Assembly: GCA_019671135.1 (NCBI GenBank)
Contig: JAHRHY010000003.1
Location: forward strand, 1,364,001-1,428,000
Direction: 5' to 3'
DNA length: 64,000 nt
From: Linnemannia hyalina
Lineage: Eukaryota; Mortierellomycota; Mortierellomycetes; Mortierellales; Mortierellaceae
Shown: piece after piece, positions 1 to 64,000 of the stretch
Layout: each line of letters starts with the position of its first letter
Position numbering within the stretch: position 1 is the first letter of the stretch
The notes under the pieces: generated by a model
What the model saw: the letters and a program-made list of their open reading frames with translations, nothing else
The model's database searches: none
Told to the model about the DNA's origin: nothing
Position numbers and translations under genes: made by a program

Positions 1-1607
1 TGGTCAATCACGCCGACCTTGACAATCTCGACCAAGCACTGGGTGATCTTTGTGCGCTCCTTAGTGAAGGACATGCTCAGACTGATATCCTGGCCAGCAA
101 AAGTGCCGTTGAGGAAGGGAGCCAATCCAGGGGGGACAATAATGTTGTCGTCCAGCCAGTTCAGACGGTTCAGATCGAGGACATTTCCGTTGTAAACGGC
201 ATAGTTGGTGCCTGGTTCCTTGAGGTCCTCCCAACTAAAGTACACCTCACCCATGAACCGAAGCTGCTTGATAACCTGACGAGCCTTGATCGAGGTGGGC
301 CCGACGTGGCATCCCTGCTTGTCCATACCCGGCATGGGCTTGGTATCCGATCGGATGCTGGTGACAACGCAAGGGAAGTAGTTCCAGACATTGCCGTTCT
401 GGTCGTGCTGCTTGCCGCTCAGGACGCCCTTACAGGCGCGGTTGATGTTCTGGAACATAAAGCTCATATCCTTGCCACCAGCATCAGGGAAAGGCTTTGC
501 GAGCAAGTTGCTTGTAGATTGAGCAATGCCAGGGACAACTGGATGGCTAAAGTCCTTGAGAAGATAGGTACGGCCCATGAGGACAGCAGACTGGGTATCG
601 ACGTGACCGTGACGGATGCGGTTTGGTCCCTTTCCACAGAGGACGACGTTGAAACCAAAGGTCAAGAAACCAACAGTAAAACATAGCATAAAGATAATGC
701 TCACCAACGCAACCTTCTCGCGCCATGCTTGTTGAATCTCCTTTGTGCTTTTGCCTATTTGACAATAAAAAGTATAGAGTGGTTTAGTTTGCGTATGGTA
801 ATGCTATTGTTCTCGCTCAAGTTGAAAAGGAGATCCAATACAATACTTACCCATGAAGGCTAAGAGAGGCGAAGGGAAGCAGCACGTCACCATCCTTGAA
901 AAGATACCCCAGCAGGAGGGGAACTTGGACTCTTCCTCCTTGTCCTCCTTGGGATGCTTTTTGGATTTCTGACGCTTGAGCATCCTCTCAGCCTTGCCCT
1001 GATCCAAATCCCGCTGCTGAAGTTGATCAGGTCGTCGATTCCGCAAGGACTGGCCATCGTGGTTGTCGTCATAGTGCTTCTCGTCATAGTGCTTCTCGTC
1101 ATATACTCCCTGTCCGCGATGAACTGAGCTGTTGTTGCTGTGACTGTGGCCTCCAGGTGGGTTGTTAGACGGGTTGCTTTGATGGCCGTAGATGGAGCTG
1201 TTGTTGCTGTGACTGTGGCCTCCAGGCGGATTGTTAGACGGGTTGCTTTGATGGCCGTAGATGGAGCTGTTATTGCTGTGACTGTGGCCTCCAGGTGGGT
1301 TGTTGGACGGGTTGCTTTGATGGCCGTAGATGGACTCTCCAGGAGGGTGGTAGCCATGTCCGTGTGAGTTGCGGTGGCTCTGGCCATATCCATACTGGTG
1401 ATTATTGGCGCCTCTGTTAATAGCTGGAGACGTGTGAGTAATAATGGAGAGCCCGCCACCATGGCGATGACTGTGAGAGTAGTGTGAGGGCTCAGGTTGA
1501 TTTGGGTGGCCACCGTTTTGAGGAAGCGGAACGCCTAGTTGCCTGGAAAGCTCAAAGAACAAGTCATCGCTGTTGCCGTTCTCCAAGTCGTACTCCCTTT
1601 CTTTCAT
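1..1607 (-). CDS. Chitin synthase, class IV-like (N-terminal part, cut by window edge)
   Basis: Membrane-bound chitin synthase that would polymerise UDP-GlcNAc into cell-wall chitin; only the N-terminal third is present. Exon 1 is 1607-851 and exon 2 starts at 754 (donor GTAAGT, phase 1) and runs off the left edge. The first 200 or so residues are a His/Asn/Gly-rich, low-complexity cytosolic tail with a three-copy 23-residue repeat and a basic stretch before a Cys-rich segment. After the intron comes the WREKVAL motif and a hydrophobic helix typical of class IV/V/VII enzymes, then the luminal cytochrome-b5-like region. The glycosyltransferase domain lies outside the window, so catalytic competence cannot be judged. 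The start ATG at 1607 is the first in frame. Family assignment rests on the WREK-TM-b5 order; the exact class is inferred. Confidence 0.85.
1125..1336 (-). repeat. 69-bp coding minisatellite, 3 copies
   Basis: Three nearly identical tandem copies of a 69-bp unit encode a 23-residue block with the core GHQSNPSNNPPGGHSHSN in the chitin synthase tail. A few silent or near-silent differences separate the copies. The unit length is a multiple of three, so copy-number change keeps the frame. A shorter YDEKH duplication follows at about 1075-1105. Confidence 0.9.
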
Positions 1608-2446
1608 CTTTGTTTTTTGGTCCAGTGGTTGTATAGAGTGAGATAAGGAGAGAATGTACCGTGTCAGATCGTCGTTACATGTTTGTTTTGGTCAATAGAC
1701 GCGCAGATTTTGGTTATAGTTGATTACAAGTGTTTGTCGCGAAATAGACAACGGTGCATAAAGGAAAAAGTGGCGAAGGTCAATGGTGGTCAGGATGATG
1801 GGTTGAAATGGTGGCCTTACCGTGGATTATAAGGTGACCAAGTTCGGAGAGAAAACAGACAAAAAAGGGGAGGGGGGTGATCCAGGTATCAAAAGGAGGA
1901 GAGGATGGAAGTAGAGGAAAGGAAAGGAAAGGAATGGAAAAGAGTGATTGAAAGAAAAGAGTAGGCGGGAGGCGATGGCGAGAGGCGAGAGGGAAGAGAG
2001 AGTGAGAAAAGAGAACAAGAGAAGGAAGGAAGGGGAAGAATAGGGAGAAGAAAAAAGGTGTCCGTTGATCGGCCGGAATGGACGGTGTGATGCTCTTACG
2101 ACAATATCTAATCGGACCAAGGTCGGCTTCAGAGAAGAGTACTGTCCTGCACCAGTGTCAGTCAGAGGGAGGCAATCAAGGAACGATACGCTTGAACAAA
2201 CAAAAAACAATGATATCAAGTCAAAGGCGACAAAGAAACGCATGGACAATTAATAGCGCGAGAGGGGAGGAACAATCGACTGCATTTTGCCCACTACGCT
2301 AGTTCATGCACAAAACCACGTATTCCAATCCCTACGCGGTTCGTTTTTCTTTGTGCATAGAACTGAACAATGGAATGGGTCACTTTCATGATAATTCTCA
2401 CGTGATCTAGTTTGAGTCGAGTTTTTTTTAATACTTCGTTACGGGC
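1608..2446. other. Intergenic: 5' flank of chitin synthase
   Basis: No supported gene. The stretch 1860-2060 is strongly A/G-rich on the plus strand, that is C/T-rich on the strand of the chitin synthase, as expected for a fungal promoter/leader. It separates the chitin synthase start from the 3' end of the NUP85 gene. Confidence 0.6.
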
Positions 2447-5400
2447 TCAAGCCATCAAGATATCCTCGTCAGGGCGGTGAGGAGGGTGCACAAAGGACCG
2501 AGCAAGATTCCTGGTCAGAGACAGCCGCAAAACGTCCAGCTGAGCCTCCTCTACCGTTGATGTGGAACCAGAGCTTGATTGTGGTAACAGCTGAAGATAT
2601 TCCGATTTGTACTGGGACCCGACAAGCTCCTCAAGGGACTGCATCAGGACAAACGTGTCACTCGAGTCAAAGATCACCTGCTGCTTGTTTTCCAGAAGAG
2701 GGAGGGCATCCAGAAGCAAAACAATCCAGTATTTCTTCGGCGCCGTTCCATTTGAGAGCAGCTTGACCAACGTTTCTCCAGCTTTGGCAAGCTTGCAATT
2801 CTATGACAGCGAACAGACAACAAAAGCTCTTGTGAGTATGGAGCCTGCTTGCAATGGTCTCAGGATATCTGACCTACATTCGGATGGTTACCTTGTAGTC
2901 ACGGTGGAACCCGGCGTAAGATCTCAGGAATTGAACATGGGTACTGGTTGTGTCCAAGGCTTCAATCGACGCAAGTGTATCGTCTAGATCAAATTGTCCA
3001 TGTTCAAGGTAGCCGAGAACAAGGTTGTCGACTACTTTTGCCACTCGATCGAGATCTTTTGAGACGATAAAGTGTTGAATAGCCTGTGCATATTCTCCTC
3101 GCTTCTCCTCTTCCACAGCCATAACCTACACAGAAAAGAAAGGACACAGGAGAGTTAGCGAGCAGCCGGCGGACAGTCATTGCAAAGACCAAAGCAAAAG
3201 TTAAACTATGCTCTTACCCTGTTGATGGATCGCAGCGAGTCTTTAAGGTCATTCTCCTCACAGAACTTGAGAACTTTATGAGCCTTTTCTGACGAGTTCA
3301 AAGGAACATGGCAGATCCACTGCATGTAGTCAATAATATATGAAAGATGGAGAGCGCAGACGAGTATGTTAGTATCAACTCATGTAATACTTGACGCGTC
3401 TCAAAATGTGGTATAGCTTCGATGAGATGTTACCTCTGAGAGCGTCGAACGACCCGTGTGGCCACACCTGATCAAATATCCTGCAACAATCTCCCAAAGA
3501 GAGAGATTTGACATGAGACTTTGAGCATAGCTGATGACGAAGAAGTCGTGAATGTTAGAGTCCCAGCCCTGAGTGGCGATATCCTGTAGATCAATCGCAC
3601 TCATGTCGAGATAGCCATACTGTTGCAGCACAGTCGACAAATGAGCAACAAGCCAGGGGTGAAATTCTCCACAAAGGCGAACTGTCTATGTGACAAATAT
3701 GGAAACAGTTCGACAGCTTTAGCATGGTTTGTGCGGACTGGTATGAAGCGATAGAAGCTCGATTGAATACTACCGCATCTCCTGTACCTTGACATCGTCC
3801 ATTTGCAAGATGGCAATCTTGATTCTGTCCAGCAATGTCACGTCAGTGCTTTCCAAGAAAGGAGGCAAGCATGTCTCCAAAATCTGCCTACTCGAAATAA
3901 AAGACACGATATATATTAGCGCTCCATGTTGTCAAGTCGTATAGTCATGTCGTTTTGAATGCGCTAAGTTCATTGACGACAACTGACGTACCCAATGTTT
4001 TCCCGCTCACAATCAGGGTGCACGAAGAGGAATGTGCCTGAAACTGCTTCCTCCCAACAATCGGATACATCGATGATTTCCTCAGCTTCGCATGACAGCA
4101 CCTTCATCACATCCTTTGCTCCCTTTCCAAGATGCTTGACATGTTTAGACTGTGTGAATTTCCTATGGTACAAAAAAAATCAAAGCGTGATTTGGTGAGA
4201 TATCAACATTAAAACGGTCAAACTCCCATTAAGTCCTGTTGTTCATAAGATTGCTTACTTGCACTCTTCCTTCCAATTCATGTGTCGAGAGTGAAATTCT
4301 CCAGGTGGGAAAGTCTTCTCAGAAGAAGGAATATCCTTGAGTACTCTCACTAGATCTTCCAGTGCTCTAGCCACTTGCTCATCCTCTTCATCGTTCAATG
4401 TCTGTTCCAGAATGAAAATAACTGACTCGATCATGCCTCTGAGCAAGCATCTATGAAGTGGAACCATGGCAGATGTTAGCGTGGAAGCAATTATTTACCG
4501 TGTCATTACATCCTAGTCACAAAGTGCACGAGTCTTACCGACGAATGTATGACCAAAAGTCTGGGTGGGTTAATTTCGAAGAATCTGCGAGCAAGGTCTT
4601 TCCGAGTTCTTGGTCCTGACCTATTCCAAGTATTCGCCGTAGAGAGTAAAAGAAAGAGCGGCAAAATGAGTAGAGTTACTCATTTTGTCCTGTCCATCGA
4701 ACGGTCAGGATGTCCAAGTCAGTGCGGTTCAAATTTCTTACTGGTGTCGTGAGTGGCCAGCCATTCGTTGAACATGAAGGCGATCGGCTGGTTCCTGTCA
4801 GATTTCAAGAACACTGCTTCAGCCAATTGCCATACAGCACTGAAGGACTCCATGAGGGTCGTCTCCTGTTCGATCTCCAACGTATCATTCGTTTTTGACT
4901 CCACCTATTACAAAAGTGAACTTCGTTAGTTGTCAACGTCCTGCCTCAATTCCGAAGAATTCAGATCCACTTCAAAATCCAACGCCTCTTACATAGAGAT
5001 GTGCGAGATGCTCCTCGATCGCCTTGTTGTATCGTTCCAGGTGGTGTTTGTAGTCCGAGGTGCCTCCTGCTTTGTAGGGATTCTTGGATGCGATGTCAAG
5101 AAAGACTTTAAAGGTTTGCTCGATGAACTAATAATATAATGGAAGAGAAGGTAGAGCGATCTTGTAAGCAAAGGGGTATATTTTTGCATATGTTCAATTC
5201 GATCCTCTTCGCACGCGGTTCTGGTTCTTACTGGAATGCGGCTCTTTGGGATTGCGGCCTGGCAAAGAAATATGGTGTTGTCCTCAACTGAGCTCTTCTG
5301 CTTGGTAGGGAACTAGTTGAAATCAAGCAGAGGAGTTATTGACGCGTTAAGCTGCTGCTCTTGTCGCGATAGTGCGAATGAGTCGGTCTTGTGTCGCCAT

Positions 5401-5801
5401 ATATAACAGCTATCGATTCATGTAAGACAGAAGCCTTATTGTACCTCCTCTGCGGCCTTTCTTCCTGCAACATAAACAGCGATCTCGTTTGTTGTGGGTC
5501 TAAAAGTAGAGCGCAGCGTCCTATTGGTCTTGGCCCAAGAGTCGGCAGAGACATCCTTTTTGATGGGACTGGGATCCAGATGCAGCACGGCGACATATTC
5601 TTCGTCGTTCTGATCCCTGTCCATGTCGTGAACCATTCCATGGGTTAGGTTCAGATCCACTGTTGGGGCACTGAAAATAGACCGCTTTGCTGCAGTGGCA
5701 TTGAAAGTCAATGCGGTGTTGGAAGGCTGGATCAGAGGGATTCCGGTCGACATGCTTGTTGCTAGATGGGAGTGGTTGCCTCTTGTCGCAATTGTCACCA
5801 T
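2447..5801 (-). CDS. NUP85: Nucleoporin Nup85/Nup75 (Y-complex)
   Basis: Scaffold nucleoporin of the Nup84/Nup107 Y-complex, acting in nuclear pore assembly and mRNA export. The C-terminal exon (2447-2770) reads KYWIVLLLDALPLLENKQQV and later LDVLRLSLTRNLARSF, which match the conserved Nup85 tail (DALPLLEQKQVIF...RLSLARNLARA in animals). An upstream exon has the YAGFHRDYKV segment that precedes it. The N-terminal exon (about 5446-5801) is polar and Thr/Asn-rich. The gene is split into about ten short exons, with introns of 50-120 bp. Two start codons are possible, 5801 and 5753; the longer is given. It is divergently arranged with polyubiquitin across a 615-bp spacer. The family call is firm; individual internal splice sites were not all resolved. 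Confidence 0.85.
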
Positions 5802-7334
<1,533 letters not shown>

Positions 7335-7844
7335 GGCCCTGCGTCGGTGCCCGCCCCCGGTGGTCCTCCCCTCACCGCCCCCCCAATGATTGATTTGCTT
7401 CCCTTCGCGTAACAAGAACATTGCACCTTGCCTTGGATTTGACACAAAAAAAAGAAAGACAATCGTTGTTTGAAATAAAAAAAACCAACTAGGCTTCGGC
7501 CGGGACCCCTCGTGGGTCCTTTGCAAAAAAAACCCTTGCTTTAATAATGTGTACGCTTGTGAATGGATGCATGAATGCTTTGATAGATAGGAATGACAGG
7601 CGCCCATGACTAATACACGGGCTGTTGTTTCGCTCAGAGGGCTGTTGTAGTGTCCTGTTCTCTGCCAACACCTTCGCTATTGTTCACGATGACCGTTGGG
7701 CAGCTTTTGTCACTTTGCCATTCGTCTACTGTCGACTTCTTTTCTTCTTTATTTCAGCTCTGCAATTTTGCGCCTCCGACTCGCCACCTTTTCCTCTTCC
7801 TTTTCTCATTCATTCCGCTATATAACCCACACGAGTCACTGACG
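7335..7844. other. Intergenic: polyubiquitin 3' end and palC promoter
   Basis: Contains the A-rich 3' flank of polyubiquitin (7445-7485), then a T/C-rich stretch leading to the palC start. A TATATAA element lies at 7819-7825, only about 20 bp before the ATG, so it may be leader rather than a true TATA box. Confidence 0.5.
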
Positions 7845-10087
7845 ATGGCGACGATCGGATACCCATACACCCTGCCGACGACTGCGAATGTCTCGTTTCA
7901 AGAGTACTTTGCACCGAATGCCAATGCCCAGTACCAACGACCTCTTTCAGACGCGACCGCCTTTCGTGGGCGGCTCCGGACAGCGCTCAAGGAGCACAAG
8001 CATTCTGACAGACACGACTTTTTGAATATCCAGAAGGTATGCAACACACCTGTGCGTGTCGTGTGTATGTGTGTCCAGTCCTCTAGCCCATCATTCACTG
8101 CATTACTTCACTGCATTACTTCACTGTATTACTTCACCGCATTACTTCACTGCGTGTTGAATGCAGTGGCAGTGGTTTGCGAATGGGAGCGGGTTATGGC
8201 TCGGTGCAATACGAGTTGAGTGTGGTGTGTGACCTGGTGTCCTTGCTGTTCACAGGTTGTATTGTTTTGTCAGCTGCCAATAACACCTACGTCTTCTATT
8301 GTGACCAACGGACTCATTAAAAATTAGGCAGTTGAGGATTATCTTCCTCTGGTCTTTGGTTTGGTGGCGGGCATCGAGAGCACTGAACTCCAGCTGACAA
8401 GTGATGTTGGTACGTGGACCCCGCTGTTGCCACCATGTCTTTTGATGATGTGTCGTTACTATCGATAGCTACGTACAAAAAAAAGCTCACCCCAATACGT
8501 TCCTTCCGTGTACATATTTTAGAGACGACTTGGCGCTGCACCATGTCCAATGTAGCGCTCTCTATAAAGATGCCACGTATCAAGAACAAGTCTATCCACT
8601 ACGAGGCTATCTTCACCCTCTTGACGCTAGGCTATGTACTCATGGACCGCGCCAACGAACTGTCCTTCACCGTCCAACACAAGATCCTTATCGCCATCGG
8701 AGATTTGTCGACCTATGTGGGTGGATATGGCGACGGCACCTCCATGAAGGGCGCAGGATTGGCGTCAAGTCTTGGCAACAGCACCATCGGCGACGGCGGC
8801 GGACACGATCACGGTCTGAACAGCACCAGCATTGGATCGGGAGGAGCTACTAAACAGGGCGGCGTCGCCAATGCGACATCTCGTTTGTTTAAGAAGAGCT
8901 CTAACACGTCTTCCAAGGCTGCCAAGAACTCTAACACGATTGGCGAGTTCACGGACTATTTGAACGATGAGAATCTGGCAGGGATGGATCAGCAGCTAAC
9001 GGCCGCCGCGGATCTGTATTGCAGGGCAGCCGGAGTCTTTGAGTATGTTGTTCAGGAGATGATCCCAAGGTGGAACGAGTTTAAACCAGTTGTCGCTGTT
9101 CCTGTTAAAGACTCATCGGCTTCTAACAAGAAGGCAGGCTCAGAAACGTCACGACCCGTCGATGTTCAAACCAGCGTCGTCTCTGCTCATATCAGGTAAT
9201 TAATTGGTGGTCAATGTATATTTGTTCCTATGGCTTTTCTCATGACTGGACCCATACGGAACCATCAGGAAAACTTAGCAGAAATTATTTACGCACAACT
9301 ATTATAGATTGGCTCTTGCAGAGGCACATGCATGCACGGTCAGGAAGGCGTCTATCAAGGCAGCAAGAGCATCTGCTATCAAGTTATCGACATCGGGATC
9401 AGGAACCACAGCTCACTATGGTGGAGCAATATCCAAGACATCTTACGGCCTCCTTGCCAAACTCACTGTCGGTGTTAAGGAAGAGTATGAGCGTGCCTAT
9501 GGATTGCTCAAGGCGGTCAAGGATCAGAATGAAATCTCGACCGAGTTCAGGACACACGTCAAGGATGGAAAGTTTTACTACGAGGCACTGGCTCAAGTTC
9601 TCCTCGGAATGGACGCCTATGAAGCACAGTAAGTCACCTTCTGGAAAACACCTGTCTCTGTCTGCATACTTGCGGATCGAATTATCTACATGAGAATTTA
9701 AGTATTGACCAGCCATTTTTCTTGGTATGTAGACAATACGGAAAGGCGATCGGATTTCTCACAGTCGCGCGAGCAACATTCCAGGCACTCGCTAAATCGA
9801 GTAAGTCTCACACGATCGCACAATCCGCCGCATTCGAGTACCGCCGCACCAATGAAAGAGTCATTGCCTTCCAAAAGATCAACGACTCTGTGACGTTCGA
9901 AAAGGTGCCCTCTGCAGCAGAACTCCTAGGTTTGATGCCTAGTGGACGCGAACTGCTGTTGGTCAAGAGATACCAAGCGCCCAAGCCCAGTTTTGGAGCT
10001 GCGGCTGCTGCGAGGGAAGGAAGCGCTGATGGAGGAGACGATGGCGTTAATAAGATCACGTATGCTTTGGAGGGTGCTTATTTTTAG
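7845..10087 (+). CDS. palC: PalC-like BRO1-domain protein, ambient pH signalling
   Basis: BRO1-domain adaptor related to fungal PalC, which recruits pH-signalling components to ESCRT-III (Snf7/Vps32) at plasma-membrane foci. Five exons join in phase: 7845-8036, 8328-8409, 8523-9195, 9308-9628 and 9733-10087, giving 540 residues. The N-terminus YPYTLPTTANVSF and the block RGRLRTALKEHK, followed by AVEDYLPLVFGL, are the PalC signature. MPRIKNKSIHYEAIFTLLTLGYV is the helical BRO1 segment. NDSVTFEKVP with PSGRELL near the end matches the conserved BRO1 closing motif. A Ser/Gly/Thr-rich insert of about 80 residues (8740-8960) interrupts the domain. PalA/Rim20 is the alternative, but the short length and the N-terminal motif favour PalC. 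Confidence 0.82.
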
Positions 10088-10532
10088 AGAGGAAGGGGCT
10101 CGACCATTATCTTGACCAGAGAGAAAATAAACGCGATCATTGAATATTCGTTTCGTGGACATTCGAGATAGCACCGCTTTTCTTTGACGATATGTTTGCC
10201 AGCGAAATAGGTGACAAGATGTGCGCCCAACGACCTCCTGTCTTGCCAATGGAATTTACGACCAAGGTATGCGATTAACGCCCCTCACGGAATAGATGAC
10301 AAGGGGAGGTGGCCAACTATCCTGTCTCAAAAGTTGGGCACGGTGGCAAGGAAATTGGGCGGCGATCTCCACTGCTGGATACATGCCGATCTCCGCTTTC
10401 ATTTGGGTTAAAAAGACAGTTAAAAAACACCACCTTTCATCCACTCTCTCTTCTCTTCCTCTTCACCACAACCAACGCCAACACCACCTTACTCATCTAC
10501 TCTCTCCTCTCATCTCCACCAAAGCTACGACA
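10088..10532. other. Intergenic: palC 3' end and upstream of the decayed gene
   Basis: An AATAAA poly(A) signal lies at about 10125-10131, 40 bp after the palC stop. From 10410 there are GGTTAAAAA/GTTAAAAAA TATA-like elements, then a C/T- and CAAC-rich leader ending at the ATG at 10533. The following locus therefore once had a normal promoter. Confidence 0.5.
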
Positions 10533-11114
10533 ATGCGTATCCAACTCTTAGCCTCCGCACTTTCCGCCTCTCTCACGCTCACCAATGCCTAAGCCCCTCC
10601 AACCCCAACCCCGGATCCGAACTTCGACCCCTCTTAGTACATCAAGAACGTCCCAGCCCACCAACGCGCCTGTGAATGTGCTATGGCCCAACCAGAGTTC
10701 TTATATCCTTGTAGTTCGTAGGATTGCAATGGAGCACTCCAGATTATATTCGGAAGAATTTGGAGGATGTTCGAGAAATTTGTGAGATCCTTGGGCAGGA
10801 CCCTGGTAGTGGTAGGTCGTCGACGAGGTCATCTACAACCACGACTACGACCATGACTAAAACTAAGACGGACAACAACTTTAGGAGCGCCTATTACTGC
10901 GACTGGTACGACTGGTGGTTCTACGGCTTCGGCCGGCGTTGTTGGTCCCACTTTGACTGGTGCCTTGATCGCGCCTGTGGCTACCAGTGTTGGTGCTGAT
11001 GTTGGGACTGAAGTCGAAGAAGGTAAGAGTAGTGGATCAAAGACTGTTGTCTCTGCTGACCTTACTGTAGCTGTCGTGACCGCTGCGGCCGCCGCTGCTG
11101 CTGCTGCACTCTGA
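10533..11114 (+). pseudogene. Decayed secreted Cys-rich, Thr/Ala-tailed (GPI-type) protein
   Basis: A good signal peptide (MRIQLLASALSASLTLTNA) is followed at once by an in-frame TAA at 10590. The same frame has TAG at 10635 and 10719, yet reads meaningfully between them: PTPTPDPNFDPS, YIKNVPAHQRACECAMAQPEF, then a Cys pair. The reading then shifts to another frame for DYIRKNLEDVREICEILGQD and a Ser/Thr-rich run, and returns to the original frame for GAPITATGTTGGSTASAGVV and a hydrophobic Ala-rich tail. A GTAAGA...CTGTAG intron may lie at 11022-11070. The layout (signal peptide, compact Cys domain, Ser/Thr stalk, hydrophobic tail) resembles CFEM-like GPI-anchored wall proteins, but too few Cys are aligned to name the family. 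Three stops and two compensating shifts argue for a pseudogene; sequencing error is the alternative. Confidence 0.5.
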
Positions 11115-11586
11115 GATCGAATAGATACAATGATACCCAATCACTACTTTCTCTTCCTTTCCTGCGATGACGTTACGTGGAGAGCGAAAAAAACAAAAAC
11201 AAAATGGAGGACATTTAGGTCAGATAAAGTTTTGGCAATTCTTGCTTTACTCTCCTGCTCTGTATGTCTTCTCTTGTGGCTGTTGTCTGTTGTTGAGAGT
11301 CATGGTAAAAGGTCATCCATCCTTTTCTAGCCACGAGTAAAGAAGAAGATAAAAAATTATCATTGTCCTATGGTCGATCAAGTATCATCGTTCTCGCGAT
11401 TTTCAGCAATGTCACGACACGCTGAGAACCACTTCAGATGTTCGACAGACTTCTAAACGAGTTTATTTTTATGATCAACGAGTAGGAAAAAAAAAAGAGA
11501 TAGGATACACAAATAATTACAGAGCAAATCGGAACGATAATAAGGATATGATAATTTTTTTTTGTCGTGGGCTATTATGTGGGTAT
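11115..11586. other. Intergenic between decayed gene and exportin-7 3' end
   Basis: AT-rich spacer without a supported gene. It contains the 3' flank of the exportin-7 gene, which is transcribed from the other strand. Confidence 0.5.
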
Positions 11587-14500
11587 TTACAGCATTCCAC
11601 TATCGTCAGAGATTCCGTTGGATGCCATGAGGGTCATTTGGGTACATTCACGTCGGAAGTTGGTGATGTTCTGCGTGAAGCGGTCCCTGTTCAAAGTCGT
11701 TGTGTTGCATTCGATACCCTCCATGAGCTAAAAAATAAATAAATAAATAGAAACAATGCGTCAAGTTAGCATTAATATCTTATAACAATCAAGCCTGAAA
11801 TAAACAAGACCTCAAAGTAAGAGCACTTACCGCATTGACGGCTTTCTGGACATGTTCCTGTCGGTCGGGCAGCTGGCTCTGGATGAACCCATTGGTGTAC
11901 TCGTTATAAAAGTCGCGGTTCAGCAGAATCAATCCCAAAAGAGGCCGGCTCAAGCTCCAGTAGTTGCTTCGGTTCTCAAACGCCACTGCATGGAAGAGAG
12001 CCAAGAACAGATAGCTCAGGATATCCTTATTCGCCATCAGGTACTCGACCAACCAATGTGTCTCCTGCTGCTTTTGCTGCTGTTGCTGACGATGCTTCGA
12101 CACCGGCCGTCCGTTTGAATTAAGGGCTCCCCGCGTGAGCTCGACACTGCTTCGTTGGCTGTTGTTACCACTGCCAGCAGTGGTCAACAAGGTGCGGCCG
12201 GTAAGGTCAGGTGATCCACCAGCGGCTTGCAGGGCCTCGAGTCCCTCTTCCTTGCGCACCTTGTCCTTGAGAATCCAGTTCAGCACGAATGTGCAGATCT
12301 TGTCCATTGCAGAGCAGGCCATGGTACTGCAGATCGTGTCTGGGTTCTGAGGGGGGATGATCTCGCCCAAAGCCTGGAAGATGTACGCCAACACTGGGTG
12401 AGGCATCATCGGCAGGCCAGTCATATGGTCACTTGCAAACACATCAATCACGCTAAAGTACGCGTTCGCCAGCTTGGGAAAAGCCTAAGAGTTGTCAAGA
12501 TAAAAAGAGAAATTAGCTTTCAGAAAGTACGTTCTAAGCTGGAGAAAACTAAGATTAGAGATCATTGACGTTTCTTACAATGATGTCCTCGACAGGGATG
12601 GCAAGCATGAGAGAGAAAAAGACATCCAAGACTTGTTCCAACGCCTTGTCACCGTAAAGCTTGAATACTCCAAAGTTGACATATTTTCCTGATAATGACG
12701 CCGACAGGACGTTGAAGTAAAGCATGATGCCCTTGTACCTATTGTGCAAAGAAAAGGCATGGTCAGAAATTGACCCAAACGACTAATAGTATCATACAAT
12801 CATTTTGATGGCGCAATGCCTACTTTTCGGTCCATCGGGCGCTTGAATTGGACAAAGGGCGATTGAGGAGGTTCTGGCCGTAGGTATAGAGGATATTGCT
12901 AAGAGAGAGGAATATACAGACAGTGTTAGTCGTCCATCATGTCTGCTGATGAATACATTTGTCTAAAAGGAGCCACATCAACGCAAAATCTCACCTTGTC
13001 TCGCGGAACAAGAGAATGCCGTTAGGGCTGCTGCTGTCAAAGGTGACACGGCTGCTCTTGTTGCTCACAAACTCATGCCAGAAGCGAAGGATGGCAATTC
13101 CGAGCTCATCATGCGGCCAGATCTCGATGGCACGCACCACGATAGGGATATAGGCAGGGTAAAACCAATCAAAGAAGAGAGTGTACTGCTTGCGATTGGT
13201 GATGCTTGAAACGAAACCTCTCAGGTCCTTGAAAATGCCTAGCAAAATCAACTAAATCGTTCAACATAAAAATGTGATTAGAGGCCATTAAAGATCAACT
13301 AGTAAAAATGTCTTCGCCCACAGTAAACAGTGCCTTCGCTTACGCGGATTTGTTCCTCGGTGAGGTCGGTGCTTCCTTCGAACACCAGCGTGACTTGGTC
13401 CAGCGTGAGTTCCCAGGGCCTGACAAACCGCCAAAAGTCGGCATCCACATTATCCTCAGCAAAGAGTACGCGTGACAACATGGTATAATAGTTCACGCGA
13501 CAGCGCGCGACCGATGTATCCGAGCTCTTCTTGGAGGGATCCAGGAACCTAAAGTCGCTTGGGTTATGGTTTTTCAGGAGCGCCTTGGTCGTATCCAATT
13601 TACGGATGTGCTTCACGGAACTGTACCTAATGGAGTGAATCAACACGACCGTTGTTTAACTTGTTAGGGTATGGTCCTTGTGTAACACTGTTATGTACGC
13701 ACGGACAAATGGACCATTATAACCTACCCTGATGACAGCTGAGTGTACAGGCGAAGCGTGCGGACGACTAGTTGATCCTCCTGCTTTCTCCACTCGGGAT
13801 CGCCGCTTGAGCGCAAGTTGCCGAGGGACGAGTTCATGATGACATCCAACACCTGGTTGGGTCCCGTCAAACCCCATCGCTCAGTCAACAATGTGTAGAC
13901 CTTGACAGACTTTGACGACTCTTCGCCGATATAAGAGCTCCGGAACTGAGTGTAGAAGAAGAGGATGGCTGACTGTACATAGAGATGGGCGTCAGGAGAG
14001 GCGAGGTAGAGTGGCCTCTGAGTTGTCCATATCTGCGCCTGCTGGATAAAGCCAAGGACCTCGCTTGACAACTCTGCGTCCATTTGGTCCTGCTCTCCTG
14101 TGCTTTGGTACGACTAGTGCGATCGAATTTCGAGCCAATGAAAACGTTAAAACCTAAGATTAGCAAAGGAACTTTTTTTGTTCACAGCACGCGCTCAGAC
14201 GCTCACATTTTTTCGAATGATGCATGACATGCATGTGCATGATACGATCGTCAAGATCTTTGTGCGATAACCTTACAATTCTTCCGCCAATGAGTGCCGA
14301 AATCATGTACACCATCCATGTCAACTGCATCTCCACAACCGTGAGTTGCTCCTTGATATTGTTGCCACTCAGCGAGGGGGAGCCAAGGGACGCTCTCTGA
14401 ATCACCTCGCGATATTTCTTGAAGATATCCTTGAACTCGGCCAAAACGAACCGTCCAGAATCAACATACTTGGACCGGGACAAGGTAGCATACATCTCTA

Positions 14501-17500
14501 AAGTTGTGACCAGTTCCTCTTCTGACTCCAAGGGGTCTATTCATGAAGTAGCATAGAGTTCAAACCACGGTTGTTAGTAACTAGCCACAAAATAAAGAAA
14601 TAGAGAATGTAAATAAATTTCAGCGATGCACACATGTCGTGCGGTTAGCATACCATCGACTTCGCCATCAAGTGCCGCTTGAGCACATTCCAGTCGACTC
14701 TTGAGATACGCACGAGAGAGATCGACGGTGATGCCTTGAATGTAATCCTGTGTTGCCTGCTTTGCGGAACTAATGGACGATACCATCTTGCTCCAGAAGA
14801 TCAACAGGTAGGGAATACTGTTGGGTGACCACTATTGTTGCCGGAACAGCCCATGGTCAAATGAAGCCAACAAGTCAGTTAGTAGCGCGATCTAGTAGTT
14901 CCTAACCAACAGAGTCCTAATTCAATATAACTACAACATAGTAGAAGAGTCATACCTTCCAAGAATGAAGCCCTCTAGAAGAAAACTCTCCGATCAAGGA
15001 GATCCACTGCTCGAATTCCTTGTACTCACAAATCTCGCTCAGCTGGAAGGTGCTCCTGAACTTGGAGAGCATCCTACAGAATTCGTGAAAGTTGCCGACA
15101 TCTTGAAGCTTGGCCTGTCCAGCCTGTGACTTGATCGTCAAGGCAGTCTCCCGCATGATGTGGTGAATGTAGGTGTTCCTTGTCTCATCGCTCGAGAACA
15201 ATGATCGGCGGATCGAAGCAGCCTGTGAGAGAGATTCCATGGCGAGAACAGAAGTCGCTCCTGAAAATTTTTTCCAGCACTCCCAGAGGACATCCAGGTA
15301 TTCAGGTTCCTCAAGGACAATCCTCCATGTAGTCATAGCCTGGATACTACCCACATCGTCCGACGACTCATCCGGTAGCGTTCCAATGAAATCGAATCCA
15401 AGACAAATCTTCATCAATTGCAAAATCGACTCTCTCAGCTTCTCTGACTCGGCATCTATATACCCAAGTAGGAAGGGGCAAGTTAGGCTCTCTTCCTCTT
15501 TTTCAAGCATATCTCGCACAGCTGTATCAAACACACTCCTTACCTGATGCTTGGAGCAATGACTTCAATGTTGATAATGCAAACTGGAAAACGGGAAGAA
15601 GCTGCGCATCTCTGAAGCTAACAGCAATTTTGCGATACTTTGTGGCATGTCGAGCGCTGGGCAAGTTCATTTCGGTGGCAACGGCAGTCAAAATTCGTGT
15701 TCCAATGATACGATAGGCAATGGGATTTCCAGGCTAATGTAAGGGCGCCAAAGTAAAAAAAAATAACATGTTAGAGATTGCTCCTTTTTGTCCTTTCAAT
15801 GACTGTCGTGTCTGTGTCCTTTGCGCCTTCCTCGAAAAACCTTGACTTGTTGTTGTACCTGGAAAAACACCTGGATTTGGTCGAGCAAGGCGCGAAACTC
15901 TTCATTCTCGAGCCAGCCGAGTTTTGTGATGATTGCAAAGAGTTGCGCCTGTGCTGTGATGATGAATGGCTGAGAATCCGGGTTTTGGTAGATGTATCGG
16001 AGAACAAATGTACCTAACATATATTTTGAAAGGAAAAGTGCATGGTTAGATCTCATTTTTAGTCATGCGTCTGTCTGTGTTCGAGGTTGGGTTGTGAACA
16101 CATAAATAAGCATATGTCAATAGATAGCCTGTGCCCTCTCCCAAGTAACTCTACGGGTTCCAATGATTTCCCTCTTTGAAGTCCTGTTGTCGTGAGAAAG
16201 ACAGAATGCCACTTTCTGATACCCTCTAATCGATTGCCGATAACGACCTTGATGTCCCCCGTGCCTGAGTAGACTCCTGTCTGCCGTGAGTGGTTCCTTG
16301 TTTCTGTCCATTCCGTCCACCCCAAAGGGAGAAAAGGGGGTATCGACCAATCCCCTGTTCCTGTCTCTATTGTTCGCCTGTCGATTTTCCTCCCCCGAAA
16401 ATATATCGCTCTTTTTCCCAGATGAAAAGGCTCTGCAGGTGAATCCTATGGCACTGCCAACTCGCTTTCTTTTCCTTCCTCGGGTAGTTCGAAAATAGAC
16501 TGGTAGAAAACTAATCCCTCTTCAAAAAACATGTAATGAAAAACAGAGCGAGTGAAAAGAGAATAGCATGGTAAAGCCTGACACCAGTTCCACCAAAGGC
16601 AGTGAAGATAAACTTACGAAGACCAAGTTGCTCAGGAGTAGTGAACGTAGTGAAGTGGTCCTCGACGAGATTCTTTAGCCGTGAAGTCGCAAACCTACAA
16701 GAGATCAAAAGCGAATCGAAGAAATAGCATGTTAGTGAGAGCACGTAAATCACTTATGAGTGTGGTTCTTTGGAGATAACCATGCCTTTCTTTCACAACC
16801 ATGTCACCCTTCTTTTCACCCCAACTCTCCTTCTCTCCCTCACTCCCTTGTCTTTTTCCTATCTCAACACGATGACGACGATGTGATAACTAGCTAGCAA
16901 CAATTGCTTGGCGGGGGTTGCCGGTGCAGACAGAATCGCATTCCAATTGGGAGATTTTTTTCATGCTGACATGTCAAATGACCTTGTCCTGTTTTGCTCA
17001 CTTTTTTGTTTTGTTTGTGCTGCTGCTGTCCTCCCCATTCCATGTGTCGTTATCATTCGTCAGCCTTAGCAACTTTTCTCATTGTCTCCCTGTTCAGCCA
17101 GGCCCCCAAAACGAAAACGCCTAGACAATCCCTCGTTTACCCATCTGCACCCTTCTCCCCCCGAACTTTTGTCTCCCGCGCCATGCTCCGGGAGCATTCA
17201 CGATTTTAGTTTTCCCAGTTTCTGGTTCAGTAAAACTGCCACCAGAGACATCTTCTCAAGACATGTCTTTCTATCCCGTCTTCACTTTCTTGCCCAAGTT
17301 CCAACCAACCAGTCTCGCTTCCTCAAAGGAGAGGGACAAACACAATAAGAATCAGAGTTGTCCCTATGAGAATCGAAGAAAAAGGCGAACAGGGACGAAA
17401 GGAGGAAGGAAGGGAAGAAGGGCTCTCTGGTTCCTAGTTCCAATAAAAAAAAACTGCTCTTGACCAGCTGGTCACCCACTGGTATGGCCTGGCCGGAGCA

Positions 17501-18262
17501 TGATTTGTTCTCCAATATTTCGTTCACAACGCAAAAAAAACTTTAAAAATGGCCCTTTTATCTTTTTTTTTTTTGCTTTATGCCACTTTTGAAAGAAGAT
17601 CGCAGAAAACGTCAATGGTGTAGCCAGAACAAATGAGTAACGGAAGGCATGGAAATGGGCGAGCGATTGAGGGAAGAAAGGGGTTAAAAACATGGAAATA
17701 AAAAGAAGTATGAACCATTGCGATCATTCGACTCCTCTTTTCAGAAAGAAAAGAAACAAAGTACAGATGCAAATCCTCCACCACCACCGTCCATCTCACA
17801 AAACTAATGAATCACCCCTTCCCCCCCAAAGACTATCTACCTTCACGCACCACCACCACCACCACCACCACTACTCTCTACCCCATTAAGACCTCATTGA
17901 TGACCATCAAGTTACAACTGACCCCCTCCTCTTCTTCCGTAACAAACAAAAAAATGTGAAAATGTGAAAACTACTTGCATGAGGGCGTATGGGTTTTGGG
18001 TGTTCTCGAGCAAGCTCCGACAGAACAAGGCAGACTCGATAGGGGTATTGATAGAGGGACTGTGTCCCTTGAGGTCTTCAGTCTGTGCCTGTGCAGCCGT
18101 TGCTGCTGAAGATGTAGTCGAAGAGGCGGTGGCGAGGGAGAAGGTGGGAAAGTGATAATTGAGGAGCGACTCGACTTGGATGCGACTGGCCTGGCTCGAA
18201 GGGTTGTAGAGCGTTTCGCAGTATTGCTCCAGCGAGTGGAGGTCAAGCGAAGCAGCCATCAT
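11587..18262 (-). CDS. XPO7: Exportin-7 (RanBP16-type karyopherin)
   Basis: Importin-beta superfamily nuclear transport receptor that moves proteins through the pore with Ran-GTP. Conserved exportin-7 blocks appear in order along the gene: SLEQYCETLYNP at the N-terminus, FAIITKLGWLENEEF, FDFIGTLPDESSDDVG, RRSLFSSDETR, NFHEFCRMLSKFRS, FDSSSPNGILLFRET, SGKYVNFGVFKLYGDKAL, NYWSLSRPLLGLILLNRDFY and RDRFTQNITNFRREC at the end. The protein is HEAT-repeat throughout and near the usual length of about 1,050-1,100 residues. A Gln/Ser-rich insert sits at 12060-12200. Intron 1 (16695-17978) is 1284 bp with a GC-AG boundary and intron 2 (16014-16617) is 604 bp; the others are 60-130 bp. Either of two adjacent ATGs (18262, 18259) can be the start. 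Confidence 0.93.
16695..17978 (-). other. 1284-bp GC-AG intron of exportin-7
   Basis: The only frame-preserving join of exon 1 (...NPYAL) to exon 2 (FATSRLKNLV...) uses a donor GCAAGT at 17978-17973 and the acceptor CTTGTAG ending at 16695, restoring ATG TTT GCG. Using the overlapping GTAGTT donor instead breaks the frame. The intron is about ten times the local norm and holds T/C-rich and A-rich tracts but no recognisable nested gene. Confidence 0.75.
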
Positions 18263-19124
18263 TGTGAATATGTGAATGTGTGAGGTTTGAATAAAGGGAA
18301 GGAGGGGGGGGGGGGGGGGGAATAAGGCTATGCTGGTTTTTGCAAGGAGAAGAGTAGGAAGAATTGTGAGTCAAAAGTAAAGAAGGAGAAAAAGAAAAAA
18401 GGAGAAAAGAAGAAAAGAGATGAGAAAAAGAAAGAAAGGAAAAGAACGAATGAGCAGCAACGTGCCTTTTTATGTCCTCCCCATGGGTCTCTTTCAACCG
18501 TAAAAGAGATGACTCTCTTCTCTTCTCTTCTTTTGCTGTTACTGGGTTTCCCCCCCTTTTTCTTCCCTTCGTCTTTTCTTGCTCTCCCAGGCCTGCACAC
18601 ACACCGTCAGTGCCATTCAAATGGCGGACCATTTTTTTTGTGCGACCATAACAAGGTTTCTTCAAGATGGTTTTCCTATTCTCCTTCTACCCTGACTCGT
18701 GTCCGCCCTGTCCTCTCTCCCCCACCACACACCGCCATGCCATGCCCATGCCCGCACCCGCATCCTCACTTGCCCCCCTGCGTCCTTGACCATGCCATCC
18801 TACACTGGCTCTTTCTCTTTTCTCCCAGGAACAAGGAACAATGACATATCCGTGAGATCATCACCCCAATTCTTACTCTCAATCAACCCCAACTGCCACT
18901 TGCAACACATTTGAGTGCCCTGCTGACCCTTACCCAATCCCACCTCTTTTTCATTTTTCTTCGTTACTACGTCTCTCCTGGACTCATACTATATATATTG
19001 TTGAAACCACAGTATCCTTCGCGTTGTTGTTCCACTTTAAGTTGAACCATGTTCACCTGCGTTCTCGTGACGTCACGCGCCAATGGGCGCCGTTGTCGTT
19101 TTTATTCTACTCCAGAAGGGAAAC
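18263..19124. other. Intergenic: exportin-7 promoter with poly(G) tract
   Basis: Noncoding. It holds an uninterrupted run of 17 G at 18304-18320 just upstream of the exportin-7 start, purine-rich DNA from 18345 to 18450, and the 3' flank of the TBC gene. Confidence 0.6.
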
Positions 19125-22100
19125 TCATGTCCGGAGAGGATCATCATCCTGGAGTGCTCCTCCTCCGCCTCCCGTCGCAGTACTTGCGCTACTACCACCA
19201 CCTCCCAAAATACCCACTCCTCGACTTACACTCCCAGCCAAGGGATCAATTTTCATCCGACTCGATCCCGGAGAGAAGAGGTCCATCGACGTACGAGCAG
19301 CTCCTCCTCCTCCTCCTCCCGTTCCTGTTCCTGCTCCTGCCCCTCCAGTTTTCGCTGCCGACGGTTGTGACAACCCATCATCGCCCGAATCATTCAACAT
19401 CCAGCTGAACTGAGAATTGGCCAACGAAGACCGGGGCGACTTGACTTTGTTCGCCAACCCTGATCCTGCCAATCCTGTTCCTGTCTTACTGCGAGAACTA
19501 GGCGGGGACCCCTTTCTTGATGCAGAAGAAGAGGACGAAGAAGTAGGTGTATCGCTTGCCGAGTCTCCAAGAAGATCATCAAACGAGAATGGCTTCGGCG
19601 CAGGTGGAGGCGGCACGGGGGCTGGCATATACGTCTCGGCCATGGATGCTACCGGAAGAGGTGTCGATCCAGTGCCACCAGTATTGAACCGGTACTCCTG
19701 TGGATCGCCACTACTACTGAGCCCGCTGAGATCGCTCGCCTGGCTAGAGTTCCGTGAAATACCTTGTCGCTCAATAATCGAACTGTCGCTTGTAGATCGC
19801 GATGGGCTGTTCCTGGTATTGTTGGGCTGGAGGGTATCCTGTCTTGCTGCATTGATCGGAGTTCGTTCCACTGGTGCCTGGGCTGATGTGTTTGGTGAAC
19901 TGTGGGCCTTGGGCGCAGGAGCAGGAGCAGGAGAGGCCACAACGGCAGGTTTGTCCAGCATGCCAGTCTCGATCACGAGGGGGTCCAGGTCCTTGGTAAA
20001 GCCCAAAAGGATATCACGCACATGCTCGAGACCAGAAATCGCTGCAAGGGCCGCCTTGGATGGCGATTTACCGGATCCAACATCCGGGCTCTCCTTTGAT
20101 GAAGAATTGGCAGTCGTCGTCGTCGACTCCCTGGTGACTTCTTCTCCAGTCGATGGTGACACGAACTCAGACTCCAAGATCACAAGAGCCTTAGCCACAA
20201 TCTGCCCCAGCTGAGACTGAAGTTGAATGTCGGTATTGTTGCTGCTCCCTCCTCCAGCGTTAGTGTGACTGTCCTGGTAAGGTTGCTGCCTTGCTGTCTG
20301 CTGATGAGGAGGAGGTGCGTGTTGACGAGTCAAGGCAGGCTGTCGACTGACGGATGAGACAGCCTGTTCAAACATCGGGGGAAAGTTTGGAGGAGGCGAA
20401 GCTGTATGTGGTGCATTAGCCTTCCGGATATATGATTGGGTATTTTTCTATTGAATGAAAAATAAGTGCGTGAGAACCATGAGGCCACCATTGCTCAGTT
20501 TCTTGAGAGGTTGCGCAAAAGCGACGAGACATACCTTCATGTCGTGGATTGCCTTGTTCAGGGCCGCGCCTCCCTTGCTCTCCAACACATTCTTTGTCAC
20601 ATGAACAAATCCTTCAGCTACAGGCTTGATGGCATCCAACGCTGCCGGGGGTAAATGCTGACTCAAAACACCATTTCCAGGGAAACTTCCAGACTGAGTC
20701 TTGTGGTGATCCTGATGATGCCCTCCTTGCTGTTGACGCCGCTGCTGAGGTATAGGTGAAGGTGAGGCGTCTCGGTTTTGTTGATGTTGCTGGTATGGGT
20801 TCTGGTGATGTTGTTGCTGCTGTTGGTGGTACTGGTCCGCGTCGGGAACTGGTGGCAGTGGCGGCAAAGGCTTTCCTGCAAGGATGTAGTTCTGTCGAAT
20901 GACATCCTGTCCGCCCGCTGCATTTGGCATCTTTTGAAGACGCAAAGCTTGTGGAATAAATTGATTCACATCTTTAACCGACGGGTACCGCATCAACTTG
21001 TGCAAGCAGCCTGCGAAATCCTCCTCCAGCACTAAGTTGAGACGAGTTCAGTAAGAATTAACTTTTTAGCTACGCGAGACTTTTCCCAATGGTAGCAAGA
21101 CGACGTTACTGGTGTCCAAGAGTTCGTCGATATACTCACGTTCATCCCTGATCCTCAATAACAACGCAAGTCCGATAAATATACAGATGTTCAGACTTGG
21201 ATCCTTTGCGAAGATCCCGTCCCACAGGTTCAAAACATCTTCCATGGGGAACTCTCGTCCAAAGAGCAATCGGAACCAACGACTAATGGTAAGGAGGGAA
21301 CATACGAGATGTTAGCTCTGACTAGGTAGCAACAAGCTCGTACACGGTAGTAGTATCTGTAAGCTCAATGACTTACATTCCGAACAGCTGAGGCTGGATC
21401 TCCAAACTCTTGAGGTGCAGGTAGAGCTCATTATCGACTCTCTCCAAATAATGAAAGATCCTCATGGACCATTCAATGACAGGGGTCTGCTTTCCTGGCG
21501 GTGGCTATAGGTGTCACATTCAAATGTCGATAGTTAGCCATCTTCAAACACTAACCAGTGGTATTTTCATTCTCCTGATATCCAATGTGTGTTTACCTCG
21601 GGCGTGTCTGACTTTCCAAATGGCTGGGCGCTGTGCGCGTTGTTAGGAAGCTATATCGCCCATACGTGAGTACAAAGAAAAGAGACCTTATCAGTATGCA
21701 TGCGAAAATAATGTCCTCTAATTCCCACTCAGCATACGACATAAAATAAAGGCAACGCGGTCTCCATCAGGACCCTCCATTTCCTGTCCTTTCGCTCTCA
21801 TTCCTTACCCTGGGTCGTTTGCTCGCAAATCCTTCGTCGCTGAATTCGTACCATGGCTTCGCACGACTCATGAGACTCTGGAAGAGCGCAAATGTGTCAT
21901 GTTCAATGAACTTTGCGTCAAGTACGCTCCTCATCACATCCAGCGCCGCATCCCTATACATGTGGCAATGTAATCAATGGCCGTGTTAAATAATAGTTGT
22001 GAACAGTGCAACGCCATCATATCTGAATGGTAAAGAAAGTAAACGTGACAAATATGAACTCTGGTGCTTACGAGGATGCCTCTGGGTTGCTTTGGGTATC

Positions 22101-23218
22101 AAGACTCTCGGAGGAAACAACCCAAAGAATATGAGCCAACAGCTCGTGCATTCCTTGGCGATAGGACACGTCGTGGTTGATTTTGCAATAGATAAACAAA
22201 ATGTCGTTCAATTGATCCTGAACCTTTTCCGATCGAAAGTAGTCGTTGTCTGGGAAACTATTCTCAACCATGAATGGATAAAAGTGTTATGACATGTACT
22301 ACAACGAAATCAATTGTAGGGTGGTGAGAAAGACAGGCAGCAGACAAGTCGAGCCTACGTTCGCTCGACATCCTGCTTGATGATCTTCTTGAGCTCCGAG
22401 TCAACAAAGAACTGTTGCCAGGGACTGTCCTCCGCCAAACTAAGAGGGTTGTTGAGTTCCAGATCCGGCTCAGGTCCATCATCGGCTCCAATGGCTCGGA
22501 TATACTTTCGTCGAAGCTCAACATATCGCTCACGCTCCGTCGTCATCGCAAACGGCCATGTTGAAATCTCGAGTGTGGGTATGCAGCCCAAATACACCTA
22601 GAAAACGAATGATATCAAGGAGAAAGAAATTTCAGCAATTGGATCAGAGTGCATACAAAAAACCATGCATAATGATGGGCCATGGAAGAAGAAAAGGAAG
22701 GAGATATAAAGAAGAGGAAAATAGAAATCAATAAGGGTCAGCATAGTCAGGTGTGATATTGGGTTGGTCATGAAGCACACAAAGCCTCGTCCTCTCACAG
22801 CGATTAAGAAACACAGGATCACAAAAGATGATCCACATACACTCTCTCTGTGTGTGCAATTGAACAAGTATTGCTTATTCTTATGGAGTTAATGGACTGA
22901 GCCTGGATTCTCGCTTTATTACCTTCCAGCAGACAGAACGAATGCCATCGATACCCATGTTCGAGTGTTGTGAAAGAGCACGAGCCTTGAGAGAGTCAAG
23001 ACTCAGGTTAGGGTCCTCAAAGACCTCTGTCCATTTCTCCCTAAGGAATGACACAAAGGCGTTTACCGATATGATATGGGTTCAATTGATGGTTTAGTTC
23101 CTTGCTGCAAAGTAATACTGCTTTAGTGCGTTTTGTCGATATGGTCGTCGCCTGTTGTTGGTGCATGAGAGAGAGGAAGAAAGGAGTGGACATACCGTGC
23201 ACCCTTGAGCGTGTTCAT
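19125..23218 (-). CDS. TBC1D5-like Rab GTPase-activating protein
   Basis: TBC-domain GAP related to TBC1D5, which acts on Rab7 with retromer in endosome-to-Golgi traffic and autophagy. Exon 1 is tiny: MNTLKGA(R) starts at 23218 and splices to EKWTEVFEDPNLS, then GIDGIRSVCWK. Downstream exons give NNPLSLAEDSPWQQFF, KIIKQDVERT, HDVSYRQGMHELLAHI, FIEHDTFALFQSLMSRAKPW and FRLLFGREFPMEDVLNLWD. RQGMHELLA and IEHDTF are the TBC1D5-specific forms of the TBC core. The catalytic Arg finger of the family (IxxDxxRT) is present as IIKQDVERT and the Gln finger as YRQGM. After the domain, about 500 residues (19125-20980) are Pro/Gln/Ser-rich and disordered; in TBC1D5 this region holds retromer and Atg8 contacts, but no such motif is claimed here. 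Internal exon ends were only partly resolved. Confidence 0.85.
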
Positions 23219-23619
23219 GGAGGAGACAGGGTGAAGTGTGAGGTGCTTGTGTGCTGAAGTAGGGGATTGGATGTGCGGTGAATGGTGCGTGTGATGCTGA
23301 GCAAAGGTTGAGTGTTGAGTATGAAGCGACAAGAAAAGGATAAGGAAAAGAGTTGAAGCGGAGAGAAAGAAAAGAAAGTGAATTCGATGGAAGTGATGGA
23401 ATCGCTTCTTTTTCTTTTATGCCAAGGGAAAACCATGCGAAGAAAAAATGGCAGGCGGAACAGCAACCTTTCTCGACCCCAATGCACGTCACAACAGACA
23501 TCTCAAAAACGCGACGAGCGTGAAGATAATTATTAAGGTAAGGTAAGTAGAACGATACAAGTACAAGCGACAAACAAAAGGAGCAACTAACAAAAACAAA
23601 AAAAAACTACAACAAATAT

Positions 23620-26600
23620 CTACAAGGACAGCATCGACGGGGACCCGGGTGACCCAACGCCGCTGCCACTACTAGCACCACCAACGCGTGAGAGACTCTT
23701 GTGCCGGCGAAGACTCTGGCTAGGACTCTGATTCCGACTTGGACTCTGACTCTGAACCTTGCTTCTATGACGCATCGTATGCCATTCTGCCCAGTGTCGA
23801 AGTCTGCGCTCCGACTTTCTCGGCGTGTCCATCCCATTTTCTGCAGACGACACCCCAATGGCTTCTAAACAATCACCATGTCAACAATAAGACCTTGTTA
23901 GCTTGATGAGCTTCTGAAAAAGATACTGTAACCTCGCCAAATTCAGTTTCAAAGTGTGAACTTACCAGTTGAGTGGAAACAAACATAGAGGGCCAAAGCT
24001 AAGGTCTTGAAGGGCAATAATGCAAGGAACAAAGCAGCTCCATACAAATTCCTCGCAAACGTTCTCTCCCCACCTCCAAGACAGATCCCAAGCAACGGCT
24101 GCAATGCCACAACCGCCATCATAAAACACAGCGCCAGTATCACTGGCAGCGCGTCAAGAGATCCAACCTTCTCCGCCGCGCCTACAGCGACCATCACCAA
24201 TAACACTATCGAAAAGAAAACCGCCGATGGGAGGATGACCAATGCCAGCCATTCTATCAGGGCCAGGAAATTGAGCGAACAACAGAATCGACCTCGCAAT
24301 TCCGAGATCCAGATCTGGCGCCAAAGAGCGTGGAAGGAGCTTGCCAGCAAACGACCTTGTTCCTGAAGGAAGGATTGCAGATCAGGCGTTACTCTCGAAC
24401 GATAGACCGCTTGAGGGACATAGACGATGCGACGGTCGGGGAAGGTCTGGTGCAACAGGCCTGTCAGGTACCGGTCCTCAGCTCCCTGGAGAAGGAGGCT
24501 CCGCTCATGCAGAGTGCGAGCCTTATTGCCTACAAAGCAGGAGATCACATCAGGGTGGACTAGGATGGGGATCGAGTACTGGACATCCTCGGAAGCCATT
24601 ATCTTCTTGAGCAACCGCTGTCGCTTGATCCGCTTAGTGCTGTCCTGGTGACCCTCTGCTGCTCCTCCGTCGACATTGCCATCAGCTTCACCAAACTCAA
24701 CGTCTCGCCCTTCCTCCCCTTTCACCTCAGCCAGGATCTTGTCATCATCGTCTGTGTCGGAAAAGGCGGACGTTTCATCTGAGTTGCGTTTGTCAAGCTT
24801 GACAGGGCCTGGATAATGAGACCCTTGGTGGCACCGGAGCTTGATCCGCACCAGCGAGAAGCGACTTGGCAGACATTGGACAGCACTCAAGGTGGACTCA
24901 AAAGCACTAGTGAACTGAGACGACAAGTGGTTCTCATAGTCCTGCACTCTCGCCAACCAGTTCTCGGTGGCGTTGGAGATGACTCGCTGAGCACAGACAC
25001 CCATGACTTTCTCGTTTCTCCTCAGGGTACCAACCATTCGACTCAGGCTGTGGCGGTCACACTCGATCCCAGCCTCTGCCACAAGCAGCATGTCAAAGAC
25101 GTCCGGTCCGCTCCCACCACCCATCAACCACCGCACTCGCTCAAACAACGCATACTCAAAGGACGACATAGGTTCGTTGAAGCAGACGCGATAGAGCCAT
25201 CTCAATATCAACTTCTTTTTCCACCAGGTCGCATACTCCTCTTGAACTAGGTCTTGGTCTGGGGCGCGGAGGACAAGGACATAGGGGATCCGACGGGAAT
25301 CAACCACATAGTAGCCAGAGTAGATATCCTCTGAGAATGGATCGTTTGAGAGCGACGACAGGGGCAGTTTTTCCGACTCGATGGGCGTCGATGGTTGCAT
25401 TAGACGCAGGCAGGCTAGTGACGCCTGAGAACGCTTCCCGTCAGCACCCCAGGTAGCGTCTGCCATGACCAAGAGAAGCTTGCGGCCGTCGTCGTGGTCG
25501 GCCAAGGCGAGGGAATCCAGCGTGCTCCTGATTTGGTCATCTTGATCCGTGGCCTGACAGGTCACCAGCATGAGGACGTGATTCTCGGTATCAATACTGT
25601 CGCCGCTGTCAGCGCTGTTGTTGTTCTTGTTGCTGGTGGCTCCAGTAGTCGAGCCAGAAGATCCTTTGCCAGACTCTGTCCTGGTGGACTGCGAAAAGAC
25701 AAACCAGTAGACCAATGCAGAGCCCAGACGCATGAAGGTGATCAAAAAGAGAATCGCCAGCGAAAACGTGTTGATGACAAGCGATGCCAAGCATCCACCG
25801 GCTGGTTCGCCAGAAAGCACGCCGACCTTGAAGAAGCCTTGGAAGCAGCGAGCAATGTCCTTGTAGTTGGCTTGTTTCCGGACAGCGAGTGTTGCATCCC
25901 GGCCGATGAGGCTCTTGATCCAGTACATCCGAGAGATCTCAAGCGCGCTTATTGTGGGACCGGGTACCTGAGCCAAGTAGTCGGTAGCATCAAATACTGA
26001 TCCATCATAGACAAATAGATTCCGTGACGTCGAATCTGCAATGTCGGTCCAGTGGTATGTGATCACCACATCGCTCCTCTCGAACTGGCGCAGCATGCCG
26101 TTGGAAGACGGGGCGAACGAGTGGCAGTGGTTGACCGCTGTGCTGTTGACTGAGCATTTTCCAAAGTTGGTGATTGATCCAAAAAGGTGACAGGTGTCTG
26201 ACAGATCCGGAGGTGGGAACAATACTGACATATCATCTCCATAGTGTGCGGTTAAGTACGAGTTGATTGCTGCAGATGTTGCGCCTCCTGATGCTGGTGA
26301 CGGATGAGATCCCTGTGCAAAGAACGAATCCACATCATAAACAACGCCTCGTATTGTCGCCAAACGACTGGGATTCTCAGAATTGCTTCCGTACCGCGTG
26401 GCAAATTCCGATGTCGAGAGAACTTCCCTCGAGTGCGGCCTACACGTCAAAAGGGCCAATCCAAACGCGAGGAATCCAAAGAGGATAGTGAGACCAGTGA
26501 TCAGAGAGGAAAGGGTGACTTTCTCGCGCCAATCTTGCTGCCTATCCGCGCTCCAGGACTTTGATAACACCTTTGCCGGACAACATGCCGTCCATAGGTT

Positions 26601-29058
26601 GGAGAGGGTAACCCAGATGTGGTTGCGGTTGCGCTCGATCAGTTGCATATGCTCTCGTATCCGCCGATTGATGTCGCTCTCCATGTCCTTCTCTTTAGCT
26701 CGTTCCGCGAGACTGTTGCTGGATCTCTTCTGAAGTCGCACGCGTCGCTGATGATAGTTGGAGCCAGACCGATTGATGATGGGATCAGTGTTTTCGAGGC
26801 TGCTCTCGGTGTAGTAACGGACGTGCTTGGTGCCATATCGTGGAATGAGGCCTCTCCTGTGCATGCTGTAGATCCGTGCTGTTGTTGACGCCCGCCATGG
26901 TATCCGTGGTCGAGATTTCTCGGAAATAGCGGGCTCTTTGACTGCCAGTGATGTAGGGGTTGGTTCCTCGACGTGATCGTGCTGGTCCTGGATGTTGGAT
27001 GGTGCTGCTGCTTCGTCAGCCGGGCTAGCCTCAAGTATAGAATTGGGCAGGTTGTCCTTGGGCTCAATGAAAATGGCAGAGAGATCTTGTCCGATCGTAG
27101 GGAGAGGTGGTAGCGAAGGTGCAGTATCGGACGGCTGGAGTGGAACAGGTACTGCTGGAAGAGACTGGTGACGACGGGCTTTGAGTGGTGCGCTCAATCG
27201 CGAAGAGAGTCCAGAGTGACGAGAAATGGTGCTGTTGTATCCCGAGAACGAACGTCGTGGCCTGTAGTGATCCTCCTCCTGTGCTTCCTCTGGCACAGAT
27301 GGTAATGAAGGTGCTGGTGAATGTGTCCTCCGAGACGGTGATCGAGGTGTTGGTGGCAACATTTGCTGGATTAACGTCCGTGTACTCATACTCGACCCTG
27401 GTCCGGATGTGGTCGACATAATAGAGCTCGCGCCTCCGCCACTGCTGCCTTCTCGTGAGATACGCCTTGTGATATAGACAGCAATCGACTTGTGGCCAGC
27501 ATCCCACGAGAGACTACGCGCGTTCTTCCCGTTGGCCGTCTTGATATGAGGATCGGCTCCTTGGGTGAGTAGCAGCTTGCATGCGTCCAGCTTGCCGGCA
27601 TAGGCTGCAAGCATCAAGGAAGACCAGCCGTATTGATCCAAAATGTTCAATGAGGCGCCCTGCTCGATAAGTAGGGCCATGACATCGATATGCCCAGCGT
27701 AGGAGGCGAGGAGGAGTGCAGATTTTCGAGTGTTGTCTTGCTGGTTGACATTGGCGTGTCCGATGGAGATGAGCAGTCGACATATCGTCAAGAACCCATT
27801 GTAAGAAGCGATGATCAGGGGCGTGATCGCTTCCTAATTGGATATTCATACAAGATAACGGGGAAGAGAGAGGGTAAGCGGGAGAGACAGGGAGAGACAA
27901 GGAGGAACAGAGAGAGAATGTGTGCAGGGGAGCAGGGGACAGGGAGGGGTGGGAAAGAACGGGAAGGGTGCATGAACGTGCGAAAGGGGCAGAGGCAACG
28001 AGGAAGGGATGAGAGACAATAAAAAACAGACTAAAATGGGTGACCAGATCATGGGAATAACAAAACGTACGCCCTTGGTGCATGGGTGCATGAGGGGGGA
28101 GAAGAGAGAGAGAAGGAGCCAGAGGAATCGAAGTGCTGAAATGCACGAATGTCGAGAGGGAGGGAGTCGAAAAAGGCCACACGAAGAAACGTGTATTTCA
28201 TTTCCGCATACTCAATTGATTCTGGCCTGAGATGAGCTGATCCTCCTTACCTCGTTGCCTAGGCTTGCCGATGCACCTGCCAACAGGAGAAGCTGCGCGC
28301 ACTCGGTTGAGCCAGCCGCAGCGGCTTGGTAGAGGGCTGTCTCGCCCTCGTCATCTGCGCATGTGCCGACAGTAGACGTTTGAAAACAAAAAAAAGTGTC
28401 ATTAATAGTCGTCAGAGAAGGTAGAAATGAGAGGGTGAGAGAGCAAAAAAAGGAGAAAGGGGGAAAGGTAGTGTTATTAGGGGACAAAAGTCGAGTCATT
28501 CGGTACATGGACGTAAACAAATGCTTATGTTGTTGTTCTAGTTTCGACAATGGTTCCATTTATGGGCGAAGTGCTTCCCTCTCTCTTGATTTGCCTGTCT
28601 GTCCGTCTGTCTACTCTGGGGAAAGAAACCAAGTCCAAAGCCAAGTCTAAGTCCAAGTCCAGTTCTAGTCAGGTTACTAGTGTAGGGTGGAGAAGGATCG
28701 TTGTGTGTTTATAAATACCTTGGAGGTCGACGTCGATCGAGGGTAGTGCCAAAAGGTATCGTAGAACACGATGTTTATTGTCCGTTGCAGCGACCATCAG
28801 CATCGTTTTGTGCTCCTTGTTGCGGATCCTGTTGGGATCGAGTGAGAGGCTGGAGAGGACATGATCGAGGTGCTCGGTGTCCTGGACGAGAACAGCGTGA
28901 AACAAGGAGCGGATCACACCCGCAACCGAGTAGCGCCGAGTTGAGGAGGTTGGGGTGATGGTGTTGTTGGTGGTGGTCGATGAGGTTTCGTGATACGAAG
29001 AGTCGTCCGGATCAGACCCGGCAGAGAAGCCCCGTCCATGGAAACCACCCGTCTCCAT
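23620..29058 (-). CDS. Ankyrin-repeat / chitin-synthase-like fusion, catalytic motifs lost
   Basis: Four exons (29058-28719, 28354-28251, 27833-23966, 23864-23620) join in phase to 1518 residues. Residues about 45-260 form ankyrin repeats (for example GETALYQAAAAGSTECAQLL, SALLLASYAGHIDVMALLIE). A basic disordered linker follows, then the chitin synthase layout: DWREKVTL plus TM near 579, a cytochrome-b5-like segment (GVVYDVDSFF), more TMs, a GT2-type domain, and C-terminal TMs. GAEDRYL (about 1266) and TFPDRRIVYVPQAV are kept. The family DADT nucleotide/metal motif is replaced by VAEAGI (about 1060), the QRRRW motif by QGRLL (about 1305), and CLPGCFCMYR by CLPSRFSLVR. It is therefore probably a membrane pseudoenzyme, perhaps a scaffold or regulator of active synthases; that role is inference. 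The tail is Ser/Arg-rich. Strand and family match the partial synthase at 1-1607. Confidence 0.9.
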
Positions 29059-29572
29059 CGCAGCGACGACCGTTTGTGGGAGTGAAGCGGAATTTTTTTG
29101 TAGGAGTTGTCGTTGTTGGTGTTGTTGTCGTGTTGTTTAGTTAGAGGGTGTGGGGAGATGTGGAGGGATCGGCTGTGCTGTCGATTTCGTGATGGCGGGA
29201 GTCAAGATGGAAAAGTATGTGTAGAGGTAGAAAGGTTGTTGTGTGTGAAGGAATGCGAGGGGGAGTGAGAAAGAGAGCTTTATGTCAACGGAGGGAGGAT
29301 GGTTGTTTGAGGGAGTGTGAGTAAGAAGAGACGAGTGTACATGTGGAGCACAAGGCAGGGAAGCAGAAGGAGAAGAAGAGAAAACTACAGAAGTCTTTGA
29401 GAAGCAGAAAAGGGAAGAAAGCAAACAGGAAAAGAAAAGAGAGAAAGAAAGAAAGGAAAGGGGGAAGAAAAGAAGCAAATAAAGAAGAAAATGGTCAGAC
29501 AGGAGAGAGCATGAACGCTTTGGACAACTGAGGACAAGCAACAACAAACAGCAAACAAGCAAGTACTGTACA

Positions 29573-29634
29573 TCAACAACAACAACAACAACAGCAACAG
29601 CAACAGCAACAACAACAACAACAACAACAGCAAC
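29573..29634. repeat. (CAA/CAG)n microsatellite
   Basis: About twenty tandem AAC/AGC triplets lie upstream of the ankyrin-synthase start, with an interrupted CAG core. A related GTT run lies at about 30651-30671 and another at about 30836-30850. Confidence 0.9.
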
Positions 29635-31573
29635 GCAACACAAGGTGCAACCAACGTCGACAAAATAAAATAGAAAAGAGCAAGGAGACTACTCCCCCCA
29701 TCCATGCCTATCCCTACAACCACCATCATCCACACCACAACCATAGCCTTCGCCAAGAGAGCCTCCAACACTGAGTGACACTGACAGCCTTTTCTATCAC
29801 TCACCACCCCGACGGAGAATTAAAAAAACAAGAAAAACAAGAAAAACAAGAAAAATAAAGAGCGACTTTAGGTTTTCTTTGTCAGTGCCTGTGTTGGATG
29901 CAGAAATGGGCGTATTCGCCCTTCCATCATCGTAGACAGTGCTCACGTATGCACACACATACACGACACACTCTGCAGCAGGGCATTGGCATAGCTCACA
30001 CCCCTACCCTGTCATTAGTGTCATCATCATCTTTTTTTATTTTTATTTGGGTATGTTCGCTCCATTAGACTTTCTTGAACTTGCACTTCAACCCCTTTCC
30101 TTCTGTCGGCTTGGTGTCGGTCAGTGTTACTGAGCCTTCTCTCATTGGACAACTGCAGGGGCAGACAAGAGGAAGAGGAAGAGGGAGGAAGAGGCAGAAA
30201 ACTAACAAGGGAGGGAGCTGCAGACCAGGGCATTTCAAGCCGCAGGTCTAAAGGAAGTGAGGACTTGGAGGACTTGGAGGTGGGGAATGGAACCAAATAA
30301 AATACAACAACAGCTCATTAATGTTGTTAACAATACCGTACCATAAACAATGAAAAACACTCCTGCAGCTGTTGTCATGGGATCGTCTCTTATTTTTTTT
30401 TGCCGGTCGCTCTCGCTCCTCGCTCTTTTCACTCACCTTCCTCGTATTTTTGTTCCTGAACAACAACAGTAAAAAGAAAAAGGGACGAAGGAAGGAAGAG
30501 AGGGCCATGCTTGAGACTAAACAAGAGCGCACATACAATGTGTACACGTAGGAAATAGAAAACGTATACTCCTTTCGTCCTTCCTTATTCTTTAGCAACC
30601 CTCCTTTTTCCTGTGTTGCCAAGGGTGCCTTTTCGTAACTTTTGTCGTTTGTTGTTGTTGTTGTTGTTGATGTTGGTGCTTGCTGACAAGAACAACAATA
30701 GAGAGCAACGGACACAGAGCAAGGGACAACTATTTATTCAATTGAATCGATTCAACAACCAAAAATACAAAACAGGGAGAAAATAATGGGGTTTTTGAGT
30801 TGGGGTATTTTTTTTTTGGGTATGGAACTGGTATTTGTTGTTGTTGTTGAAGCCATGGTTCCATGGTCCGTCGATAACAGGCAAATCTTGACACTCATCC
30901 CCTGTCCTCCTTACCCCATCATGTTCGCCAATGCATGCACCGCGAAAACACAACAAGGCAAATAGCGCAGAACCTGAAGAAAGGCGCCATGCATAATACA
31001 CTTATCCTCAATCGAGTTGTTTTCGTTCTATTGTATGTTATGTATGTACCTTCAATTGTATTCAATATACCTACTCTTAGCTTATTATTATTTTTTGGTA
31101 TCAAAGCGGATAGGGGCTGACCTTGGAGGGGCGTGGAGAAGAAAAAAATCAAGGAGGAAACAACACAGAAAACAGAAGGAAGGTGACGGAACAGGGTCAA
31201 CAATTTAACACCTATGCCCGCATGAACATGCCACCTTCTACTCCCTTTTTTTACTCTTTTCTACTCTCCCTTTTTATGTTCCAAAAGATCGATCGCAGGC
31301 ATATGCCTGTCATATTTACGAAATATAAGACAGCCGTGGGGCACAAAGGCCGACTGGCGAAAAAAAAAAGAAAAAGGGCTGGTCTGCAAGCCTGTAAACC
31401 TGCCTAATAGGAGACATCCCTACTCACACTCACAATTACTTGAAGCATGGCTTGCATATGTTGCAGTAACCCCGTCCTCAACCACCGGAATTTTTTCACA
31501 GGCATGCACCACCAACCTCATTGTTGTTTGTGCCTTGTATGTGTGCGCATGTTTTTGTGCGCGTGTGTATTTT

Positions 31574-31662
31574 AGAGAGAGAGAGAGAGAGAGAGACAAG
31601 AAGGAAAGGAGAGCAATTCATGCAACGCGGCACATACCGCACTAACACACACACACACACAC
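31574..31662. repeat. (GA)n and (CA)n dinucleotide repeats
   Basis: A run of about 12 GA units at 31574-31597 and about 9 CA units at 31644-31662, in noncoding DNA. Confidence 0.9.
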
Positions 31663-32231
31663 TCGCTATCACACGCGCCTAACAAGCTCATGGACCATTG
31701 GTCCATAAAAAAAACCATCTGGTCACGACTTTGGATCGTGGATCACCTTTTCTTTGCACAAAAAAATAGCCGTTGAGTCGCAGATAGATAAACAAATTGG
31801 TGGACAGAGAGAGGGAGGGAAGTAAAGTTGATTGCAAAGAATGCGACATGGGTTGGATGACACAAAATAAGTAGTAAAAGATGGATTGCAAAAGGAGAAA
31901 AGAAAGGGCAAGGTGGTAGGAGCGGAAGGGTCAAGTGCTGGCCCTTTTTTTTCTTTTTCTCCTTTGAATTTAAAAAAGTGCATTTTTGATAGTGAATGGC
32001 TCTTTTGCAGCAGAAGGACAAGGGCCCTTTTTTTATCACAACCCTCATTCGCATACTCATGCATATGCAGAAAGGAGATGGATGGTATAGTAAGCCAAGG
32101 AGGAGGGTGGATGTCACTGCCACATCATCAAAGAGACTGACAGAAAAAGTGATCCAAAAAGAAGAGAGACAGAATCATCCCATGTATTATGCTTTTTCAT
32201 GCTGTTGTTGTCTCGAAAAGGCTATGTTTGC

Positions 32232-35200
32232 TTACTGAGTGGTGGTACTAGAGCGCTCTTTGATTTGTTTTGACAATGACACAGCATGGTCCCAGCATTC
32301 TCTGTTCAGGGTCAACTCGCCCTTACTCAATGCCACGAGTCTATACAGTGCAGACAAAGAAGAATCACAGCAGTTTGTCAGGAACGAATAGTAACGCGCG
32401 AAAAATGATATGGTCACGAGTTCACTCTTGGTCCAATAGAGTTTTCAGTTCCTGGCCCTCTGTCTATGTCTCTCGTTCCTTACAATTCCGAGGAGTGCTC
32501 CAGTAGATAGAAAGCAGTAGGAAGGGGGGTCAAAAAAAGGAGAGAAGAGAGAAGGGGGGGATCAAAGAGGCATCATTCACAGGGGAGTAACAGGGAGGAG
32601 GGAGAGCAATTGTGTTTCTAGTTTGTGGTGTTAGCTTTGTGCTTACCTTGCAAGGGAGATATTAAGCGCGAGGTCGTTGGGGGTAATCAGGGCTGATCCA
32701 GCAGCTGAGGCGGCCTTGCGCTGCTCCATAAACTCTGTCTCGATTTCCTAAAAATGATATGCCAGAGGGAGGGGAAAAAATGCGCGGGAAAAAGAAAGCG
32801 AGAACCAAAAATTAGGTTCGGATGTTGGGATGTTGGGCACGGCGGTAAAAAAAACAGACAAGGGAAAAAATGGCGGCAAGACCGCTATGACAACCAACAG
32901 CCGACAACAACAAAGACGCCAAAAGGTATCATTTGTTTCAAACACAGCGATGAAAGAAAGAATGACAAAGGCGGTCGATTCATGCAATCGATCTCCCGCC
33001 CTCCCAGATTCGGAGATATTCCCGTCCATTAATTACCTTGGCCATATCCTCTGAAAACTTGTATTCGGCGAGGCGCAGAGCGCTAATGTATCTGCGGAAG
33101 GACTGGAGCTTTTCCTCTGTTGGCTCTGACTGCTGCTCAGGTGTGGATGGCTCAGGCGTCAAAGTAATCCCGCAGTCAACCTAAACATCGAGCGGTAAAA
33201 ACAATGAAATGGTCAGTGAACTGGTAAACCAATACGTGACCTCTTCTTCTTCCCGCCAATTTTTCTCAAACTCGGAGGACACAAGCAACAGGGGACTTAC
33301 AGGGACCAATGAACTGCCAAAGGAGATGATCAACAAGGAAATGTCGGTCTGGAACTCGAGGTGGTTGTATGGGAAAACGTAGTTGAGGGTCTGGTACAGA
33401 CTGACATCTGTTACCGCCTTCAAGTTCTTGATACCTATTCAATGAGCAGCGACATAGTAAAAAAAGGAACAACTTTAGCTTCTGATATAACAGAATAGCC
33501 TACTTGAGAAGGGGGAACAAGAGTATACAAGAAAGCATTACCTTGATCAACCAAGGTACCCTCCTCCATGGCGGTCTCGTCCAGAAGCAAAAGGGTGCCA
33601 CGGGTGACCTGGAGCATTCCCGAGCACAGATGCTCCTCACCACGGGGGTAAAAGTAGTTCTTGTTCAAGTTCGTAAGAGTCATGGGAATAGCGTGAACTT
33701 TGGGTAACACGCTCTTGACCACCTTCTCAAGGCTCTTGGCGACTGGAGAGTTGGCTGTAGAGTCCTTGAGATTCAAACTGAACTTGCCAAGAACAGCTCC
33801 ACTTGGACGTGAGTAGCTATAATAAGTGCCATCATGATGGAGAAGGGTTGAGTATGTATGGTAAAACGTAGCCGATCGTTCAGAACCCCAGGCTGACAAA
33901 CAAAGATACTTACACTCTGGCCAAAAGATGGAGGAGAACAAGCTCTGCTGCGAACTTGTCCCCGCGGACAGCTTGAGCAATGTACTGGATCAACTCCTCA
34001 CGGATGGTCTTGGCATCCTTGACGAGCTTCTCAAGATCATCCTCGGTGGGGCGACCATTTACTGTCAACTCAGGGTGTCCGTGGTCATCAACCTTGTTCA
34101 TGAGAATAGCGTGGACGGTAGGGATACGAGGTCCTGCAGCCGACTCTTCCTGGAAGTCAAAAGAGTCTCCTGACGACCTATAACGTACATTTAAGAGCGA
34201 AAGAAAATAACTTGGTCAACATGCTTGCCTGTTGAAGAATTGTCATATTGACCTTATAAACACTTGGCCGCGAGCTTACACTTTGTCGCTGGCGCCCAAG
34301 ACTCCGATGACCTCGACCATATCAGTCACTCCAATGCTAACATCTGAAGAAGTGGTCTTGACAACAGCAGCAAAGTGGCTGACTGCGGGGAAAGGGAATC
34401 GCTCCGCAATGACCTCTGATGCCTTCGTCTCCTCAAGTTTCAAATCTATGACCATCGATGTAAATAATAGTCAGCCGTTAGGTCCTGAAAAACCATAAGT
34501 TCAGTCCCGCTTCGTTGACCATGATGAGTGTTGCGTTGTGACATACCCTGGAGCGCAGCATCCAGACCGGCGGGCTTGTCAGCATCCTTGGCCCACTGCG
34601 ACTGCCCAGGGACAGAAACGCAGTAATAGCTGCTCCTGAGATCCATCAATTCCTGATTTTGGTGCGAAGCCAACATCTATAGTAATAACGTGATGGCATC
34701 GTGAGTCTCCAACTGTCCAATACAGGCTACCCAATTTCTTCCTGTGTTTCCCCAATGCAGCAAGCCATCATACCTGGTCCTCATGAGGTCCATCTGAATA
34801 TCTATGGCAAACGAAGGCCTATCATGCATAACAGAGATATATAAAGTCAGCTTAGATGTGTCTTCGCAGAGCAAAGACTATGTCAACTGAACATTGCCGC
34901 TGTTAAAACCACATACCTCCTCGCCATCAGGCTTCTTGGAAATGGTCGATGCAAACAAAGCTACCTCCTGCGAGAGCTCGGTATCCTGAACCATGCATCT
35001 GAAGCGAACAAGAGAGTTCAAGGGCAAGGTGTTGATCGACTGGGCGTCCAGCACAGGGATCTATTTTCAAAATTGAAATGAACAAATGCATAGTGTAAAT
35101 ATTTCAGGTATTGTCAAAGGATGCTGAGGCATAACATTAGGATTCCAAGAGCATAATTCCTCTTTTGAGTTGTTCAATACCTTAGACAGCTTCTCGCGGG

Positions 35201-35450
35201 TATCGAACATCTCCTGGAAGTGCTTGGTCACGCCAAAGTCATCCTTGTCGGTGGACGCTCCCTCTTTCCAGTTCTTGCCTAAGTGTGATGCCAAGTTGAG
35301 TTTTGATTAGGTGTGAGATTCAACTTGATGAATGCCCCACTGTCATGGCATCGAGTTTGTTGTTATATAACGATTTTAATGCTTATAGCTTGTATTCTCC
35401 TTACGAAAGAGTTCCTGAATGGTTTCCAGTGGATGCTCAATGACACTCAT
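32232..35450 (-). CDS. MCMBP: MCM-binding protein (MCMBP/ETG1)
   Basis: Nuclear protein that binds and helps assemble or unload MCM2-7 helicase complexes. It starts at 35450 (MSVIEHPLETIQELF, the conserved N-terminus) and ends at 32232. Conserved blocks in order: LPLNSLVRFRCMVQDTELSQE, SYYCVSVPGQSQW, DMVEVIGVLG, GPRIPTVHAILMNK, DKFAAELVLLHLLARV, AVLGKFSLNL, HLCSGMLQVTRGTLLLLDET and LKAVTDVSLYQTLNYVFPYN, then ALRLAEYKFSEDMAKE near the C-terminus. These correspond one to one with animal and plant MCMBP. About nine introns interrupt it; the gap around 32520-32640 is an intron and flank. It shares a 270-bp divergent spacer with the small HMG-type gene. Confidence 0.92.
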
Positions 35451-35720
35451 GTTTGATGATTGATCGTTTGGTTAATGAATGAAAGATGGAGGAGGAGTGA
35501 TTTCTCAGGTGTGTCCTTTTTTTTATGTTTTTGTGACCTGTGTTTGACCACATTAATTTTGGTGGCGTACTGTTCACCATGCAGACATTCAAATAAGCCA
35601 AGCGGCTTCGTTTCTTCTCTTCATCCATTCTTTCCTTTCAATCCACCTCGACTTACCATAGCACATCTCAACATACCACGGCCATCAACTCTATCTTTCT
35701 ACACCTCACCAACCTCAACC

Positions 35721-36120
35721 ATGGCAAAGGCCCAGCGCATCAGCGTGGCGAAGTCACACGGTAACTCCATTTGCTCCAAGTGCTTGTGTTGTCAAGCAAG
35801 AGAACGAAAGGCTTCCTAACACTCGAGATTGCTTATATCACGACTTGTAGCGTCTCGCTCCAAGAGACAACCCACCGCCTACAACTTGTTCATAAAAGAC
35901 AAGCTGCCCAACTACAAGTCCGCCCACCCCAACGTCAAGCATAAGGTAAGCGATTGATATGCCCGCTGCATTTCAGAGACCCCCGGCGACACGCCATGAG
36001 GATCTTTTTTGCCTGATAATAGGTGCTTACGATTGCTCCCCCACTTCATAGGAGGCGTTCAAACAAGTTGCCTACCTCTGGAAGTATGCCGCCGAGAATC
36101 CAAACCGTACGCCCTCTTAG
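35721..36120 (+). CDS. Small HMG-box/YABBY-like protein (67 aa)
   Basis: Three exons (35721-35760, 35851-35945, 36052-36120) join in phase to a 67-residue protein. The second and third exons read SKRQPTAYNLFIKDKLPNYK, then HPNVKHKEAFKQVAYLWKYA, the short HMG/YABBY-type fold in which PTAYNLFIK begins helix 1 and a conserved Trp sits in helix 3. Proteins this short occur in many fungi and probably bind DNA as minimal HMG units; no target is known to me. A longer product through a further exon was considered, but the next exon frame is meaningless. It is divergent from MCMBP, so the two may share a promoter. Confidence 0.72.
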
Positions 36121-36368
36121 GCATTCCTCAGAGTGCGCCAACCTATGCACCCTCTGGGTCCCTCTTTCATCTCACCAGTTCTTGGCGCCGTACTGATATC
36201 TGTGCATTTGTTCATAGCTATTCTTTCTTGCCATAGTACGACCATCTTTCTGTATCCACAATAGTAAAAATCGCTTTCTTTGTTCATTATACCTTGTTTT
36301 GTTTGTTTATTTCGTCTCCCGTGAAAAAAGGCCGGCGTGTGTTTGCTTCGTTCTAGTTGTGTCGTTGT
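36121..36368. other. Intergenic, convergent 3' ends
   Basis: Short spacer between the small HMG-type gene and the Arp9-like gene, with the 3' flanks of both; nothing else seen. Confidence 0.5.
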
Positions 36369-38403
36369 CTAAAAGGTTTTCGTGTGCACAACACTGGGTC
36401 CGCTCTCGTTGTAATCCACCTTGTTGATGTAATTGCGGGGATCCGGGAAGATCAACTACCATCGCATAAGCAAAACAAATACACGAGATAAATGATTAAC
36501 ATAAAGTGACCCATAATCATCTCGCCTCTTTCTTTGATCCGTCCTCGGATCCAATCACAAAAGCAACGCGTATCATTATACGTTCTTACCTTGGCAACAA
36601 TCTCGGAACCAAGGAATCCAGCGTGGACAATCGAGTCTTTCAAGGCAGGGAAGTAGTCGGGAACCTTCAAGAACTTGACATCGCGCACTTGGAACTCTCC
36701 AAAGTTTTCAGAAACTGCCAACGACTCTGACAGCGCGCTCTCAATGCGGGATTGCAGACCTACAAAGGCATCCACGAGTCACAAGTAGAAGGGTGGGTGT
36801 TAATCTCCATAGCATAGCTTGAATACCCTCAAGTTCACTCTGAGTTCAGATCCATTAATGACATTTTGTGAGCGTACCTTTAATTTGGCATGTTCCTCCT
36901 GTGACGATGATCGACTCCCATAATGACTGACGCTTCTCGGCTTTGCAGGCGTACTGTGCGGCATGGATCGCCTCGATCAAGGTTTGCACACGCTTTCCGA
37001 CAAGATCAGGGTTGAACAGTGCCTCCACAGCCTTATATCTCACTGAGCCGACAGTGAACTACAAGATCAAGAGAAAAACAGCTTATTGTTAGAGAATCGG
37101 TGGATAACCAAGGGTAACACAGTAGGATGAAGCATAGCTCCAGACTTCCTGCTCACCTTCTTGCCGTTGTATTCAGCCTGTGCCCTGGTCTTGTTCTCCT
37201 TCTCGTCCTTGTTCAAAACTTGGCAAATTCCTGATTCCTTCAAATGCCGAGCAAACTCCAAATCCAATGGCTCTCCGTATTCACGAGCAAGCTGAGCATC
37301 GCCCTTGAGGAGTTCCAAAAAGTGCTTGTCAATGTCCGAGCCGGCTAATGGGATCGATTGAATGGCGTGGCGTTGGATCTGGGTGTCAAGGATGGGTGTG
37401 ATTTCTGAAATAGATGCAGAGGTGAATCGTTAGTTAGGTCAACCTTCTGTGCCTTTCTGTTTGAAAAGCATACAATCCTGTCATCGATTGATCATGCCTC
37501 TGTCTGTACCTGTGCTGTTGTGTCCAATGTCAATGACGAGTCCAGTCACTGCCGCGCAGCCATAAAGGGTCATCAAGGGTTCCTCTGCAAGATACAGTCC
37601 AGGGACATTAAAGTTTTCGAAAAAGATCTGTGTGATCCGCTCGTGCTCCTCCTTGGTCCAGTCTGTGGGGACGACCATCAACACAGGCGATGCGTTCCTG
37701 GATCGCTTAATCCCGAGCTCTCTGAACAACACATGGCGCCTATTATATTTAAGGCACTTCCTTTAGTTTTCACGAGCCAGTTTCCATTGACACCAATGTC
37801 CTCGTTTGAAAAAGTAGGTCAGTCAAAGACTCACCAGAGTGCCTCCATCGCAGCCCAATCTTTGACGATTCCATCCTGGATGGGTGTGCTGACTGTGAGT
37901 TCGCTCTCTGGGTATTGCTGCATGGCCTCGGTCAATGCGCTTCCGCAGTAGTAGATCGTCTGAGGTTTGTTGCTATCGTTCTCCTTTGCCTGTTCCTTGG
38001 TCTCGACAGCGCCCTCGGTAGCCTGCTCGGTCTTTTCAACTTTGATGTCAGCACCACTGACAGTCTCTGATGCAGAAGTCTCGGAAGTAGTCTCAACAGT
38101 TGTCGGTGCTGTAGCGGTCTCAGACTCTGCGATATCAGTTGGCTCAGGTGCAACCGCTCTTGACCCTACAAGCGAGCGTATCGTCTAAACGTGCAGAAAA
38201 AGGGAGTGAGGAGTGTTGAGAAGACGCGCCACTTGTTGAAGTTCCATGGAGAGTGTTTGTTTCCAATCAGAACAACGGAGTGGAATGAGTCAAGGAAGCC
38301 ATACCACGTGCGGGGGCTTGTTAGTATCGACGACGTTGATGCCGGCCTTGGTGTTCCATGATCCTGAATGGAGAACGACAAAGTTTTCCTCCCTGAGAGC
38401 CAT
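36369..38403 (-). CDS. ARP9: Actin-related protein, Arp9-like (SWI/SNF, RSC subunit)
   Basis: Actin-fold protein most like yeast Arp9, which with Arp7 couples ATPase and HSA domains in RSC and SWI/SNF remodellers. It starts MALREENFVVLHSGSWNTKA, with the Arp9-type Gly/Ser substitution of the actin phosphate loop. It then has PVLMVVPTDWTKEEHERI, VTGLVIDIGHNSTGTD, SIPLAGSDIDKHFLELL and WESIIVTGGTCQIKG. The end, VPDYFPALKDSIVHAGFLGSEIVAKV followed by YINKVDYNESGPSVV, parallels the Arp9 tail. A Thr/Glu-rich insert of about 70 residues (about 37960-38160) is disordered. ATP binding is doubtful, as in other Arp9 proteins. Its start lies 228 bp from TVP23 on the opposite strand. Arp4/Arp5/Arp8 fit less well at the C-terminus. 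Confidence 0.78.
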
Positions 38404-38630
38404 TTGCTGCAGAGTCGTTCGTAGGTCGATTGGAATTAAGTAAGAGAGAAAGTGATGGCACATCAACAGGGGGACAGCGCGCGCCTTGTGCAAGAAAACA
38501 AATCATAGGTCACGTGTGCCTACCATCAATGTGACTTGTCATTGGATCTGCACTTGCTGTAGACTTGCCACGAAGTGTAAACGGCCCTGGCGCAAACCAT
38601 CATCTCTCAACACTCACAACCACGAACATA
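38404..38630. promoter_or_regulatory. 227-bp divergent promoter, ARP9-like / TVP23
   Basis: The two start codons (38403 minus, 38631 plus) are separated by only 227 bp, so the promoters must overlap. A CACGTG E-box-like hexamer occurs at about 38512-38517. Shared regulation is inference. Confidence 0.55.
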
Positions 38631-39769
38631 ATGGTACGACTCGCCGTCAGCAGGATGCTCGGGAATTTGGCCTTATTGAACAGGACACTAACGTCTGAGG
38701 AGTAAACTTTGCTTGTCTGACGCTTTTAACTAGGCAACGACAGACCGACAGAATCTCTTGTCGGGCGCAGAGCCCATGGGCAACAACCAGCTAGAGCCAG
38801 ACCTTGAGGCTGGCAACCAGGCTTCTCTCTTGAAGCAGTCAAGGTACGTAGGCACTGGAGCCTTTCGACTGATATCGAGAAGGAAGGCGCTGCACGCATA
38901 GACATTGATAGGAAAGCGATTAAGTCAAGGCGATAGTTTTCAAAGATGGTGGCTTCGCTAACAGTAGGAGTGCCAATGACGCCAACGGTTCAATGTTTAT
39001 ACAGGAGAGACCAGAGATTCGACATTACTAGGAGCTGAATCGGCGGTCAAGGAACTACATGTGTCTGATTGGGTAATATAGATACTGACCCAGACGAACG
39101 CATCTTCCTTTTGAACTCTCATAATATTAGCCACCCCATATGTTTAATCTTTCACTACCTCTTTCGCGTTGGCGCCATCTGCACCTACTTTTTCGGCACC
39201 TGGTTCACAGACAACTTTGTGTTGATCTTTGTTCTGTGTGTGTTGATGCTCGTCTTTGATTTCTGGACCGTTAAGAATGTTTCAGGACGCCTCTTGGTCG
39301 GCTTGCGCTGGTGGAGCGAAAACAAGGAGGACGGCACTACCACCTGGCTCTTTGAGTCGCGTGATGTAAGCGAAAGTGACGACTATTCAGAAACGAGCAC
39401 TATCATGTCCAAAGAACGATACTGACGTAATAGTCTACCTTTCAACGTTCGCTCTCATAGCCAAGCCGGCCACTCAACCCGGTGGACTCTCGCCTCTTCT
39501 GGACCGGACTGTATGTCGCCCCTGCTGTGTGGGTCGTCTTTGGCATTCTCTGCATCTTGACTTTCAAGCTCACATGGCTCGTGATTGTGGCCGTTGCGTT
39601 GGCATTGAACTTTGCCAATGTCATTGGATACACGCAGTGCGACAAGGATGCCAAACAAAAGTGGGCGACTGGATTCGCCTCCAACATGTTGGGTGGTTCA
39701 GGCGCTGGAGGCATCATGGGCGGATTGATGAGCCGAGGTATCACTCGCATGGCCGGATCCATGTTCTAG
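38631..39769 (+). CDS. TVP23: Golgi membrane protein TVP23 (FAM18 family)
   Basis: Late-Golgi/TGN multi-pass protein involved in vesicle traffic. Exons: 38631-38633 (only the ATG), 38734-38843, 39131-39365 and 39461-39769, total 218 residues. The third exon reads SHPICLIFHYLFRVGAICTY and later DFWTVKNVSGRLLVGLRWW. The fourth reads NPVDSRLFWTGLYVAPAVW and GYTQCDKDAKQKWATG, all TVP23 signatures. Four TM helices with a conserved cytosolic KNVSGR loop are visible. The Gly-rich end (GGSGAGGIMGGLMSRG) is usual. The start-codon exon is unusual but gives the natural N-terminus MATTDRQNLLSGAEP; no other in-frame ATG would supply that segment except the internal Met of PMGNN. Confidence 0.9.
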
Positions 39770-40172
39770 ATATAGACGATATACCTATGAAACTAACGAG
39801 CGGCTAAGGATAAATAAAAAGAAAAGGTTATGCAGTGAAACTTGTAACTATGATAGATTGATGAGAGATTGCTATGCAAATACTGACGTTTTGTTTAGAT
39901 GCACCGTGCATCCATTCGTGTTTAATGTGGGTGTGCGGTTGAATTCTGCCTATGTCCGAGACCAATCGAAAAAAAGGTCGCGAAGAACGGTTGATTTTTG
40001 CACAATTCAGCCACTGAAACAATGGTTGCGCGATGGCTTTCTCTGTCGCGGTTTGTACTTAATGTGTTTTGTGCGCTTTGTGTGGTTTGTGTACTGGACA
40101 GTACTTTGTGTACTTTGTGCCAGCCTAGACCTTTGTACCTCCCTCTCCTTTCTTTTTTGTATTTCTTGTCAG
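39770..40172. other. Intergenic between TVP23 and aldo/keto reductase
   Basis: AATAAA-type signal just after TVP23 (about 39813), then T/G-rich DNA leading into the reductase leader. No gene supported. Confidence 0.5.
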
Positions 40173-41711
40173 ATGAAGCTGCTCGCTCATTCATCTCCTC
40201 TTCTTCTTCGTCTTCATCACTTTTCCCGCATCCCTTCTTCACACACCACCCGCAAACTTTCGCTTCTGCGCTCACTTTGCACTCCCACCCACACCTCGCC
40301 CATACACCGAACTTTTAGCACCACTCCTCCTATCAAAAACATGGCCTCAATACACACCGACAGTGCCCCCGTTGGCAACCCCCAGGCAGCCGGCATCATC
40401 TACGTCCAAGGCGTGCCCACTCCAGAAACCCGACTGACCCTCGGCGGAGCCATCTCCGTCTCTCCCATGGCTATCGGCACTTGGGCATGGGGTGTAAGCG
40501 AGAGACTGACAAAACGATACAAGTCTGCTGGCGGTTGACCTTATGCACGAAATATAGCTAAACTAGATTCTTCTGTGTTCAATCTAGGACCCTGTCTGGA
40601 ATTACAAGCCAGAGATGTTTGATGACATTGCTGCGACGTGGGATACGCTCCAGGCCGAACACTCAGGTATCAACTTTTTCGACACAGCCGAGGTCTACGG
40701 CAAAGGTGAATCGGAAAACATCATTGGTAGACTGCTCAAGAAGAACCGGCAGGAGGGAAAGCCCCTTCCTATTATCGCCACCAAGTTCATTCCTTACCCT
40801 TGGAAATGGAGGTAAGAAAAGCTGGGCTCTTGTTGACATATTGCGAATATCTCTGTATGATACCCTGTCTAATCACTCCATCCACGTTCTCTGTTCCAAC
40901 ATTGTGTAGCTACCCAAGCTCCCTCTTGGGCGCCCTCAAGGGATCGATCGAGAGACTCGGCGTCGATGTCGTTGACCTGTACCAGATCCATGGCCCTATC
41001 CACCTTCGCAGCATCGAAGTCGTTGCCGATGCTCTTGCCGAGGCTGTCAAGCTAGGACTTGTCAAGTCTGTTGGTGTCTCGAACTATTCCATCGACCAGA
41101 TGGTGCGCATGCACGCCGCTTTGGCCAAACACGGCATCCAATTGGCCACGAACCAGGTCGAGTTCTCATTGCTCCGTCGCTACCCTGAAACATCAGGTAT
41201 GATCGCCAAGTGCCACGAACTCGGCGTTGCCGTTCTGGCATACTCGCCCTTGGGCATGGGTCGACTCACTGGAAAGTACACCGCCGAGAACCCTCCTCCC
41301 TCGGGCCGCAGGTTCTCGAACTACCCTATGACTGAGTTGACTCCCTTACTGGCTGTCATCGAGAAGATTGCCAAGGAGCATGATGTCCCAATGAGTGCTG
41401 GTAAGTGTGCTAATGCCCTACTGGGTAACATGCAACAATGGAACAATGTGCTCATGCCTATGATACGCGTCAACATGCAAAATTAGGTCTTTGTAATATT
41501 CCTAACATATTTCACCTGTGTCCATTGTTCGATAGTCGCTCTCAACTACACCATTGCCAAGGGCGCCATTCCTCTGGGAGGAGCCAGAAACCCTGATCAA
41601 GCTCGCCAGAACGTCAAGGCTTTCGGTTGGAGACTCTCGGACAAGGAGGTCGAGGAACTCGATGGCGTTGCACTCATCGGTGACAAGGGTATGTTCTGGC
41701 AGCATGGATAA
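40173..41711 (+). CDS. Aldo/keto reductase, probable mitochondrial form
   Basis: NADPH-dependent oxidoreductase of the AKR superfamily (pyridoxal reductase / plant-type subfamily). Exons 40173-40493, 40588-40811, 40910-41400 and 41536-41711 join in phase to 403 residues. Catalytic tetrad: Asp and Tyr in NFFDTAEVYGKGESE, Lys in IIATKF and His in LYQIHGP. Substrate-loop and cofactor motifs: KSVGVSNYS, NQVEFSLLRR, AVLAYSPLGMGRL and AIPLGGARNPDQ. The first 56 residues are Arg/Ser/Thr-rich without acidic residues and include RTFSTTPP, typical of a mitochondrial presequence. A second in-frame ATG at 40341 (MASIHTDSAP) would give a cytosolic form, so dual targeting is possible. The natural substrate cannot be told. 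Confidence 0.88.
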
Positions 41712-43050
41712 GGGGATGTCGCACTGCGATTGTACGCCACTCCTTCATTCTCTACCTTGATTTTCCATAACCCTCACCTGCAGTTTCAATAAAGCCCAAG
41801 ATGCATTGCATTCCAGCTATCTTTCACTGGGTAAAGATGACAGCATGTTGATGACAGCTTCATACGTGACCAAGGACGTAGCATTAGCGATTTCTCGATT
41901 TGAATCATCTCAGCGTTGTGTGCGAAACTCTTTTTAACAAAACAGAGAAATTGACAAACAAACAAACAGCGAACGCGCGACCCTTGTCCCTCACTAAGCT
42001 CTAGCTTACTAGTTTATGTAGAAGAACAGGAAATCGCATGAAGGTGAACAAGTAATAGGTTACACGGTTATCAAAGACGACTTAGACTCACCGGTCCCTA
42101 TTTCTGCTTTTTCTTTCTACCGCTATTTTGGAGGGTCCTTCATTCCTTTCTTGGCAACAGCCTTTGGCTGGGGGATATGTGCACGTTTGCTGCGCGATCT
42201 ATTAGAATAGTGCCGTGGCAAGTCGACTTTTGCCTTCAGCTGCCATCTCCTCCCTCTTTTTATCATTGTCTGTGAAGGTTATTGTCGCAGTCCCCTTACA
42301 TTGTTGTGTCATTGCACGGCTGCTTGGTTAATTCTATCTTTTTTGGAAGCGGCGGAAAGACAGGGCTTTTTGTTGTGAATTGATAGGGGGGCGGGTTGTG
42401 CGTGCGTGTACGTTTTGAGCGATCGAGTGGGGGATAAATGGGATAGAGTATTATGGGGGTACCAGAGGGCCAAGGAATAGACAAAGACATGGGGGGAAAG
42501 AGTCGAGAGCCACAAAGGTGGGCTGAGATAGAGAAGAGCGATAATGGGTCAAGGAAAATACGAAAGATCCGCTGCTGCGTTATGGAGGAACGTCCGGGGA
42601 GGAGAGGCAGGGAAATGAACCCTCTCGTGGTGACAAACCGGTTGTGCCTGAGTTGAGCTTCTTCATCTTTTTAATTCCCTTTGATCGATCACCATCATTT
42701 TCACCACACCACACTTATTTTATCCTTCTTGTCCATCCATCCCTTCTAGATTCCTCCTCTTTTGTCTCTTTGTTCCTTCCTTCCTCCCTCCCTCCCTCCT
42801 TCCTATTCCCCTGTTTGTTCCCCCTCTACCGGGAATCCCCTCCCTCTTCGTCCTTCTTTGTCGACTTTAATTCTATTTTTTATTCTCACCTTCAACTTCT
42901 TCAAGTCATCCCCTCCCTCCCTCCTCCATTCACCCATTCTTCGTCATTCCATTCCATCCCATCCTCATACCAACACTACCACTTTCACCACCTCCTCCTT
43001 CCCCAACTCCCTCTCTCCTCACCTTCCCTCTCAGTGTTGATCACTTGGCC
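41712..43050. other. 1.3-kb intergenic region
   Basis: AATAAA at about 41788 marks the reductase 3' end. From about 42660 to 43040 the plus strand is almost pure C/T, the leader of the ABC transporter. No gene supported between. Confidence 0.55.
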
Positions 43051-46000
43051 ATGGCCACAATCAACACCATGGACTCGACTGCACAAGTCCACGACTCAGG
43101 TACGACCAACAACCTACCTCACACCCCCTTGCGCCCTTATTCCTTTCCTTTTTCTCTCTCCCCCCTCTTCACCCCTTGTCCGTTGGTCTACCGTTCCTGT
43201 GTGGGCAGTAATCGATGGCACAGTAGATCTGAATACTCACCCCCATCCTTCCTATCGACTCTCTTCCTCCTTTCCCCTCCCCTTCATCTCATGCAGTGAC
43301 TATCACTACCAGCAGTAGCAGCCATAGCAGGAACAACGACATTGATCACGCCATGGACAACGCTCCCAAGACAGGACGCAAGTCCTTCCAGTTCCGCGCC
43401 TTGGTAAAAAAAAAAGCAACAACCACCCCTTTCTTTTCAGTGAAATTGAGCGAGATCAAAAGCAATACCACACTTCATGAAACTAACTTTGCGCCCACCC
43501 TCACTTGAATTATTGGACCCGGATAATCTTTGAACGTTATGAAATATAGGGCCGGAAAACGCTTTCTTATCAACGTCGCCAAGTGTTTGTCAATATATGC
43601 TGTATTGGCCTGTGCCCCATTCTGATGGTCCTCATTGCGGGTGCGATGGGTATCGGCATCACCCACCTGATCGACAACCTCGGCAACCCTGCAGGTACAG
43701 TACCTTCTCCACCGTACACATTGCACCTTCTGGCCCCTGCACATCATCGTTCAATTGTCTGTGCATCCAGTTTGGGACACAGAGAATTCTCAACGTCCAA
43801 AAAAATGTCCGATCGATCGTTTATTTTTTTGGCCAGGCATATCTGGAGTCGTGTCTCGGGTTTAAGCCGCATGAACTTTTATCGTCTCAATTGCACCTTC
43901 AGCTGTACTCTAAACACACGTTCATCATTGATCATGCCTATCATAATTAGACTACCTGCTGTGCTCAGATGTCAATGCAATGACGCCCCAGGGTTTCCCC
44001 ATGGTCCCTACCACCAAAAAGCAAGTCGTCGACTTCCCTACCTCGCCTGGCTCTGAAATCCCCAACGCTAAAAAGGATGCAACCATCAACCACGTCAATT
44101 GGTACGTTATCACTGGATCCCTCGGATTCGGAGCCGCCCCCACCATCTCTGCCGACAGTTGTGTCTGGTGGTTCGAAAAGGACTACCCTTACTCGTCGCC
44201 CTATGCCGTCAACCCCAACATCACCACCCCCGGCGCCAACCTCGACAGCACCTACAAGCCCCAGCCTGTTGGCGGTTGGTTGGGCCCCGTAGAACTGGCT
44301 GTTCCTATTGATCTCACTTCCCAGCAAATGTATCCCATGGTCCTCGCAGCCGACAACACCGGTGGTCAAATGGGCACCCGTCCCAGGCAGCCTCAGGTCG
44401 ACCCCAAGAGCGGCAACTTAACGGGAGACCCATTCGGAACTGGACTTTTGGGCGCGATGGATACACGTTACTTCGCCAACATTACAACGAACACCGCAAC
44501 TGGATTCCCAGCAGTTACCGGCTTCCAACCTGTGCCATTCTACGAACAGATCAAGGGAGTCGATGCGGACGTTGATGACGCGCTGACTGGTCAGATCAGG
44601 GTACTCGTCGATGGTTTGGCGCGTGTTGACAAGTCAGCGCTGCTCTCCAAAGAGCCAGACCCAGGGCAGTTGGTCCAGTACTATTCGCAAATTGGAGCTC
44701 TCGTTCAGAACATGCCCATCGGAGCCTTGATCTTCAACGCCATTGATGCCGTCGCCAGAAAATTCGATTACACTCTGCAGATTGGAACAGATATTCGTCT
44801 AGCCCAGGCTGCCAACTACCCCAACCGTGGTTTCCGTCTGATGCAACAGCACACCGCTCTTTCCAACGCCATCTGTAAGTAGCACCGCCATGCATTTGCG
44901 ATTCAACACGCTAACTCCGTACTATGACGCATCAAGCTAATCAAAACGTTCATGTTAATAGTGAAAACATCCACGACTGCCAATGCTACCAGGATCACCC
45001 ACGGTTTCCGCGGCATGCCCCAATTGTTCTCCTCCAAAGCCGAGATTCCCATCGCCTCCATGGTCGGGCGTATCTTGTATCCCTTTGGTGTTTCCTTCTT
45101 GCTGCCTATTTTCGTCATCACTCTCGTCAAAGAGAAGGAGGACCGCATTCTTGTCATGATGCGCATGGTAAGCTTTAAGATTTCAGATTTAATGTCGTTC
45201 ACCTCGGCGCGCGTGAAAACGCGTACAATTTCTAATTTTGTAATTCTTTTTGACTCTGTTTCAATAGAGTGGCCTCAAGTCGATCACATACTACATTGCC
45301 CACTATATCCACTTTTACATCCTCCACGTCATCTCCTCGATCATGTTCGTCATTGCAGGAATTGCCTTCAGCATGCCCTTCTTTACAAGGATCGAGGCGG
45401 GTGTCTTTATCCTCTTGTTCTTTCTCTGGGGTCACGTCCAAATTGCTCTGGCCTTCTTCCTGTCTTGCTTCTTCAGCAAGTCGCGCACAGCCTTGGTTAT
45501 TGTGTTCTTGCTGGTTCTCTGCGGTGTCATCGTCTCTCTTGCCACCGAGAGTATCTTTATGGATGACCCAGCTCCTCTTGGATACTTCGTCTGGCCCGCC
45601 TTTGCCTTCTACCGCGCTCTGTCGGTGATGAACCGGTCGAGTTACGATTCGAGCTACCAGCCCTACAAAATGTCTGACCTCAAAGGATCGGACGAGGTCC
45701 TCCAGGTCATGATTGCCTTGGTTATTGCCACTTTTGTCTTCCTCGCTTTGGCCTTCTACCTGACCGAGGTTCTCCCCACTGAGTTTGGCGTCCGTCAACC
45801 CTGGCACTTTATCTTCTCAGGCCCTTACAAGAAGTTGTTTGGCAAGAAGGAGGACAAGAAGATTGCAGGTGACATCGAGGGCCAGCGTCGCAATGATCGC
45901 ACTGGATCGCAGCGAGAGATTGTTCAGGGAGAGATCCCCTTGGATCCTGAGGAGGTCCAGTTCGAGGATGGAGATGTCAAGCAGGAGCGTCTCCGTGTCC

Positions 46001-47061
46001 TCCATGACGAATTTGCTCCAGATTCGCCCTTGGTCATGAAGAACATGCGCAAGATCTATCCCAGCAACGGCAAGCTTGCTGTTAAAAACGTTACATTCGC
46101 CGTCGAAAAGGACACCATCTTTGGTCTCTTGGGACCCAACGGTGCTGGAAAGACCTCGTTGATCCACATTTTGACTGGATTGTACGAGCCGACCCAAGGA
46201 TGGGCCCGTTTGGCAGGCTATGAGCTGGATACCGAGATCAAGGATGTCTACCGCAACATTGGCGTTTGCCCCCAGCACGATATTCTTTGGGACGATCTGG
46301 TAAGATTCATTTGCTAAGATGTATTTGCTCCTGTAGTATGTTTACTGTACTCTAACACCCTCTTCATGATTACTGTGACATAGACTGTTGGCGAACATCT
46401 CTACTTCTATGCCCGTCTCAAGGGTATTGTTGCTGCCGATGAGCGCGCCGCTGTCTTGTCATCACTGAACGCTGTTTCCTTGATGCCATTTGAGAACCGC
46501 TTGACCAAGGGACTTAGTGGTGGTGAGAAGCGCCGTTTGTCGATCGCCATTGCTCTGGTCGGTAACCCCGGTATTGTCTTCTTGGATGAGCCCACGACTG
46601 GACTCGATATTTCCGTCCGTCGTCTTATCTGGGATATTATCTCGCATGCCAAGCAGGGACGTACCATCATTCTGACGACCCACTCGATGGAGGAGGCCGA
46701 GATTTTGTGCGCGCGCATTGGTATCATGGCCAAGGGTACGTTGCGCTGCATTGGAGGTCAGATCCGCCTCAAGGAGCTGTATGGTCGTGGCTTCAAGATT
46801 ACTTTTGCTTGCCGCCCCGAGAATGTTGACCGTGCTTCGGCCTACATTGCATCGTTGCTGCCGTCGACGGCCAAGAGGCTCGATGCCTTTGTGACCTCGG
46901 AGTCGTGGGAGTTTGAGACCAGCCCTGGGTTGATCCAGCGGTTGTTTGAGGATATTGAGGCCCACAAGCACGAGCACGGCATTGATGACTGGGGCTTGAG
47001 CCAGACCACGCTGGAGGAGGTCTTCCTGAGGATCATCCAGGATGCCGATGCTGACGCCTAG
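43051..47061 (+). CDS. ABCA-type half transporter (lipid-type ABC protein)
   Basis: Single TMD-NBD ATP-binding cassette protein of subfamily A, a group generally moving lipids. Short N-terminal exons (MATINTMDSTAQVHDS..., KTGRKSFQFRAL) precede GRKTLSYQRRQVFVN and TM1, then a large extracytosolic domain (about 43975-44880). TMs 2-6 lie at about 45050-45800. The NBD has Walker A GLLGPNGAGKTS, Q-loop CPQHDILWDDL, signature GLSGGEKRRLS, Walker B GIVFLDEPTTGLD and the H-loop THSMEEAE, all intact. The C-terminal regulatory segment TTLEEVFLRI is the ABCA type. Only one NBD is present, so it should dimerise; full ABCAs have two. About eight exons. The start is the first ATG with a coding-like N-terminus (43051). 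Confidence 0.92.
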
Positions 47062-47295
47062 ACTTGATATTTCTACATTCTCCATACCCCATCTCTTCAT
47101 GAACAACTAAATAATAATGAAATTGTAACACGTTCTTCCAGACACTTTTGTGGCTGAGTTGGACAACGATTTGCATAAAAAGCGACCGAGTGCTTATCTC
47201 TTCTTGTCACTTTCACCCATTTGCCACCATTGTTCGTCCTTCCCCCTTTACCTCACTTCACTCTTTTTCATTTCGGTGATTCGCCTCGCATGGAA
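47062..47295. other. Short intergenic spacer
   Basis: ABCA 3' flank and a T/C-rich promoter stretch; nothing else seen. Confidence 0.4.
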
Positions 47296-49896
47296 TGGAT
47301 CAGGAGATCGAGGCTCAGGCAAAAGAGTTTATTGCTTTCCTAGAGCAATGCAGGCAACAGCCGTAAGTGTTCTTGCTCCACCGTCAGCTCCCCATCTCAT
47401 TCGAACACGCGTTTGCCAACCTGCTGTTTCAAGGACAAACCTGCGTCACCATGTTTCTAGCTAACCTAAGGATACCTCTATTGTTCTCTTGCAAATCTAG
47501 TCGCGCAAAGGCAACCTCAGAACTCAACGCGAGTCTCAATCACCTACACACGTTCCTGACGACCATCCAACCCCTTATTGAGCCCTGGCCCATCACAAAT
47601 GACCCAACCATCGATTCCATGACCGTCCACGCCTCGGAACTCTATCCGACTCTGGGCGTACTTCTGGAGATGCTTTGCAGGAACCCTGTTGTCATCGCCT
47701 CTGTGTCTTCGAGAGGACTTGCAGATGTGGTGGCTCAATCGGTTATCAAGTTTTCGGCCAGGACTGGTGGCAATCCTGCTGTCGGTGCAGGATCGAAAGG
47801 CGCAATGACAGTTTCTCCTTCTGTGGAGCAGTCGTGGCGAGCTGCACGGATGCGTGATATGTTTCGAGCGCAACAACAACAGCAGGACGGATTGGGCAAG
47901 AGGAAGAGGAATTGCGCGGGTGGATCTAGTAATCGACACCTTCCCCATTCTGAACAGAATGGGTCGATAGAGACGAAGAGTGATCCATTTCAGGATATGT
48001 TCAAGGTTTCGGACAAGGAGTTGAAGGAGAGGGAGATAGAACAGACTTTGGAGACCATGGCCGGCAACCTGAAGATCTTACAGGATCATGTTGCGAAAAC
48101 AGAGTTGACAGAGACCGCGTGGTCTTCACTGGTACGTACTTCTATACTTCTATCAAAAGCATGTGGAAAGTGCAACGACAACTTCAATGATTGTTTTTTA
48201 TGTCGCTGAAAGATGTATTGCTTTTGTTCATAGGTAACATGGAACCGGCAGCTGTCAGAGCTGTGTGTACCTTTGGTATCGACACCAAGTGCAACAGAGC
48301 TCTTAGAAGACATTATCAGGACTGCATACGTACTCTATTCCAAACGTCCGCAGGGTGCCTCAGGACTTGTGCTGCTGTGTCTCGTAAACTCGTCGTTCAT
48401 CGAGTCATTGATGATGCACCAGAGCGATGCTACTGTCTTTGCTGTGCTCAAGGACCGCCAAACACTTGCCCAGTATGTTACACGTCCAATTTCTATTCGT
48501 ACGATGTGCTCGTTTCGATGGCTCACCGTGTTTGGTTATTTGCGGATGACTAAAGCGCGCCTGTTCAATTAAATAGACTGTTGGTGATTTCTCCATTGGC
48601 ACGGCAAAGCTGCCTCGTGCAGTTCATCGACGGCGTCGTTCAGGACTGTGCTCATTCTCTGAATATCTATCAGAGTCGGCACCAGATCATACAGCGACAC
48701 TTTGAATCATCTCAGCTCTTGACATCCGCTCTCTCAGGACAACTTCCGAAGAGTCAGCACCGCCAATTGGTTGAGAAGATCCTGGAGGACTCTGCCGAGG
48801 TGGCGGGTGAAATTGATGATTGGCGGATTGTGCGGATTTGGGTATTGTTGATCGAGTGGATCTTGACGCGTCTTGGATCTGGAGAGTCTATGCACACTTT
48901 GCCTTTGGAATTTGACGCGTCGTTTTTGGATCAAGGTGCGAATCTTTGCGCCGTGATATCATCCGCATGCCGCATTGTCAACTGTTGCGATTCGGAACTT
49001 AAAGGGGCACCCAGTTCTCACGTTTCTGTCAATACTGCGGCAGTGTCTGAGATCGACGCTCTTTTGAAAATTCAGGATCGCTATGTCTTTGAGACTGCTC
49101 CACCACAAGAAATGGCTCTACGACGGAGGATGGTGTTCTTGATTGGATCTGCGGTCGCTTCAAGCAAAGGACTCTTGACATCCTTGATTCTTCAGCATAT
49201 CCTCTCTTTGGATAATGCCGATCTGCACCTCAAACAGGAACCCTCAGCTCCGTCTCAAGACACAACAACCCTACTGAACTTGCTCTCGCTACTGATATAT
49301 GGAGAATTGAGCAGCGCAAGCTCCCCAACTATTGGCCAACCATTCCTGGCACTACTGCGAGAGCTGCATGCAACCCTTCGCGTGTCAGAAATCAGCAACC
49401 CATACGACCTTCGCCTGGGAACTGTTGCAGACCTGGAAGGGATCTTCTCCAGGTGTGCGTCTTTCCTTCGACTCAACACTGTCGTCACTGCAGACATTGT
49501 CTGTGCGATCGTCATCTATAACGATCCCAATAATTACGCCTTTTGGCAGTCCGTGGTATGTACATGTATTTTTTTCCTCCTTGTTTGCACGCTCTCGTTC
49601 CTGGAAGAACCAATGACCCTTATTTACCGACTCGTTCTTTTTGTTGTACTCCTCTTTAGATTAGCACGATACTTCGGATACTCACAGGTTCAGAGTCGAC
49701 TTCAATGCTGACATCCTTGCCGGCGTTCATGGCTCGATTGCGGGACCTTTCAGAAATCATGGCAATACCTGGTCTTGCAAGAGCACTTGATACCCTTTTG
49801 GTAAAACCAGCTATGACAACAACAGCAATGACAGCAGCATCGGTATCATCTGCTGGCGTTGTCGCCGTGGACATTCTTGCTTTTTCGCAAAACTAA
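47296..49896 (+). CDS. Unrecognised large helical protein
   Basis: I do not recognise the family. The likely start is MDQEIEAQAKEFIAFLEQCR at 47296, a short exon ending at a GTAAGT donor (47363). The next acceptor is uncertain: AATCTAG before 47502 keeps the frame, but the skipped segment LPISFEHAFANLLFQ also looks coding-like. Later joins are clean: after WSSL at about 48132, at CTTGCCCA/ACTG (about 48473/48578), and VWQSV to ISTILRILTGSE (about 49555/49660). The product, near 800 residues, is almost wholly alpha-helical and Leu-rich with no TM. It has a Gln/basic patch (RAQQQQQDGLGKRKRN), hinting at a nuclear HEAT/ARM-like scaffold. A Mediator-tail-type subunit is conceivable but not shown. 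No stop or frameshift interrupts it. It ends 232 bp before the transposon ORF. Confidence 0.6.
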
Positions 49897-50127
49897 ATTA
49901 CGTCCAAAAAAACATAACAATATCACGTGCTTCAGTTTAGGGAGGTTTGGGTCTACAATAATAGTCCAAATGTACGTTGGCAGTCGTGCTTTTGAATGAA
50001 AATTACATTGTGCCGTGACTATTGTATATCGCAGTCCGGCTACTACTAAACTGCGTCACAAAGCGCGACCCACAAACCCTTCCATCAACCACGCACCTCT
50101 TCCATCAACCACACACCTCTTCAGTCA

Positions 50128-51416
50128 TGTCACAAGCAACATCAGACCTTCATCGCAAGCGTCAGCGGTCTCCAAGAAGCAATCGCGCACGCGACATCGA
50201 TCAACTTCACCCTGCTGTTGAAGAGCTTATCGCGCAGGCGGACACCAATATTGAAGACACAGATGAGAGGGACTCTGACAGCAACAACGACGATGAGACA
50301 AAGGACGAGGAGGTTGAAGATGACGTTGGTAACAGGAGAGAGACTGCAAGGGAGGGAACGAGCGACGGGACAGTTCGTCGTACACCGCAGCCTCGAGCAA
50401 CTACATTCAACGGTTTCAAGGACCCTGCTCATGAGCTTTTGCTACTAAAGGCTTTGGATGCGGTCAGGCCGTTCGGTATCCAACACGGACAAACACGAGC
50501 TGCTTGGTCGAGAGTTGTTCAGTATCTGAAGGATTATGATGACAAGGAACGAGCCGAAGGTCGCCCAACAGTGTTCGACGACGTCAATCCCTGTGTATGT
50601 CAAGCCAGATGGAAAAACTTGTCGAGCGAATATGCTGAGCACGAGGCCGCTATGCTGAGAGCTACTGGAGTCAATCCACAGATAGCCGACCGACTGAAGT
50701 ACATGCAGCCCGTGTACGAGTTTGAACAGGCCTGCAGGAAGACAGCCGATGATAACAAGGACAAAAGACATCGCAAGAAGGCGCGGACAGAGAGTAACCG
50801 AGTGGAAGGTCTTCTTTTGTTGGAAAGGTCTCGAACAGGCCCTGTTCGAGTAGTACCAGACCTGCTTCAGCCCATACAAGGCTCTATGTCAGGGACGGAG
50901 TCTGAGTCCAGTGTCTCCGTTATCTCCAATCATACCCCAAGGACTCCCGGGATGAGAAAACGGGCCATGACAACACTGTTGACACGGCAGCTTCAGGAAG
51001 CGAGCGCATTTTTAACGACCCAGGCCGAAAACCAGTGTAGGCAACTGGACATGATGATCGAGGATCGGGAGGAGCGAAGGAAGATGGAGGAAGAGCGAAG
51101 GAAGGTGGAGGAAGAGCGAAGGAAGACGGAGGAGGACACTAGGCGGGAACAGGCCGCAGTACAGGAGAGACAGCAGAAGGCGCTCATGGACTTGATGGCA
51201 TTGCAAACGGAGAGCATGGAGCGAATCGCCACCCAACAATCAAAAACCACGAAGGAGCAGGCGGCAAGCACGGAGCGCCTTATCCTCGCAATTATGGCGG
51301 GATTCAATAAAAAAAGATTGATTTATTCCAACACTTGTTCCATGATAGCTGGATGGATGTACTCTCGCAGTGTAGGAGGATCAATACCAAACTGCTCATT
51401 TATCTTAACACCATAG
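50128..51416 (+). CDS. Harbinger Myb/SANT-like DNA-binding protein
   Basis: Second gene of PIF/Harbinger elements; with the transposase it recognises the element ends and aids nuclear import. After an acidic/Ser-rich N-terminus comes the Myb-like block (LLKALDAVRPFG, RAAWSRVVQYLKDYDD, VCQARWKNLSSEYAEHEA), with the conserved Trp residues of a trihelix fold. A basic patch (DKRHRKKARTE) follows. The C-terminal 130 residues are a charged coiled coil with 7-residue RRKxEEE repeats (51060-51140). The start at 50128 (MSQATSDLHRKRQRS) is chosen; an in-frame ATG-like start at 50022 gives a poor hydrophobic leader. A short tandem repeat (CTTCCATCAACCAC x2) lies at 50080-50115 just upstream. Single exon. 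Confidence 0.8.
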
Positions 51417-52456
51417 TAACAAGTGTGAATATTGGTTAACAAAATAGCAAAGCGATAATGGGATTCAATACAAGTGAACAATAAGCGGTGACTCTTAGGA
51501 AAGTCAATGCCTGAGAAATATCTAGTTACCTCCCCGAATGCCCACTCTATAACGATGCGAAGACCCGACATCGTCTGATTGAACGTCTTTGCCTCCGGGG
51601 TGAGGTTCGCGCCTGTGTAGCCAACGATCATGTGCGGGTCGGGCATATAAGCGGAATACCCGTAAAGAGCAAGGGGCCGGCCAGTTGTATCAAAAGCGTG
51701 CTGCTCCAAGATGTCCATGATGCCAGATTGCTGATATATAGTGATGTCGTGAGTGGTGCCGGTGTATGCCTTGCTGAGATGCAGAATGATGCCGTCTGGA
51801 CCAACGACGCTCTGATACTTCAGAGCATGTACATGCTTGTGTCCGTTGTACATTGACGCTTGACTGACTGTTGGTCGATTGATCCTGCGTACGGTGCCAT
51901 CGATGAATCCGAATACCGCGTTGCACTCATGGTTGCTCTGCTCATAGCACAGCTCAGCATACTCTTCAAGCTTGGATGGTGTCAATCGATGATGATCCCA
52001 GATTAACAGCTGGCTCCAACGTAGCATGATCCACTTAACAAGATGATTGATGAGACGGGAAATGGCGCCAGTACTCCTGCGGAATATGGCCTCCATCCTG
52101 TTAAGCCGGGCCGGGTAGGACAAACGGTATACGGCCATGCAAAGTACCGTAAGCGAATCAACGTTGTCCCTGTCGCGGCTTTTGATCCTTGGGGGAACCT
52201 GTAGGACCTCAAGGATCTCCTCCAGTTGGGCACAAGTGAACCGAAATTCTTGTACGCAGTACTCGTCGGAATATTGGCGTACGTCAAATGAGGCATCAAG
52301 CAGAAACGGGCGGTGTAGAACTGGATTCTCGTCCTCGTCGTCCTGGTCGAACTCGTTGTCGTCAAGGCCGTAGAGCATAGCGAGTTGTGCCGCGATTACC
52401 GGCACGAGAAGGACGGCCATCTTGAATGAATGAAGAGCGATGGTCTGTAACAGCAT
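51323..52456 (-). CDS. Harbinger DDE transposase, second catalytic Asp replaced
   Basis: 377-residue DDE endonuclease-type transposase. The N-terminal helical part (VDSLTVLCMAVYRLSYPARLN, FRRSTGAISRLINHLV) is the usual helix-turn-helix-like region. The catalytic fold gives FGFIDGTVRRINRP (D186), then KYQSVVGPDGIILHL and GTTHDITIYQQSG, and LRIVIEWAFGEV (E304). At the second acidic site the family reads GDxAY, but here it is GYSAY (Y267, codon TAT; GAT would need one base change). The frame is otherwise uninterrupted with one exon. Loss of D2 should abolish cleavage, so this copy is probably a recent, non-autonomous relic. The start may be 52456 or the internal Met (MAVLLVPVIAAQ). Its promoter faces the Fanzor-like gene at 177 bp. 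Confidence 0.88.
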   Translation of the reverse strand: MLLQTIALHSFKMAVLLVPVIAAQLAMLYGLDDNEFDQDDEDENPVLHRPFLLDASFDVRQYSDEYCVQEFRFTCAQLEEILEVLQVPPRIKSRDRDNVDSLTVLCMAVYRLSYPARLNRMEAIFRRSTGAISRLINHLVKWIMLRWSQLLIWDHHRLTPSKLEEYAELCYEQSNHECNAVFGFIDGTVRRINRPTVSQASMYNGHKHVHALKYQSVVGPDGIILHLSKAYTGTTHDITIYQQSGIMDILEQHAFDTTGRPLALYGYSAYMPDPHMIVGYTGANLTPEAKTFNQTMSGLRIVIEWAFGEVTRYFSGIDFPKSHRLLFTCIESHYRFAILLTNIHTCYYGVKINEQFGIDPPTLREYIHPAIMEQVLE

Positions 52457-52633
52457 TCAAGGAAGACATGGCATAAAGCAAATGCGAGCCACCCTTCTTC
52501 CTGCAAAAAGCTCTATAAATTAAACTTTTTTTTTAAAGGATTGGTTGACCTTTTTCCTTCTGCCACACACAATTAACTCATTGCCAAACCTTTTTAATCC
52601 TCTTCAAACATTGTACACAGTCTCTAAAATCCC
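52457..52633. promoter_or_regulatory. 177-bp head-to-head spacer, transposase / Fanzor-like gene
   Basis: Divergent start codons at 52456 (-) and 52634 (+) leave 177 bp. It contains an AT-rich core (TATAAATTAAAC then a T9 run, 52511-52535) able to serve as a TATA region in either direction. Shared control is inference. Confidence 0.5.
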
Positions 52634-55600
52634 ATGGACATGACAACTCTGGTAATGTCTTATTTTTCTTTCATGTCTATAACAGCTATGTCTGCTACCT
52701 GGACTGGAGGCGCCACTGACATGTTTGTCTTGTTTTGTTATTACAGACCGAATTACTCTACATTTCGCACGACCAAGAATGGCTGGCAAGGGCACCTGCT
52801 CTAATGGACGACACGTCGCATCAGTATCAACTGTATGAAGCGTTTCACGCTCTCAAGGACACGGAGTTCACCGGAGATGTGACCGACGTGAAGGCTCGAC
52901 TTCTAGATAAATTGTTGGCTATTGAGACTCTATCTGATAGAAACGCGACGAGCGCACAACTTCAACAAACATCACCTCTGACAGCCTTCCCCCACTATGT
53001 AGCGGAAACCTTGCTGAACGCTGGAATCCGGATGCAGGGTGGTCGGAATCAAAGCGGGATTCTTCCCGGTTTTGCGCTAAACATCAAGGGTCCAAATGAG
53101 CATCACTCACACCAAGATGTCGACCCCGACCCTCCACCGTCCACCGTGTTGTCTTTGCGTCTTGACCACCGTGGCCCTCTTTTGTTTGAGTTCCTGGCGA
53201 GGCATTTCAACTGTATCATCTACGAGTTCACCTCGGTTGGAACAGTGGATCGATTCGCCCCTGGAGACGACAAGACGCCTTGCTTCTCGATGGGGTTTTT
53301 GAGGGCGTGTGATGGCATTGGAACGCCCGTGGAGTACTTTGTCCTGGGCCCTGCTCGTCATGCAGAACCCCGTCCTTCCTCTACGCCTTCTCCTCCTGCG
53401 CCTTTTTACGATCCCCAACACCCACACCCCGCCATCCTTCGTCATGGGAAACGCGCGAGGAAAGGAGCCAAACGGGATCGGGAGCTGACAGAGTTTGACG
53501 ATAGTGCGGCGATTGAGCTGTATGCCTCTGCTTGGTAAGTTATTGCTCTTTTATCCAAAAGAAAGCAACGCCACTCAATAGAAACGCCATGGATAAAGAC
53601 TGCAGACCTCTAATCAATTTTTTTCTTTCAATCTGTTTATAGTCGTCACCGGTTGGACAACTTTATTCTTGCTGAGGCCGACAAAATTCGGAAAATGTCG
53701 CCCAAGTCCAATCCCAAGAACAGAAACGCCATTATGCAGGACCTCAAAGCACGTCTGATGACAAAACCTCACACCCCCGACGGAGTCTTCATGGAGTACA
53801 TGGAGTTGATGCAAAAGGAGCTCAACAACACCGAAATCACCCGCAGGATGGCTGAAGGCAAACTCGGAAAAGGACCGGTGAGGATTTGGCGACGAGTAGT
53901 GAGCGATGACATGGAGGTCCAGTGGAAGGAGACAGTCGATGGAGTAGTTCAAGGGTCCGACTACCAACCCAAGGGCAAGAAGGCCATGGGATCTGCTGCA
54001 AGGAACAACGTCGCAAGCAGTGAGAGCAAGGCCATGACGCCCCTGGTTGGATCGTCATCAACAACAACTCCAAGGCCTTCAGGGGATATGGTGGACAAGG
54101 CAAGTGTGGATATGGACAAGGACATGGATGTCGACGATGGAGGAGAGAGCAACTTCGTGGATCTTGGCAGCAAGTCCGATGCTGATGAGGATGATGCAGG
54201 CCCTAGTAATGGGTACCAGTCGTTCACCATGACGCTTCTACAGTCTCTGAGGCCCGATTTACACGAACAGCACGACGAGATTGCAGAAATACTGGAAGCA
54301 AAGCAGGATATTGCATCTGATTTCGCATCAGATGTTACCCTTCTCGGAAGGAAGGTGGTCTTGGAGGTACTAGCTTTGTTGTGTTGCTTTGAATGCATAC
54401 ATGCATGCATGCATTTCCAGCTGGCAACGATACACAAGGAAGGAAGAGATCGTTTTTACTAATATGTGGTTGTTGTTTTCATATCGTAATTAGGCCGGAT
54501 TGCAGTTCAAGGGTAGGACTGATGACGGCTTTCTTTTGAGCCAGATATTCCCGGCCGGCTTTCAGTCTCGTCTGCCCAATGTCGATCTCGATACTGTACG
54601 GGTGCCCGTAGCAGCCCTGGATCCGGAGCTCGAGAGATTGATCGAGACCAAGGACGATACACCTCGAGGCAAGGATGTCCGCAGTATTTTATCTTCAGTA
54701 GCGCTGTCGTTTTTGTCTGTAAGGCATCTTGGCGTCCACGCAGACGAGGACAACACCTCAGGAAACAGAAGCACCTCCTCACCAGTCGACCACACCTTTT
54801 GGCAGGACCTCTCTGACAGCATACGCGCCTCGTCACCATCAGCACCTTCACCAAATATCGATACAAACAGCCACCCTCTTACCAACTTTTCAAAGACCAC
54901 CAGGGCCATGCTTAACGACATCTCGTCTAATTTTACCAACATCTGGGATGGTCCCTTATTCGACAAAATATTTCACACATTCTGCAACATTATTTTACGA
55001 CTACATCTCACACCGACAAAGGAGGAGGAGTGTAGAAAACGTGAGGCTCGGCAAAAGCAGGAGCGGGACGCCAAGAAGGAGGAGTCGACTATGAAGACCT
55101 CCAAGAGTCGAAAGTGCTGGTGGAAACGTCTGCGAAGCCTACAGTCAGATTTGGCCCATTGTCTCCGTCAACCGGGATCAGACAAGAAGGCAGTCAGACT
55201 GAACACCATCACCAATGCGTTGCGAGGACTGGCGGGGTCAGAGCCTGAGATTCTTCAACTTCAGTTGCCAGGCCTGGAGGAACAGTTGGAGGCTATGGGA
55301 AGGACTTCTGCTACGACACCAGTGGGCGATTCTCTGATTGACGCGCTATGCAGCAGAGTTGAAGCAGAAGATCAACTTTGCAACTTTCTACTGCAAGAAG
55401 AGCAGGGTGCCGTTGAAGGTGAGTTTTTGAAGGAGATGTTTAATGCTCTATTTTCGACATGATCATTTCTATTTACTATAGCAACAACTAACAATTGTTC
55501 TTGTTTCACGTCTACGATTTTTTTAGATCGGGCAAGAGATGAGTTGAAACATGCCTCAAAACCAGTGGATGAGCGGGTGCTACGGATGGGTAAGTGCTTT

Positions 55601-58524
55601 ATATGAAAAGTAAATGATCCTAGGTGAAAGGATAAGGCGTGTTAATACATTCGCTTATTATTTATTTGATTGCTTAGCCATGGAAACACCCCCCAATAGG
55701 ATGGAAGCGCTCCTAGCCGTCTTTAAGATGCTTCTGCAGTCACCGTCGATCCATCGCAAGGTCCTCTCATCCTATGTTCGACGATGCTGTAAGGGGGTGG
55801 ACCCGACAGAAGAGGAGTGTGCTACTATCGCGACTCTAGTGGAACTCCTCCGGCCATACATACCAAAGAGACGATTGCCGGAGTCTGCGTCGCGCTCCCA
55901 AGAAGAAGAGTTGCCTCAGGGATACACATTCAAAGCCCTGCCACACGTCGTTACCATGGCTCCCTTCATCATCCTCGCCGACGCCACACTCCACATTTCC
56001 GGTTATTCATCCCTCACTCGCCGCTTCACTCCCGACGTGTCACCATCAACAAGCTACTCACTGCCCCTAACCGGTACCAGCCTATTCGAGACACTCTTCA
56101 GTTCACAACCACGACAATTCGATGCCAACGACAATAGCAACAACACTATATCCACCTTTCCGACAAAGCAGCAGAAGCCGAGGTTATTCTTTTCCGTCTT
56201 CAATCGATTGGCCATCGAATCCGCGTGCTACAAGAGAAAACTACAGTTTGCCTATCGGTAAGATAACTCGATTTTATTGTAATAATGATGTTCGATGAAA
56301 TGAAGCATGAAGTAACTATTTTATCTAACCCTTTTCTGTTCAAATGCGTATTTTTAAACGTAGGATTGTGTTTGTTGACAGATGGCGCATCAGAGTTATG
56401 GGACACCCGCTACCTCGTCAGGACGGCCTACGACAAGGCTACCCAGTCACCAGCAGCTTCGACATAAACAGGAAAAACAAGACACCGTCTCCGTCCACAA
56501 TTGATTGGAAGTCCGAGGTCCACCGTATGAACGCTGATGACGCATTGGCTCAGGCGGAGCTAGATCAAGGCCTTCGGGAACTGGAATTGGCTGAGAAGAA
56601 GCTGAATGGTCTGCGCCTCAACTTGGAACTCTTGGAAGAGGACAAAAAAGACGCTGCGAGGCGTCGGAGGAAATTGGGTCGATTGCGTCGTCGAGGTGAT
56701 ACATCGGACGAGACCTTGCAGAGTTTGAGCGTGGCTCGGGCGGAATTCTCAACTCGTTTGGACAAGTACCAGGCTCACATCAAACCTGTGCAGGACGCCC
56801 AACGTCAGGTCAAGGAACTACGACAGCGAGTCTACTACTGGACGAAACTGCAGTACTACACAACGCCCGAAAAGCCCGACCGTACAACGGACAGCACATC
56901 CAGCAGCTCTGGAGTTCATTCGCAGCCAACATGGACAAGGCCCGTGTGTGAAAATCACACTGAGCGCATTGATTTGTCGGGGCTGGTTTCTCGCGGTAGA
57001 CATCACGTTACTTTTGGAGCAACAGACCCAGGAATGGCCAAGATGCTGCAGACGGTGGGAATTTCGGTCAGGGATATGTCGCGCCGCTTAAACATCTACA
57101 ATATGCTACAAGGTAACACACGGTATTATGTTGGTGATCAAACGTATCTCCAGAACGGTATGAAGCTGCCTATTATTATTTAGGATACTAAATGATTTTT
57201 TCTGCTCAAAAACAAATAGACCTTGCAGACACACAGGACACGGAAAGGACTTTACTCCTCCAACACGAGCTGGCGCAGGAGCTGCAGGAGCCAGTAGCCG
57301 TTCCCCCTGTGATTACTACTACAGCACCTCAAATCAATCATCTCGCACAGTCAACACAGACTGCCAAAAAGCGACAACGCCGCATAACCCAGGATATAAC
57401 TGCCGCATACAACACTCTCAGCAACAATTCAGTGCAGCATATCTACACACCCCAGGACCTGAATAACGCCCATGCAGCCAAGTCGGCAACACGGTCCCTG
57501 CTGCGCGACTTTGAACGAACTAAGGCGAATTCAAAGGACAGGAGAACCACAGAACTGCTGACCAAGAAGGCGTATGCTGCTTTGGCAGCCAAAGAGCGCC
57601 GTTTCATTCAGTCATGTGGTAAGAACAAGGCTCTTTATAGCACTGAATTTATTATCTTTGGAAATTTTCTTATGCTGCCTTTCGACGATTTCACTTTACT
57701 TAGATACTGCGCCAGGGTTAACGACGGAGAAGGCGAAAAGGCAGGACTCGTCGACCACCACTACTCCTCCCTTGTTGGTTGATCTGACAACGGCACCTGC
57801 ATCGAGCCAAGTTCCTATACTTTTGCCAACGGAATCTGGATCATCAAATGTTACACTATCGACAACACCAGCAACCAACCAGCTCTCCCCGCCGCTTGAA
57901 ATCGACGATGGCTTTTGCGAATGTGGCATGTATCACATTTCGAACCATACCTATGGATCATACCGTCATGGGTCGCATTGTCCCCGTCGCTATCCCAAGG
58001 CTCTGCCGGTGATATTTTATGGAGGAGCCGGTACTGGCGTCGGCTCTACCATCAAGGGCTTTTCAAGGAGAGGAGGAGGAAAGACGCGTGAGCAACACAG
58101 ACGCTACTGTATCGTGGGCATAACCAACGAGAATTTGACGTCTAAACTCTGCTGTGTCTGCCTGGAGCCTGTACGCCTTGCCTCTGCCCGAAGGATCATC
58201 GGAGGACAGATCCGCACAGTTCGAATCAATGGAAGCGTTATCTGCCAGAACGCCGTGTGCCCACTTGTTTATCAACAAAAGGCGTCATCCAACCGGGATA
58301 GAAACGCAGCCACCTGTATCGGACTCTCGGGACTTTCAACATTGCTCTCTACAGACAATCAGCCGCTGCCTCCTTTTCGGCTGCGAACCCGACCTTCTCG
58401 ACCATCAACCCTGCATGCAGCACACACCAACCCCAACAGCACCAGTGCAACTGGAATCAACAATCAATCCGGCAATGTGGCTATGATCCGCACCCTGTTG
58501 GATCTCTATGTACATAGAGAATAG
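52634..58524 (+). CDS. Giant Fanzor/TnpB-like RuvC nuclease, 1682 aa
   Basis: Nine exons (52634-52651, 52747-53534, 53643-54366, 54494-55418, 55527-55589, 55678-56257, 56382-57112, 57220-57618, 57704-58524) all join in phase to one 1682-residue protein. Fanzors are eukaryotic TnpB relatives; those studied are RNA-guided DNA endonucleases. The RuvC core here: VTFGATDPGMAKM carries D1248 (RuvC-I); IFYGGAGTGVGSTIKGF, then CIVGITNENLTSKLCCVC carries E1552; C1559/C1562 and C1590/C1595 form the zinc finger; SSNRDRNAATCI carries D1608 (RuvC-III). All three acidic residues and all four Cys are kept. A long coiled coil (about 1060-1180) precedes the nuclease. The first 1,000 residues are polar, with acidic, Ser/Thr-rich linkers, and match no family I know. 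No signal peptide or TM. Outside the C-terminal third, function is open. A guide RNA, expected near the 3' end, was not identified. Confidence 0.82.
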
Positions 58525-59085
58525 TGGGTAAGTTTTCCATCGATCATCCAATTATTGATATCCTTTCGGCATTGATTGCATTTGTGGAGGTTAAAACTGT
58601 TGACTAACTCAATTTTCACCTGCCTAATCTATTTTGATTGCGAAAGATGTCTATTTCACAATAAACAGCAACATAACATCCCTTGGTATATCCCATATTT
58701 GTTCGCTGCATGGTTGATTCAAACACAGAGAGACCAGAGAACGAGTCTATTTCGTTGAAGTGGTCTGAGTTCTCTCCGAAAGGTCTGAGTGTGAGTAACA
58801 TGTGGCTTGGTCACTGTCTCTTCACTTTTTTCCTTTCCCCTGTCTGCCGCTGCTCGTTCTGTTCCATTCCTCTCCTCTCCACTCCACTTCACCCTCTCCT
58901 CTCCACTCATTGTTCCACCTTGTCCATCTGCACCCCATCCTCCTCTGCATACCACGCCCCTCCACAAACGACAATAATACAACCGTCGTCCACCACCAAA
59001 ACTACGACACGCTCAATGGTCAACCCCATGCTCTAGTCATAAACACAACTACAACTTTTACACCTTTCATATTTTCGCGCGCACC
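58525..59085. other. Intergenic after the Fanzor-like gene; OGDH promoter
   Basis: A GTAAGT donor sequence starts at 58528, four bases after the Fanzor-like stop, so a 3'-UTR intron is possible. The region to about 58790 is AT-rich and is where an element end or guide-RNA gene would be expected; none is recognised. From 58810 the plus strand is C/T-rich, the OGDH leader. Confidence 0.5.
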
Positions 59086-62000
59086 ATGCCTTTCTCATCT
59101 TTCGCCCGTGCGGCCGCCACACCCTTGGCGCGCCAGTCCGCCCTCTTGATGCGCTCCTCCTTGGCTCGCACCACTGCCCCCGTCGCCACCTTGATGTCTA
59201 TCCGCAAGGCTTCTTCCACTGCTTCCAAGAACGATATCCCTGCCGCCAAGGATGCCTTCCTTCAGGGCAACTCGGCCAGCTATGTCGAGGAGATGTTCTC
59301 TGCCTGGCTCAAGGACCCTACCTCTGTCCACCTCTCGTGGCAAATCTACTTCAGGAACCAGTCAAACGGCATGTCCTCCTCCCAGTCCTTCCAAGCTCCT
59401 CCAACAATTCCCACGAGTGGTGGTGTGCCTTCGTTGGTCCCTGGCTCTCAGGTCGGATCCTCCGATGTCATTGACCACTTGAAAATCCAGCTTCTTGTTC
59501 GCGCTTACCAGGTTCGCGGTCATCATGTTGCTCGTCTGGACCCTCTTGGAATCAACGAAGCTGATTTGGATTCGGCTATCCCTCGCGAGTTGGAGTTGAA
59601 CCACTACGGCTTCACCGAAAAGGATCTCGACCGCACCTTCTCCCTCGGACCCGGTATTCTCCCCGGCTTCCTCGATACTGGCAGCAAGCAGACACTTCGT
59701 GAGATCGTTAACCACCTCAAGAGCATTTACTGTAAGTTTTGGTCTTGCTTCCTGTTCGTCCTTTGTTGGGATTCTCACCTCAATGTATTTCGCCAGCCAT
59801 TACGCTAGAGCTCACTTCAATCATGAGGTCATCCTTCAAGTCGTGTCGTGTTTATTTTCACACGGATCTTTTTTTTTTTCGTCCGATACTGACACTTCCC
59901 CATCCCTGTGTACCCTCTTCACTTCCCGCTACTACCTCTTAGGTGGCTCCATCGGTGTCGAGTACATCCACATCCCCGATAGGGATCGCTGCGACTGGAT
60001 CCGTCAACGTGTCGAGGTCCCCAAACCTTACCAGTACACCACCGAGGAGAAGACCATGATCCTCGATCGCATGATCTGGTCCGACTCCTTTGAGCGTTTC
60101 GTCTCCTCAAAGTACCCCAGCGAGAAGCGCTTCGGTCTCGAGGGAGGTGAGAGTTTGATTCCTGGAATGAAGGCCTTGGTAAGTCTCGGAGATGGGAGGT
60201 GGCACCGCGCAATTGAACGGCAGCGGCTGAGGATTATCCGTGTGTCTGTTCCATGGGCTAAGACTAACGACCAAATTTTCCCGATGCTCAACACGCACAA
60301 ATAGATTGATCGTTCTGTTGAGCACGGAGTAGAGTCTATCGTCATGGGCATGCCCCATCGTGGTCGCCTTAACGTCCTCTCTAACGTCGTCCGCAAGCCC
60401 CATGAGTCCATCTTCTCCGAGTTCAGTGGAAATTCTGCTCAGGATGGCTTCTCGGGAGATGTCAAGTACCACTTGGGAATGAACTACGAGCGCCCTACCC
60501 CCTCAGGCAAACCCGTTCACTTGTCTTTGGTCGCCAACCCCTCGCATTTGGAGGCTGCTGACGGTGTCGTTCTCGGAAAGACCCACGCCATCCAGCACTA
60601 CATGGATGACAAGACGAGAACCCGCTCACTCGCCGTTCTCTTGCACGGAGATGCCGCCTTTGCCGGACAGGGAGTCGTCTACGAGACTCTCGGATTCATG
60701 GACTTGCCCGCCTACTCGACTGGAGGAACTGTCCACATTGTCGTCAACAACCAGATCGGTTTCACCACCGACCCCCGCTTCGCCCGCTCGACCGCCTACT
60801 GTACCGATATTGCAAAGTCGATCAACGCCCCCATCTTCCACGTCAACGCCGATGATGTCGAGGCTGTCAACTATGTCCACCAGTTGGCTGCTGACTGGCG
60901 CAAGGAGTTCCACACCGATGTTGTTATCGATCTTGTCTGCTACAGACGTCACGGACACAACGAGACCGATCAGCCCAGCTTCACTCAGCCCATCATGTAC
61001 AAGGCCATTGAAAAGCAGGTCCCTGCTCTGGAAAAATACATCGAGCAGCTGGTCAAGGAGGGTACCTTCAAGACCGAGGAGATCAACGACATGAAGAAGC
61101 GCGTCTGGGACATTTTGGAGGAGAACTACGCCAAGAGCAAGGACTACAAGCCCAAGTCCAAGGAGTGGATGACCAGTTCATGGCACGGATTCAAGTCGCC
61201 CGCTGAGCTCGCCTCTGAGATTTTGCCCACCTTCCCCACTGGTGCTGCTGTCGAGACCTTGAAGCACATTGGAGACACGATCTCGTCGACTCCCCCCGGC
61301 TTCAAGATCCACTCCAACTTGGCCCGTATCATGAAGGCTCGCGCCAAGACCATCGAGACTGGCTCCAACATTGACTGGGCCACTGCTGAGGGTCTTGCCT
61401 TTGGTACTTTGCTCTCTGAGGGCAAGCACGTCCGTTTGGCCGGTCAGGATGTTGAGCGTGGTACTTTCTCCCATCGTCACGCCGTTCTCCACGACCAGGA
61501 GACTGATAAGTTATACGTCCCCCTTAAGAACTTGGGTCACGGCCAGGCCGCCTTCTCTGTCAACAACTCATCCCTCTCTGAGTTTGGTGCTCTTGGGTTC
61601 GAGCTCGGATACTCCCTCGTCAACCCCAGCTCTCTCGTCCTCTGGGAGGCCCAGTTCGGTGATTTCGCCAACAACGCCCAGTGCATTATTGATCAGTTTA
61701 TTGTTTCGGGAGAGACCAAGTGGCTTCAGCGCACTGGCTTGACCATGTTGTTGCCCCACGGTTACGATGGTCAGGGACCTGAGCACTCTTCTGCCCGTAT
61801 TGAGCGCTACCTCCAGATGTGCGATGACCACCCCGACATCTTCCCCTCGCCCGAAAAGATGTCGCGCCAACACCAGGACTGCAACATGCAGCTTGTTTAC
61901 TGCACTACGCCCGCCAACTACTTCCATGCCCTCCGTCGCCAGATCCACCGCGACTACCGCAAGCCCTTGATTGCCTTCAACTCCAAGTTGTTGCTTCGTC

Positions 62001-62518
62001 ACCCCATGGCCCGTTCGAATTTGGAGGACATGTCGGGCGAGACTCGCTTCCTGCGCTTCATCCCTGAGACTGAGGAGAACAAGATTGTTGCGGCTGACAA
62101 GGTCAAGAAGCACATCCTCTGCTCTGGTCAGGTCTACTACGCCCTTGTCAAGGCCCGTGAGCAGAACAAGATTGACGATGTTGCGATCTCGCGTGTCGAA
62201 CAGTTGAACCCCTTCCCCTATGACCGTGTCAAGGAGCACACGGACAAGTACCCCAACGCCGAGATTGTCTGGTGCCAGGAGGAGCCGTTGAACATGGGAG
62301 CCTGGGCCCATGTTGCCCCCCGTATCCGCACGTCGCTCAAGGAGACTGTCAACCACGCCAACAAGGAGGTCCGCTATGCTGGCCGTGAGCCTTCTGCGTC
62401 TGTTGCCACGGGTAACAAGAAGGTCCACTTGGCTGAGGAGTATGCCTTCCTTGCCGAGGCCCTCACCGGTGAGGCCAGAAAGCCCTCTGATGTCGTCGGC
62501 GGCGTCCCCGTTTTCTAA
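59086..62518 (+). CDS. KGD1: 2-oxoglutarate dehydrogenase E1, mitochondrial
   Basis: Thiamine-diphosphate E1 of the TCA-cycle 2-oxoglutarate dehydrogenase complex: decarboxylates 2-oxoglutarate and succinylates E2. Exons 59086-59731, 59943-60178 and 60305-62518 join in phase to 1031 residues, the family length. The N-terminus ([19 protein letters not shown]...IRKASS) is an Arg/Ser/Ala-rich mitochondrial presequence. Then come [47 protein letters not shown] across the first splice, and [10 protein letters not shown]. The TPP/Mg site reads [15 protein letters not shown] and [10 protein letters not shown], followed by [17 protein letters not shown]. The C-terminal half has [18 protein letters not shown] and [12 protein letters not shown]. 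All catalytic landmarks are present. Codons are strongly C-ending, consistent with high expression. Usual partners E2/E3 are not in the window. Confidence 0.98.
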
Positions 62519-63616
62519 AAGCAAGACACCCTTTCTTTGTTCATGATTATTTAGATTTTTTTCTTCTCTCCTCCGTCCATAAACATTCTCTTCTTTTTGC
62601 CATCATAATATCCATGCCTCATACTTTCCAAGAAATCATGTCACTTTCCTGCCATTACCCCCAATTTACAGACAATGGTACTCCTCCTCTTTCATCTTTA
62701 AGAATGATTGATGATCAGCAGAAGGTCGATCCCCATCCAGGCACCATCACAAGCCTCTTTGTCTCTGATAATTCTCCCGTAGCTCATAACTGATCACTGT
62801 GTCAGACATTGCCGCTGAGGGATAAGAAAACAATTTTTGATTAAAAAACAAAAGAAGAGAGAGAAGAGAGCAGCAACAACCCCACTCTTCTTTTTCACCC
62901 CTTTTATGAACCAATTCGACCTGTGTATTTGCAATGGTGATTCGTGACCCCCCCTGACTGGCTGGAAGGTGTAATATTACAATTACAGATTCTCGCTCTG
63001 ACTCTTCTTTTAGACCATTGTTGGTTGTGTTTTTATTTGTCTTTTTCGCATCCATCCACTCTTCCACCTCGCTCCTCACTCACTCACTCACTTATTCACT
63101 AATTCAATCGCCCCTTGCTTTTACTTTCACTTACCGCCTCATCCGTCGCACCCCTCACACTCCCGACAAACAACAACTTCACCTTACCGACACAACCTTC
63201 CCGCCTTGACGTGGCCTTTTTTTATCCTCCTGCGCCGGAAATCGATTCGTATGTGTCGAGAACATTAAAATAGCCTCGCAATCGCCACCTCGCTCTAGCC
63301 TTTTTTTACGTTCGCCTTGTCCCGCCTCTCCATCGTCACTGCCTCTACTGCCCAAACTTTCCTCTCCCTTTGCCATCGCAACAAAGCAGCGCCTCTTGTT
63401 TGGCAAACCACCACACCTTCAAATCACACCCGTCGCGCTGACCGATCGTTCGCACTTTTTCTTTTTTTTTTCATTGTACTGGTCCTCTCTCGTTCACTTT
63501 GCTAGAATCAATTCAGAGTTCAATCGATCGCGCCAAGGACAACAACGTTCATGAATATCCTCGCACCTCTCTTCAGCTCATAACTCGCGTCACCACACCA
63601 CCACATCTCGAAAGCC
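62519..63616. other. 1.1-kb intergenic region
   Basis: OGDH 3' flank, T-rich DNA, then from 63030 a strongly C/T-rich leader for the next gene. No gene supported. Confidence 0.5.
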
Positions 63617-64000
63617 ATGAGCATGACGCCACGCTCCACGACATCTCAAATGCCGTTCGAATTCGGCATGCCCATCGACCCAGGCTTTCACAAGGTGCTG
63701 CAGTCAAAGATCAGGACCCTTCTTCACTCAAAAGCAGAAGGGTAGGTGTGCTGGATATACGTACATGTTCTCTTCTTTTTGTTTAGTGGAAAATGGTGGC
63801 GTCGACAGGCAGGACACCAATCGGGACTTTGCGCCAGTCTGGATCCGTTCTACGCCAATACAGAGGCATCCAATGGCCGCTCTCCGCCAAACAACGTCAA
63901 AGTGAATGAGCTGCAGGATTCACCAGAACTCGGAGCACGCAACACCCGTCACCAGCACAAGGTCTCAACAGAGACTACTTGTAATGAACAAGTGGACGCA
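63617..64000 (+). CDS. Unrecognised gene, 5' end only
   Basis: Exon 1 (63617-63741, MSMTPRSTTSQMPFEFGMPI...) ends in a GTAGGT donor; the acceptor TTTAG before 63787 restores the frame (GGKWWRRQAG) and it stays open to the window edge. The visible part is polar and Asn/Ser/Thr-rich with no domain I recognise. A competing longer frame starting upstream hits a stop soon after the same splice, so this one is preferred. Too little is present to suggest a function. Confidence 0.42.

Follow-up and report, generated by a model that had tools for sequence, protein, structure and literature searches.

Positions 52634-58524 of the window (the whole 64,000-nucleotide stretch of DNA analysed) carry, on the + strand, a nine-exon gene with a 1688-residue product. 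This product is probably a divergent, giant member of the TnpB/Fanzor superfamily, travelling as cargo of a Harbinger-type DNA transposon in a Mortierella-like soil fungus. Its C-terminal quarter would constitute an RuvC-type nuclease in the Fanzor arrangement: the aspartate of a DPG motif, a glutamate six residues before a four-cysteine finger, and the aspartate of an RD pair. The protein is a promising candidate for a kind of predicted genome-cutting protein, most of its length being unlike anything known.

Gene structure and the mobile unit

The nine exons join in one frame without a stop, as the initial annotation had proposed; the product is intact and giant, as also claimed then, its length being 1688 residues and not 1682. 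The start codon is in exon 1 (52634-52651). Exon 2 (52747-53534, residues 7-269) encodes a segment 37-41% identical to a divergent relative, PAR, and is followed by exon 3 (53643-54366, residues 269-510), exon 4 (54494-55418, residues 511-819), a 63-nt micro-exon 5 (55527-55589, residues 819-840) with a 95% match in gene copy C2, and exon 6 (55678-56257, residues 840-1033). Exon 7 (56364-57112, residues 1033-1283) specifies a coiled coil, then D1254 within TDPG (RuvC-I). Exon 8 (57220-57618, residues 1283-1416) lies between RuvC-I and the core, and its join to exon 9 is spanned by P0001. Exon 9 (57704-58524, residues 1416-1688) contains a low-complexity and Cys-rich insert, E1558, the TS pair, a CxxC/CxxxxC zinc finger, RD1614 and the stop codon. 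All introns are GT..AG and 85-127 nt long. In each exon above 200 nt, the model frame is the sole stop-free frame, save for the terminal stop in exon 9. A branch-site-like word, YTRAY, occurs 31-39 nt 5′ of the acceptor in six of the eight introns (introns 1-6), a range picked post hoc; such a word in this range precedes 6.5% of the 1559 YAG sites on the + strand. It is missing from the single host intron examined, which belongs to the 2-oxoglutarate dehydrogenase gene.

Besides the window gene, the host genome contains two further intact copies, C2 and C4. Both have the same 5067-nt coding sequence and splice positions, with no gaps in the nine exons; length differences among the three copies are confined to introns 4, 5, 7 and 8. 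These shared features give the exon joins their strongest support, and, judged on the copies, the nine-exon gene is real. The three pairwise dN/dS values (0.284, 0.324 and 0.289, about 0.3; binomial p for constraint 1.6e-7, 1.4e-7 and 8.5e-10) show, at the level of sequence comparison, that the giant gene is under purifying selection. Constraint on the neighbouring transposase is weaker (dN/dS 0.635 on 13 changes between window and C2).

An in-frame ATG in good context opens exon 6. Were it the start of a separate Fanzor-like gene (about 847 aa), with exons 1-5 belonging to an unrelated upstream gene, the DPG aspartate would fall at about residue 413, close to its position, 401, in a viral Fanzor1 stretch. 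We regard such a fusion of two genes as very unlikely. Order, frame and splice positions, including those of the 63-nt exon 5, are the same in three copies; good splice and branch signals mark introns 4 and 5; and residues before 816 stay in order with the core in PAR, in C1 and in a multi-copy relative.

The single giant gene belongs to a repeated unit of about 8.7 kb, found in the window, C4 and C2, that comprises a Harbinger transposase, a partner ORF and the giant gene. Comparison of the window with the C4 and C2 loci by blastn placed the stretch common to all three at 50002-58654, with a sharp right end at 58654. The match to C4 extends left to 49972, with an additional 34-bp match at 49869-49901; in the few kb of flank compared on each side, no other match fell below E 1e-3. 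In the three-way alignment the window copy is 98.2% identical to each of the other two. The transposase (51323-52456, - strand, 377 aa) is of DDE type and matches Pfam DDE_Tnp_4 (PF13359, E 3.5e-24), a family that we take to be Harbinger; it is intact in the window and C2, and out of frame near the C-terminus in C4. Upstream of it, on the + strand, lies the partner ORF (50127-51416; open frame 50019-51416, ATG at 50127). Harbinger elements are expected to carry a Myb/SANT-like partner; this ORF has no significant match to a Pfam family. Around the Harbinger and giant genes no terminal repeats or target duplications (3-bp TSD, TIR) stood out above chance, the best end-to-end inverted match scoring 19-20, where 3000 random 60-mers had their 99th percentile at 19 and reached 24 at most.

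Since all three copies sit in a repeated, transposase-bearing unit, the window locus is mobile and not domesticated, and the earlier suggestion of a host-domesticated protein does not hold there. Purifying selection would suit domestication, as would the setting of PAR: by eye its neighbours look like host genes, it lacks a Harbinger match close by, and a relative occurs in another species. The presence of three near-identical, dispersed copies beside a transposase, together with a frame change in exon 2 of PAR, makes domestication at the window locus extremely improbable.

The C-terminal core

The Fanzor-type D/E/D residues and CxxC/CxxxxC finger noted initially are indeed present, renumbered as D1254 (TDPG), E1558 and D1614 (RD), along with T1561, S1562 and zinc cysteines at 1565, 1568, 1596 and 1601. 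Fanzor1 proteins are described, in an excerpt of PMC10711439, as having DPG at RuvC-I and an alternative glutamate that precedes the first CxxC by six residues; E1558 likewise stands six residues ahead of the finger (C1565). The Fanzor1 motif given in an excerpt of PMC3627910 reads D-X(125,275)-[TS][TS]-XX-C4 finger-X(5,50)-RD. All of its elements occur in the window protein and in order, with a D-to-TS spacing of 306 against the published 125-275; the long low-complexity insert of exon 9 is absent from the four other rows of profile A5. The signature E..TS..C..C...C..C...RD was never produced in 20,000 shuffles of the window protein. The window model, P0001 and P0002 all carry it, and four Fanzor1s have a more relaxed version.

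Similarity of the core to Fanzor1 is shown at the profile level, on sequence grounds. Aligned to a Fanzor1 profile by hhalign, A5 gave a probability of 74.6% (E 2.7e-5), a score reached by none of 200 column shuffles. A6, a nine-row family profile of the core, gave 92.5% (E 5e-7), a result that is favoured because four of its rows were chosen by the motif E..TS..C..C. When A6 was compared with 177,635 PDB sequences, SpuFz1 and PpFz1 ranked first and second (E 0.065 and 0.067), unrelated Kazal and CD2 chains third and fourth, and Cas12f fifth and sixth of the eight matches listed; GtFz1 was not among these, and all Fanzor matches were above E 0.05. The A5 profile found no Fanzor in PDB at E<=10. 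Pfam Cas12f1-like_TNB (PF07282) was matched weakly by six of nine members (best E 0.018), P0001 alone scoring 10.1 bits against a cut-off of 26.3. Single sequences do not match: the window protein alone retrieved no Pfam family at E<=1 and no Fanzor in PDB, scored 0.7% probability and -3.4 bits against the Fanzor1 profile, and reached p<0.05 with a single one of the eight Fanzor1 sequence blocks, that for RD (0.018). Searches for homologues of the whole protein and of a longer core found none; nor did the viral Fanzor1 match the host genome, which proves nothing alone. The C-terminal Fanzor likeness is strengthened relative to the initial annotation through family-profile methods. The core may adopt an RuvC fold and act as a nuclease.

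Could the likeness be convergent, the zinc ribbon and acidic motif deriving from some other RNase H-like or transposase family? Homology is limited to about 75 profile columns, no Pfam or PDB match passes a strict threshold, and an AlphaFold2 model of P0001 (not the spliced window protein) was uninformative on the fold (pLDDT 39.5). Against convergence, the order and spacing of E-6-CxxC...CxNxxC...RD resemble those of three solved Fanzor1s, Fanzor1 chains head the eight PDB matches listed, which also include Cas12f, and column shuffles never came near the observed score. We therefore hold this origin to be quite unlikely.

Descent from TnpB/Fanzor with loss of DNA cutting is also unlikely, though somewhat easier to entertain. 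Here the zinc finger and RuvC remnants would bind DNA or RNA, for example as a transposition co-factor. Consistent with such a role, a block PSSM around the RuvC-I DPG gave no Fanzor1 support in the window protein, the lineage with eight copies has, by eye, DRG in place of DPG at the first aspartate site, and the N-terminus makes up most of the protein. On the other hand, DPG is retained in the window (TDPG), PAR (FDPG) and C1 (DDPG), and all nine A6 rows preserve the glutamate, TS pair, four cysteines and RD, four of these rows having been picked by the motif and five not.

The N-terminal part and divergent relatives

The DPG aspartate is residue 1254 in the window protein and 401 in the viral Fanzor1 stretch, which places about 850 more residues ahead of the nuclease; the earlier figure of about 1,000 extra residues was roughly right. 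The claim of an extensive N-terminal region of unknown kind, containing a coiled coil, was likewise borne out, the profile matches to the coiled coil in exon 7 being weak. Profiles of residues 7-815 and 841-1262, which contain only 3 and 4 sequences, revealed no Fanzor part (hhalign probability 0.1% or less), and block PSSMs for the Fanzor1 REC and WED found neither in the window protein. A by-eye WED alignment of residues 930-1046 was unsupported by PSSM or profile comparison; an OTU-like domain in exon 2 was dropped for lack of a Pfam match; and a RAD21 PDB match of the N-terminal profile (E 0.0047) reflects a charged helical stretch and is not relied on.

The long layout of the protein, now more strongly supported, is retained in divergent relatives within the host genome. 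PAR can be aligned in segments covering the greater part of residues 7-1688, with identities of 32-47%, and the multi-copy relative has collinear matches to residues 453-783, 846-1201 and 1484-1646. Near-identical copies in the host genome number three for the window gene and eight, of equal score, in another family; decayed copies occur too. Beyond this genome, no DNA match was found in plasmids or in the genome contigs searched, and viral contigs yielded only one Fanzor1 (L001), kept as reference; two pattern matches there were due to chance. The N-terminal part of about 1250 residues would be an old, conserved portion of one and the same protein, with a coiled coil adjoining the nuclease, and may serve in recognition, assembly or regulation.

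Possible function and comparison with known systems

By analogy with Fanzor and TnpB, the element's 3′ end would give rise to an RNA that the nuclease binds, and the nuclease would cut DNA of matching sequence, such as sites from which the element has departed; this effect on transposition would help the element to persist. The same analogy would place the guide RNA between the 3′ end of the gene and the unit's right end (58525-58654, + strand). Folding of 58440-58740 was not unusual (z 0.16), and the only Rfam match over 49800-59200 was sub-threshold and located outside this flank.

The protein shares with Fanzor1 (SpuFz1, PpFz1, GtFz1) the DPG, the glutamate-6-finger arrangement, TS, a C4 finger with CxNxxC, and RD; an insertion in the RuvC part, as in PpFz1; and residence in diverse eukaryotic DNA transposons. 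Known Fanzors are compact, with a recognisable REC/WED/RuvC plan, Fanzor1 lengths being given mostly as 600-700 residues in an excerpt of PMC11423790 and as up to ~800 in one of PMC10711439. The window protein, in contrast, is far longer, lacks detectable REC and WED, and belongs to a family detectable by family profiles only. It resembles TnpB/Cas12f in its TNB zinc ribbon and RuvC-III aspartate and differs in having its glutamate in the Fanzor-type position, in being several times longer and eukaryotic, and in having introns. Should our reading be correct, a relative of about twice the length or more that is intact, under selection and dispersed not long ago, with a lobe resembling none of those domains, would imply that this nuclease core can operate together with another kind of recognition part. 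It is conceivable, if still tentative, that these proteins stand next to Fanzor1 and Fanzor2 as another branch of TnpB-derived nucleases in eukaryotes. A small RuvC/zinc-finger core would then be combined with a large recognition lobe that has a separate origin; present in several element families of one fungal lineage, the proteins would take their guidance from a still undescribed RNA or protein partner. Because one fungal genome contains both near-identical and decayed copies, the reason why transposons carry such nucleases can be tested there directly.

In the open-licence PMC literature, no paper mentions both Mortierella and Fanzor, or Mortierella and TnpB, while two mention Fanzor together with Harbinger; of 848 papers retrieved for Fanzor and four fungal groups, none of the 20 listed contains Fanzor. 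The MCi-5 Fanzor1 elements of Mucor circinelloides, as described in an excerpt of PMC3627910, likewise combine a Fanzor-type gene with a Harbinger transposase in an early-diverging fungus and, like the window unit, lack a clear TIR. MCi-5 has a putative 6-bp TSD, ATTTAT, and a two-exon transposase; the window unit, with no TSD found, differs in its single open transposase frame and its giant Fanzor-like protein.

A giant gene under purifying selection

Nine exons, separated by GT..AG introns, join into 1688 codons to form the Fanzor-like gene at 52634-58524. In each large exon the frame of the model is the sole stop-free one; codon bias is weak and similar to that of the adjacent transposase gene. 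The catalytic residues named in the initial annotation are present, but its numbering was six too low: they are D1254, E1558 and D1614, together with a conserved TS pair (1561-1562) and zinc-finger cysteines 1565, 1568, 1596 and 1601. A perfect 16-bp palindrome (CTCTATGTACATAGAG, 58504-58519) ends just 5′ of the stop codon, and a donor-like word, GTAAGT, lies 3′ of it (58528-58533).

A search of the host genome with the giant protein (51.5 Mb, 50 contigs; 28 of 140 candidates scored, so that copy counts are lower bounds) identified at least two further near-identical loci, C4:1086827-1092601 and C2:895161-900920; the window itself corresponds to C23:1364001-1428000. The three genes have equal exon lengths (5067 nt), identical splice positions and a single terminal stop; their exons align gap-free, length differences being confined to introns 4, 5, 7 and 8. 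Nei-Gojobori dN/dS values for the three pairs are 0.284, 0.324 and 0.289, with a significant synonymous excess in each (p 1.6e-7, 1.4e-7 and 8.5e-10), and none of the four segments analysed has a ratio as high as 1 (range 0.16-0.53). The gene is intact and under selection. For the transposase, the ratio is 0.635 on 13 changes (window versus C2 only).

The mobile unit and its Harbinger transposase

The gene resides in a dispersed unit that also contains a partner ORF and a Harbinger transposase (PF13359, E 3.5e-24). Window positions 49972-58654 are 97.7% identical to the C4 copy, and 50002-58654 match the C2 copy in two main pieces (95.7% and 97.7%). The right end falls at the identical base in all three copies, with unrelated sequence beyond. 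The left end is less sharp, as an extra 34 bp of the window (49869-49901) recur at the C4 copy's left edge. Since these 34 bp overlap the 3′ end of an upstream host-like gene, the element may supply that gene's end. No terminal inverted repeat or target site duplication above chance was found for the unit.

At least four decayed giant-gene loci were identified, on contigs C15 (L022), C39 (both ends; L023 and L024) and C20 (L020). All are interrupted by stops, and in each of them most of exons 5-7 and almost the whole of exon 9 are missing. Their position, about 5-9 kb from contig ends, suggests subtelomeric duplication. A transposase fragment adjoins the giant gene in all four, indicating that the association is not recent. 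Harbinger fragments of the same family also occur without the giant gene in 10-kb stretches examined on C49 and C15. A close precedent is found in the MCi-5 elements of Mucor, described as pairing a Fanzor1 gene with a Harbinger transposase (PMC3627910).

Divergent relatives and the long layout

A divergent relative (PAR, C23:2900374-2906128) aligns in pieces over residues 7-1688, with identities of 34-47% except in residues 281-510 (32%). Its stops fall at intron places, and one frame change affects exon 2. Its neighbours resemble host genes by eye, and no Harbinger match was found nearby. P0001, a protein from Mortierella sp. GBA39, shares 90-92% identity with PAR, which suggests that the host is Mortierella-like. 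A more remote copy in a decayed state, C1:711721-715264, matches residues 547-1036 and 1310-1668.

Searching the host genome with P0001 yielded 61 matched stretches, the C-terminal core being matched at 27 places (E<=1e-8, counted by hand). Eight of these, on C1, C2, C7, C12, C16, C23 and C49, are equal in score and identity and represent a second giant Fanzor-like gene family, with none of the Harbinger matches listed lying near any of the eight. In the one member read over 7.2 kb (L058, C23:1300801-1308000), residues 453-783, 846-1201 and 1484-1646 are matched in order by tblastn (21, 23 and 40% identity), the earlier exons and the helical exon being placed by order and alignment only. These alignments show the long layout of the giant protein to be old, PAR being the clearest case.

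Linking the core to Fanzor

The window protein alone gave no Pfam match and no Fanzor match in PDB, single sequences being too divergent to reveal the link. A four-sequence Fanzor1 profile scored P0001 at 7.5 bits and the window protein at -3.4 bits; hhalign with three sequences reached at most 1.6%, and only one of eight Fanzor1 blocks, RD, was significant in the window protein (p 0.018). Adding PAR and the C1 locus to the three sequences, with no row picked by motif (alignment A5), raised the match to 74.6% (E 2.7e-5, score 47.5; best of 200 column shuffles, 23.5). On their own, the three genome members gave 41.3% and the window sequence 0.7%. The A5 search of PDB returned no Fanzor. With nine rows (A6), the match to Fanzor1 rose to 92.5% (E 5e-7, score 60.0; best of 60 shuffles, 17.9). 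Because the motif E..TS..C..C was used to choose four of the A6 rows, part of the invariance seen there at its five residues is a product of that choice; the remaining cysteines, CxN and RD were not selection criteria.

Among the eight PDB sequences that A6 matched at E<=10, SpuFz1 (0.065) and PpFz1 (0.067) rank first and second, followed by a Kazal inhibitor and CD2 (0.5) and, at ranks 5-6, Cas12f (0.7); GtFz1 is absent from the eight. Cas12f1-like_TNB, matched by six of the nine A6 members (best E 0.018), is the sole Pfam family with more than one. One member weakly matched Kazal_2 (E 0.0097). We attribute this match to the C8 relative (L057) and its Cys-rich insert, which may form a zinc knuckle or a disulfide-bonded insertion within the nuclease.

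A Cys/His-bearing insert N-terminal to the catalytic glutamate is common to the window, PAR, P0001, multi-copy and C8 rows. It falls within the putative RuvC part, the region in which PpFz1 has its cyclophilin-binding FRI insertion (PMC11423790), a possible counterpart. The WED and RuvC-I blocks of Fanzor1 were not found in the window protein; DPG (D1254) is assigned as the putative RuvC-I aspartate from its motif and its conservation in the window, PAR and C1. Profiles of residues 7-815 and 841-1262 showed no similarity to Fanzor1 (<=0.1%). AlphaFold2 on P0001, without RuvC-I, gave an uninformative model (pLDDT 39.5).

Most likely, the protein is a transposon-borne nuclease that would work for its element, as TnpB does. 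It would have the RuvC nuclease fold, cut DNA and use a guide RNA, and it carries a large additional lobe that may serve recognition, assembly or regulation. Described Fanzors have mostly 600-700 residues (PMC11423790) and reach about 800 (PMC10711439). Elsewhere in the window, a single 1294-aa open frame (23949-27833, minus strand) combines ankyrin repeats with cytochrome b5-like and chitin synthase domains.
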